Assembly: GCA_963930775.1 (NCBI GenBank)
Contig: OZ005695.1
Span: 2,790,001 to 2,854,000, forward strand
Origin: Cliona cf. orientalis
Lineage: Eukaryota; Porifera; Demospongiae; Clionaida; Clionaidae
Direction of reading: 5' to 3'
Length of the DNA: 64,000 nt
Shown here: positions 1 through 64,000 of the stretch, one piece after another
Layout: every line of letters starts with the position of its first letter
Position numbering within the stretch: position 1 is the first letter of the stretch
The notes under the pieces: generated by a model
Told to the model about the DNA's origin: nothing
The model's input: only the letters and a program-made list of their open reading frames with translations
The model's database searches: none
Made by a program: the position numbers and the translations under genes

Positions 1-1
1 G

Positions 2-295
2 CTTAATCATTTAGTAAGCCAAGTTGGAAAGATGACAACACTTGCAGTAGTGCTTGCTCGGGAGGCTTTCTTCGGTGACCATGTGATGGGGCAGTGTGCA
101 GCAAAGGGACATGGTAACAAGCCTGCACTACCCCATCAACAACTAATGGAGCTAAAAGATGTCATCAAAGGTGCCTACCCACAGTACTGGAAGTCACCAC
201 ATGCGTTCGAGTCTCAGTGGAACAAGTGTACAGATCAGATCAACCAGGCATGCAAGCGAGCACGTAATAAGGCAAAGAAGCGGATTAGTGACTGA
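2..295 (+). CDS. 3' end of a BEN-domain-like protein (partial)
   Basis: The frame is open from the window edge to a TGA at 293-295, so this is the C-terminal part of a longer gene (about 97 residues visible). A run with the pattern LAREAFFGDHV is followed by a short loop, then a helix (LMELKDVIKGAYP) and a final W..C...I...C segment. This spacing resembles the C-terminal half of BEN domains, DNA- or chromatin-binding modules common in animal and transposon-derived proteins. The tail is basic and lysine/arginine rich. The assignment rests on pattern recall only. It could be an ordinary gene or part of a mobile element. Confidence 0.45.
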   Translation, partial: LNHLVSQVGKMTTLAVVLAREAFFGDHVMGQCAAKGHGNKPALPHQQLMELKDVIKGAYPQYWKSPHAFESQWNKCTDQINQACKRARNKAKKRISD

Positions 296-1661
296 AAACT
301 GAACCAGGTAGACAGAACACAAGGTAGACTATAACAGTAAAATATATACCATGTCATAATAATAATTATTATACATATTCATACAAGTGTACATGTATGT
401 TTAGTATCCTGTTGCAGCACCACTCAGTTCTATCACTTTCATGATAACTTTTTTCAAATGGTTAATGTACTTCTTGCACTTGTCGACTGTCATTGTGTCC
501 CAAAACCTAATTATGCCAGCGACCAACTCATCTTTTATTTGAGACTTCACTTCTCTCTGATTAAATTCTTTCAGTTTGTGCCACATGTTCTCGGTGGGAT
601 TTAAGTCGGGGGACTCAACTGGAGTTCTCCAACAATAGATTTTATGGCTCCTGAGAAAGTCGTTAGCATAGATGGATGTGTATTTGGGGTCATTATCTTG
701 CATGAATCTATGACCCCCCGGAAACTTCTCTTTCAGAAAAGGTAAAGTGTCTTTTAATTGATGTCATAGAACAGAAATTGCTCCATGCTGGCATCAAAAA
801 TGTAGATGCCACTTCTTTCCTGTTTACTAATGCCTGCCCATGTTCTTTCACCAGATGTTTTGGCCTACATAAATGAATATTAATGTGTAACATAATATTC
901 AGACAATACAAGTATGTTTGATGTCACAATCATGGGATAATGTGGCTAGTATGCATAAGTTATTCACAGTAAGCTCATATACTCAGAAAACGGCATCATC
1001 TATGTCAACCGTCAGTACATTGCATATGCAGCAGCACGAATTACATACTTTAAACCAATTACTTAGTAGACCACCCCTCGATGCAGGTCAATAGCAGCTG
1101 GTCAAACTCATCACTGCAATGGCGACATTCTTGCTCTACTCGAATGTCATATCTACCACCAGACTATGACAAAGAATAGACCTCGTCCCTTGTTTCACTC
1201 GAGGCTCGGTGGCACGTGGCCTGCCGAGCAGGTCTCTCGAAACATTCGAGAATGCATCTCTATGGCCACCCTTGTTTGTGCACACAACACTGCAATTATG
1301 ACCAACTGTGGGCCTTCTGAACTTGTAACAGAGTGCAGCTTTTATGCCCTCCAGGTTAGAACATGGACTATATAAGAAAAATGATTGTCTGAAATATATT
1401 TTTCGTTGTATATTGTACAATTATTACAACTTGCGTACTTGGGTTTTGGCTTGGATGCATGACCGATTTCTTGGCAATAAATCATCTGTGATTTTCCAGC
1501 TGGATAATACACTCATCAGACCATATCACATCATCGAAGTTATCATCCTGGTTCTCAACAGCCCACACCAATCTCTTCACCTTATTCACTTCCCTGATCA
1601 CCTGGCAGTACACACTTCCTCTGAATGTCCAATCATGACTCCTACAATTATAGAGTATCAA

Positions 1662-2119
1662 TACCGTATGGCGGGTAATTTTGTAGGGTGCTAATTTTTA
1701 TTTTTTTCGTGGTTGACTTGGCAGTCACGAAATTTTCCCACCCACGAAAATAAATTAATGCCTACAGTGATATGGTACTATGCGAGTCCATGATGATGGG
1801 CGTGGTCAAAAACATCGTGGCAGCACGGCCAGCACTTTCCAGTGTTAGCAAGTAACAGTAGCCACTGTCATCAAGCTGATAGCGTCTTTGACACTAATAC
1901 TCTTCTATCTCATGCCTTTTGTCCTTGTCTCTGTAGGTATGGCTTAGTAACAAAGAAGATCGCAAGCGCGTGTATCTATTTCATCATCGCTTGTGCAGCA
2001 GTGCCACACCCCTAGACTGGTTGCTGTCACGAAATTTAAAACCACAAAAATTAATTTTGAGGGCCTTTTCGGACTTTCTACGAAAATTAGACCCCATGAA
2101 AATTGCCCGCCATACGGTA
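1662..2119. mobile_element. MITE with TACCGTA termini (copy 1)
   Basis: Inverted termini: TACCGTATGGCGGGTAATTTT at the left and its near-perfect complement (one mismatch) at the right. The outer TA is probably the target duplication. The interior is A/T-rich with repeated short inverted pieces such as cgaaaat. It is inserted in the dead Tc1 transposase. No coding capacity. Confidence 0.75.
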
Positions 2120-2140
2120 TTAATTTTATCACATGTTGCA

Positions 2141-2424
2141 TACTGTATTTCCTCGAAATCTCGCCGCGGCGAGATTTAATTTCAAGTCGCTGCACTCTGT
2201 GGCGAAATTTCGAGGGCGGTGAGATTTCGAGGGCGGCGACTAGTCCACTCACCTGCCTCACGCCTGCGCACTCATTCATTTCGATAGTGCAAATCGTGCG
2301 CGTGCGCCTGCATTCCGCGTACTTTGAATCCGACGACCCTTTTCCATGCGGCGAGATTTCGAGGGCGGCGTTTATTGGAACCAACCTCCTTATAGGTGCG
2401 GCGAGATTTCAAGGAAATACGGTA
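2141..2424. mobile_element. MITE with TAC(C/T)GTATTTCCT termini
   Basis: The left end TACTGTATTTCCTCGAAAT pairs with the right end (ATTTCAAGGAAATACGGTA). The inside carries repeated GGCGAGATTTCGAGGGCGGCG units in both orientations, giving a strongly foldback-prone sequence. It lies 22 bp from the previous MITE, inside the same dead transposase. The 184-aa open frame crossing it is an artefact. Confidence 0.7.
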
Positions 2425-3787
2425 CTTCTTTTTACATGCATACACCAAATACAATATAAAGGAGACAAAAAGGTATTTCCTACCTCAAAACAGTTCTCAA
2501 TGATATATCGATTCCATTATCATTCAGCAACCTATGAAGCTGGGTAGCCATGGTCTCATTGTCCTTCTCCATCTGCTGGTTCACCAACTCCTTGACCCAC
2601 AGGGTGATCTTTGACATTCTTCCCGATCCAGGCCTTCTCATCGTTGAACCAGTATTCTTGTACACTTTCAGAAACTTCCAAACACCAATCTTCGACACTT
2701 GTATGCCTTAATCCTTCAACAGCAACTTAATTTGCAATTGTGTATGGTTTTAGCTCATTGTTGTGGTGGTAAGGTATACCAAACTTAATGTTTCACTGAA
2801 AATCATCTGCAAACATAACACAAAACTTGTTGGACGATTTGCAGTCTAATGTTATTTAATACCTAGTACTGAGCATATACTTCTCACTTTGTCAGAGGTT
2901 ATTCTAAGTCTGGGCACTAGTACTTACAAATTTACTAATCAAAATTACCTTGCTGGGTGGAAGTACCAGACTTGACACGAACAGATACAGACGGCGGGGG
3001 TTTCAAAAGACGAGGTGCAAAGACACGTTCAGCAGCCTCATATTCCTAACAACGCACATCGGAAATATTGTATTCGTACACGGTACAGTAGGATACGATG
3101 TATGTCATGCGCTAGCACACGCTGTCAGTGCTGAGACCAGACTAGAACAGAACCAATACGGAACGGAATAGGCACGCCGTGCAAATATCGCAGCGCAGAA
3201 CGAAACTGCTATGCACAGTGGCGGATTTAGTGGGGGTAAGGGGGGGGGGGCAAATGAATCCCCCTTTGTGCCTATAGTAATGTATCATAGAGTCAGTAAT
3301 GTATCATAGAGTCAGTAGACTCTGGGATGGCCCGGATATGCCATATATGTAATACGTTACAAATACCCAAATATCTCAAAGTAAGTAGTATTGTGAAATT
3401 TCTAAGTGTGAAAATCAGAATCTCCAGCAAATTACAGACCAAGATCATTCATCAAATCAATGGTACATGCCAGAACCAGATGTTCAAAAAAATGGCCATT
3501 TCTCATTCTTTCTTTCTTTCTCGTTCCAGGGCTAACTCAAGACAGTCTGGACCTCTCACCTTACTTCTCATATAAATCCACTCCATTTTGTAGCGCGCAG
3601 TGCAGTGGCACGCTAGTTTGGCATTATCTTGACAGTCACGTAATAGTGGGTGTGTACGGCGCATTAACGATTGGGTATGTCTGATACGCCATTTTGTGAT
3701 ATAATGCGCATGCTCGGAATGTGTTGCCATGGTGAAGTCATGTGACAGCGCCTGGCCGCGCCCTATAGGCAATCGCGAGCTAGCTAG

Positions 3788-4178
3788 TAGTCTCGTCCCC
3801 AGACCCCACCCTCGAGGAGGAAAAGGGTCTGGTGAACTTGGGCAGAATCCTTGGGCCTACGCTGAGGAATTTCCACGCGCCAATGAGATCGTAGCTTTGG
3901 CTCAGTCATATGACAAGCTTACCGCAGGAATGCAACATCGCTATACCGTCTGTATAGCTATTCAATTTCGCCGACCAATCAGATTCAAGGTTTGCTTTAC
4001 TGCCGGTTGCGGGCAGGCGATCACGTGCAAACGCAGCGATAGCGACCAATCAGAACCAAGCTTTGCATGGCCTTGTCAGCACATATGCGCATGCGCCGTA
4101 GAACGAGCACCGAGGATTCAGCCCAAATTCACCAGACCCTTTTCCTCCTTTGGGGGTGGGGTCTGGGGACGAGACTAG
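3788..4178. mobile_element. Foldback/MITE with AGTCTCGTCCCCAGACCCC ends
   Basis: The left arm (AGTCTCGTCCCCAGACCCC followed by an AGGAGGAAAAGGGTCTGGTGAA stretch) is complementary to the right arm ending at 4178. The arms are at least 50 bp. The local 149-aa open frame is only the element read through and is not a gene. Confidence 0.7.
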
Positions 4179-4510
4179 CTAGCTAGCTGCTAGCCCTATA
4201 GCGTGTGCAGCGGTGAGCTGGATTGATCATGGAGATGAAGGTGCAAGGCTCGAGGAGCGGTAACGTACAGGTCATAAAATTATGCCGAGTACTAAGCTAG
4301 CTGCTGCCAACAATAAAACTTAGAACTCCCTAAGCGGAGTCTCATGGGCCGCCTAAATAATACTACTTTAGGCATATGAACGCAAGTTAATAAGGGGCGT
4401 GACTACAAATTTTGACACCTCCCATTAAGCTTCCACTTAATTACACTGGGCAGAAGTTGTAATAAGATGGCATTGATAAATTACACTAAGTACATAAAAA
4501 AAGAACAGAA

Positions 4511-5067
4511 ACAAGTATAAAAAAAATTGGATAAAAATGAAGAATGAAGTAGGGATGGCAGGATCAAAAAGTACACAAACAAGGGATAATCGTATCTACT
4601 ATACATCCCTACGCTTGCTTTTTGAGGGTACAAAAATAACCAGTAATAAATAATGCGATTGAATCAAAACTGATAAACTCGAACCATTATGATAACTAGG
4701 GAACAACCCGAATATCTCCCACATATCACACTCAACAAACACGTAGACATTAATAGGTGCATAATAGTCGAGAAAAGCAAGCGTAGGGATGTATAGTAGA
4801 GTAGATACGATTACCGTACTTAATCCAATACTACGCATGCCAAAAAAATAATTCAATTTTGAAAAACGTGCGTTTTTCTGGTAAAGGTCGTCAACCGCTC
4901 CATATATAAACGTTATGAAAATTCGTAAAATGCTAATTTATTGCGTTAAATTGGATCATGCGTTGTATTCGATTAACTACATGTACAGTATCTCTTGTTT
5001 GTGTACTTTTTGATCCTGCCATCCCTACTTCATTCTTCAATTTTATTCAATTGTTTTTTATACTTGT
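4511..5067. mobile_element. MITE, GAAGTAGGGATGGCAGGATC family (copy 1)
   Basis: Inverted arms contain GAATGAAGTAGGGATGGCAG and AAAAAGTACACAAACAAG, repeated in inverse orientation at the right end. Related copies lie at 31216-31595 and, truncated, near 38585-38675. A shorter relative with GTAGGGGTGGCAG ends is at 6193-6410. Confidence 0.75.
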
Positions 5068-5345
5068 TAATACTAGGCTTCACAAGAGCCTACACAACAA
5101 CCAGAGTCTGAGACAGTGTCACACTCACCTATAACTTCCTTGCAGATCTCAAAACATTTGACTAGGTTTAGAACTGCTTTGAAATTGTTCTTACTTAATT
5201 AGTTCAGATATCAATGATCATGACTGAACCTTCTCAGTTGTTTATCTTGAATCTTGCACGCAAAGGGCATGGCGACGTACCACGTGACCGGAAGTGGGCG
5301 TGACAAATTTAAAATGCCCCTACACTATTTCTAGATCCACCACTG

Positions 5346-6192
5346 ACGCATATAGTACGCATAGTGCAATGGATATCACACTCACTAATCAAATTTTAAA
5401 TAATGCACACCCACAGTGATCATGCCTGGTACTTGGTGTGTACCTGTATCTATGGTATAGCTAGGAGGCTGCTGCTTTTGTTTATCACCAACCATTCCAA
5501 TTTCTAAACTTTGAGCTAAGTTCCCATAAAATAGTATGTAACATAAATCATCTGTGAGAATAAATCATTAGCTTGAGCTGAGACTCGGTCTCACACAGGC
5601 AAGCCCTGTTATTAATCTGCTTTGCATGGTGTCCCTTGAGTAGAAGTTCTGGTTTGTCTACAGAGTTAACAAGTTAGTAACAAGAAACAGACACAAGCAA
5701 GTTATGTCCTCAGTAGCAATTTACTTTCTTGCAGTTATTAGATAATTATGATGAAATTATGAAGTACTAACCTATGAGGTAATCACGCAAAAATTCAGGG
5801 CCTCGGTGGAGCCTTTCTGAAATTTGAAAATCGGTAAGTATATAGAGTATCAAACGCCTGTATCCAGCGAATACATGATAAGCTGCGTGCTACTTTCTCT
5901 GACAAGTAGCGATGACCAAACTTCACGTGTTCCCTTGGCTGATGTAATTCCATGGATATTATATAGATAGTCCTGCGCTATATATAGCACGCACCATGAG
6001 CAACGTGCCACCTAACTAAACTGAAACTGTACTGCGCTATCGAATTCTTCTCTGTGATTGAAGCTTCGAAACTTGTCACTGTCGAAGTTGAGAGCTGCTC
6101 CTGACGTAGACTGTGTACCCACTATAATGACAACCTTTACCACATATGCTACTTCCACCATGCAGCTACTGAGGACATGGTCAAGTTTTCAT
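5346..6192. other. No gene recognised
   Basis: No convincing protein or RNA gene. One dispersed repeat, agtagcaatttacttt near 5708, recurs near 7726. Confidence 0.5.
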
Positions 6193-6410
6193 ATTAAAAA
6201 AAAATTGAAACAAAAGTAGGGGTGGCAGTAACAAAAGCACTAAAATAAGAGATGGAAAATTAATACTAGCTGATACTACATCATCATTTTAGGCAAAAAC
6301 ATGATGTAGAATGTCTCCTAGTATTAGTTTTCTATCACTACCACTCTTGTTTTAGTGCTTTTTGTTATTGCCACCCCTACTTTTTTATTTATTTTATAGC
6401 TTTTAATGTG
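6193..6410. mobile_element. MITE, GTAGGGGTGGCAG ends
   Basis: The left arm AAAAGTAGGGGTGGCAGTAA and the right arm (TTATTGCCACCCCTACTTTT) are complementary, with inner copies of agcactaaaa and tttagtgctttt also inverted. It is about 218 bp and noncoding. Confidence 0.7.
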
Positions 6411-8019
6411 TTTAAGATTGGCTAGTTAACGTCCTAGGTAGGGGAAACCATTCTATAAAAGAAAATAGCCCAGCTGAAAAATCCTGGGACTTGAATACAG
6501 CTACTGCTTATAAATTTTTGATGAGTACAGGCTGATTTCCTAAAGATAGTGGTGGCTATAGAATCTAGCCAAGTGCTATAGGTGGCAGTGTCCCCGCCAC
6601 CTTGTTCCCAGCTCAATTAGTAGAACATCACACCACAGATATGAGCTCGATCAATATTTTATTCCATAACTAGAGCTCTGTACACCACACACTTTACGCA
6701 CACATTGCGCAATCTGTAGATCTACTTTTGTGTGCATGGTTATAATTATGTGAATTTAAGAATAGTGGAATGCTGTTTAGTCCCGGTGATGTCAGCCACA
6801 AAAAAGCACTCTCTGCACCAGATCTAGACTAGTAAGATATGAACTTGTACTATCTATAATATTTTAATAGCTAACTTACATTCTGAATTTGTTCCATAGG
6901 GTTTCAGATTTCAGTCAGCAGATCCGGATAGCTAGCAGCCGCTACATCAGAAGAGGTTGGACATGACGTGCATTTACGTTATAGTCACATGACCTTGGTA
7001 TGCAATTATGCTGCCACACGTTCAAAAGAATGCCATTTGCAAGTGTAGCTGGTAGCTAAATCGTTTGCGTTTGTGAACTAAAGCTGGAACGGAGATGAAT
7101 CATGTAGATCTAATGTTGTAACATCGAAAGAAGCCAACTACGATCGATAAATACTGTTTTTGTTGTTGCCATTGTGAGAAACGAATTTTCTCGATCTGCA
7201 AGAAGTATGAGGAATGGACGGGTGGGGTATGGCGCTAGATCTACTTTTCTCATGGATTTCAACTTGTTTTCACATTTAAAACTATCTTCAAGGCTGTAGA
7301 TCGTGACTTACATTTTGTACAGTATTGTATATGGGGCAACACGCCCACTTTTTGTGCGCACGTGATCGTGTCCAACCTCCTCTGCCGCTACATACAGAAC
7401 TCTTTACCAGTTCATATACTTGGCCACTTAGTTGTGCGCATGAGCAGAAGCACAACGTGCACGCAATATGCATTGAGTAGGCACTGTCGATAGGCGTGGC
7501 TACGGTGGTCAACAAAAAGGCACTATTTGTGACGCTCGTGGACCATGTCCCTTGGTTTGAAGCATACTGAAGCCAGTTTTTCGCCGATTTCGATTGATTT
7601 GTTGTATATGAGTCTCTCAGATGCCTACATCTCAAGATATGGCAATTTTTGTGCTCACAATGATGACGATACAACCGATTATATTACCCCTTGAACATGC
7701 GGACAGGGCAAAACTTTGGGATTTATCTCTAGTAGCAATTTACTTTTCCACCGTTACAGGATAATTATGGTGCAATCTATAACGAAAGAAATGATACCAC
7801 CCTTGAATAGTAGCCACACACATGCACAAACACAATTAAGTGGGTGTGGTTATGATTAGAAACTACGAATAGTTGTTAATACTTCAAGGGGTTCAAGGCA
7901 AAAGCATGATAGAAGACATCCTTCTGCTGCTTATATTTTGATTTTATTGTATTAGTGACACCAAGGAGTATCACTCCAAAATAAATGAAAGCCACCATCA
8001 AATAAAAGTTGCCTTCGAC
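6411..8019. other. No gene recognised
   Basis: Only short frames without family resemblance. Scattered repeat fragments: cacacattgcgcaatctgtagatct near 6700 recurs near 47,330. A segment near 7600-7660 weakly resembles the repeat at 15,300. Confidence 0.5.
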
Positions 8020-9200
8020 TAATGGCCACATTCCAGCAAGGCTGAAATTAATAGCTGGAGTAGGGGGTCATAGTTCGCTGGGGAAGGGGTAAAATTGATA
8101 TCGAGGAGGGGGTCATACTTTTGCTGAACAAGGGGTACATGTTGATCTGGATGAGGGGCCTATTTGAAGCAATGGAGTAGTCTGGCGTAGCTAGCGAGTG
8201 AGTGGAGCAGAAGTGTCAGTAGGATACCGATAGTATAGATAATTTATTAAGACTGTGTATGCCGACTGATATGTAATGGCGTTCGTGCGTATTATAATCA
8301 TTGTGGGTGTGGCACATTTTCGCGCATGTTTATCAAATATTTGTGCCACGTGCCATGGCCTAACGCCTGTTCGCTTTGCAATTTGAGTGTGGCTATAGGC
8401 TGGGAAGCTAGTGGCGTGATTTTAGACCGATGTAGATGTGTTACTGGTGTCTCTAGCCCCGTCCCCAGGCCTTCTTTGGTGTCTCTTGTTGTACAAAGGT
8501 GCTATATATACCGTAGGACGGGTTTTAATTGCGTAGTTTAATGATTGCGTTCTGGTCAAGTTAGGCCAAATTGTGAATCCAACAATTGTGATGGACGACC
8601 CTGTACCGTACTGTAGGTACTGTAGTATACATGCACATTTATGTTTGCGAATCTATTAATTGCGAAACATAGGAAAAACTCGCAATTCACAATTAATAGA
8701 TACTTGCAATTAAAACCCGACCTACAGTATTCTATGATAGTATCAATGAAGCGTGGATATTTGGTAATTTGTTCATATGGACGTTTTGTATATACATACA
8801 ATTATTGCATGCATCTTTGTATGACAAGAGACACCACCAATACATAATTTTACAGTACTTCAAAACAACACATTTTCAAGCTACTTGCTTCCCAGCGCAC
8901 GTTCCGCACCACCAGCACATAGCACGAATATTTTGGACAAAAATATTATTAAGTTAACAGATTTGCACATGCACAAATTGTGCCACACCCACATTATTCC
9001 GTTCAGTAGTGAGATCGAAACGCACCCCCCCCCAGCGAAGTGTGACCCCTACTCCAGATGAGCTAGACCCCTCCTCGAGATTCAAACACATCCTCCCCCA
9101 GCGAAGTATGATCCCCTCCTCGAGATCAAAACGCACTCCTCCACAAAAAGTGGTATCCTCCAACAGATAAGCACCCCCTCAGTGAAGTCACCCTCCTCCA
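8020..9200. repeat. Imperfect inverted-repeat region with AGGGGGTCATA arms
   Basis: Arms near 8040-8150 (AGTAGGGGGTCATAGTTCGCTGG and a second similar unit) are matched in inverse orientation by units near 9010-9160 (CCAGCGAAGTGTGACCCCTACT). A younger MITE (8509-8729) is nested inside. No gene. Confidence 0.5.
8509..8729. mobile_element. MITE with TACCGTAGGACGGGTTTTAATT ends (copy A)
   Basis: The left end TACCGTAGGACGGGTTTTAA pairs with the right end (TTAAAACCCGACCTACAGTA). Interior palindromic segments are gcgaatctattaattgcgaa-like. A close copy is at 19398-19608. Confidence 0.8.
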
Positions 9201-9323
9201 AAACACTTTAGACACTATCCACCCCACATATACTGCTAGTGCGAAGTACGAATAGTATAAACCACTAATGCCATGAGTGTACCAATTTGTACTATGGAAA
9301 GTGCCGATCATGCATGAGGTAGC

Positions 9324-9890
9324 TACAGTAGGAGGCATAAAAACGGTGACGTTTCCATCCTGTCCCGTTCCGTTTGAACGGAAACGCGTGCCCATTCCAT
9401 TCAACAAAAAACGGGAACTGAACGGGAGGTGGAGCAGGCGATAAATGGTGCAACTGACTACGCAAACCGTAGCTAGCTCCAATTACATGCCAGAAGAGTC
9501 CAAGAAAGCCGAAAGGAGTACTACTTCAGTCGATCTGCTAGTTGTAGATGCAATTTGAATCGATCAGTGATCCGAGGTCGATCGACTGACGATAGTGAAA
9601 ATCGCTCGCAGTCGAGTGGCGATCGCAAAACACGCTCAAATCTTAAGAGCAGCAGCAACACAGTGTCCCAGCAAAGTTTAGAAGACAGTGGCAGTGTAAA
9701 ACCATCGATTCTAGGTTCATGAGCGAACGAGCTAGCTCTGGTTCCTGACACGTTGGTAAGACACCCCCAACGTGTTAATTGATCGCTTGCACGCCAAAAT
9801 GGTAACTGAACGGCGAATGGTACGGATGTATTTCATTCAGACGGAACGGTATGGAACGGAAACGTCATTGTTTTTATGCCTCCTACTGTA
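9324..9890. mobile_element. Inverted-repeat element with TACAGTAGGAGGCATAAAAA ends
   Basis: The left end TACAGTAGGAGGCATAAAAA is complementary to the right end finishing TTTTTATGCCTCCTACTGTA. Inner arms with GTTCCGTTTGAACGG-like units also pair. The flanking DNA is itself inverted: the gcatgaggtagctac and ctatggaaagtgc region before it recurs reversed after it to about 10030. This points to a palindrome interrupted by, or made of, nested elements. Confidence 0.75.
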
Positions 9891-10579
9891 TCTCGTGCAT
9901 GATCAGGTATAGTGTGACATAAAGTAGCTACCTCATACATGATCAGCACTTTCCATAGTACAAATTGGTTATAGTATACCCACTCGTGGCATTAGCGGTT
10001 TATACTACTCGTGCTTCGCACTCGTAGTATAAATCACTAATACCATTCGTGGTTGTACTATAACCTATATATACCTGTTACAGCAGTTACAGCATTGATA
10101 GTTCACAATTATTAAATGTACATTAGTATCCAGGCATTTGGTATGAATTTCCAGTCAAATTTCATTTTGATCAGACATTTTGACTGGCCATACAAAATAT
10201 TTATCATAAGGTCTGCAAAGAAACGGGCCGTTTTAGGCTATGTAGCAATGATGAACTTACATTCATTGTTGGCAGTAGTTAATTATATCGATTATCTGTA
10301 ACAATATCTGTCGCAGGTACAGAGAGGTACGCACACAGTACGGGTACCGCTGGATGCAGCGGCAAGTGTCACTGATCTCTGTCACATGATCTCACCATGG
10401 CAACACATTACAAGCATGCGCATTATCAGAGATACTCAATTGTAAAATGTGCTGTACAACCACGATTAAAATTAATAACGGCTATTATAATACAAAACTA
10501 GCGTGTCACAGACATGTGCACTATGAAATGGAGTGGATTTCAACTCAAACTAAGGGGAGAAGTCAAGGCAGTGTTAAAT
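9891..10579. other. No gene recognised; outer arm of the palindrome
   Basis: 9891-10030 mirrors 9235-9320. The remainder is A/T-rich without a recognisable gene. The AT at 10578-10579 is the left target duplication of the next element. Confidence 0.5.
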
Positions 10580-10820
10580 AGGCCTTTTGCGCATAGGCAA
10601 AAGTATGCGAGGAAGCCGCGTGACATCACTTCCGGAGTACAGCCCTGGCGTACTTTCACTATAGCTGACTATGGAGAATAGCCGCATGGCAGCAAAGAAG
10701 AGCGCAGCGTGGCCCCTTCAAGCCGTATATATGCTATTTAACCGAAGAAAGCAAAACTAGAATCAACCACATGCTAGTCACACCCTGAACGAGTCGCCTA
10801 CCATCCACCATTCTCGAGAT

Positions 10821-12900
10821 ATGGCGTCTACAAGTTCTGCGATCGGGGGCACGAAGGCTACGATCACTCTGGAGCCATCAGATATTCCAGGAGCAGCGTT
10901 GGAAGAGCCCTTCAAAGTCCACGCTATGCCAGCGTTGAGGTGGTGGTTACTTTGTAGGGGAATCAAGGCTCCTGTCAGCTGGAAGAAGAAGAAGCTGATC
11001 ACAAGGTAGACTCAACTATTTATAGCTGAAGTTAGTCATGAGATCATTCATACAGTAAAACTTTATAGATCCTGGTATTGATTTTAGGATTCATGAAGCT
11101 ATAACAGATAAAGTAGCTGTTGTAGACGTCGATGGTTCTTACACCTACCTAAAGCACAAGAAGCTGACTGATTCTGGTGTTGGTGTTGCTCCCCTAGAGC
11201 AGCCAACTTGTGCTCCACTGTCAGGGTGGCAAGGGATTACCGAAGCCAATGTTACGGAGATTGCTGAAAAGATGCCTCGTGTTACCTCAGGTAATTTTCT
11301 GTGTTGCGAGTCAATAAGTTGGTAGCCATACATGCATGTTGTGATTTATTTGTAGGAACCGTGTATGTCTACTTGGCTAGTGGTGCTGGACGTGACCTTG
11401 AGAAGCAGGAAGGCACCTTTAGAGCTTTGACGAGGGGATACACACACTGGACTTCTGGTAGAATCTCTCAGATTGAGGTCAACCTGGAGAACCCAATGTA
11501 CTGCCATGTACGTTCAACTATGTCCCCTTCAATGAAGCAAGGAAACTATCACCTATGGCTGTTGCTGGGAAAAAATGGAGATTTTGCTGTTGTACTTTCA
11601 GCCACTTGTGAATGTGTAGCTGGGTAAGAGATACTACAGATGACCCAAAAAAATAATGCTATGTGGTGTATGTATATTTTGTAGGCTATCAGCAAGTTGT
11701 ACTCACATTTCAGCTCTGCTTCATGCTCTCGTAGCAATGACGCCAACAGAGTTTTTGCAGCAACCCTCGGCTGATCCCTTAGGTGACGACAATGAATGTT
11801 TGCCATGCACATCATATCCTTGCCAGTGGAAACAACCTAAGAAAGGAAAGGAGAGTAATCTTCGGATGGGCGACGCAGTTTTTGAGAAACATGTGCTTGG
11901 AAGAGACCACAAGCGAAAAGTGGTAGCTGTAGAAGATTTTGATCCTCGCCCAGTTAAGTACAGGGGTACAGTGAAAGGGCGTGTACCAGCACTTCTAGAC
12001 AAGATTCGAGGAGAAGGTCTGTGCATCTCATTATTGTTAGATCCTAAAGTTCGACACTGGGATAACAGCCTCACAACGACTCCGTTGAGTTTTGCTCCCT
12101 CCTTACCTGAAGAAGGTAGCCTCACAGACACTATCTCAGCATTCAAGGACAGCCTCAAACTATCAGAAGAGAAACTTAGAGAAATTGAATTCAGTACTAG
12201 GAAGCAAAGGGAGTCTAATCAATGGTATGAAGTCCGTCGATACCGTCTTACGTCGTCAATATTTGGTCATATTTTAAGACGAAGATCCGATACACCCCCT
12301 GATAGTCTTGTGTTGAGAATATTGCAGCCCAAACAGTTTACTATGCCAGCTACCTCATGGGGCATTACTCATGAACCACTTGCTATTGCGAAGTACACCA
12401 AGTATCAGCATGATCACGGACACGACAGTCTAGTGGTTACCCCAAGTGGATTCTTGATCAGCAAGACACACCCTTTCCTTGGTGCATCGCCAGACGGCTC
12501 GGTGTATGACCCATCTAACAGAAGTCATCCTTTTGGATTTCTGGAGGTCAAGTGTCCATTCAGTCACCGCAATGTGACTCCTGAAGAAGCCTGCCTGGAC
12601 AGATAGTTTTGCTGTACCTTGCAAGAGAATGCTGACGGAACTAAGCAAGTGGTGCTTAAACGTGATTATCCGTACTTTTCACAGGTCCAAGGTCAGATGG
12701 CTGTAGGTGAGCGGCCTTGGTGTGATTTTGTGATCTACACAACTCAAGGGCTTAGTGTTCATAGAGTTTTATTTGATAGTGATTTTTGGGAGAATAGTTT
12801 GTTACCCAAGCTTGTTTCTTTTTACGACAACTGTGTTGCTCCAGAAATAGTTAGTCCCATTCATACACTAGGATTACCACTGCGTAACTTGTCTAAATAA
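10821..12900 (+). pseudogene. YqaJ-type nuclease with SWIM zinc finger, one in-frame stop
   Basis: Four exons are inferred from GT-AG sites: 10821-11005, 11088-11290, 11356-11623 and 11685-12900. The exon 3/4 junction creates a SWIM zinc finger (CEC at the end of exon 3, then SCTH in exon 4). The C-terminal part is a lambda-exonuclease-like YqaJ domain: HE in WGITHEPLAI, D in GASPDG, and E-x-K in LEVKCP, the usual nuclease catalytic set. A single TAG at 12604-12606 breaks the frame right after EACLDR. The same frame stays open for 97 more residues and ends in a normal TAA. Nothing else is damaged, so this is a recent nonsense change, an allele, or a sequencing error. It is likely the accessory protein of the surrounding transposon; its role in transposition is not established. 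Confidence 0.8.
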
Positions 12901-12956
12901 TATCTGTTAACATGAATAATGAATAATAAAACATAATAATATTATTATTAAAAATT

Positions 12957-14495
12957 TTAATAATTTTCATCACTATCTATTTCATCACTAGTATCATTTG
13001 GCATGTCTTGAAAGTAATCCTCAACATCACTATCTGAGATTGTCTCGGGAGGAGGAACAAGTGCAGGGTGAAAATTGGTTAGAAATCCACATACACACAC
13101 GATTTGATTTATTTGACGAGCCATAGTGATAGGAATTGTTCCCTTCAGGATATCGAAATTCTTCATCCTGCCGATAGCACGTTCCACGTGTATCCGCAAT
13201 GACGCTATCTTCCTTCCTTCTTGTATTTCTTTTGCTGGGAGTTGTGCTCGTCCATCAAGAAAGGGGGGCATATTGAGATCGACACCGATTTCATTTAGCA
13301 TGCCTCGTATCGTAAATCCCCTGTCCGTCATGATGGATATTCCCGGTTTATCGTCTATTGTTGTCAAGAAGCCAGATTCACGGGTAAGTTCGACATCTGA
13401 GATGGAACCAACAAATACGGGAGATAAGTACGATATAGCACCATTTGGTGTACAGGCCACAAGAAACTTGGAAGTGTTGTGGTGTTTGTACTGACTCCAT
13501 GTCGATGACTGCAAGTTAAGGTCAGAGGGTGTCTCTATGAACACTTCACTGCCATCTATGATGGCATATGTGTTAGGATAAAATTTTCTGAAAGAGTGGG
13601 GGAGTGTTCCAGTTACTTGCTCTACCGTTGGTACCCAATCAATCTCCCTCAAGTGATGATAAAGAAAGCAGATCCATGTAGTTATGTAGCGGGACACCAC
13701 GCTTGCGGATATCTTGAAACGAAATGCCAAATCTTCTACCTTGAGGTTGAGCTTCAACTTCACCAGTGTGAGAAACAGCTGGTTCATTGGATCCAACTTT
13801 CTGGTACGGTGACGTTTGCGTTGGCCTTCCTTGGACCCCCAGTAGTTCAAGTCATTGACAACTGGCCCCAAAAACTCAAAAAAGGTCAGGAAGATCACAT
13901 AAGACGTGAATCCCGTATAGAAACGTACGAGCTGATCATCATCTTTTATTTGTTCGATTCTAAATGGACCCTCAGGTTGAGGTATCTCCTTTTTCTTGAG
14001 AGAGCGATTCTCTGCTTCCAGTGCCTCGATCCTTGCTATCAGAGCAGTGTTGACTAGGATATCTGTGTCCTTCTCCAGTGGTAATGGATTATCTGGAAGA
14101 GTTGCCTGAGGAGTGACTGACCGGCTGGTTTGAGGTGTACCAGCAAGTGTAGTTAGTGCTGGAGTCACTGACCTACTTCTACTTTCACTCTTCTCCCTTA
14201 GTTCACACAACTCTTTATCCTCACGTCTCCTTTTTGCTCTTTTAGCCCTTGGATGCCCCTTTTTCAAAGGAGAAGCAAATCTTTTCCCAAGGTTGACTTG
14301 TGGATCCTTTTTTACATCACCATCTGGAAAATGCCTCGAGCACACTCGAGAATATGACTTGACATCGCTCTCTGACAGCTGGAAGACCCTTAGCCAAACA
14401 TTTCTTCTTTCAGGATTACTAGGAAAGCGATGAAAAGAGGCACCTGGATCGCTAGAGCGATTGTTTCCACACGCTAGACAAGTATCCCCAGGCAT
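12957..14495 (-). CDS. THAP-domain DDE transposase (DDE_Tnp_4), intact
   Basis: An uninterrupted 512-residue frame starts at the ATG at 14495. Residues 6-55 form a THAP C2CH zinc finger (C6, C9, C52, H55, with the FHRFP motif). A basic stretch lies at about 72-92 and a short coiled region at about 150-170. Residues 225-280 look like the helix-turn-helix that precedes PIF/Harbinger DDE_4 domains. The catalytic triad is D314 (AIIDGSE), D391 (MTDRGF) and E438 (HVERAIGR). It should cut and paste the 10580-14744 element by recognising its inverted ends. It converges on the YqaJ gene, with about 57 bp between the stops. Intact length and motifs suggest recent activity. Confidence 0.93.
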   Translation of the reverse strand: MPGDTCLACGNNRSSDPGASFHRFPSNPERRNVWLRVFQLSESDVKSYSRVCSRHFPDGDVKKDPQVNLGKRFASPLKKGHPRAKRAKRRREDKELCELREKSESRSRSVTPALTTLAGTPQTSRSVTPQATLPDNPLPLEKDTDILVNTALIARIEALEAENRSLKKKEIPQPEGPFRIEQIKDDDQLVRFYTGFTSYVIFLTFFEFLGPVVNDLNYWGSKEGQRKRHRTRKLDPMNQLFLTLVKLKLNLKVEDLAFRFKISASVVSRYITTWICFLYHHLREIDWVPTVEQVTGTLPHSFRKFYPNTYAIIDGSEVFIETPSDLNLQSSTWSQYKHHNTSKFLVACTPNGAISYLSPVFVGSISDVELTRESGFLTTIDDKPGISIMTDRGFTIRGMLNEIGVDLNMPPFLDGRAQLPAKEIQEGRKIASLRIHVERAIGRMKNFDILKGTIPITMARQINQIVCVCGFLTNFHPALVPPPETISDSDVEDYFQDMPNDTSDEIDSDENY

Positions 14496-14744
14496 TTTGA
14501 TCGTAACTCAGCTATACTTCACCCAAAAATCTCCGTTCGCACCTCCACTTGCTTCTCTGAGACTATATTTTTTCATCGATTTCGTTTTATAAGTATATAC
14601 GGTATGATCATTGCGCAAGCGCGTTTAAAGCATGAGTGAGTTGCTATTCATAATAATAATCTGTATTACTGCTAAGCGTGCGGTGTACTCCGGATGTGAC
14701 GTCACGGAAGTGTACATTCCTCTGGGCTTACGCGCAAAAGGCCT

Positions 14745-16032
14745 ATTAGCCTTAAAAGAGAAGAAGTCAAGAAAATTGAGATTTTTGCACTTTTTATGAT
14801 TTCTTTACACAGCTGGTTCAGGCATACTTGATTGTTTCCATGGATGGTTTAGGGCCTGGTAGATAGGTATTCTGGTGTAGATTATGAACATGAAAGTTTA
14901 ACATTTTATTTGCTCTGAGTTATTTACTTTTTGTAACGTATTACTTATAATAATAATAATGATAATAATTATATATGGCATATCCAGGCCATCCCTACTT
15001 ATAGAGTCTACCGACTCTATGATAGCACAAAATTTTGCATAGAATACCAGATAATTGACTATCCGCAGAATGAAACAAGTAAAACTGTATAATGAATAAT
15101 GGGCATCATCGAAAATTAAACACATGAAATGGTAAAGAGCCTATCTACGAAAATTGAACTCCTTAAATTTCCCACAACCGAGGTGAGAAGGAATGCATGC
15201 GCACGCAGTTGTATGCCAAATTCCGTGCATATTACCGCATAGTACCATCCCAAACAGTTTATTACCCTGAGCGCATGTGCAAGGGGTAAAGCAATCGGTT
15301 TGTCTATCTGTCGTCGTTGTCAGCACGAAAATCGCCAGATCTCGCGTTCTAGGCATCTGTGCATGCTGTAAGCATAACCAATCGGTAGATATCGGTGAAA
15401 AACTGATTTGTACGCGCTTCGAATTGCTCAAAAAGGCTTACTAGTGCTACAAATTGTGCATTTTCTGTTCAGCATGCCTGTGGTTTATCGACCACACTCA
15501 CTCTTTTATCATAATAGTATGCTGATGTGACTGCGCATGCTCAAGCTCAATGTTGGAAAGGGTCATCAAGTCATAAAACTACTGCAGAGTGTTGCAATAC
15601 TGCTCTACTGCTATATACATCGGCTACAGAGCGCGCGGGGTATGTGCTCTATAGAGCTCTAGTTTCCGGTGCGATCAAAAAGAAAAGAGCACTTTGATTC
15701 TGTGTGCGTTCGAACCTTCGGCTACTCAACCCCGAGTATCGCCCGCTACAAGCTCGCTTCAATGTCAAAATGCCATCGTCATTAATTTTTGAACCATTTG
15801 CACCCGCGTGTTTGGGCGTGACCGGACGTTGAATGGTCAATATTTCACGTATACCCACGGATATCTGCATTGTATCCACCAACGCTCACCCTAATCGTAT
15901 ACTTGTGCGGTCCATTTCACCCGGTAATACCATGAAACAATGAAAATTTCTAGCTAAAACCCCCCACACTAATGCAGCCCACCCTTCCCCCAGGCTCCTC
16001 CCCTTCAGCCCATTACTAACAACTTCACTCAC
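14745..16032. other. Repeats only; no gene recognised
   Basis: About 15180-15665 is a dispersed repeat (see separate entry). 15700-15890 resembles 17190-17350. Any further exon of the RNF213-like gene should lie to the left of 16033 but none was recognised here. Confidence 0.5.
15180..15665. repeat. Dispersed noncoding repeat (copy 1; copy 2 at 61560-61915)
   Basis: Shares long stretches with 61560-61915: gcaaggggtaaa, cacgaaaatcgccagatct, gcattttctgttcagcatgc, and the terminal ggggtatgtgctcta-agagctctag. It has no open frame of its own and is probably a non-autonomous element. Confidence 0.7.
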
Positions 16033-16784
16033 ACATTCGATGGATACGATGAATTTCCTCAGTCGATAGCTTAAGACACCGATCGACATCTCCATCCTTT
16101 GAATGAGCATGAAGGTACTCAAAGCAGTCACCTTTTTCTACAATCTTTGGTGAGTTTATGATGACATACTTGTAGGCAATATACCGAGATTTTAGTAAAA
16201 ACTCAAAATCGAATTTGTCAAAAGTACACATCATTTCAGAATGAATAGCATCAATTTTCCTATAAAACAATGCAGAATAAAATATTACGTACATGTTAGT
16301 CTAGAGAGCTAGGGCTCTCTAGAATGTTATATTATATACCCCGCACACACAACTGCATAAAATTGCCTATACACCTTGCCCTATCACTAAGTATCTTGTT
16401 GATACTATACACAACTGAGAATTTATAACATTCCAGATCATCATTGATTACCTTGTCACTCTAAACTTTCCACAATTTTCTTTCCAGTTTCCAAATTTAC
16501 GATGGCCAAATCTTATGAATAAATGAGGAGATTCTTTATCATCCAATTCCCAATGTGGCAATGGCACAATAGCATGGAATACCACCTTCAATGATAATCG
16601 TGGATCATTACACTCAAGCCCAGAAATGTCCCATATTCTAGCAATGGTAAAGAAAGACAACAAATCAACTTATCTAGTCAATACACGGAGAAAGATGAAC
16701 TAACTTAGTTTCAGGACGATATTCATATCCACTCCATTGTGGTTTATCACGATGTTCAGACGTTACACACAACGCATTGTTTTC
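16033..16784 (-). CDS. RNF213-like protein, exons 2-4 (CBM20-like domain)
   Basis: Three minus-strand exons: 16784-16705, 16637-16452 and 16259-16033, all with GT-AG borders and matching phases. The joined product contains LFIRFGHRKFGNWKENCG, then a YKYVIINSP and CFEYLHAH region. This is the starch-binding-like (CBM20) pattern found near the N-terminus of invertebrate RNF213-type E3 ubiquitin ligases. Exon 2 begins in phase 0, matching the end of the zinc-ribbon exon at 28063-27155, so both probably belong to one gene. The AAA and RING regions expected downstream are not visible; the gene is either truncated or continues beyond this window past more insertions. Confidence 0.55.
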
Positions 16785-18007
16785 CTATAATATATAATAC
16801 ATGTGGTCATACACACAAACAGGCACAGACATACACACACACACCATTAGTACCATTCATGCAGGGCATGTGCTATAGCTCTATTTGTTAGCACTGGGTG
16901 TGCTTGCGCCAGAAGGGACACAGTAGTCCATTTTCAGTCTATATGTATGGGTTAGGAAATCAAAACATGCCACTTTTGTGCGTGACACTTTTAAATTAAA
17001 TTTATGAGTGGCATACGTACTGTGTACATGTAGGAAGCCTACATAACGTACTAACAATGTAGAACATAGCAGCTATAGACAAAATTCCTGATTGATACTG
17101 TTAGTGTGACATAGTGGGTGGGCCAGCCCTCTACTAATAAAAATCACTTGCCACGTTATGTAATAACGTAGTGTAACTATAGCCACAGTGCAATTAGTAG
17201 CTTGTAGCCTGGTATTTGTGGTTTCTAGGGTGAAGGTGGATACAATGCGGATATCCATGGTTATACAGGAAATACTGATCGTTGAATGTCCGGTCATGTC
17301 ATGCCCAGACACGCGGGTGCAAGCGCACAGAATTGAAGTGCTCGATCCTTTCCAACTTTTTTTGATTGGATCAGAAATAAATGGTTTGGGGCAGTACTGA
17401 GCGGTAAACTGTGTATTTTCGACAATAAACCGTACGCATACACGTTCCTTTTCACCCAGGTTGCGTATTGCATAGGGTTTGGCCCTACCCTGCATAGTGG
17501 TTATGTACTGTGGTTACATGCACTATGTAAACTTTTATTATAATAATATTTTTATCATTGTGACCTTTATGATATAACCACCAATGATATTGCGCCGTAG
17601 TAACAACTGATTTTGTAACTACACCTTTGAAGTATTGCTTCTGAAGTCTCTAGCCCGCGCAGTCATGGAGATAAGAGGCTAAATGTACCCAAAATTATAT
17701 GTTGCATGCGGAAATCCATATACTCCCAAACGAGAAAAGCAGCCGTTTCAATGGAAAAGAATGATAAGACAAGCATTACATAAAATGATTAACAAAAGAA
17801 GAGGCTGGAGACATTTTTGTGTATCTGCTCTGTGTGGCAGCTCCATGTAGCTACTTGCCTGACTTCTTCAAACCATGAGTTGGTAAGTATAGCGTTTTAG
17901 AAGCTATATGAAGTAAATTTCTGTGCAAAGGAATATGATTCCGTGATTCCTCTATCAATTCATGAAAAGTGATGATAATATCATTACCTTGGGCAACTAT
18001 TTTTGGC
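16785..18007. other. Intron sequence, no separate gene
   Basis: Part of the long first intron of the RNF213-like gene. 17190-17350 carries a repeat (tggatacaatgcggatatcc, gttgaatgtccggtca) also found in inverse orientation at about 15780-15890. Confidence 0.5.
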
Positions 18008-18667
18008 CTACGTACTCGCTCTAATTATCTGAACGGCCAAAAATAATTATTAATATGGCCATTCAGCATTAATTAGAAAGTAAATAAAATCATCTGCTAG
18101 CTCGTTCGGGTGTAATTGGAACGGAAAATGGAGAAAGCCAAGAGCCAGCAGTCGCTACCATCGTTCACAGTGAAGATTGCCCCTCACTCATTTGTGCATC
18201 ACCCTTCACCACCAGCGAAGAGAGCTCTGGTGGAAAAGGGTCAACCAGCAGTGATGTTGCTATAGCACAGTAGAGTGGCACTGCACCGCTCTATCCAGCC
18301 GAGAAGTGGGCGGGGCCATATGTATTCTACAATGGGAAGCTGTACTGGGCATGCCTATAGCTACTAGAACTACTATACACTACATACACCTACTGATTAC
18401 TACCAGCCAGCCAGTTATTATTACAAGTACACACCACAGGAGCCTTTGTATACAACCACAAGTATGGAGCACTGTAAACACTGTTGCATGTGGTCACTGC
18501 CCTGTATATGCCCTCTGCATGCAGTGATATATAGCTGTTTTTATGGTACATGTTAGATGTTGCTGCCATGCTTCCACTGCTCTACAAAAGTTTTCTAGCT
18601 ACAACCCTAACCAGGCAGGCCAAGGAAGAAGCCACAACAGGACAATGATTGAAAGCAGCAGTGGAGA

Positions 18668-20060
18668 GTGAGAGCAGCAGTTTGCTACGAGCTTGGGAGT
18701 CTTACAAAGCTAGTGAGCCCAGCAGGGAAGTTATTTGCCCAAAAGAAGTTTCAAGCCACATACACGGCTGAGAGAAAGTTTGAGGTGCGAGAGTTCGCGT
18801 TTAACAACCCTGCGTATTCGTATCAGCAAGTAGCTGACGCATTCAATAGGCCAAAAACAACTGTGTTCGACATCATAAAGCGAGATCCATGTGGACAGCC
18901 AGCCAAGGGGAGAGGGAACAAGAAAGGTGCCGGACGACAGCTATCATACTCTCAAGAGACAGCAGCTGGTCCAGTGGATGCTGGAAATGAGGGATCTACA
19001 CTTGCCAGTTTCAGTAGTGCAGATGAAGGAGAAGGCACGGCAGCTGATCCAGCCTCAGATTCCTTCATTTAAGGCTAGTGATGGGTGGGCATACAAGTTC
19101 TTTCAGCGCCACTGCTTCACACTAAGAGCAAAAATGTCACTATCACAGAAGCTGCCTGTTGGACTTGAAGGCAAAATGACATCATACCTACAGAAGCTGC
19201 AAAAAGAAAAGAAAAAATAGATTTCCCACTGCTTTGATCGGGAACATGGATGAAACTCCTGCTTATTTCGATCTTGTACCAGGGAAGACAATTGATCAGG
19301 TTGGTGTGAAATCGTGTGATTCGCAGCACAGGAGCAGAGAAGTGACACATCATAGTTGTGCTAACTGTAGCAGCTGATGGCACAATGCTCCCTCCCATAC
19401 CGTAGGACGGGTTTTAATTGCGTAGTTTAATAATTGCGTTCTAGTCAAGTAAGGCCAAATTGCGAATCCAATAATTGCAATGGACGACCCCGTACCGTAC
19501 TGTCGTATACGTGCACGCTTATGTTTGCAAATCTATTAATTGCGAAACGTAGAAAAACTCGCAATTCGCATTTAATAGATACTCGTAATTAAAACCCGAC
19601 CTACGGTAGTCATCTTCAAGGGGAAGCATCGTCTGAAGCTAACAGCACCTGAAGGTGTCTTGACCAAAGCTTGGATGGACGAAGACCTGATGAAGCCGAC
19701 GGACTCAGCCTACCAGATCACAGATCACAATGCTCTCCTCACACTTGATAGCTTCAAAGCATACACCACTGACAACATAACCAAGATGATGAACGAGGAT
19801 GGTACGTATCATTCCTGGTGGATGTACTTCCAAATTGCAATCTCTTGATGTATCGATTAACAAACCTTTCAAGCAAATCATGAAGGGCTGTTGGACAGAC
19901 TTTATTCATACATCTGGGCAGCTGCAACAGATCACAGAGCAAAGATCAAGACTGCTTCCAAGCAGCAAGTACCGGACTGGGTGGTGAATTCCTGGCAGAA
20001 GATGAAGGAGAGAAAAGAGCTGATTACTAAGTCCAGTGTTGTTGACAGCTCATATTTTTA
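18668..20060 (+). pseudogene. CENP-B/pogo-type transposase, frameshifted and MITE-interrupted
   Basis: The first frame (from 18668) has an N-terminal helix-turn-helix (YSYQQVADAFNRPKTTV). Coding then moves to another frame (about 18960-19218) for a CENP-B-like second DNA-binding domain (DGWAYKFFQRHC). Catalytic pieces follow: NMDETPAYFDLVP near 19245, LTLDSFKAYTTDNI near 19745 and LDVSINKPFKQIMK near 19845, the three Asp motifs of DDE_1 (pogo/jerky) transposases. At least three frame changes are needed, and a 211-bp MITE (19398-19608) separates GTMLPP from FKGKHRLKL. The gene is inactive. Confidence 0.8.
19398..19608. mobile_element. MITE with TACCGTAGGACGGGTTTTAATT ends (copy B)
   Basis: Same family as 8509-8729. 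Ends TACCGTAGGACGGGTTTTAA and TTAAAACCCGACCTACGGTA. It interrupts the pogo-type transposase between two conserved segments, so it landed after the transposon was in place. Confidence 0.85.
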
Positions 20061-20485
20061 AAGGGAGTGGTGGTTAAAAGATCAAAATATTAAATAACCA
20101 CATCAAACAAAGCTGAGGTTGGAGAGGAGGGTGGCCGCCCTTCATTTCACCCTCTGGCTACAACCCTGAAGTCGTTTCAAGTGACTGGAATTAGCTCCAC
20201 AGATCCAGGCATAGTTCGTAGTGATGAAGTCCTCAAGAGAGCTATGTAGGCTGTTCAAAGAGAGCTAAGCTTTGCAGACGAAGACGACAATGGTTATGGT
20301 CTCATCAAGGATCCCTTTGCTGATATAGAACTGGAGACCTAACTTGACAGGCACAGGTACTTCTTATATTTGCTCATTCTTACCCCCTTCTTATTCATAT
20401 TATCTTCATCAACATTTAAAAAAACTATTATTCATACTTTCAGAATAATGTTGAAGTGAATAAATATGGTACTTATAGCTATATG

Positions 20486-20888
20486 TTACATATGAATTTT
20501 CTTCTCTAGCAATTCCTTCACCTTGGCTACAATCTTCTTCCTTCCACGTAGTGTGACCCTGCTTGGTATCTTTAATCTTCCTTGCTCAAGTAGGGAGCAC
20601 TGCCTTCTTCCCGTTACTTCACACTCAAGGACTCCTCCGTGAAGTATAGCACCTTGCTTATATCTATAGCTCTCATGGTAAATGTCCAACTATAGGATCA
20701 TTGTCAGCTGTAGCGGTGTCACTAGCTCTGATAGCGATTGCAAACCGATCTTCAGCGCTTCCACGTTCTCTATTAATTTTGCCTTTAGATGCTGTCCTAG
20801 ATGTAGCAGCCACTCTCCGATGAACATGGTACCCTCTGACAGCTGAATCAAAGCTGAATTCTGCGTTATCTTCTCGAGACTCTGCCAT
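20486..20888 (-). pseudogene. HIRAN-like small protein, frameshifted
   Basis: The upstream frame (start MAESRED at about 20888) runs FSFDSAVRGYHVHRRV, then DRFAIAIRAS and PIVGHLP. A one-base frame change at about 20670-20680 leads into KQGAILHGGVLECEVTGRR and a lysine-rich tail. The order (Y-VYR, DxxAVAV, VGHLPR, GG, VTG) matches short HIRAN-like proteins common beside transposons in cnidarians and sponges. It sits opposite the pogo transposase inside the same inverted repeats. Function unknown; broken by the frameshift. Confidence 0.5.
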
Positions 20889-21409
20889 ATTATTATTGCG
20901 CAACGTTCATGGCCGATCGGATAATTAGAACGCTTCAGAAAATTCGAAATTCAGTATGTTCAATGAATTAGAAAGGAAATAAAAATTTAATTCTCAAACC
21001 TGTTGTTCGGCCTATTAGAATGTTTGAATAATTAGAGCGAGTACAGTATATCAGATCCAGAGCAATATGGCTGGCTTTGTCATGGCACAAAATAAATGGT
21101 CCCCCCAGACAGTCCATTTCCACTAAAATTGGTCCCCCATAGTCACAGACGGTCCCCTTGCACGAGCATTGAAGCATGCATAATACAAAGCCCACCCAAA
21201 AGGCTATAGGTTGAGCATGATAAAAGGCAAGGTTAATGCATCTAACTGCATTGTCATCTTTGCTCAGTTCTGAATTGGCTACCACTGCTATAAAGTCAGG
21301 ATGGAAAAGGAGACATCCTCGCAGCAGAAGAAATCTTCACGCAGCAGGAGAAGCAGGAATCATCAGTAGACTGACTAAAATCATAATAATTATAGCTTCA
21401 TCACTGATC

Positions 21410-21743
21410 CAGTGGCGTATCCAGGGGGAGTGCTCAGGGTACTCAAGCACCCCCATAAGGCTCAGCTGCATACAATAAATTAGTGCTAACATGCCTTAGT
21501 TTACAATATCACTATAGCATTTCATTAGATAAAAACACTACATGTATATTAAAGCTTCAAGATCGCTAGCTAGTTCAACTGTAGCTGCTCACCTCAACGG
21601 TTTTTGAGCGGAGAGCATTGGCGATTCTTAATAATGCACACCCAGTAACGGAAGAAAATGGTGGGTGTGGTCAACAAAAGTGGGCGTAGTTTTCAAATTT
21701 TCATGCGCAGATCGTTATGCACCCCCCTTTATATACGCCACTG
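21410..21743. mobile_element. Element with CAGTGGCGTAT ends
   Basis: The left end CAGTGGCGTATCCAGGGGG and the right end (CCCCCTTTATATACGCCACTG) are imperfect inverses. No coding region. Confidence 0.55.
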
Positions 21744-21755
21744 CTGATCTATCTG

Positions 21756-22228
21756 TAATCGTATAGCGGGAAATTTTCGTATGGTGCTAATTTTCGTATA
21801 TTATTTCGTATGCTCCATCCCATATACGAAAATAAAAACCGCGAAAATTTGAACGTGCGAAACTTTTCTTTCGTGCATGACCTTCGACCTATAGGCCTAC
21901 CACGGACACATGCAGTCGCTAGCGCAGTGGCGGATGCTAAATGCAAAGCTAGCTCACTGAACAATGTCTATTTATCGGTTCTTTGCCAAGGCATCGAAAC
22001 GGAGTGACCTTCCATGATCCCAGCGGACATTGATTAGCCCCACTACGATCAAGGGGAAGCCAGTGATGCTAGCGTTACCGTATAGTGCGAGCGCTAGCAG
22101 CTGCGCATGCGCACAATCTCCCCCCGCAGCAAGCATATGAAATTAAAAAAATACGAAAATTTATTCCAAGGGTATTTTGGTCAATCATACGAAAATTAGC
22201 ACCAACGAAAATTTCCCGCTATACGGTA
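21756..22228. mobile_element. MITE with TATAGCGGGAAATTTTCGTA ends
   Basis: The left arm GTATAGCGGGAAATTTTCGT pairs with the right arm (ACGAAAATTTCCCGCTATAC), ending in TACGGTA. It belongs to the TACCGTA-terminus group and resembles copy 1 at 1662-2119 in layout. Confidence 0.75.
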
Positions 22229-22947
22229 TCCATGCACTGATGTTGAGAGGGGGAGCAGGGGGACTGCTTGTGCATGGCAGGCATAGATGCATTATCTATG
22301 CACTGATGTAGTCTCATGCCCAGCCCCTTCATGCACGCAGAAAGGGGGCTGGGCATGAGACTAGCACTGATGGTGACAGTGGGGACCTTCAATGTCCAGG
22401 GGGGCTGCTTGCGACAGGCACAGATGCCACTGCATTATCCATGCACCGATGTTGAGAGGGGGGACTGCTTATAGCAAGCATAGATGGTCCGGGGGTCAGG
22501 TTATTTTGGCACCAATGGTCCGGGGGGAGGGGGGGACATTTATTCCCCATATGGATGGTCCGCGGGACCAATTATGGGTGGGGCCGTCAACAGCATCAGG
22601 GGTTTATCTGCATAGAGCCCAGCAGGGTGTGTTTCCCCCCCCCCAAGAGGTTCTGTTCCCCCCCCTCCCAAATTTACAAAAATTAATTAAACGAGGAGGC
22701 GGGGTATAAAAGGGCCCGCCCTGGACGGAAGCAATGTTTATTTTACCACATCCGTCACATGAGGCAATATGGCTGTATTACAAAAATTCGCGAGTTATCT
22801 TGCCATGCCGTCAATGGCGCCAGCTATTTTGCACATGACAAACACACAGTACAGTACAGCGAACCAGCGTTGGCGCCATAGCGCGAATATAAAGAAAGCG
22901 CGAGACACCCCAGAGACACCTTTTCGAAGGCACCTGTAAGGAAAAAA

Positions 22948-25735
22948 ATGGCTACTTTGAATGAGCAGAGAAAGAAGCGCGCGAGACTAGGATTTCGGTA
23001 CACTATGGAGCTGAACTTCGCCAGTGAAGATAGCAAGAAGTCGTTCTTGTCGAGGGTGGAGAGCGCTAAACAGAGACTCGCTCCCAGAGGCTCACCGCCG
23101 CTGGACAGTCGCGAGCTACTTAGCTCTCTATTGGATTTGGCTGAAGCCACTCCTCCACCTGCTACCACATGCACTGGAGATCAGTTTCGAAGCCAGGCAG
23201 TCCCTACAGGATCCATGACAATGCTGGAAAACTCAGGTGTGTATTAGATACACGTAATGGCTTAGTCATAAACAACAAACTAACTGTTGTGCTTAGGATT
23301 CTTTGTACCCGGTGATGAAGGCAATGATGAAGCCCAATCATTATTTGTTTGTGAGCGCAAGACGTTTGAGGATCTTTGCGCTGGGCTCATACAACCATGT
23401 CAGTGCCAAGCTAGTGCACGGAAGATGATCAAGACTGTTCAGGTGTGCATAGCCCATTCAAGTGAACTTATCAAATATTTAGTCGATGTTTATATGCATG
23501 TACCTCAGAGAGGACATGTCCTCCGTGTCGAGTTTCAGTGTCAGCAGTGTAAACAGAAGCAGCGGTGGGCCAGTTCACGAACACTTGGAGGACGCTACCT
23601 TATTAACCAGAAGTAAGTATCCATTACTTTCCCTTCATTACAAGAGCTAGGTACTGAAATATTTTCAGGATCGTGCATTCGTTTACCTGTGCTGGTATTC
23701 TGCCAAGCCAGTACATCCATTTTTCCACTCATGCAAACTTGGGCACACTGGGTCCATGGTATATCAATTCGGGTGAGTTTGCAAAAGAAATGGGGTGATG
23801 GTCGATTGACTCTTTGCTATTTGCTAGTCTACAAAAGTGGTGGGTACTTGGAAGCAGTGAACACCTGTGCCAAGTTATCAATGATGAAAGCTATCACAGA
23901 AGTGAAAGCATTGCCAAATTACGCTGCTAGTGGTGAGGTACGTATGTGCACATTTATAACCCTGCTACGAATTAATGATAAATAATGTTGTATCTCTCAA
24001 CAGTGGGTTATTACTGATGCTCGACACGACTCGACATCCAATGCCTTCCATACCACTGTCCCCTGCTTGTCTGGAAGGTAATTATGTGTTCAATTGTTGT
24101 TGTGAATAGGTGTATAGAACATGATACGTTACATGTATACATACGTTATTGTATTATAATTATTATGATAGCACCAAACGAATTCTTGGCTGTGCAACAG
24201 TATCCAGAAAGGAGCATGCCATCGCTCAAACAAGGGAACTTGAGGCCACCAAAGCAGTACTTCCTCAAGTCCTTGAACAAGGTGGTATATTTCATGTATT
24301 TATGTGAACATTGATTATTGAATTAGATCTATACACGTATGCAGATCTGAAGGTTGTGGAAGTAGCGCATGATAATGCAGCAACAGTCAAGAATTACATC
24401 ACCGAGGATTTACATCTCCTGAACTCATACGACACGTGGCATGGTACAGTTGCTGATTCCCAATACTTGTCATGGTGTTCAGTGTGCTTTAATTAGGTAC
24501 CAAGAATGTAGCAAAGGGCATGAGGAAGATCTCATGTGGTACCAAAAAGACAGAAGGAAAATCTTGGTTTGTAGAGTTGTCAGACAAATGTAAGTTACCA
24601 ACTCATGAGTCTCCACCATTATGATGTTCTACATGCATGTACATGTAATTAGGCAAAAGTACAAAAGTTCATCTGTACTACTGCATGAAAAACTGTGCCC
24701 AGTCTCCAACAAAGCTTAGGGAGAGCATTCTAAACATTATTAGCCACTACCAGGTGAGTCAGAAGCATAGAGTACCCCTCTTATGTACAATAATTCTTGC
24801 TATACAAAGAACAAGCACTCCCAGTGCCACGAAGAATCCTTCTGTAGATGCTCTGGGTACAGTCCGTCAAAGTTGCGACTCACCGATCCTGCCGCAATAC
24901 AGGCATATGAGAAGGCACTCAAGGCCACTCTCATTTACAAGAATGCGGAATCATACTGTCGGGTTAAGTAATTTTGAAAGATTTTACGACATGTGTTGAG
25001 CAAGTTAATCTATCATTAGTGTCGGGATACTTTCTGGATCGAGTCGTTCAACCATCAGTTGCTCACTTACCTTCCCAAACGTATTCATTTTGGCTCCACC
25101 ACCTTCAAGATGAGAATGAACCTTGCTATTATGGATTGGGTATAATAATGCTCATAATTTATTGTGTTCACACATGTTGACTCTCACCCCCCCCCTCCCG
25201 GCACACTAATATCTAGAATGAGAATGTACAAAGAGCCAGCACAAGTGAGCATTTTGTTTTGGATATGAGGAGACCCGACCGAAGAACTCCCATGAAGGTG
25301 CTAGTCAAGAAGACTTTTAATTTTGTTGGTGATATCTGGAGGACATACACTTGTTGGAAGGTTACCGACCTCAGGTGAGCGAGAGCATCTTGTATGGTGG
25401 ATAATGGTGTGGTACTTCATGTACAATATTATTGTGTGTATGCACATGTTCATATACACTTGCATGTACATGTACATGTATTATGCATGTTTGCATGTAT
25501 CTCGCCCTTGCTCCCTCCCTTTCTCCCCCTTCTAAGTGAATCCTAACCTGAAATTATATTGAGGGTGGAGAGAGAGTGACATAGTGTATACCACAGTGTT
25601 TTTCTTTTCATAATCTTATAGGGAAGTGGATGAAAACGACAGTGATGTGGATGTGGGTGATGAGGAGGATGATATATTGGCTGATGGGGAAGGCTTACTG
25701 GAGGATGAAGTTGATGAGGTGGAACAGCAAGAATA
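22948..25735 (+). CDS. Kolobok-like DDE transposase, about 12 exons
   Basis: The start is the ATG at 22948. Exons supported by GT-AG sites and continuous family-like sequence: 22948-23236, 23297-23614, 23669 to about 23770, about 23829-23938, 24003-24079, 24172-24281, about 24328-24444, 24497-24591, 24654-24753, about 24808-24965, about 25018-25140, a further exon or exons near 25218-25375, and a last acidic exon ending at 25735. Order of motifs: a CxxC zinc-binding area (FQCQQCKQKQRW), SFTCAGILPSQYIHFS, TDARHDSTSNAFHTT (first Asp), VAHDNAATVKNY (second Asp), DTWHGTKNVAKG, a C/H-rich insert (HSQCHEESFCRC), and IESFNHQLLTY (probable catalytic Glu). No frameshift is needed. It should catalyse TTAA-targeted transposition of the enclosing element. 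Confidence 0.7.
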
Positions 25736-25804
25736 AATGAACTGTATAGCAACATGTAAGTGTGTGAAACTGCCTAATAGTACATGTACATATGAGTGTG
25801 ATTA

Positions 25805-26569
25805 TATTAGAAGCGTGATGATGGTTGGAAGTCGGTGTAAGGGACTCCGGGTGGATTGGGAAATCGACCACGCACCTCCTGAAAAGATCACACTTATTGT
25901 TATTGTAAGTTGCTATGGTTGTAGACTACCTATACTTACCCTTACTACACATGCAGGCAGCACATCCCTGGTGTCTAGTACAGTTGTCTTGGTGCACTTA
26001 TAGTGTACGTATTCGGAATGGTTCCACACACCCAGCTGACTCAAGAAGGTCCAAAATTTCCTATACAAAGCAAAGCGCTTGGAGTTGTTTGCAAGACTGG
26101 GTGCCGAAGAGCCCCTCACCCAGCTAGGTGGTCGGTCTACCATACAGGGGGAGAGGTGGCAGTATGGACAGGCATTCGGTCCATCGAGCTCTGGAGGATC
26201 ATAACCACTTGGACCTATAAAGATAAGTTACCACTATAATATTATGTAATGTATAGAGCTCTGGAAAATTGGTGATAATGTTTAGTAACTGCAGGATAAC
26301 CTTTCTTGGACTTCTCTGCTGTGGGAGCAGTGACTTGGCCAGTAGCAGAAGAACTGGAAGAACTGGTAGACTGACAGCTGTCAAGGATACACCTCGTGGA
26401 TGAGAGCTCTATCCCTGGATAGGAGGCTACCAAGACTCTGAACCCCTCCAAAAAGTCATTTGGAGGCTGTTCCTTGTAGTATACTTCAAGCTAATGGATA
26501 TTTAGTTATTATTTATTATGTTTTGTTGATATTCAGCTAGCTCACCTTGAGTTTTGCCTGTGAAGCCAT
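25805..26569 (-). CDS. P2RX7-tail-like cysteine-rich protein, accessory gene of the Kolobok-like element
   Basis: Minus-strand exons start at ATG 26569 (MASQAKLK). A Ser/Thr-rich middle follows (about 26490-26285). Then a conserved block at about 26190-25950 has CPYCHLSPC, FALYRKFWTFL and DVLPACVVR. The last piece (EVRGRFPNPPGVPYTD) ends near 25805. The CxxC start, the R-x-x-Y-R-x-F helix and the closing PACVV-I-R-FP-YTGF-like motif match the C-terminal cytosolic domain of P2X7 receptors (P2RX7_C), which also occurs alone in many invertebrate proteins. There is no channel domain, so this is not a receptor. Its role in the transposon is unknown. Confidence 0.6.
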
Positions 26570-26856
26570 TATTTGCTAGGTTTTTTGTTATGAAACTGTC
26601 AGACAGCAGCTGTTCAAATTTCTATTGTTTGGCGCACTTGTATGGTACCGCGCATGCTATGTAAAGTGCATTGTGAGGGCTTCACAGTGGTAAGAGAATG
26701 GCTACATAGCCATGGCAAACTCGCCGAATTTGAATCTTGGCGGCGAGGTCAAAGGTCGTGCCCTGGGCACGCGCCTTAAATACCCGCAGTCCGCAAACGA
26801 TCGCGCGTTGGAAACTTTCGCGTATTGCAATATTTAACCCCAACTTCCTCGTTTAA

Positions 26857-27154
26857 AATTCATGAGATTTCACAATTAAATGCATACAGCGTTTGTTTTC
26901 ATTGTATACTCCACATGTCCATTATGTTGTGTTGAAGTGTAACTTAGGTGCCTTTATGGGAACATTAATATTAATTTATGCTTTAGCTTCCTTCCACACC
27001 CACCCCCTTGGGCCACTAGGAGGCCCATTACTTCAACTTCTCCCATGTTTCCCCCCACCCCCTAAATTTTTGGGCCAGATAAAACCCTGAACATAATAGG
27101 TCATGATTATCTTCCCTCCCCCCAAAGATTAAGAATGTGTACTCACAAAATTAC
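26857..27154. other. Intron segment, no gene
   Basis: A/T-rich with a C-rich patch at about 26996-27062. It ends at the splice donor of the zinc-ribbon exon (GT complement at 27153-27154). Confidence 0.6.
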
Positions 27155-28063
27155 CTTTTGATCTGGTCTGTTGTCACTTATTAAATTGGCAGCAATTCCT
27201 CTCTCCAGAGTGCTTTCACTACTTTGGCTCTCTATATTGTCTCCAGTAGCAGGCCCATCACTTGTCAAGGGAGGATCGGGCATATCACTTCCTGATCGAG
27301 AAGGTGACTGTGATTCAGGAGTACCAGCATTAGTATTCAAATCGTAGTCAATTTTGTCATCAGTTGCAGTACCAGCTATGTCATTCATTTCTTCACTATT
27401 TGTAATATCCCCATCACAGTTATCATCCAACCGGATAATCTGTTTTTGGCTAGTGGATATATGGGGCTGGCTTTGTATTGCTGCATCCTCAGCACTCGGT
27501 TGCTGAGTGCACATTACTGGCAACATGGCTGCATGTTTGCTACTAGCCGAATCATCTTTTATAGGCCAAGCTGAACCGGGAAATCCTGGTGGCAGCCCCA
27601 CAATATTCTCCCTTTTTTGTTGGTGTTGCTGTTCAAGTTCAATTCGCTCTTCTTCAATGGCTTCCTTTTCCTGTTCACCCTCTTGTTGCTGCTGATCACC
27701 TGCTGACCACGGACTATTCTCCGTACGCGTGGTTCTAAGAATGTGCGGTGGTATTTGCGGCTGTGGCATCTGCGCCTGTATCAGTAGACGTTGCTGATCG
27801 TGCTGTTCCCCTTCTCTGACCGTAGTAGAGTCACTTAAGTCGCTAACATCGCTCTGCAGATCGCTTCGTACTTGACTTCCTGAATCCCCTACAGTGCCTA
27901 CACCGATCTCTGAGGCTCGGCTTATATGACCCTGCTCGGCACTGCGACTGGGTTGAACCTCTCCACAAAAGGGACAGCTGGGCATCGAGTGAGCGGGTGT
28001 ATTCGGTATTGTTGCTTTACAGGAGGCGCATTTCCAACAACACCCTCCTGAATAGTTCGACAT
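27155..28063 (-). CDS. RNF213-like protein, first coding exon with zinc ribbon
   Basis: The ATG at 28063 opens a 303-codon exon ending with a GT donor at 27154-27153, in phase 0. Residues 8-33 form a zinc ribbon with paired Cys (CCWKCASCK, then CPFCGE). The rest is low-complexity, Ser/Gln/Glu rich, with a Q/E-rich coiled stretch at about 150-190. A zinc ribbon followed by a disordered linker and then a CBM20-like domain is the N-terminal layout of invertebrate RNF213-like E3 ligases. Phase and strand agree with exon 2 at 16784. The intron between them is about 10.4 kb and carries two whole transposons. An upstream in-frame ATG would add residues but lies before the natural-looking start. Confidence 0.55.
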
Positions 28064-28354
28064 GGCAAAATTTTCTGTAGGGTACGTGGTAGCCAGAAAA
28101 TCGATCCATAAAATTTGGGGCTGTAATCGCAAACACAAACACGTACGTAACGTGCAGGGGGAAACCCTGGGGATCACCCTCTCGTATCGTGGACTGGACT
28201 ATGGGATACGGACAGTAAGTGCAAAACCTGGACTCTGGACTCGTGGACTGGACTGTGGACTGAGATTTGGAGTCGGATATGGTCATATACCGGTACATTG
28301 GCGTATTTAAGCTTTCTACTATGCCATATACAGTGTACAGTAGATAAGTTTTAA

Positions 28355-29027
28355 GGTAGCATTAAAGTGCGTGGGCGTGAGCGTCAGGATTGGCTAATTC
28401 AATTAGCGAATCGTGAAGGGGCGTGGCCGAAGAGGCCATACGAGTGCTTTTGGTCGAAGGTGGGCGTGTCTAGAATCGGCCAGGGATGATTATGCGCGTG
28501 TAATTAGCGACCGGAAGTGGCCCCTGAAGAAAACACCGGTAATTGCCCACTTCAAAGCAAGATCAAAGCATTCTTCCTTAACTATTAACCGCAACGACAA
28601 AAAAAAATTATACACTAAGTAGAAAAAAAAAGCAAACTTAAATAATTAAATAATCTAATTCATGGGGGGTTTGGGAGCACTTGGGGGGATAATTTTTACA
28701 TGGGCACGCAGAATGGGTCGAAACTAGAGATTTGACCTGAAAGAATTTTGATTCATGCCTTAGAAATGAAGTTACGGCCCTTTGAAGTTTTCCCATATGT
28801 TTGTATAGGAAGCCATGCATTTGCAATGTTTTCCGCCCACGCGCTACGTGAAAAACGGGGAGTACCCTTCATGCACGCGCACATATTACGTTGACGACCT
28901 TTACCCGATTTGCTTAAATTGCTGTATAGGCTGCCTGCTTGCATTGTATGGCTCTACTATGCATCCAGCTCAACTATGTGGTGGTTTTCGGACAATTTTT
29001 TTTTCTGCTAAGTGTGTGGTCTCCTTG

Positions 29028-29058
<31 letters not shown>

Positions 29059-29110
29059 CTTATTTGGCCTAATTAAGCATGTGGGCGTGTTCCTGGCACT
29101 GTGTGGAGTG
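28355..29110 (+). mobile_element. TTAA element, truncated and disrupted copy (third copy)
   Basis: Begins after TTAA at 28351-28354 with GGTAGCATTAAAGTGCGTGG and follows the left half of the 39097 copy to about 28610. An unrelated repeat (28620-29015) follows, then the element's poly-A and TTAAGCATGTGGGCGTGTTC segment up to about 29110. The right half is missing. The inserted repeat resembles 60786-61560. Confidence 0.65.
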
Positions 29111-29183
29111 TGTGCGTGTGCGTTAAGAAATAATACCCTTAGACCTAAGGGAAGATTTTACGCCAGAGTTTCCTTGAGACCTA

Positions 29184-29430
29184 AGGCCATATAAAATAAC
29201 TTACTTTATTCTCATCCACCTTTTTCCAAAAAATAGGGGCGGGAGGAGGCATTTTATTTTTATTTTTTACTCATCAGGACACTAGAAAGAGCAGTATCTG
29301 GAGCATATTTTCGAGATATTTGGTAAAGGGTCGCTACTGCGCACGCGCGATAGCAATAAAATTCGTAGAGGCGGCCTGTAAAAATTGGGACGGGCGGGGA
29401 TGAGAATCAAGTAAGTTATTTTATATGGCC
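29184..29430. mobile_element. MITE with GGCCATATAAAATAACTTAC ends
   Basis: The left GGCCATATAAAATAACTTAC pairs with the right GTAAGTTATTTTATATGGCC, perfect over 20 bp. After it, two near-identical units of about 65 bp (about 29574-29640 and 29697-29765, with ggcgtaaaagcttctctttatg) form a short direct repeat. Confidence 0.75.
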
Positions 29431-29813
29431 TAAAGGGGAAATTTTACGCCACGCTCGCCGTTTTGTACCATAACGGGGACATTTTACGCAAGGTATTTTG
29501 GCGCATTACATGTATCTTCCCTTGCGTTTGAGCAATATTATAACATTATAAAGGGAAGATTATACGCCAACCATATGAATGGCGTAAAAGCTTCTCTTTA
29601 TGCTACTAAACAAACACAAGGGCGAGTTTATGTGCCGCGAATTCGCGGCTCTTAATATTGCGGTGGGCGGGATTGAGCATGCGCAAAGGATCCTACTGAG
29701 TGGCGTAAAAGCTTCTCTTTATGATACCTACTAAACAAGCACAAGGGTGAGTTTATGTGCCGCACTTAAGCTTATCCCCGCGTCTCTGGTGAACCTTGTG
29801 ATAGCTATAATAA

Positions 29814-30289
29814 TTGAAGGGCTGAGAACCATTGTGGGCTAACCCACAAAATTAATGTTGAATTAGCCCCCCGAATCTTGAAAATAATAATTAGGCCACA
29901 CAAACTTGAATATTAGTTTCTCGTCACCTCCCGCGTCTGTTTTTACCTACCGCATCTGCCTTCATTATTGCCTTGAAACACCAGCCACACCTCTTTTTTG
30001 CTAATTATTTGGGCGGTTCCAGGAAACCACACCCTCAAAATGCCATAATATTGAATAATGAATAATGAATAATGACCGTCCGCCCGCATAGAAATATAAA
30101 AACGGGTGGACAAGAAACTAACAATGTAGTTTGATTGGCCTTATGTTTAAAATGTGTTTCATGAACTGTAGATTTAGTAACTTGGTAGAGTACAACGTAT
30201 GGTTTTTAGTCCATTTTTGGGCTTTTTAGACAATTCCCCACCGTTTAATTTGGGGTTAACTAGCCCACTATGGTTCTCAGCCCTTCATT
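29814..30289. mobile_element. MITE with TGAAGGGCTGAGAACCATTG ends
   Basis: The left TTGAAGGGCTGAGAACCAT is complementary to the right end (ATGGTTCTCAGCCCTTCA). Interior segments (tttgggcggttccaggaaacc, attattgaataatg) recur in inverse orientation in the tandem repeats at 52-54.6 kb, and a decayed end lies near 54985-55040. Just after it, 30301-30378 is a hairpin (CTTGTCCCCAG and its complement) around a long C run. Confidence 0.7.
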
Positions 30290-30496
30290 TAATTTAATTT
30301 AGCCTTGTCCCCAGCTCCCCCCCCCCCCCCCCCCCCCCAATGCAATGCGGGGAGAGGAGTCTGGGGACAAGGCAAGAGCTAGTGGAATAGAGCAGGGAGT
30401 TCATGCATGCAGTCTGGTCCCTTCATGGGATGAATCGCGCATAAGAGGGCCGGGAGTAATGATTAACTTTTATCTGTTATGCGATAATTTTATGAT

Positions 30497-30692
30497 TACC
30501 GTATTTCTTCTAAAAATTCGGCATGAAAATAATATTGCTTTAGCTTCGCCGAATTTTTATATTCAGCATTCCATTCCCGTTTATAGCATATACGCATGAC
30601 GACCTTTGTCGAAAAATTAGAGACTATATTCAATCATTCGGTAAAGGGCGCCGAATTATTAGAAGGGCCGAATTTTTAGAAGAAATACGGTA
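30497..30692. mobile_element. MITE with TACCGTATTTCTTCTAAAAA ends
   Basis: The left TACCGTATTTCTTCTAAAAA pairs with the right TTTTTAGAAGAAATACGGTA, perfect over 20 bp. Inner gccgaatttttat units are also inverted. A member of the TACCGTA-terminus group. Confidence 0.85.
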
Positions 30693-31215
30693 TTAACGCG
30701 GAACGTGTTATTAATTTACTAGCGAGGCAAACTAAATGCACAGTTTATCGTCACAGACTTTTGCATGCGGGCGGGCGGCCATTGTTTAATTTATTTCAAA
30801 CTAGTAAAAGAGTGCGAGAAAAGCTAGGTTCGAACTCGCGATCGCCGAGGCCACGCCCTTCAATTGCAGTGCTCGAGGGGGCGGGGCCAAAGTGTTACAA
30901 TTATCTGAAATCTGAAATTTTTTGAGAAAATCTGAAAATCCATGCGGGCAGTGACGATAAACTACAAATTCAGTTTGCCTGGCCTTATGGAAGATAAAAC
31001 AAATTTCACTGGATGAAATGACATTTTTTTTCACCTAAAGCAGCCTTCTTTGTCATCCTTTAAATTTCATCGTCATAATAATTATTATTATTATGAACAC
31101 AAGTTAATGAGGGGCGTGGCAAAGAATTTTGTGCACCTCCCATCTTCCACTTAATCAGAAATTGTAAGCAAACCATGTAAGATGGCATTGATAAATTACA
31201 CTAAGTGCAACAGAA

Positions 31216-31595
31216 ACAAGAATAAAAACAATTGAATAAAATTGAAGAATGAAGTAGGGATGGCAGGATCAAAAAGTACACAAACAAGAGATAATCGCAT
31301 CTACTATACATCCCTACGCTTGCTTTTTCTCAACTATTGTGCTCCTATTAATCATGGTTGACGTGTTTGTTGAGTGCGATATGTGGTCGTGCAGAGGTTG
31401 TTCCCTAGTTGTCACGATGATTCAGGTTTATCACTCCAAGTTTGATTCAATCGCATTATTACTGGTTATTTTTGCACCCCTCAAAAAGCAAGCGTAGGGA
31501 TGTATAGTAGGTGCGATTATCTCTTGTTTGTGTACTTTTTGATCCTATCATCCCTACTTCATTCTTCAATTTTATTCAATTGTTTTTATACTTGT
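31216..31595. mobile_element. MITE, GAAGTAGGGATGGCAGGATC family (copy 2)
   Basis: Arms nearly identical to those of 4511-5067 (GAAGTAGGGATGGCAGGATC, AAAAAGTACACAAACAAG), again inverted at the right end. A truncated arm of the family is at about 38585-38675. Confidence 0.8.
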
Positions 31596-33363
31596 ATTAT
31601 TGTAGAATCATAGTAATGCGCACATGGAGGTGGGCTAATTAGTTTATCTATTTTTTCCCTTTATACAAGACAGTATGCATTGGATACATAATACACTAGC
31701 TAATAGTAAGATTTAATATTATGCATGCACCCATGGTACTACTACCAGTATAAATACCAATAGCAATAATAAACAACAAACTAACATGGCTAAGTAATAA
31801 AATATTACATATTACGTTTAAAGGATGCAAGGGTCTGTGATGAGGTGATCTTCTGAGGGAGAGAGTTCCATGCCTGGGGAAGATGACCTTGTAACCGCTC
31901 ATATATAATTATCTGTTTAAGTCCTGGGTACGAGTGCATGTGATGGCTATTGTGATAAAGGCTAATGTGACGCTAATTACTGTGTATATTATTGTAATAC
32001 TAATAATTGTGCTTTGATTTGATCATTTTTAAGAGCAATAGGGACTGTTTTGCAGACGTACTGGAGTAATAGACAGAACTCTGAGATAATGTGAAATTTT
32101 TGAGCATACCAGCAATAATTGGTCAAAGCCTAGGATAGCCATCCCTTTGTACCATATATATACTCCATAGTATAAATTTTCAACTTCCCTATCCTCTTTT
32201 AATTACTCTCTTGAAAGGAGGAGGAGTTCGAAGTCATCGTTGCTAGCGCTATCCAAAATTAAATTGAACATCTGCACATGCTCAGCTCCACCCACAATAA
32301 CTAGTGTACAAAAGTACGTAAGTATTGCAATTTTCTGCGTCAGTTTTTGCCGAGGCAAACAGCCTGTATGTAATGATATACAAACGAAACGATAGCTTAC
32401 AAGTCTCTACAGGGCCAAGTATAGTATTTGAACTCCGTCGAGTTACACGAACAGAAAGAGAACATAAAAACTTACTGCTCACTGAGCTGCCATGTGACTC
32501 GCTTAATGGCGGGCCTTCCAAGACAAAACCTTGTATGACGATTCAGCATCTTCGAGTTTTCGAAGCCATTGATGTGAGAGGAAGAAGGGTGGAGAAAGCC
32601 TATTAATTTTATACATTACCAAAATACCAAAGGAACATAATATCTAGAAAATGCAACAAAAATTAATGAGAAGAGGAGCATAAGATGGAAAGCAGAACGA
32701 CTGACGGACAGAAATGGAGAGTTGTATTACAAGAGGCGAGGTGGACTGGAGGTATGTTTGTAGACAGATGTACAGAGCGTAATTTGAAGTTGATGCATTG
32801 ATATGAATTTATGAATTTGTAGGTGCATTTTATCATTAGTTTGCAAGAAAGAAGAAAGATCATGCCATACTCACCCAACTTCTGGGCACATGGGCAGGAA
32901 AAAACCCCCGTCAAAGATCACAGAGCAGTTTAATATGACCATGCACTCAGTAGCTGCATAGTGCTATGGGTGAATAGCTACTATTATATACCTGCTACAA
33001 ATAGCAGGAAGACTCCTATGGCATAGGAGGTGGTATACCATTGCTAGCCAGCAAACAGTGAACTACACCCCTATCTGTCGTCACTATTAGTATTATAGCC
33101 TAATCCTCAGCTTAGGTCGAGCCAGGAATGTTGTATCCAGCTGTCAGGCTAAGCTGATAGATAACAAGAGAAAGACACTGGCAATGGTCCCGAATAGATC
33201 GCGCATGCGCAAAAGGTGGCATTAGTAGAATATTGACGACCATTTCCTAATTTCGTTTCCGTTTTCCGTTTCCTCCGTTTCCACTTGCCCCCGAAATCTG
33301 ATGGGATCTAGCCGAGGATCTAGCTGCCGGCCGCAGTGCAGTTCGTATATCAGTCAGCTGAAA
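31596..33363. other. No gene recognised; upstream region of the VioB-like gene
   Basis: Frames of up to 93 codons show no family resemblance. The last 150 bases before 33364 contain a gtttcc-rich patch and are presumably promoter and 5' UTR of the VioB-like gene. Confidence 0.5.
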
Positions 33364-36300
33364 ATGGAAGGCGGACTTCAGCCGATGGTCATGATCAGTC
33401 TCACTGTGGCGCTAATCTGGTAAGACTCAGAGTTGTATGCTTGAGTAAAGCTTGTAAAGGAGTAGCTATGATCATTAATTTTAATACTGCTACGTGTGCA
33501 GGGCACCAGTATCAAGAGGATCTTACATGGACCTTCCACGGCTTCATTTTGCTGGCCACTTTAGAGCTGATCCCAACACAAGAAACAACATCAACTGCAA
33601 CTACGATGCAGACGTTGGGATTGACTACAACTACAGCAGGGACTACAACTTTAAGGTACCATTAAATTGCGTGGGCGTGAGGTGGGGGATATGACACCTA
33701 AACCACATCAAAGTCATTAGTGAGGTGCATGTTGTGTAACCACGCCCTTTTAATTGCACAGGTCTCAGGGGTGTGGCTGCTAGAGCCGGAAGTGTTCATT
33801 TAACATCCTCCATGGACCGGAAGCCGAACCGGAAGGGAGGGGCCAGACCACGCCCAAAACAGCACCACCCTGTGCCTCAAGGACCACCATTCTCAATCAA
33901 GTGCCGACTGGCCACCGGATGTCCACCGGAAGCCCACAATCAATCCCAATTAAAACACACAGCTTCCTCAAGGCCGAAACACACACAAACACTTAGAGGC
34001 CGTTCTGCCACACCGCCCACACAAGAGCTCACCTCATTTCCTGTGTGGGCGGAGTAACAACACGTCATCGCAACCACATCCGCTTCAAACCATCGTCAGC
34101 TTCCGTCCAGCCGTACGGTCCCCTCCATCGCACCGGCGTTTAGTGCCTCATTAACAGACATGGCCTCACCTTTGACCTCCTGCCACGCCCCCAAAGCCTC
34201 CTCGCGGGGTTCAAAGGTCACCACCGCTTCCGGGACACGCCCACCTATCGCCGAGGCCAAGTCCCAGGCGCCGATATCCGAGCACTGGCCCGTGAAGCCA
34301 CGCCCAATCGGAAGCAATAAAACCTGCATTAACGCACACGCACACACTCCACACAGTGCCAGGAACACGCCCACATGTTTAATTAGGGCTTTTTTTTTTT
34401 TTTTTTTTTTTAAGTTGTTGCGGTTAATAGTTAAGAAAGAATGCTTTGATCTTGCTTTGAAGTGGGCAATTACCGGGGTTTTCTTCAGGGGCCACTTCCG
34501 GTCGCTAATTACACGCGCATAATCATCCCTGGCCGATTCTAGACACGCCCACCTTCGACCAAAAGCACTCGTATGGCCTCTTCGGCCACGCCCCTTCACG
34601 ATTCACTAATTGAATTAGCCAATCCTGACGCTCACGCCCACACACTTTAATGCTACCTTAATGGAACAGGGGAGTTCTCTTTCTTCAACTGCAAGGTCAC
34701 ATCTGTTGTCACAAAGGACGGTCAGTTCTCTACAACTGATCCAATCGTTGATAGTCCAGTAGTGAACAATGAAAACATGTCGTTCCCCAAACTGGTCGAT
34801 TTGGATGTCGACTATCAACTGATCAAGGCCACAGTTTATGGAATGAGGTTTGGAGTCGATTGGAAAAATGAGAATGGAACGAAAATGCTTGCATTTCAAG
34901 GTGACTGGGGATTAAATGTCATTGCTCAGGATCTCTGGAGTCGAGCTATTTGCATAGATACGAATTCAGTGGATGAGTCTCACAGATTTGGTGCGCACTC
35001 AGCAACCATGCTCAGCAACATGAAGTGGGGTGACGTCAGCAGGTCACCTGCTCTCCAGCAGCTCAGGGATGCTGTCGAGACTGAAAATGACAACAAACTC
35101 TCCGTTTCAATCACCCTCTACTTTTATACCAGAAACTACCCCACGTATCTCTTTGAAAACTTCACCCTTGGGTATGTGGTGGGCACTATTGGCGTTGCTA
35201 AACCAAACGAGCCCGTCAATTTTGGAGGAGATCGACTCTTGTCTTTTGATGGCATCAAGCAACCCAGCCTCCCTTTGGAAGGAAATGATTCATGCCTTGA
35301 ATATCAGGGAGGCAAAAATCAGCCATACTGGATGTATAAAGCACCTTTTCAGGTCAATGAGGAGAGAAAGGTGGTGACTGTTGATCTAAGTAACTCTATT
35401 TCCCAACATTTGCATGGAAACATTCGAGATGTCGGAAATTTATCGCTGGGTATTGTGACCACAATGGGAAATATCAGCTGTATTGTTCGCATTGGCGAAA
35501 ATATTCATTACAGGGAGCACTACTGGTTGGAAGAGACTGGAGGTGTTATTGACGAACAACTAACTGATATGCAAGTTAAGCTACTGCAGTCTTCAAAACT
35601 TGCAGTAATTCGACGAACTCATGACATTGTGTTTGATGCTGAGCTGGGGAATTACGATCCACAACTGAACGTGGTAGCATCATCAGGGCTTAATCAAACC
35701 TACCATCACTACATAGATTGTTCAGATGATAAAATTATCTACCAACTCATGCTTCTGGAGGCATCAAGATTCATAAGGCCCATGGAGTATTATGTTACTC
35801 GGTTGGAATACCAGGAATCCTTTGACGTAAAACTGTTGGTTAGTGGTTTTGGGAAACCTGTAGTAAAGGAACCGGTTCACCTTGCTCAACAAAACTATGA
35901 TCAAGCCATACCAGTAGATGGTGTTGTACCCGATTCAACCACAGTCTACACGGACAACAACGGAATTGCCACATTCACGTTTCAGGTGAAAGATAAACTT
36001 ACTTCAACAAGACAGTACCACGATCCTCAAGACCCATGCAATTTGACCCACATCCCAATAGATGGTCAGGTGTACATGTTCAACTACACAATGGAAGGAT
36101 CATGCACTAGTGATGCAAATAATCATGTGTCTAATCTTTCGTGCTCGAATGAGATAGCAATTCTGGCATTCTCTTATATTGAGCCCCCAGAGAATCCAAC
36201 CTGGGTTAAGGATATTTATCCTATCTTTCACCAGTACGATCGTATTACCCCTGTAATGCATCAGATGATTAATCTATCAAACTACTACGATGTTGTGAAC

Positions 36301-37692
36301 AATACTGAACTTATCAAACTTGCTATGCAGCTAGACTTCAACCATCCCAGTTACATGCCAGCAACTAGAGATTTATCACCAACAAAACAAAAAATGGTCC
36401 TAAAATGGTTCGAAAATCCCATCCATGGTGAAAGTGATTCTTCAAACAAGGAAATAATCCCTGCAACTCTCTTGTGTGCACAACCATCAACCATAGCTAC
36501 TGTTAATCTCGTAGATCGATACTTTTTGCCACCTAGATGTGACATAAACGCTTTACTTGGCGCAGATGACACTCCAGGTGCCAGTGATATATACTTCAAA
36601 AAAATCTTTGAAAACGTACACAATCACAACCAACGCCCCCTCTGGCGTGTGCACCTAGGCGATGAGCACAAATGCAGTCAGAGAAATCTTTTAGGACAAC
36701 TGCAACTAGCTGTTGAACTCGAGTTTTCCACCCTACCCGTTTATCTCACTTCTCTCTACTCCATTGTCCACGGCTGTAATCTCGAGGTATATGAACTTAT
36801 CTATTCTGTGATAATGCAAGAGATGCTGCATTTGGTACAAGCTGCCAACATCCTCATAGGTATTGGAGGCACACCGATAATCGACAGCAAGGAGACGGTT
36901 CCAACGTACCCCACGATCGGACTGCCAGGTGGGGTCCTTCCTCGTTTAAGAGTCACCCTCGAGAAAGCATCGCTGATCCACATCTACAAGGTATTCATGG
37001 GGATTGAAGTACCCCACAATACATCTGTAGATATGCCTAAGCCACATATCTCCAATGACACAATTGGACAGTTCTATGCTGAAATTAGGTACTGTATTGA
37101 TAAGCTAGGAGATGACATATTTGTTGGAGGTGGACGACCAGATTTACAAGTGCAGTGGCCTTGGCCAATCAATGATAGTTCATTTGGAGAAGTGCACACA
37201 GTGACAAATGTTGAGTCAGCAAATGAAGCCATAGATGAAATCGTCGAGCAGGGTGAAGGTGCAAACCCATACAACCCCACATACGACGACGTAGGGGATC
37301 TTGCCCACTTTTACAAATTCGAGGAGATAGTGTGTCAGAGACACCTGAGACAAGTGACTGTAAATGGCACAAAATATTACCAGTACAGTGGGGCTGACAT
37401 TCACTTTGAACCAGAAGGCGTGTGGCAAATGAGAGATAACCCGAGCAAAGAGTGCATCCCCCCGAACAACAATTGCTATACTGAGGCCAGGGCATTCCAC
37501 GCTGCCTACCGTTCCCTGCTCAGGGCTCTCCAGCGAGTCTTCAGCGGACATCCTGAAGAAATTAGTAAAGTTGTGACCAACATGGAGTCTCTTGGAGTCC
37601 ATGCTCGTAAGCTGATGTGGACGAAAGTTACACCCGACGATGACCTCACCTGCGGTCCAGTGTGGGACTACGAATGGGATGACTACAATTAA
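33364..37692 (+). CDS. Secreted VioB/RebD-like protein (iminophenyl-pyruvate dimer synthase family), exon split by a transposon
   Basis: Exon 1 is 33364-33419. Exon 2 starts at 33502 and, apart from the TTAA element (33655-34657) and one duplicated TTAA, is open to the TAA at 37692. Without the insertion the product is 1,079 residues, close to VioB and RebD (about 1,000). The N-terminus is a signal peptide (hydrophobic run VMISLTVALIW). It is followed by DLPRLHFAGHFRADPNTRN, which parallels the FPRIHFRG start of VioB. Downstream come SYMPATRDLSPTK and a ferritin-like region: ELEF near residue 755, MQEMLHL (E790, H793), and DLAHFYKFEE (H952, E957) as probable metal ligands. Bacterial relatives couple oxidised tryptophan (indole-pyruvate imine) into dimers. 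Many Asn-X-Ser/Thr sites fit secretion. Substrate and activity are unknown. Confidence 0.85.
33655..34657 (-). mobile_element. 1.0-kb TTAA element inserted in a coding exon (copy 1)
   Basis: Flanked by TTAA at 33651-33654 and 34658-34661. Ends GGTACCATTAAATTGCGTGG and (TGTGTGGG...TTTAATGCTACC) are inverted repeats. Its body is the reverse complement of the 39097-40114 copy, including a long T/A run. The 167- and 120-codon frames inside reflect shared DNA, not a demonstrated gene. TTAA duplication suggests piggyBac- or Kolobok-driven movement. Confidence 0.9.
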
Positions 37693-38357
37693 TTTTTTAA
37701 TAGCTAGTTAGCCTTAAAAGAGAAAGAGCCCTTAAAATTTTCTAATTTTCTCTGACTTTGATGATTTACCTCTCCTTTTACCATTTCCTCCTCATTTCCT
37801 TGTCTTGGTTTGTACCAGAATTGTAAAATGGGTTTTGGGTTTGTTCCACATCTTTAATTTCATTATAGGACAATCTGAGTCAGGGCTGCCCAATTGGCAC
37901 CCACTATAGTTGTGAATGTTAATGCGCCCCTAATTTTGATATCCTTGATATTTTTGTAGCTATGAGGAATAAAGCATACTCACAATCAAATTTCTATATA
38001 CATATTATAGATCTATTAGCACAATATGTCATCTAATGTAATATATTATGCATGATTATATGTGTGCATGTGGGTGTGCACAAGCATAGAAACACTCTCA
38101 AAATTAATTCGATCAGATCATTAAAATTATTAGCTTAATCAATAGAGATCATCGGCTACTACAAACATAGCTGGATTGGTGATAAGCACCTCATTGAACC
38201 CTAGCTAGCTTTAAAAAAAACTAGCTCTTGTATAATCATGGATAAATATTACAACATGATATGAGTATGATTAAAAATCAAATAGTGAAATATAGCTGAT
38301 GAATACATACCAGTACACAAACTTCGGTACAGCTTTACTTTGCAGGAGCTGCGTAAG
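37693..38357. other. 3' flank of the VioB-like gene, no gene
   Basis: A/T-rich with candidate polyadenylation contexts (aataaag near 37969). No coding signal. Confidence 0.5.
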
Positions 38358-38522
38358 TCACTGCCAGTCACTTCTTTCCTCCCTGGCTGAGATTGGTGGG
38401 TACTTATTAGAACCATCAATACACTCCACCATGACCTCATTATCAGGATGGACAAAGAAAGCCATCGACTGACGAACAGTTCTCCACCGAACCTCATCAT
38501 CAGGAAGCAACACTCTGTGAGG
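38358..38522 (-). pseudogene. Inverted extra copy of the 2OG-oxygenase terminal exon
   Basis: Read on minus, this matches exon 7 of the adjacent oxygenase: it starts PHRVLLPDDEVRWRTVRQS with the preceding pyrimidine tract and CAG acceptor also conserved (ccttccctccgtgcag). Identity stops after AREE; the copy then ends at TGA (38360-38358) with a different short tail. No matching upstream exons exist on this strand, so it is a partial inverted duplication rather than a working gene, unless used as an alternative exon. Confidence 0.75.
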
Positions 38523-38919
38523 CTGCACGGAGGGAAGGGGGGAGATGTATGGTCAGTTCACTGTACACAAGTAGCTATAAAAAAGAATTGAAAATTAAAG
38601 GATGAAGTAGGGATGGCAGGGCCAAAAAGTAGATTTGTAGGGATAATCACATTCACTAGATCATCCCTAGCGTGCACCGCCGGGTCTATTATCATTGATG
38701 CATGTCAATAAATTTAATTATGTTGCTTACTAAATGCTATAATATATTATATTTGATTCTATAATAAACTTATTATGATATTGCATATGGGTGAAATATT
38801 TTGACTAGTACTAGTGATGATTGTCGGATTACTGGTTATCTCAAAAAGCAAGCATTGGTAATGGTCGCCAAAACGTATCCACGTTTGGTAATGGTCATCG
38901 TGAATAGAAGTAAAATAAT

Positions 38920-39339
38920 ATGTCGCAGGCCGAGATTCCAGTGGTGGATTTTTGCGGAGTATTTTCGTGCGCCGATCTTGCTGGCTGTCCGCAGACTGCG
39001 CAACTCCACTCCGCTTTCACAACTGTTGGCTTTGTCTTCATCAAGAATCATAGCATCCCAAGAAAGCTGGTGAGCTGAGATCGAGATTCTATTTAAGGTA
39101 CCATTTAATTGCGTGGGCGTGAGCGTCAGGAATAGCTAATTCAATTAGCGAATCGTGAAGGGGCGTGGCCGAAGAGGCCATACGAGTGCTTTTGGTCGAA
39201 GGTGGGCGTGTCTAGAATCGGCCAGGGATGATTATGCACGTGTAATTAGCGACCGGAAGTGGCCCCTGAAGAAAACACCGGTAATTGCCCACTTCAAAGC
39301 AAGATCAAAGCATTCTTTCTTAACTATTAACCGCAACGA

Positions 39340-39375
<36 letters not shown>

Positions 39376-42300
39376 ATTAGGCCTAATTAAGCATGTGGGC
39401 GTGTTCCTGGCACTGTGTGGAGTGTGTGCGTGTGCGTTAATGCAGGTTTTATTGCTTCCGATTGGGCGTGGCTTCACGGGCCAGTGCTTGGATATCGGGG
39501 CCTGGAACTTGGCCGCGGCGATAGGTGGGCGTGTCCCGGATGCGGTGGTGACCTTTGCACCCGGCCAGGAGGCTTCGGGGGCGTGGCAGGAGGTCAAAGG
39601 TGAGGCCGTGTCAGTTAATGAGGCACTGTACGGCGGTGCGATCGAGGGGCCTGTACGGCTGGACGGAAGCCGACGATGGTTTGAAACGGATGTGGTTGCG
39701 ATGACGTGTTGTTACTCCGACCACACAGGAAATGAGGTGAGCTCTTGCGTGGGCGGTGTGGCAGAACGGCCTCCAAGTGTTTGTGTGTGTTTTGGCCTTG
39801 AGGAAGCTGTGTGTTTTAATTGGGATTGATTGTGGGCTTCCGGTGGACATCCGGTGGTTAGTAGGCACTTGATTGAGAATGGTGGTCCTTGGGGAACAGG
39901 GTGGGGCTGTTTTGGGCGTGGCCTGGCCCCTCCCTTCCGGCTCGGCTTCCGGTCCATGGAGGATATTAAATGAACACTTCCGGCTCTAGCAGCCACACCC
40001 CTGAGACCTGTGCAATTAAAAGGGCGTGGTTACACAACATGCACCTCACTAATGACTTTGATGTGGTTTAGGTGTCATATCCCCCACCTCATGCCCACGC
40101 AATTTAATGGTACCTTAATACACGTGGCTTGTCACGTGATATTTTGGACCACCATAGAGCTGGCCTGACTACCTCCTGACCCATAGGGATCCTTATATGG
40201 CAGGGCCAGGGGATCTAACTATTTTAATATAATATGGACTGGGGAACTAAAAATGGGGGTCCAAATTTGCAGGGGTGGCCAAGGTGCTGAAGGTCGATCA
40301 TGCATGGGCCAATATCTCAATATTAAAACACACGTCGGGGCCATTTCAGTACATTACCAATATAATATTATAGTACGATAGCTAGCAATGTGTGCTATGA
40401 CCCACCTGACTATAGCTACATTAATGGGATTAAAAGTCAGGCTGTCTTCTCAAATTGGTGCACATGGTCTTGCTAGACTTGTGTTAACCCTGTCTAGGTG
40501 GATGATGCCTTTTCAGTATCAAGACAATTCTTCACACTGCCGAGTGACGTGAAGATGAAGTGTCTGCGTTGCTATGGGAGTGGTCCTGGGCGCACTGGCA
40601 ACAATGGATACGTCTGTCTCGAGCAGGAAAAGTATGTCTGATAAGTGTTATGTATTGTATGTCCAAATGTTTCGCTGGGCAAAAATTTCGCCAAGCCCAG
40701 TTACCTTTGTATTGCAGACATATTCGCTGGGATATTGAACTTCGCCAAGCTCAATCACTATGCATACATGATAGCTACTTTTTATATAAATCATTAACAT
40801 GGGAAATAATTTCAAGTTTCATCAGTGAGAGTAAGATTTGGTGGCGAAATTGGCAAAAATTTCTGGGTATAACTTTTGTAGATCTATTAACAGTTTGTCA
40901 GTTATGTACAATAGTACCGTAAATCTGGAAAATTTCGTTGTTGAAATATTTTCGTAGTCCCTGTCGACTACGAAATTAAATATCATGAAAAATTTTCTAC
41001 GTTGAAATTTTAAAGCAGCGAAATATTAGAGCGTGTGCGCATGCGCGAACGTACGTACGTACAGCTACAGCCAGCAGTGCAGTACGGGGCGGTCCACGTG
41101 TTCAAGAGTCGATCAACCTTGCTGCCTACCTATCTCAGTTTGTTGTCGACGGCTGCTCACTAGATTGTAGGCCTTTTCGTGATCTTCTTAGCAAGTAAAA
41201 GCATTGCTAATAAAATTTCGATGTAAAATTACTTTCGTAGGCTGAGTCGTCCTACGAAAATTTTTAAACACGAAATTTTTTATTATGAAAGTTTTATTAC
41301 ACGAAAATTTCCAGATTTACGGTATATGAGAGTGTTTAATTATGAGACCTTCATTGTTTTTCTCAGCACCAACGCCACCATGCCAGGTGACTTGAAGGAG
41401 TGCTACAACATCTGTGCCTACAAAACATGCGTAAGCGTGAAGATACTTAGGGAGAGTTCCCACGGGACATTATTTTTACCTATCACCCCTAGTTCTCGGC
41501 TAGGGATGCAGTGCCTTTACAGGTTTACCTGTGCAGGCAATGGGAGAGTTTCCCTAGGCCTTTGGTTCAGGTATACATGTACATTGTATATGCATGTACA
41601 ACATGTACATGTACATGTACATGTATATCACATGAATCAAGAGTATAATAATTATACTCTTGCATGAATGCATTAAGTTTTTTACCATGCTATGCAAAGC
41701 ATATTCCCCGGATAGGCTCAGAGGGCTGGGCAGGGCTAGGCTAGCCATGTACCCACAGCTTTTCAATGTTGCAATAACAGTTGAATAATGTCGTTGAAAA
41801 TTGGAGTGGCCTGGGGACGAGGATCATTTTAGCCCTAACCTTCCTACTTTGTTGCATAGAGATAAGCATTCTTATTATTTTTATCCTTATGTATGTAGCT
41901 GTATCCAACTGAGGAGTTGCCTCAGTTTCAGACTGTGATGACAGAGCTGTTTGAGGAGTGCAGTCGAGTGGCACTGAAGATCCTTGAAGTGATGGGCCAC
42001 AGCCTAGGATTATCAGTCAGTCATTGCCTGAATTATTATTATTGTACTGAATAGTGGATGCAAGTGGTAAAGGGTCGTTTGCGGCACATGCTAGCTGTAT
42101 ATAGCCACAGTTAATCACTCTGTGCAAGTTACTCGACATCGAGCAGTTCTCATGTCCCATAAATGGCTCTCTGCTTTGAATTACGCATAGATTACCTTGC
42201 AGTTATCTAGTGCTAGTTGTCTAATGACAACAAATTGCCTGTGCATACTTATGCCTTCATAATATGGTGTCAGATAGCTATAGTATCTCATTCAACTCCA

Positions 42301-45300
42301 TAGTTTCAAGATTCTTTGGTGGAAGTGTGTGAATATGCATGTGGGGGGAGAGGAGGAGGCAATTGCGTAGTATCTAAGTGTCTTGGAATTGGATAATGGA
42401 TTAATTTGTTATGGTACACTTGCATGTACAATGTTAGTGTGAAAGAAAAGGGACTTTAAAATCACATTGAAATGCCTATACATGCATGCACCTATGTGTT
42501 AAATTCATATATCGAATATTTGGTGTATACGTATTGATACATTCCTTTGCTATGCTCTAGTGCATGCTACCCTAGTGTATGCATATGAACAAATAAGCAT
42601 CTCAAAAAATTGCACACTTTTATAATTATTTATACTATACAATGTATAAATTTAATATGCATCCAGTGCTTGACTTGCATAAAATATAAAATCCACACAG
42701 AATAAATGTTGGCTTACTGTAGCTATTTTATATGCCCTTGATACAATACAGGATCCCCTCTTCTTTGTGAAAGCTCACCAAAAGATCGGTCAGGGTTTTG
42801 AGAAGACTTACACCACCATGAGACCGCTCTACTACCCTCCCCTGCCCCCTAGAGCAGACATCAAGCCAGGCCAGCTGCGCTGTGGGGAACACGTCGACTT
42901 TGGCTCCATCACGCTGCTCTTCCAGGACCCCAGTGGAGGACTACAGGTGAGGGAGGAGGAGGCAACGTCCTACTACTCTAAAATCCAATATTATTGCATA
43001 TGTGTAATTTAGCATAGTAGGCACAAGACTGTCCAGTGCCTGCGTTCATTTAATATCTTTAATATTACAATTTTATGAATTTGAGAAGTATCACAGGTTG
43101 CAGTAGACTATTAAGACTTTAACATGCTCGCTCCTATACACAAATCAAGAATTAATTGTCTTCATTATTAATAATATGACATTGTGCAATGATAATTATG
43201 TCACTGATCAGGTGAAGAGAAGTGATGGAGGCTACATTGATGTTCCCTACATGTCTGATGCAGTGCTGGTGAACCTGGGCAGCCTCATGCAACAGTGGAC
43301 CAGTGACAAGTACCTAGCAACAGTGAGTGAAAGAATTGAGAATTCATTCCCATTCCCCAAATCACACACCTCTAGATAGTGGTACCAATTCTTGGGTTCT
43401 GCAACTATTAAGCACCCATAATAATGACTAGTTAGTAATAATATTATGTATCCAGACCATCACTACTTATAGAATCTACTGACCCTATATGTGATATGCA
43501 TGTGACTTCATGAAACAGTAACTATTCTTTGCCTGGTGTACAGTTCAGTACTGTTAGCTGTGCATGCACACTATTGTACTGCTTTAGCCATGCTGGCTGG
43601 TACTTAGCCAACTAGGTGCTTAACCAGTTTAGGCGCCCGTGTGTTTGCTAACACCCCCACTCTGTAGCAGCCAGTTAGCTAATTTATGAAGTCCCTGTGT
43701 TTTCATCCCACATCCTGTAATGACTCCATTGTGAGCTGTTTAGTCTACTTTGCTGCAGACAAAGGGTGTACCCTGTAGATGGGGCTTTAAGCAATTAGTG
43801 CTCCGGCAGCTGTTACATCAGGAGTACATAAGAGGGATTTTGTAACTACAGTGTACAATATCATATGTGGTTACGTAGATACCGTAGTGTCCCAGGCAAG
43901 CACCTACTCCCGCCATGTACCGCATTTCAAGGGGCCACTGTAGCAGCTTCTATACAAACGCATGTCCCAGGTAAGCGCCCATGTGGTAAATACTAAAATG
44001 CATTATAATGCATATGCCCTTGTTTGGACAAAGTGTAGGAATTCCCTTAGTGATGGCTGTATGTATGTATGTACTATTATGGCCCAGCCAAAACAAGTGA
44101 TGACACACACAGCTGCAATGCACCAGCAGTGCAGGGCACCAGCTAATTAGGAACAGTGTAATTATTGAGGAAATGTATTAATTGGTCAATAGGTTCATTT
44201 GGTACAGTAATGCAGTAATGCAATTTTAAAGAGGCAAGGGAATGACAAACTATTGTCAAAAGTGCATTAATATTAGGTAAGGAGGTTAATTGGGTATCTA
44301 CCTGCATTGCAGCCCCCCCCCCCCCCCTCCCAAACAGGCCCATATTCATAGGGGGATTCGAGCTTTGAAGGGTAATGTGAGCCACTGCAGGTACAGTACT
44401 GCATGTCTTAGAAGGCAGAGGGTTCTTTTGTCCCTCTTATACTCACCTCAATTCAGACTCTTTTGTATCACCATAATTATGTAGTACCATATACACTATA
44501 GCACAGATGGAGTATTGTAGTGCTAATAAGCAGCATAAACCAGGTGTCGATGACAAAAAAGTGTAAACATACATTACAGGTCATCTGAGGGTCCCACCAT
44601 AATAGTGACTGTCTATTGTATGTCGCTAAGAGCTCTAGCAGTGTGTGCACCTGCGTGATGCTATGCGTGGTATGGCACTTTCTGTGTGTAGCAAACAAAT
44701 TACCCCACAAGCTATTTGCCATGCCAGGCTTTTTGTTTGATGCCTACATGTCGGTCAACTTAGGCGATACCCCCATGTACATGTACTTATGTATGTACAA
44801 GTGGCACCATACATGGATATATGTCGATGTACATGCAAGTTATTGATTTAGGTATCAGTGGGTTTCTGATTGAGTGTTGGAATGTAGTTTAAGTGCCACT
44901 GATGGTTCTGCCTTTGGCTTGGCTGGGGATTGGGGATTAGAGATTAGGTAATAATTGTAAGTGTACACGCTGTGTAATCGAGTTGTGTTTGCTGTGGAGC
45001 AGGCATCTGTTTGTTTTCTTTTATCTCATGTGTTTTTGTGATCGATCTGTGACCCTGCCCTCCCTCCCTCCCCCTCCTCACTATCAATACACATAGTGAG
45101 TTTTAGTATGTACACTCCCTACATAAGTATGTACACTTCGTGCACTTTAATCCACCAATACATCCTCTCTCTCTGTCTCCCCTCTCTCCCTTTGTCTCTC
45201 TCTCTCTCTTTCTTCCTTATTCCCTCTTCTTCTCCCTTTCTCTCCCACATTTGTACACTCTCTCTTTTACTTTGTCCCCCTTCCCTCCGTGCAGCCTCAC

Positions 45301-45477
45301 AGAGTGCTGCTTCCTGATGATGAGGTTCAGTGGAGAACAGTTCGTCAGTCGCTGGCCTTCTTTGTCCATCCTGATAATGAGGTCATGGTGGAGTGTATTG
45401 ATGGTTCTAATAAGTACCCGTCGATCACAGCAAGAGAGGATGCTGACAGAAAACTCAAGGCCACTTATGACTACTGA
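38920..45477 (+). CDS. 2-oxoglutarate/Fe(II) oxygenase, isopenicillin-N-synthase-like, seven exons
   Basis: Exons 38920-39069, 40498-40631, 41367-41430, 41899-42015, 42752-42946, 43212-43322 and 45295-45477 join in consistent phase to 317 residues. It begins AEIPVVDF and VGFVFIKNH, the N-terminal block (DIOX_N) of this family. The Fe(II) site is H and D of CGEHVDFGSITLL plus H of PHRVLL. The RxS pair binding 2-oxoglutarate is in TVRQSLAFF. The family hydroxylates, desaturates or cyclises small substrates; the animal members are mostly uncharacterised, so the substrate is unknown. Intron 1 carries a 1-kb TTAA element (39097-40114) and a MITE (40915-41324) sits in intron 2. A 140-bp pyrimidine-rich tract precedes exon 7. 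All key residues are intact. Confidence 0.92.
39097..40114 (+). mobile_element. 1.0-kb TTAA element in the oxygenase first intron (copy 2)
   Basis: TTAA at 39093-39096 and 40115-40118. Ends GGTACCATTTAATTGCGTGG and (CCACGCAATTTAATGGTACC) are perfect or near-perfect inverse repeats. The body includes an A run at about 39342-39371 and many gggcgtggc-like words. Nearly identical to the copy inside the VioB-like exon but in the opposite orientation. Confidence 0.92.
40915..41324. mobile_element. MITE with TACCGTAAATCTGGAAATTT-type ends
   Basis: The left TACCGTAAATCTGGAAAATT pairs with the right (AAATTTCCAGATTTACGGTA), with interior cgaaattt and aaatttcg alternations. Lies in intron 2 of the oxygenase gene. 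Member of the TACCGTA group. Confidence 0.8.
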
Positions 45478-47689
45478 CCAAATCTCTCAATGGTACTCCA
45501 ACTCAGTGATAATTTAGGCAGTGTCATTCTTCAATCAATTATGTATGCAATTTGAATAATTTGGTCTATGTATGTGCATGAGTACACTCGTAAAGACTTC
45601 AGCTAAAAATGGCTTTTTTCCTTATGGTATCGTTAAGAGCAAGAGTACCAATACTATACATGTACAGGTATGTACTCTTTGGTATTGTGTCATGCAGTTC
45701 CCTTCCTATACTACCGTTCTAGAGGAATTTAAAATATTGTGCATAAATAATACAGTACAGTATGATCATAGATTCAAAAGTGATACAAACCAAAAAAGGC
45801 CACTTACATAATTGTTATGGTTGATCGGAGGCAACTGTTTCATACGTTCTTTTCCCTCTAAACGGAGCCCAGGGTAGGCAGGCCCCTAGCAGCAGCGACA
45901 CACCAAACAGTGCGTACAATACACCTCTCAGCGGTGCTCTCTCGTCAATGAAATAGTTGACAAGGCTTTGTCGTTCTTCCGTAGTGTACAGCACTCCAAT
46001 ACTCACAGCACAGAAAACATGAAGAGAAGAAGCATACATGTACGCCTCTTCTCTTCATGTGCTCCTGATCTTACTATACACACCTCTAAGCCCTACCTAT
46101 TTCACACTTGTACTTTAATTTGCATCCAGAATATTTTTTCCTGGATTCTGCAAAATAAACCAAGGGACAACTTAGGATCTAAGCCACTAATATCACCACC
46201 AATCGGTGCAGCATATACACTGTCTTGTAAGCTTTTTTGGTCTCATTTGTACACCACACACTTTCTAATTACCAAAACCAGACCAGTACCTTTATTTTCA
46301 TGTCTGTATTCATAATCTAGAGTTGTGCCATACTAAACAGTTGACATGGTATATTGGTGACTTCTGTGTTTGTGTACTAATCAGCCAAGTTGAACACTTA
46401 TATTATTATTATTATGAAAGTTCATTGAGATGTGGTGGCAACAAGCTAGAAGTAGGCATGTCAGAAGTCTAAAATATTGCTTTAAAAAAGTCTGCTCACA
46501 GCCAAATACTGCAATGTTTCAAGGCTCATAACTCCTTAATGCAGTGTGCTATGAACTCCAAACTTGAACCAATGGCTTCAGGAATGTCAGCTCTACATTG
46601 TAGTATCCGGAATGTTGGGTTAAAACCACTTCCGGCATTGCAAGGCTTCAGGGAAATTCCACAAAATTCTATACATTGATAAGGATGGCACACAAAGATT
46701 GCCAGTGGGTTCCTTCAATTTGTTCCACCAGGCTCACTTCACTGGTGGGTTTAATGGTCCTAGGGGTAACTTGAGGTGCTGATTCCAAATTTTTTAGTAT
46801 TTTCAACCATTTCTGAAGTATTTCGTTGAAAACCACTCGAAGAGCATTTTTTATGAGCTAAAACAACATAGATACATGCCACAAAATGTGTCGAAAATAT
46901 GAAAAACGAAAATTTCGTCCAAAATTACCCCTGGTTAAATTGTTTTAATCAAAAAAAATTCCTCACAGAAAATGCACACAATAAAAACGTCCACCTCAGT
47001 TTCTTAAGAACTATGAATTTGATCTCTGTCTCTCACAGTTGAAGTGCTGATGAATCCTGTGGACATGTGTGCATGCATAATAATGTGTATGTAGGGGTGT
47101 GCATGTGTATGTGAATATAATATTAATTATGTGTATGTGTGCATGTGTGTATGTCACTGCGTGGCAACAGGATTATCCAGGCCCACATTAAATCAACATC
47201 AGTTGATAGCTAGCAGTCACTGTAACTACTATAATGACTCTCTATCACCTCTAAGTATCCCATAATTGGGAATTAAAATCATGTTACTATGGAAACTAGA
47301 GTTCTATACAGCACATACCCCATGCACACATTGCGCAATCTATAGATCTGCTTTTGTTGTTGCTTGGTTGTATCAAGGACTTTAATATAGACCCCATAAG
47401 CCCCTGGTTGTATAATATAGGGCTCTTGGTGATATAATATATGGTAATAACTGGTACCAAATGTTGAAATGTACATGGCACATAAGGGAGTACCAGTATA
47501 CTAAATGACTGTTTGCACCACAACCAATGTTCATAGTCAGGTTTCACATGTACAAATGGAATTACTGCTGTCCAGACAATAGACAGGCACCTGCACTAGT
47601 AACTCAGTACTAACAAAGAAGTGAATCAGAGTTGGCAGAAAGTCAGTGTTTCAGAAAACCTTGTTGGGACGATTTAACACTCTACAGGT
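45478..47689. other. Mostly no gene; one possible minus-strand exon
   Basis: At about 46000-45815 (minus) an open stretch ends in TAA-type termination after a hydrophobic helix (GVLYALFGVSLLLGACL) and a basic tail. It may be the last exon of a membrane protein, but no partner exon was found. At 46025-46060 a hairpin (GAAGAGAAG and its complement around gcatacatgtacgc) lies at its start. About 46240-46450 resembles part of the 52-54 kb tandem repeat. Otherwise nothing recognised. Confidence 0.35.
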
Positions 47690-50600
47690 ATGTATCCTCA
47701 ATGCCAAAAGCATGGTATCTCCCCAGAAGCCATAAATAAAGATTTACCTGAGGTAGAACACCTTACAAATGCGCTGATAGTGGAGTTAAACAGCATCAGA
47801 TTATCACAAAACTACACATGGCAAACGTTTCATGGTTGGATACAAGCTCTGCTGGGAAAGAATTACCCATGTACAGCTGAAGCTCCATCTACATCATCCC
47901 TTCGAGCTGCTGTGGTAAAGCTTGAGGCTAAAAGAAAACTAATAAAAAAGAAAGCAGATACTAGCTTACTGGATGAGTTTAATCGTGAACAGTTCCTGCT
48001 CCCTGGTCGACGACACAAGCATAGTTCACCTGATCCTGTTGAAACCGTGAAAGTGCATCCCGAGGTGGAGGTTCATAAGCAAGTGAATATTCAGTTGGCA
48101 AAGGAGTTAGCTGAAAAATCACAAGAGTTATCGAGCGTTAGAGACAGATACGATAAATTAAGACAGCAACATGAGGCAAGCATATCAAGAATACGAAATA
48201 AAAATAAATTAATTAAAAGGAGAGATGTAGCCTTACAAAATATGGATGAATCATTGCAAAAATCAAAGGAACTCCTGGCAGCTACCACCGAGAATTTAGA
48301 AACAGCAGAAAAAGAATTAAGTGGACTAAGACTGAGCCAGAAACGGTTGAATCAACGGATGTCATACTGGAAAGAAAAAGCGCAAAGTCTAGCACGTACA
48401 GATGATGATGCAGTGGTGGAGGAATTGATACACTACCATGAAGAGATAGAAAAGCTGAATGAACAGATAACGTTCTTAGAAAAAGATAATATTGAATTAA
48501 AAGAGCAGGTAGAGGGGTTCCTAAAATCGGATGACATCACTTCCTTTGAGGGAGGTAAGTATTCTGATGACATCAGAGCCTGCTACTATGAGCTTATGTC
48601 AATGAATGTGGGCTTACGTAATATTGAAATAATAATTCGTTCTGTTCTTAATAAGATAGCACACAAAAGCATTGGCCGACTTCCAAGCTATGCTCTCGCA
48701 TCACAGATGTTAGCCGAGTCACTTGTGGTAGCTCAGGCACAATTAGCTGAAAAATTAGTTACAAGTGAGCATAATACACTTCATTCAGATGGCACAACAA
48801 AATTTGGTGCACACTATGGTGCTGTAGAGGTATCTACCGAAAGTGGAACATACACCATTGGTATAAGAAATATGTTTTCAGGGAGTGCACAAAGTACTCT
48901 GGACGTTTTCAAGGAAATACTGGAAGATATTGATGCCATAAACACATCCTTAGGTAGAGATAGTGCCCTCACCAAAATTGTAGCAAGTATCAAAAATACA
49001 ATGTCTGACAGACATGTGGTTCAAAAGAATTTCAATGAGCTTCTTGAAAATTATCGCTCAGAAGTCCTACCAATAGCACTTGAAGACTGGGCTACACTAT
49101 CTGAGGTGGAGAAGGCACAAATTCAGCGAATGAATAATTTTTTCTGTGGCCTACATTTCATAACAGGACTGGCCGATAGTGCAGAAGCAGTGCTTAAACA
49201 ATGGGAAAGTACAGTACTTGATCCAAATGTAGGAAGTAGGTCATTACCAGAGAACAGAGGATACCAATCTTCTGAATCGGGAACTCAGCGACTGATTAGA
49301 ACTGTATGTAAAGCTTTCCACAAGAGGGGCTCTGAGCAAGCCGGGTATCCTATACAATTTGCTACTTATTTACGGAGTAAAGGAATTACGAAAGTTCCCT
49401 TAGCGTCATTTATTGGCAACAGATTTAACATTATATTCTATGATGCTGCTGGGGTATACTATCTACGGGATCACATATTCGAATTTTTTCAGACACAGGA
49501 TACAGCAAACAGACTTCTCCGTTCGGTAGAAGCTGATTTGTGTGTACCCGAGCTAATTGCTGGTTGCAAGGCCTTAGGTTTAATTGATAAGCTGGTCACA
49601 GGTCCTCTTTGGAGGATACTTGAAGATAGCACTATTTCAATAGTGAAAATGAGCGATAAATATGCAGAAATGGAGCGAAAATTCATTGCATGGTCAGTAG
49701 ACTCATCTAGGCTACTAACAGGTGATGAAAATCTTTACGGTGATGCTTTAGTACACCATGACGAGGTCCTACACCAGCTACTACAGCCCTCAGGATATGA
49801 CGTAATTGCACAGGAAGTACTACAAGTAATTTTTACCAGCTTTTTATGCACTACAAGGCGTATGCTAGAAGACCACCTACCAGGCGGCAAGTATTCGAGC
49901 CCTGATGAAACAGTACAGGCCGAAACAACTTCAGTTCCTAAAACAAATGTTATCTCTGAGAGAGATTTTGCCATGCTTGATAGACAGGTCCGCCTTAAAC
50001 CAAATGCCACCTTGATAGCTTTAGAGGCTGTTATAATGTATGCAAACAATCAAACACAAAAGTGGGTGGAAGAACAGACAGCGGGAGATCGTGAAAAATT
50101 GTTTGCTCTCGCACGAAAGAAGGCAAAATTCATAAAGAAACAGTTTTATGACCGTCGGCAATTAATTGAAGAGCAGCGTATGAAAAAGCAAGAACAACAG
50201 CTAAAGGCTAGGGAACAGAGAAGATTAAAAGAAGTTCAAGAGAAAGAGAAATGGGTAGATAAGCTTCAAGCTTACGGCCTTTGGAAATCGGAAGAGGAAA
50301 TAGAGGAAGGACTAAAGAAGCTATCCAAAAAGATGCTATCATTACGCAGATTAGGTTTCGACAGAAGGTTTTGGGACAAACACATAAAGATCATAACGTG
50401 TTTCATGTAACCAAAGATCGTAAGTACCTCACAATTCAACAACTGACAGAAAATTTGTGCAAACTTCTAGTACCACCCCCAAAAAGTGACCCTCTCCCTT
50501 CAACTCACATGTCATTGACAGAAGCAGTACTACTTCGTCACCCAGAAAGGCTCTGTGGCAGTAGAATCGAGCACCTTTTTTATGACGAGGAGAATGATTC

Positions 50601-50754
50601 AACTACTTGGTGGAAAGGTACTGTTCTAAGCATGGTAGATGGCTGTACGGAAGAAAATGTAATGTACAATGTAACGTATGATGATGAAGATGGTGAAATT
50701 CAGCAATATCCTCTCTTGGTAGACCTCAAAAATGGAGACCTTAAACTTATTTGA
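47690..50754 (+). CDS. Unclassified transposon-like coiled-coil protein, frameshift near the 3' end
   Basis: An ATG at 47690 opens 906 codons. The family-like sequence then continues in the -1 frame from an A5 run at 50327-50331 and stops at 50754, giving about 1,020 residues if read through. Residues 130-290 are a long coiled coil. The middle has LHSDGTTKFGAHYG (D367) and MSDRHVVQKNFN (D440), followed by MNNFFCGLHF. This resembles uncharacterised, highly repeated proteins of cnidarians and sponges with a possible RNase-H/DDE core (recall, not searched). A Lys/Glu/Arg-rich helix precedes the shift. The -1 frame tail ends in a Tudor-like barrel (WWKGTVLSM ... YNVTYDDEDGE). No inverted repeats were found. 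The shift may be a mutation or programmed. Confidence 0.6.
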
Positions 50755-50798
50755 GCCTTATATTATTATTTTTATACATAGATTTTCCTTATCCTTAC

Positions 50799-51242
50799 TA
50801 GTCTCGAAACCAGACCGCTCCCACCGCAGCGTTTAGTTCTTTCAGGATAAACACGCGGAGGGAGGGTCTGGGAGACTGCCTATACCGTTTTGGATCCGTG
50901 CGTACAGATCTTGGCGGGCCAATCAGATTGCAGAACGCGAGTGACGTCACACGTTTGAAATCTTGTACCACCAGATCGACTTTTCTCTTTGAATTTAGTG
51001 CCTCTGGATACCTTTCGAAGGCTAATTCGATCGTAGAGAAGGTTTTTAGTTTGCTTAACAGCAAAAAAGAGCGTTACTGGCTGGCTCTTGACATCGTATG
51101 GGCGGACCCCAACGCGTGACGTCACGTACATCTTGCATAATCGGGATCCAAAACGGTATAGGCAGTCTCCCAGACCCTCCCTCCGCGTGTTTATCCTGAA
51201 AGAACTAAACGCTGCGGTGGGAGCGGTCTGGTTTCGAGACTA
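50799..51242. mobile_element. Foldback element with about 100-bp nearly perfect inverted arms
   Basis: The left arm 50799-50898 (TAGTCTCGAAACCAGACCGC onward through GCGGAGGGAGGGTCTGGGAG) is repeated as its complement at about 51144-51242. The spacer is 245 bp. The TAGTCTCG terminus resembles that of 3788-4178, suggesting related transposition. The small frames inside are artefacts. Confidence 0.85.
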
Positions 51243-51829
51243 TATCCTTACCTATACACCTTCAATGTTCAACATGTTCAAGAATTATACAGGAATTTTG
51301 AGGCTAGAATCTGCCAAATGTGAGCACTACAAAATTTGATATCCATAGATATATGATATAAACACCAGCAAAGCAAGCGCAGAGGTACTCACATGCTATA
51401 TTTCAAATTTGAAGTCAATCGGTGCAGTGGTTGTCGAGTTACAGCCTTCTAAAGCATGTACATGCACGCGTTCACCCAAATATACGTTACGTGCCACGCC
51501 TCTATTGGAATCCCGTATAGAGGTGTGGCAGAAAAATTGAAGATTTTGGAAATCTTTGACCAGCCGTATCTCCGCAACCGCTCGACCGATTTTTACGGAA
51601 CAAAGACCAAATTGTATCGCGAAGCATCCTCTATCGGAGTATGCGGCGAAGAAATTCAAGAGAACCACTTTTAATTTTTGTGTAATATGCCAGGCTGCAT
51701 CCAGTGGCAAGCAAGGGCGTCAACGGAGATAGATATTATTTCAGCCTAAACCACTAAGTATCACAGTACAGGCCAGGGCATGGCTACTTACACCTAAATC
51801 AATAGAAGCCTCTATATTATATAAATTAT
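51243..51829. other. No gene recognised
   Basis: Contains fragments of the gcaagggcgtcaacggagatag unit that recurs in the following tandem repeats near 52430 and 54060. Confidence 0.5.
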
Positions 51830-54560
51830 TGGTAATTTCAGAATCCTTCAGACTGACAGTGGCGAATATGATTCTAGAGCCACTCAGTCTGTACTTCTAT
51901 GATTCAAAAACAGGAAAACATAATCATGTTATGTGATTGAATTATAAGAACTGCAGCCTCCTGAAAACAGAGGAATTTTAATTTAATATATCTATCACCA
52001 GGAAAACATACAGAAAACATTGCACTATACTGTACTATAGCTGCACCACATTAGGCCAATCAAATTACATTGTTAGTTTTTCGTCCATCCGATTTCTATG
52101 TGGGCGGGCGGTCATTATTAATTTTATTATATTCATTATCCAACATTATGGCACCGTTTTGAGGGTGTGGTTTCCTGGAACCGCCCAAATAGTAACTATG
52201 CACAATAGACAAAACCAGACCATGCAGTATACCTTTATTCTCATGTCTGTATTCATATTAAGTCTAGAGTGATCTAAACAGTAGACATGGTAGCTATTGG
52301 TGACTTCGAATTCTGTGTTTGTGTACTATACTATAGTCAGCCAACACTTATAATATTATTATTATAATATGAAAGTTCATTGAGTTATGGTGGCAACAAG
52401 GTAGAAGAAGGTTGCTTCCAGTGGCAAGCAAGCTCGGGGCGTCAACGGAGATAGATATTATCTCACTGCAGCCTAAATTGGCTGAAACCACTAACTTAAA
52501 GTATCACAGTATAGTGCATGGTCTAGTATATAAATTATTGGTAATTTTTTTTTTTTTTTTTTTTTTTTTTTGTCTATAAAACTTTCTGCATTACAAAGCA
52601 GTGGATACACAATAGCAAAAGCTAATCAAGTGTGCACCCAGGGAACCAAAAAACAAAAAACAAAAGACAGAATACATACTTAAGTATAGAGCAAACGTTT
52701 AAATGAAGACAAGGTAGTGGTGCACACCTGGCTATCATCAAGAGAATTCCATGCAGCAATACTACTTGGCACAAATGAATTATAAAAATAATTGGTACGT
52801 GCAAATGGACATCTAAGAGTGTCAGTTCTAGCTAGTCTCTCCGAGTGAGCTGCCTGCCTCTGAAATATAGCCTCCGGAAAATAGCATAGATTGTGGATGA
52901 TCTTGTACACTTGTGCTAGTTTTAGATGCAACCTTCTTTCACTCAGTCTAGGGATATCAGTTACTTCGAGCATACTGTTATAGTTAGCATCCCATTGATG
53001 TGTAACAAGTTTCAAAGCAAATTTTTGGACCGATTCCAACTTGTCAATGTCATTCTGCATGTAAGGGTCCCACAGTTGTGCGGCATACTCCAGGTGCGGG
53101 CGCACCAGACTGAGGTACAGCTGCCGGAGCGTTTCAGATGAGGAGTTATTGTAGAAGTGCCTATAGAGGAGACCCAAAATCTTTCTTGCTTTGCTGCAAA
53201 TCTCCATTGTATGTTCGGACCATGAGAGGTTACTTTTAATCAGGACTCCAAGGTACTTGAAGATGCTCACTTCCTCGAGCTCGTTTCCATCCAAGAAAAG
53301 GGTAAAATGGCCAATACTTAAATGTCTCTTTTTAGAGATTAACATACGTTTGCATTTAACAGGGTTGAGCTGCAGGAGATGGTCGGTAGACCAGGTCTCG
53401 ATTGCATCAAGATCGGACTGTAAGAGTGAGATATCTTCTCGGCAAGAGATTGTGCGGTAAAGTAATTTCAGAATCCTTCAGACTGACAGTGACTAATATG
53501 ATTTCTAGAGCCACTCAGTCTGTACTTCTATGATTCAAAAACAGGAAAACATAATCATGTTATGTGATTGAATTATAAGAACTGCAGCCTCCTGAAAACA
53601 GAGGAATTTTAATTATATCTATCACCAGGAAAACATACAGAAAACATTGCACTACTGTACTATAGCTGCACCACATTAGGCCAATCAAATTACATTGTTA
53701 GTTTTTCGTCCATCCGATTTCAGAATCTATGTGGGCGGGCGGTCATTATTAATTTTATTATATTCATTATCCAACATTATGGCACCGTTTTGAGGGTGTG
53801 GTTTCCTGGAACCGCCCAAATAGTAACTATGCACAATAGACAAAACCAGACCATGCAGTATACCTTTATTCTCATGTCTGTATTCATATTAAATCGAGAG
53901 TGGTCTAAACAGTAGACATGGTAGCTATTGGTGACTTCGAATTCTGTGTTTGTGTACTATACTAGCTATAGTCAGCCAACACTTATAATATTATTATTAT
54001 TATAATATGAAAGTTCATTGAGATATGGTGGCAACAAGGTAGAAGAAGGTTGCTTCCAGTGGCAAGCAAGCTCGGGGCGTCAACGGAGATAGATATTATC
54101 TCAGCCTAAATTGGCTGAAACCACTAAGTATCACAGTATAGTGCATGGTCTAGTATATAAATTATTGGTAATTTCAGAATCCTTCAGACTGACAGTGACT
54201 AATATGATTTCTAGAGCCACTCAGTCTGTACTTCTATGATTCAAAAACATAATCATAGCTAAGCACTAATTTTCATCATCATTATAAGAACTGCAGCCTC
54301 CGGAAACACAGGAATTTTAATTAATTTTTAATAGCTATCACCAGGAAAACACACTGAAAACATTGCACTACTGTACTATAGCTGCACCACATTAGGCCAA
54401 TTAAATCACATTGTTAGTTTCTCGTCCATCCGATTTCTATGTGGGCGGGCGGTCATTATTAAATATTTTATTATTCAACATTATGGCATTTTGAGGGTGT
54501 GGTTTCCTGGAACCGCCCAACAATTAGCAAAAAAGAGGTGTGGCTGGTGTTTTAGGCAGA
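51830..54560. repeat. Three tandem units of a 0.4-0.7-kb repeat with a LINE inserted
   Basis: Units start with taaattattggtaatttcag and run through agaactgcagcctcc, gttagttttcgtccatccg, ggcgggcggtcattatt and tggtttcctggaaccgccc: about 51830-52547, 53462-54165 and 54166-54560. Units 1 and 2 are very similar; unit 3 is shorter and more diverged. Parts match the MITE at 29814-30289 in inverse orientation, so the array grew from that element type. Confidence 0.75.
52548..53461 (-). mobile_element. 5'-truncated LINE (CR1/jockey-like reverse transcriptase end)
   Basis: On minus, a 221-codon frame (53345-52680), open further upstream to about 53460, encodes the end of a reverse transcriptase. Visible are the thumb-like DGNELEEVSIFKYLGVLI segment and LRQLYLSLVRPHLEYAAQLWDP. 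It ends in a normal stop, followed by a T run on the plus strand (poly-A tail) at 52548-52571. A GTAATTT at 52541-52547 and again at 53462-53468 is the target duplication. It interrupts a tandem repeat unit. The catalytic palm domain is missing, so it is dead. Confidence 0.88.
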
Positions 54561-57061
54561 AGCGGTAGGTTGAAACAGACACGGGAGGTGACGAGAAAAT
54601 AACATTCAAATTTGTGTGACCTTATGTAGTACAATGTAGCTCTTGTGACTATGCATAAAATTATTGCACTTTCCTAGTTTGATAACAATGCATGATCATT
54701 GTTTGTGTGTAGCTAGCTACTAAGAACTTCTCATATCAAGCATTCATAGCAACCAGTACAAATTTCATAGCTTTTTAGCTCTCAATTCCACACACATTAC
54801 CTCTAAAATTCCAAATTAATTTTGATCAATGCCCTGTACCTCTTTCTTGATGCTAGTAGCTGGCTATAATCATTATTATTCCTATAATATTTCATTGACT
54901 GGTGATGTGGTTAAGTATATTATGTTCTATGAAAATTTAATATGAATCTTCTATAGCTCATAAGTTAAGTTAAACATATTTTCAAGATTCGGGGGGCTAA
55001 GTCAACATTTGTGGGTTGCTTCTGAGCTCTTCATTATTATTCTACACACATCATCCCTGAAGTTCCAAATTTGACCAGTATATACCTTTGTGGCTAATTG
55101 GCAAATGTGCAAGTTAACAGTATCCATTGCCCAATTGCAGTCATACAGACTGTACCAGTTTAGCATGAAATTCACTTTCCCTCATTGTGATTCACGAAGG
55201 TGTTTCATTACTAACCTAAGTCAGCTGTGAGTCCTCCTATGCACGTCAGACACTTGAATGAGAGGCATGAATGTGGACCATGTTAGTGATGTTACCCCTA
55301 TTTCTGCAGCATGCACTCATGACTCTTTAAGTTACTGCATTATGCCATAAGGAGAGAGTAAAGGACATTATGCTATATAAAATTTAATATGCATGTGTTC
55401 AGTAAAGAAGCTTAAGGACGTATTGCATGGTAGTTGTTATACATTGTTGATTGGCAGAGACAAGAAAGAGGAATTGTTTCACTCATCCCTCCACCCTCTC
55501 CTCCCCTCCGCCCCCCCCCCCCCCCCCCCCCCCCACTGCACCCAAATAATATGAGAGTATAGACTGTGTGAACAGCATGTGCATGAGTACATATAGAATT
55601 GCCAGCTGTGCATGCACATTAACTAGACCCTGTACTTTCTATAATTGCCATGCAGCCCTGGCCAGCTAAAATTTTTGGATGGAACCCTGATATCTATCAT
55701 GATACAAAAAAAAATAGTTGAACTTGCAGGTACACATGCAAGCGCAGTGTCCTTGAAATAAAAAAAAATTCTGCAAATTGATATCAAATTAAATTGTGTG
55801 GTAGCTATCATTAACAATTCCGGGAATGGTGTATTGGAATTAGATATGGAAAAATTGTAGGAAATGGTATTACAATGGGCTGGAGTATGACTTAAAATTG
55901 AATTCTAGGACGAACCAGTGACTACCTTTTAGTGGCCAATACAACTTTGTGGTTTACTTAGACACTTTAGTAAGCAGATATCCTGATAAGTTGCAGCAGC
56001 TACTTTGAAGGAAACCATGCAATAATACATTAGCTATAATATTATATTGGGCAGCTTTTGGCGGTCAGTTGAAACTTTAGACTTTAAGTGACGTATTATT
56101 TGATCTTTAAAGAATTGCACTTTTAATGTTGTTACCCTGTATTCAGTATACGTTACTGACCACCAAACATTAATTTGAAGCAGCCATGAAAACCTTGAAA
56201 ACCACTTAGCCTCTGATGATCAATGGCGCCAGATCCAATTGCAGACTGCACTTGCCAATGCATTCCAAGGCCACCAGATGGTCATGAATATGGATAATCT
56301 CAGCCTAAAAAGGTAATTACGGAATCTTTCAGTGGCTAATTTAAGCCCCGCAGGCCATAAGCTTCCCATGCAGACGCGGCTTCAGGTATCCCGCCATCAG
56401 AAACTCTACACTAAACAGGATTGTTTGTGTGCCGCCTTTATTCGAGATGTGAGACAGTGCCTGATGTGAACAATCATTTATTTGATGAAATATTTTATGT
56501 CTGTACGTATACCTGTTAAGAACTCACTATTAATTATCACTAACTTTGACTAATTACTATACTATAAATATACCCTGCTGCACTTGTTGTGGTGTGTCTT
56601 ATCAAATCAATAATAATAATAACATTTTTGCTCGGGTCAAATCGCTTCTGGTCACCTCTCGCTTGTACACACACATGCATGGACAACTATAATATTATTA
56701 TATCACTGCAAAAAATGAATCATTATTAATTTTAATGAACCATTATTTTAACCATAATAGGTGGTTATCTCAGTGCATGCCTTATTTCTAGATAATTAAT
56801 CATTAGCATAAGGAAATCTCATGGTCTGAATATTCCAGATTCCAAATTGTAAACAATGTAATGAGCTCTTAAAGTTCATAATAGGTGGTTATCTCAGTGC
56901 ATGCCTTGTTTCTAGATAATTAATCATTAGCATAAGGAAATCTCATGGTCTGAATATTCCAGATTCCAAATTGTAAACATCTTAATGAGCCCTTAAAGTT
57001 CTGGAACATTATAGTTATTGCAGAGGAGTCAAAAGTAACTGTAATAATGCGTGTACCTCAA
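54561..57061. other. No gene; simple repeats and a 122-bp duplication
   Basis: A degraded end of the TGAAGGGCTGAG-type element is near 54985-55040, and a C run of over 20 is at about 55511-55533. At 56756-56877 and 56881-57001 a 122-bp unit is duplicated almost exactly (ataggtggttatctcagtgc onward). No coding region recognised. Confidence 0.6.
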
Positions 57062-57235
57062 ATTAATGATTTTGTACTTGTGTCAATGGGTCATTAGAAA
57101 TAATTCACCCTCCTCTGTATTCGCCATGGTTACTGGAGCAGATCATCTATTAGAGTCTAAGACAGCATGCGTGCAGTAACCATGGCGAATACAGAGGAGG
57201 GTGAATTATTTAACACAAGTACAAGATCATTAATA
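57062..57235. repeat. Long palindrome (cruciform-capable)
   Basis: ATTAATGATTTTGTACTTGT at the left is mirrored by ACAAGTACAAGATCATTAAT at the right, and inside them TTCACCCTCCTCTGTATTCG is mirrored perfectly. The spacer is about 40 bp. Confidence 0.85.
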
Positions 57236-57389
57236 AGAGTAGAACACCACTCATACCCTTACTCTATGCTGGATTAACAAAACCTCAACAGGTAAAATTA
57301 ATTTTGATAATGGTAACCAATTAACCAAACTAGCAAAAACTTAGTGATTTTGAGGCCTTTTCTGGCCAAAATGGTGTGACAATGTGACA

Positions 57390-57731
57390 CATAGGCGTAG
57401 GAACCAGGGGGGCACCGGGGGCACGTGCCCCCCCCCCCCCCCCAACCAGCAAGGAAGGGGGCCAGTGCCCCAACAGCCACAGCAATGCCTGTACATGCTA
57501 GCTGTTATAGGCCTGACTATGAAATATCATATTGAATTTCAAGAATAAGTACTAAAGTAGCTACAACATCTGTTCTGATCGATTTAATATTCATTTCTTC
57601 ACTGTCATGAACACCAAAAGGGCGTAGTTTATACCCAAAGTGGGTATGGTCGCAAAAATTTTGCGCGCGCTTCACACGCAAATAATATTACAATGCCCCC
57701 TCAACCATTACCATCTTCCTACGCCTATGTG
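57390..57731. mobile_element. Element with ACATAGGCGTAGGAA ends
   Basis: The left ACATAGGCGTAGGAA and the right TTCCTACGCCTATGT are perfect inverses. Contains a C run. Noncoding. Confidence 0.65.
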
Positions 57732-58230
57732 ACATTGTGAATTTGGAGCAAATATCACCTCATGTCTTGATAATATTATGTCTATCACTGAAACTGCGTA
57801 TTGGTCTAATACTAGCGGTATAAATAAAAGATATTATGTATCTGGACTATAATATGAGATAAGTCATAATATATCAACAACACTCTCGATTCTCAGCGTG
57901 TGACATTGAAAATCTGGAAGGAGCCTGGGGATAAAGCTATAGATTATCTGACATCAGTAATTTATAGCAAGATAGTCCATGCATGGAACATGTGTTATAC
58001 AGTACGTAGTGGCATGAACATCATTAACACTAGCCCTTGTGGTTGCTGTGCATACAACTTCAGACGTGCATGGTCTTGTGGTCATGTTCAAAACAGGGAA
58101 ATGACCTCTATAAATTACTGGATGGAATTCGAAATCAGGCTAAATCTATACCCCTGCGTACAGACTGGAAATCATGGCTCCAATAGCTAGCTACACCACA
58201 AGCAATATTCTATTCTGGTATCCCTAACTT
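57732..58230. other. No gene recognised
   Basis: A 96-codon plus frame (57900-58190) has no recognisable motif. The region may hold intron of the RING-exon gene to its right. Confidence 0.4.
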
Positions 58231-58461
58231 ACTCCTTTTATCAGGAAAGCACTTCATGTCCCCTCGACATCCTGGACACTTGCTGGAGTGCTTTTTGAGC
58301 TAATCAATGCATATCTCACAGAAGATCTTCCCACAGCAGGTAGACTGTTGAGGATCTCTGGCTATCAGTAGACAGATCAGGCAAAGAAGCTCGTTAGGTA
58401 CTGGATCCACGAGCTTATGATCATAGACCTTTTCTTTAGCATTTGGAGCGGTTGATGCCAT
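58231..58461 (-). pseudogene. TRAF-type RING finger exon with an in-frame stop
   Basis: From ATG at 58461 (minus): MASTAPNAKEKV, then LLCLICLLIARDPQQSTCCG, KIFCEICID and CPGCRGD, a C3HC4 RING of the kind opening invertebrate TRAF-like proteins. A TAG falls just after FCEICID where a Gln codon would be expected. A good splice donor follows at about 58231. No TRAF zinc fingers or MATH domain were found to the left, so this is a broken or orphaned first exon. Confidence 0.65.
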
Positions 58462-59386
58462 CTCGTCTCGTGCGCCCGGACAGTCTTACCCCTGTCACTC
58501 ATATTATCATGCATGCTATGGTATGGTGATGCTCATCCAACACTCTTAGTTCAAAACTCATTATGCAGATAGTACCTAGACCCTCTCTCGCATTAATTTT
58601 TGTAAAGCTCACCAACTTAACAGCCAGCGAGAGAGAGTTTAGCTGGCTAGACTAAGTGGTTCATGTATGAATTGTTTAAAAGCGATATATATTGTACATG
58701 TAACTTAATTATTAGTGTTGCAGCTGCAAGGGGGGTGAATAATAATTAGCACCTTCAGTGGATGTCACATTCAGAATGTGCACTCTACACTGCATTTTGG
58801 TGCTAACACAGCGCCACATTTTATCTAATTCTGTGGCTGTAAGGGCTAAATTAGTATGGTACCAACATTATATTGGAACACCTATGCTGTATGTAATGAC
58901 CAGCACAACGAAGTTTCTATAGTTGATCACTAATAATTTGGTTATAGCCAGATTAATTGTTTATAAGTCATGCAGAAAACTTCTAGATCTGTAAGATAAA
59001 CAATAAATAGTTGCAGGAAGGAAATTCAGTGCATAGAACCACCCTCTCTGTCTATAGAACTAAGAAAATCACCGCTATGGCTCACCTTCACCTTTAATAG
59101 CGTTCAAACAGATCAATTGGACTGATAGGAGTGATCATGCGACACGACCGAAGTTAAGTAGGCGTGGTTTCAAAATTTTCGCGCGCGCTTCGCCCCTTCA
59201 GGAAATCCTGGATCCCGCCACTGGTTGGATCTCATGGAGTCTAGCTACATCCTGTGACATCAGGTATAAATTTCTAGAATCAAGCTAGATTTGGTACTGT
59301 CAAAGTCCTCATATGGACGGTCATTCATGTGGTGAATTTGAAGTTCAAGCCAAGATCAGTACAATTTTTGCATTCGGACTCCTGAT
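58462..59386. other. No gene recognised
   Basis: Intergenic between the minus-strand RING exon and the plus-strand borosin-type gene. A possible element end (atcccgccactgg) is near 59211-59223. Confidence 0.45.
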
Positions 59387-59509
59387 ATATATACTGCAGT
59401 CTAAAGGACGTCGCTCCATTCACCAGCCATCAAAGGTGTGTATTTAACTAGCTCTTGTTAGCTGATGATTATTCTATAATGTTTGTCTTGTTTCTTCAAA
59501 GGACATAAG
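59387..59509 (+). promoter_or_regulatory. Candidate promoter and 5' UTR intron of the borosin-type gene
   Basis: A TATA-like run (atatatata) begins near 59387, about 120 bases before the ATG. A plausible 5' UTR intron runs from GTGTGT at 59436 to TTTCTTCAAAG ending at 59501, leaving an eight-base leader before the start codon. Inferred from sequence only. Confidence 0.4.
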
Positions 59510-62500
59510 ATGACTGAATCAAAAACATTGACCACTTCTGAAGCTCAGCGTGAAGATGAATGGAATCAGTTGACTACGCTTATAGCTGAAGATGCAATAA
59601 AGCATGGTCAGTACACAAGGAGCTAGCCACAGTGGTTAAATAATTAACTATATTTATTAGCACTTATGTACAAGCATGCACTTGAGGACTAATCGTAGCT
59701 AGTTATGTACATTAATTTTTTTTCTTTAACTGCATGCAGACTACTTTGAAGCTAAACACAGCTTCCAGGAAAATGGTGGCAAACTGATTGTGATTGGATC
59801 AGGAATACGCTGTGTTGGCCAATTCACATTGGAGTCTCATGCTCATATCAAGAAAGCTGATAAGGTTCTGTATGTCATTTCCGACCCTGTTACTGAAGCC
59901 TATGTTCGAGAGCTCCGCCCTGATGCCTTGGATCTCTATGTCCTCTATGGCAATGACAAACGTCGTCACATTACCTACACTCAAATGGCTGAAGCATGTC
60001 TCTATTTTGCTAGGAAGGGAAACTACACTGTCGCCATCTTCTATGGTCATCCTGGTGTATTTTGCTGGCCAGTTCACAGAATGCTCCGTGTGGCCAAGAT
60101 GCAAGGTTTGTAAAAATTAATATTCTTAATTTGCAGGCATACAGTGCATGTGCTATCAAATAAAAGACTGTAATCTCAGATCTACACAAGCTAGTGTACA
60201 TGTATACACCTTTGTATGGTTGTATCCTATAACATCCCCCCCCCCCCCCTCATTCTAGTTCACAATGGAGATGCCAGACAAGTGCTTGGGTTGTCAGTGC
60301 CTCCAAGTTGCTCTCCTATCTTTCAGTATAAATCTTCCCATTAATTTTTTCAGTATTTGCAAGCAGTTTCTTATATTAAAAGAGTTCCATGTATGATGTA
60401 GCTATGCGGAGTCTTACGGAGTGAACATGAATTAAGGTCAATGCTGGGCTTGAAACAAACAGGCTAGATAAACTTGCGTGTACGTTTAAACAAACGTGCG
60501 TGTACGTGTGACGACCTATTCCGGTCACGTATGAGTTTACCGCATTTTCTCGTTATTAGACACATTTCGCTTATTACCGGTATTCGTTATTAAATGATAC
60601 CGCTAACGCGCATGCGTTCTTGATGTAGCTATTTTTAGTTCGACGCATCTCGCTGTTAGGCGCACTTCACTATTAAGCGCAGGTTTTCTTCCGATGGAGA
60701 TATAAGCGCATGCGCTAAATAGCGGGAAAATACGGTATGCCGTTCGTGCGCTCGCTCAGATCAGTGGTCGAGCTTTTCACAGTACACGGGCACGCAGAAT
60801 GGGTCAAAATATGACATTTGACGGCGGGAAATTTTGATTCACACCTCTTTGAAGTATTCCCATAATAATACCGTACCCTCGCGAAAGAGGGCCCACTACG
60901 GAATGTCGGCCCACCCCTCACTTTGGGCTCAATTTCCTGCTAAGGTCTAGTGTTTACTCGAATATGCGCCCATGCGTAGCTGCCCTTGAAAGCGCAGCTC
61001 AAATGCATGAAATTGCTGGACTGTACTTCGAATAATCTATATAAAATCGATAAATAACGTGCTAAACAGCCGTAAAACTAACTTTATGCCACGTTTCAGC
61101 ACAAATGAACGATCGTACACAGCTAGCGATCGTAGCCACGCCCACTGAATACGGCTGCACTCAACGACACACGGTGAAGTATCGCGGCCGCCCTTGCTCT
61201 GGATTGGTAACCGTGCTTGAATAAGGCTGAAATCAATAGTAGCCGCTGCTACTATTCAAATTATGAAGCTAGCGTGAGTAACTTACCTGGGCGCTCTTTC
61301 GAGTATAAACGCGATACATATCTCGAATATCGGCCCACCCCCCCAATTTTGGCCCAATGTAAGGTGCACCGCCCATGGGCCCTCTTTCGCGAGGGTACGG
61401 TATACACAGGGAAGCCATGCATTTGCAATGTTTCCCGCCCACGCGCTGCGTGACGGGCACACATAAACGTGACGACCTTTAGACCAATTTGGTCAAAATG
61501 GTACTGTCTAGTCTGGCTCTTCTAAGCATCCAGATCAACTATGTGGTGGTTTCCGGACAATTTTTTACCCCGCGCGCATGCGCAAGGGGTAAAACAATCG
61601 TCGTTGTCGGCACGAAAATCGCCAGATCTTGAGTTCTAGGCGTCTGTACGTGCTGTAATCACAACCAATCGGTACGTATCGTTGAAAAATTGGTTTCTAT
61701 GCGCTTAGAATTGCTGAAAATGGCTTTAAATACTAGTGCTGCATTTTCTGTTCAGCATGCCTGTGATTTATCGACCACACATACGACTGCGCATGGTCAA
61801 GCTCAGTGTTGGAAAGGGTCGCCAAGTCATAAAACAGCTATGCCGCAGAGTGTTGCAATACTACGCTACTGCAGAGCGCGCGGGGTATGTGCTCTACAGA
61901 GCTCTAGTTTATTCTGCTTAGTGTGCGGTCTCCTTGAAAAAAAAAACAGGAAGTTGAAAGAGTAGCAGCCCAAGTGTGATTTTCACAATAAATCCATGAT
62001 TACGGTGGAATCAGCTGTTATATATCCCAGGCTTAGTGACTATACTTGAAAGTTTTGTGCTATCAGCAGCAATGATAGTGTTCGTGACAAGCTATTAACT
62101 AAGTGAACTTGCTCACGGTATTCGAACAGAGGGATCTTTCACATCATTATACCAAGATATTGCTTGTAAGACGAGGCACAATAAGGCCAGCATACTTTGA
62201 AGGAAAAAATAATTACTAGTTCTCTTATTGCTAAGTGTGGAAGCCAGTTTGAGTGGTGTCATCAAAACCGCTACTAGCGTGAAGCCTTGTGCTTCATTAT
62301 TCCCATAGGAGTTGCTGCCTCAACATGACCTCATGACCTCTGAACTAAACCTTGCTGTTTTTATCATAATCAGCTGAGCACCTAGCTTGAAAGTGTCCAG
62401 TATATTATATAGCTAGAATAACTATGAAGAGTTTGGAGGAGATTTAGGTCAGGTTTTATGAAGATAAGCTTAGCTAGTCTTCATCAAGGCTATTGATGGT

Positions 62501-63997
62501 GTTGCTAGATAGCTAGTTGAATCATGAGTTGATTACTAGCTAGTTGATGTATAGACTTTGTACCTCAACTGTCGCAGTGCTAGCTGATGATATAGAGATT
62601 ACTTTAGATATCAACTAGCTACAACTAACTAGCTTCTTCATACTGTACAGCTAGCAGGTATTAATTACAGTTCTTTTCACGAAATACATGGGTGCTAAAA
62701 TTCACATGTATGTAAGCAGATTGAGCTGCTGTCAAAATTCGTCTTTATGCTAATATAAAATGCACTTGCATATATTATTTGCAAATGATGACCATCACCC
62801 AAAGAATTACCGTGTTTGTTAATGGGATGCAAGCTAAAAAAATAATTACGATTTTAAAATTTGCGCGATATTCTGGTAAAGGTCGTCACACGCTCCATTA
62901 AGATACCGGGTACACTATGAAAAATCCTAGAACGCGAATTTTCTTGCGCTAATTAGATCATGCGTTTTTTATTTGTTACCAGTCGTGATAGGTACAATGT
63001 AGGGTCTGTCAGATCTGTTAAATAAGACATTAATTTGGCATGGCCATGCTCAAGAAATTCAATTGTTTCTATAGGAATACCTGCACAAATGCTACCTGGA
63101 ATCTCAGCAGAGGATTGCTTACTTGCCGATCTGGGAATAGATCCTTCACACAATGGGTTACAGTCTTTAGAAGCCACTGATCTTCTTATTCGAGATCGTC
63201 AATTGCTGACTGACTCCAATATCATCATTTGGCAGGTGGGATGTGTGGGTGAAGTTGGCTTCAACTTCAAAGGTTATAGCAACCGATTCCTTGGAGTGTT
63301 GATTAACAAGCTTCAGCAAGTGTATGGAAAAGATTACGAAATCATTCACTACATTGGAGCTCACTACTCCATTTATGAACCAGTGACCGAGCGCATACCA
63401 CTGAGTGACTTTCACAAACCTGAAGTCTCCAAGAAGGTGACGGGTATCTCAACCTTTTTTGTCCCACCCAAAGAGGTTCGCCCTGTGAAGAAAGATGTTT
63501 GTGAATTGCTACAGATTACTGCAGATGAGCAAGCAACAAAGCCACGGCCAATGCCTACCGAAGATAAAAGCCATCAGTATGCTAAGCCACAAAAAGATGC
63601 TGTAAGCGAGTTGAGTGACTGGAAGGTTCCCCGAGATTATGTGCATGTACAACCCACAATGGCTGCCCGGTACCTAGCCAGAATGAGCACTGATCCTGAA
63701 GCCCTGGAGAAGCATAAGCAAGATCCCTCAGCAGCAATGAACAGATTTGGGCTCTCCAGCCGTGAAAATCAGCTCATCAAGAATCGGAAAGCATTTGTGG
63801 CGGTCAAGTCAAGTGATGGTGGCACTGGTGGCACTGGTGGCACTGGTGGCCCTGGTGGCCCTGGTGACACTGGTGGCACTCCTGTGACTACAGATGTCAC
63901 TACTGAAGAAGCAGTGGTTGATGCAGTCGAAGAAGTTGTAATAGTAATTGCTGCAAAGAAGGAGTCAGTTGTTCCAGGGACAATTCCTTACGTTTAG
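59510..63997 (+). CDS. Borosin-type fused peptide alpha-N-methyltransferase/precursor, three exons
   Basis: Exons 59510-59606, 59740-60105 and 63075-63997 join in phase to 461 residues. Residues 47-290 are a tetrapyrrole-methylase-fold SAM methyltransferase with LIVIGSG (48-54), SDPVTEA (80-86), Y99/Y102, R108 and Y112 in a KRRHITYTQM block, FYGHPGVF (133-140) and LPGISAEDCLLADLGIDPS. These align residue for residue with the fungal omphalotin enzyme OphMA, including its Arg/Tyr active-site set. Next come a clasp-like helical region (about 300-395), a Gly/Thr/Pro linker (402-424) and a hydrophobic tail (442-448) ending 13 residues before the stop. OphMA is 417 residues with the same order and methylates its own C-terminal backbone amides. 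Self-methylation and any processing here are inference. Intron 2 (2,969 bp) is full of MITEs. Confidence 0.93.
60538..60737. mobile_element. MITE with TACCGCATTTTCTCG-type ends in borosin intron 2
   Basis: The left TACCGCATTTTCTCGTTATT pairs loosely with the right (TAGCGGGAAAATACGGTA). Internal gttat and cgcatgcg units are inverted. Member of the TACCGTA group with a diverged left end. Confidence 0.6.
60869..61402. mobile_element. MITE with TACCGTACCCTCGCGAAAGA ends in borosin intron 2
   Basis: The left TACCGTACCCTCGCGAAAGA is a perfect inverse of the right end (TCTTTCGCGAGGGTACGGTA), and cgccca-type subterminal pieces also pair. It is inserted into an older repeat (60786-61560) whose uninterrupted relative is at about 28720-28990. 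Confidence 0.85.
61560..61915. repeat. Dispersed noncoding repeat (copy 2 of 15180-15665)
   Basis: Shares cacgaaaatcgccagatct, gcattttctgttcagcatgc and gagcgcgcggggtatgtgct with the copy at 15.3 kb. Located in borosin intron 2, showing that this gene resides in the same genome as the rest of the window. Confidence 0.75.
61916..63074. other. Rest of borosin intron 2, no gene
   Basis: Near 62875-62970, ttctggtaaaggtcgtca and tagatcatgcgtt recur from about 4878-4960. The intron ends with TTTCTATAG at 63066-63074. Confidence 0.6.
63815..63883 (+). repeat. GGTGGCACT minisatellite encoding the Gly/Thr linker
   Basis: In-frame repeats of ggtggcact and ggtggccct encode residues 402-424 between the clasp-like region and the presumed core. 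Such a repeat can change copy number without breaking frame. Confidence 0.85.
63905..63994 (+). other. Presumed core and follower segment of the borosin precursor
   Basis: Encodes residues 432-461: an acidic lead-in, a beta-branched hydrophobic stretch (EEVVIVIAAKK, 440-450) and a short C-terminal follower. In OphMA the methylated core is likewise a Val/Ile/Gly-rich string just before a short follower. Exact methylated positions cannot be read from DNA. Confidence 0.65.
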
Positions 63998-64000
63998 CAA

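Follow-up and report, generated by a model that had tools for sequence, protein, structure and literature searches.

The window analyzed here, a 64,000-nt stretch of the genome of the demosponge Cliona cf. orientalis, contains a gene of three exons whose spliced ORF of 1386 nt encodes a protein of 461 aa, with GT-AG boundaries at both introns (Table 1). The 461-residue protein proposed in the initial annotation is thereby borne out, and the coordinates given there were correct. The alignment with OphMA crosses the exon 2/exon 3 junction without a break (phmmer, PDB sequences), and the exon 1/exon 2 junction is backed by an annotated protein of the sponge Ephydatia that aligns across it. The W..L motif of the N-terminal helix occurs in Ephydatia, in the proteins of three scallops, in P0006 and P0013, and in 43 rows of bacterial or metagenomic origin, the label "bacterial" being an inferred one for the metagenomic rows, and is found in 0 of 4 fungal rows.

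Table 1. Features of the gene and its predicted product, in window coordinates
Feature	Position	Strand	Remarks
Exon 1, N-terminal helix with W..L motif	59510..59606	+	ATG start (59510), donor GTCAGT; residues 1-32 and part of codon 33
Intron 1	59607..59739	+	133 bp, GT-AG, GTCAGT...TGCAG
Exon 2, N-terminal half of SAM-dependent alpha-N-methyltransferase domain	59740..60105	+	Pfam TP_methylase, OphMA alignment
Active-site block	59937..60044	+	Y99, Y102, R108, Y112, Y134
Intron 2	60106..63074	+	2969 bp, GT-AG, GTTTGT...TATAG
MITE within intron 2	60868..61403		28-nt perfect terminal inverted repeats, 60868-60895 and 61376-61403
Exon 3	63075..63997	+	C-terminal methyltransferase half, clasp, linker, core-like tail, stop codon (63995-63997)
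Clasp-like helical region, ~residues 287-400	63470..63811	+	phmmer alignment extends to residue 374
Gly/Thr/Pro linker	63817..63880	+	9-bp tandem repeat, 7.1 copies; poorly conserved among relatives
Core-like tail, residues 433-461 (EAVVDAVEEVVIVIAAKKESVVPGTIPYV)	63908..63994	+	26/29 identical in P0002
Hydrophobic run VVIVIAA, residues 442-448	63935..63955	+	

Homology searches upheld the earlier assignment to the OphMA-type methyltransferases: the closest solved structures are the fungal dbOphMA and OphMA, with E values of ~2e-81 spanning both methyltransferase and clasp (dbOphM 6mjf, E 1.7e-81, residues 40-374; OphMA 5n0o, E 2.4e-81, residues 41-374; phmmer against PDB sequences), and the corrin methylases lie far behind, with E values of only ~1e-3. 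Aligned to OphMA without gaps from residue 41, the sponge protein is identical at 99 of 206 positions, and its exon 2 part matches Pfam TP_methylase (E 9.3e-13). All five active-site residues named beforehand are present, each on its OphMA counterpart (Y63, Y66, R72, Y76 and Y98, numbered as PDB chain index + 1). A clasp between methyltransferase and putative core was found both by sequence and by profile, as HHalign of six animal-type against four fungal sequences gave a probability of 98.0 and a single-pair E value of 2e-13 (six of the nine intended animal-type rows were used, P0002, P0003 and P0005 being dropped). In the structure comparison with OphMA proposed in the initial annotation, the fold model of exon 3 alone matched OphA (Foldseek E 1.1e-20, 255 columns), but in both monomer models the clasp was placed differently from the crystal and did not superpose on OphA, and rmsd values ranged from 15.5 to 24.3 Å across the Foldseek alignments of both models to fused proteins. 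Nearly all VIA rows listed for the exon 3 model, 49 of 50, end at or before model residue 167. Matches to corrin or diphthine methylases alone, with clasp and core absent, were not the outcome. These comparisons support a single chain, encoded by an animal nuclear gene, that unites an OphMA-type methyltransferase with a clasp and a candidate core.

The Val/Ile-rich short tail that had been described is present as well, and it shares its reading frame with the methyltransferase, which excludes a split (type IV) borosin such as SonM/SonA, where enzyme and precursor are separate. Compared with P0002, one of five sequences (P0001-P0005) whose similarity suggests a sponge origin, 26 of 29 tail residues but 16 of 26 linker residues are identical. 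A similar tail motif occurs in tandem copies in P0003 (six repeats), P0004 and P0005, with tail motif counts of two, five or six among relatives besides P0002. In the fold model the tail has a pLDDT <50, which we read as disorder. When the protein was shuffled, a five-residue Val/Ile run arose by chance in 486 of 20000 shuffles (~2%), so that composition alone is weak evidence, and conservation among relatives is the stronger argument for the tail. The C-terminal tail with VVIVIAA is a candidate core peptide, and by analogy with the cores of OphMA and KchMA the run VVIVIAA is the likeliest methylated stretch. Several PDB chains matching the linker or the tail (best, a focal adhesion kinase construct, E 1.3e-4) were set aside as chance or low complexity, as were two Pfam matches, LigA at E 0.0074 (under the cut-off) and Corona_7 at 0.13.

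Based on these data, we consider it likely that the gene, the sponge's own, encodes a fused borosin precursor that methylates itself, the self-methylating activity being proposed because relatives of the OphMA type have it. OphMA forms an interlocked dimer, and in the omphalotins a peptidase frees and cyclises the core. By the same scheme, two sponge chains would form an interlocked dimer in which the clasp of each chain would steer its own tail, on a presumably flexible linker of low model confidence, into the active site of the partner, where S-adenosylmethionine-dependent alpha-N-methylation would proceed stepwise from N to C along VVIVIAA. A host protease may then release the tail, possibly by cutting at flanking residues that are acidic or lysine, and VVPGTIPYV would be a follower removed by cleavage. 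In related metagenomic sequences, probably from other sponges, the several tandem cores would yield several peptides per chain. Several points count against this reading: the clasp placement in the models, the different tail of P0001, the lack of a comparable Val/Ile run in the scallop proteins, the Oscarella protein, which at 279 aa ends ahead of the clasp, the substituted active site of Ephydatia P0007, and the frequency with which a Val/Ile run arises by chance. In addition, we observed no dedicated peptidase gene next to the gene described here.

An alternative, which we regard as rather unlikely, is that the protein is an active borosin-family N-methyltransferase working in trans on a separate sponge peptide or protein, with the tail serving dimer formation, localisation or stability. 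Split borosins do work in trans, as passages of PMC8429565 describe, and in the three scallop relatives the five active-site residues are all retained, with no Val/Ile run of the VVIVIAA kind. The tail is also absent from the metagenomic ORF P0001, which is 98% identical across 53% of the query and carries a different tail with no Val/Ile run; a search of all three forward reading frames, starting at window position 59001 and continuing through the 10 kb downstream, did not find this other tail. Against such a role, the tail is conserved as strongly as the catalytic part, which the linker is not, and relatives carry its motif as tandem copies. Moreover, a genome search with the P0003 tail (E up to 1) found no separate precursor locus with tail repeats; of its two matches, both dropped, the better one, on contig C11 (E 1.7e-5), lies antisense to an unrelated long ORF that bears repeats, and the other, on C18, has E 0.55.

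A decaying gene, i.e., an inherited or captured borosin whose product is no longer made, appears less probable still. In favour of decay are the MITE inserted in the intron, the other tail of one metagenomic relative, and the loss of active-site residues in Ephydatia, where A, F, C and P stand at four of the five positions of P0007. In the window copy, the reading frame is open, the splice sites are canonical and the five catalytic residues are all present, and its protein regions differ in conservation relative to P0002 as selection would predict, all of which argues against decay.

Several observations show that the gene is native to the demosponge. Its contig is 9.99 Mb long, a myosin gene lies downstream, and the intronic MITE, correctly described before as host-type, has perfect inverted repeats and no fewer than 39 further long copies elsewhere in the genome at 90-97% identity; all 40 copies scored (from 1111 first-look candidates, and including the copy of the window itself) matched over a long stretch at 90-100% identity. 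Among the 120 nad5 relatives listed, those bearing a name reach no more than 82%, and their labels point to sponges throughout, with one cluster labelled just Metazoa. A genome search with exon 2 returned one match, and a search with exon 3 returned exon 3 itself and one weak match (E 0.61), with no extra copy. Sponges are rich in microbes, and the neighbour group of the animal rows in the 47-row tree is bacterial or metagenomic, as one might expect had the gene come from bacterial or fungal contaminants or from misassembly; such an origin is virtually ruled out by the two introns, the host MITE inside the gene, the 9.99-Mb contig with its neighbour genes, and the related proteins annotated in sponge and scallop genomes. 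An ordinary corrin/porphyrin-type methylase joined to an unrelated tail, to which TP_methylase as the sole Pfam family above the curated cut-off might point, is equally improbable, as tetrapyrrole methylases are closest neither by sequence search nor by structure comparison.

The family also has members in two other sponges, Oscarella and Ephydatia, and in three scallops. In the 47-row tree, the animal rows, including Oscarella, the scallops and the gene described here, form one group with P0006 and P0013 (82/87), a grouping that is not decisive; in the 71-row tree, the animals with P0006 and P0013 are divided in two, and the fork between these two groups and a bacterial one is open. Of 141 family rows collected, 70 went into the 71-row tree and 46 into the 47-row tree; Ephydatia was excluded from the latter as a long branch, and P0011 is absent from every tree.

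The predicted protein resembles OphMA and dbOphMA in combining methyltransferase, clasp and a candidate C-terminal hydrophobic core in one chain and in its catalytic Tyr/Arg residues. It differs in its longer N-terminal helix with the W..L motif, its long Gly/Thr linker, the acidic surroundings of the putative core with a C-terminal PGTIPYV, and the unlinked position, on contig C12, of the sole prolyl-oligopeptidase-type locus found (PF02897). According to passages of PMC11395268, the core of type III fused borosins alternates acidic and other residues. AboMA and KchMA of this type are likewise fused, and their acidic-alternating core resembles DDTTVVVVIAAEGEE of P0003; unlike them, the gene described here has an animal host, and in the 47-row tree the animal rows side with another bacterial or metagenomic set rather than with Kitasatospora P0022 and P0036.

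Backbone N-methylation promotes peptide stability and membrane passage and has long been read as a non-ribosomal mark, and the self-methylated route has so far been studied in fungi and bacteria. Both sponge hosts and their symbionts are known peptide producers. If an animal chromosome encodes a self-methylating precursor, backbone N-methylated peptides would be made by the animal itself rather than by its symbionts, and some sponge peptides may then come from the animal instead of from microbes, a question of source for which this gene offers a direct test. It is conceivable, if somewhat doubtful, that one native borosin family, either old in animals or repeatedly taken from bacteria, is present both in sponges and in at least one family of bivalves, and that in sponges it became a multi-core factory; if so, some "non-ribosomal" sponge N-methyl peptides could be host-encoded.

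Of the animal borosin and animal-encoded RiPP pathway initially proposed, the spliced nuclear gene and the fused architecture stand, and the novelty is smaller than claimed. A borosin of the coral Paramuricea clavata, also fused and known from sequence alone, was predicted in 2024 (PMC11395268), so that the present gene has a predicted precedent among animals, and its value is tempered accordingly. The coral protein is the one metazoan borosin mentioned in the articles examined; sponges and scallops go unmentioned in the borosin passages of that article, and in the passages of PMC12710340, PMC9505594 and PMC8222398 the word "metazoan" concerns matters other than borosins. The view that fused borosins belong to fungi and split forms to bacteria does not hold either, since activity of the bacterial fused type III borosin KchMA has been demonstrated (passages of PMC11395268). 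The proline-rich macrocyclic peptides of sponges, described in PMC11382151 as host-encoded RiPPs, would be similar in being ribosomal and sponge-made, and the passages concerned make no mention of a backbone N-methyltransferase. Sequences related to the gene described here carry one, two, five or six putative cores per chain, and those with tandem cores could be useful templates for peptide engineering.

The spliced model of the putative borosin gene comprises three exons and encodes a protein of 461 residues, and the gene coordinates and protein length of the initial annotation match this model exactly. Searching the 217-Mb assembly, we found a single match for exon 2 and, for exon 3, its self-match plus one weak match (E 0.61) and nothing else. 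The window lies on a 9.99-Mb contig of this assembly. A mitochondrial contig of 19.6 kb, translated with genetic code 4, belongs to the assembly too; the named sequences closest to its nad5 come from sponges, Tethya, Cliona and Xestospongia among them, and reach no more than 82%. Intron 2 harbors a MITE, for which 40 of 40 scored copies, the window's own among them, were long matches with 90–100% identity (1111 candidates in the genome); the nearest of the at least 39 other long copies is 97% identical, and the element was thus probably active recently. Pieces of a myosin gene lie ~10–30 kb downstream, on the opposite strand: four of the six scanned pieces match myosin domains (best, Myosin_head, E 2.5e-44) and two match nothing, the Myosin_tail_1 match (5.3e-07) and one of three Myosin_head matches (1.1e-06) being below the curated cut-off. 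Given the MITE in intron 2, the downstream neighbors and the sponge assembly, the borosin gene therefore belongs to the sponge itself. Past the window's end, two stretches matching 2OG-Fe(II) oxygenase and DIOX_N, the latter with only five matches in the genome search, one of them downstream of the borosin gene, possibly encode tailoring enzymes.

Features of the borosin locus and of the remaining window
Feature	Coordinates	Strand	Remarks
Borosin gene	59510-63997	+	three exons
Exon 1	59510-59606	+	
Exon 2	59740-60105	+	
Exon 3	63075-63997	+	
Introns		+	133 bp and 2969 bp, both GT-AG
MITE in intron 2	60868-61403		28-nt perfect terminal repeats
2OG-Fe(II) oxygenase + DIOX_N	L008 (DNA past the window):2758-3063	same as borosin gene	2.8 kb past window end
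2OG-Fe(II) oxygenase + DIOX_N	L008:7465-7845	same as borosin gene	7.5 kb past window end
516-aa ORF	12957-14507		
1013-aa ORF	34651-37692		within repeat-flanked region 33651-40118
910-aa ORF	47678-50410		

With the window protein as query, 1493 of 7999 scored candidates had E ≤ 0.001, and the named animals among the 120 matches listed were Ephydatia muelleri, Oscarella lobularis, Pecten maximus, Ylistrum balloti and Argopecten irradians. Named bacterial relatives (36–44%; seven loci) belong to Paenibacillus, Erwinia, Burkholderia, Sphingomonas, Trinickia and Saccharopolyspora. A search using the animal alignment (1377/8000 candidates) gained further fungi, one EukProt protein and one MMETSP protein. 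P0007 (651 aa), from the freshwater sponge Ephydatia, has a long C-terminal extension and displays A, F, R, C and P at the five catalytic positions. With four active-site residues lost, it is unlikely to work as a borosin-type enzyme, so not every sponge has retained the trait. The 679-aa transcript P0138, from MMETSP, a collection of marine microbial eukaryotes, combines a borosin methyltransferase domain with three distinct runs rich in Val/Ile, and looks like another multi-core borosin.

In a 47-row tree, built without Ephydatia because its branch is long, eight animal rows (named or inferred) form one group with the unnamed P0006 and P0013 (82/87, not starred), adjoining 17 bacterial or metagenomic rows and separate from fungi; a different tree that includes Ephydatia places it with the window gene and close relatives of that gene (91). 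Of 142 sequences, among them P0001–P0005, which do not cover the N-terminus, 50 show an N-terminal W..L helix: the window protein, Ephydatia, three scallops, P0006, P0013 and 43 bacterial or metagenomic rows. It is absent in Oscarella and in all four fungal sequences. This hints at a bacterial source of the animal gene, through one transfer or several.

The candidate core, VVIVIAA, lies within residues 404–461, which have pLDDT < 50 in the exon 3 structure model and are taken as disordered. As five consecutive V/I arise in 486 of 20000 shuffles of the protein, composition alone is weak evidence for a core. Conservation of the tail is the better argument: identity to P0002, an unnamed relative, is 125/141 over residues 160–300, 69/90 over 301–390, 16/26 over 391–432 and 26/29 over 433–461. 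Moreover, a motif resembling DDTTVVVVIAAEGEE occurs twice in P0005, five times in P0004 and six times in P0003, all three sharing a PGTIPYV-like C-terminal end with the window protein, and P0006 ends in TVVVVVIL. Their 61–83% identity suggests that P0002–P0005 are sponge sequences. Two observations count against a conserved core, however: P0001, a metagenomic ORF 98% identical to the window protein, ends in a different short tail, SSDDSSTFSTLPILYVS, and may be an allele or a sister species without the core, and sequence comparison revealed no comparable Val/Ile run in scallop tails.

By analogy with OphMA, the fungal dimer that methylates its tails from N to C (PMC8429565), we infer self-methylation, release and a product for the window protein, which would act as a dimer, each chain methylating its partner's tail from N to C. 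Its candidate Val/Ile/Ala core in acidic surroundings is in line with what is reported for the bacterial fused borosin KchMA, which prefers Ala, Val and Leu and sometimes modifies Asp (PMC11395268). Since Xu and colleagues report there both a metazoan borosin predicted from Paramuricea clavata and fused borosin activity demonstrated for a bacterial protein, the sponge gene is not the first of its kind; it adds good proof from a sponge genome, a broader animal spread and tandem-core relatives. The latter are not described in the borosin literature searched, beyond which other likely relevant papers exist, and neither the borosin passages nor a word search of PMC11285071 yielded an animal borosin. 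Proline-rich macrocyclic peptides are described as ribosomal products of sponge hosts (PMC11382151).

Elsewhere in the window, an uninterrupted 910-aa ORF has no match in Pfam or PHROGs at E 0.001. A 1013-aa ORF carries a Ferritin-like domain (PF12902, E 1.9e-48) and may lie on a mobile or duplicated segment, as inverted repeats (761 and 272 nt; 95–96% complementarity) enclose it. A 516-aa ORF encodes a transposase in a single open frame, with the domains THAP, HTH_Tnp_4 and DDE_Tnp_4.
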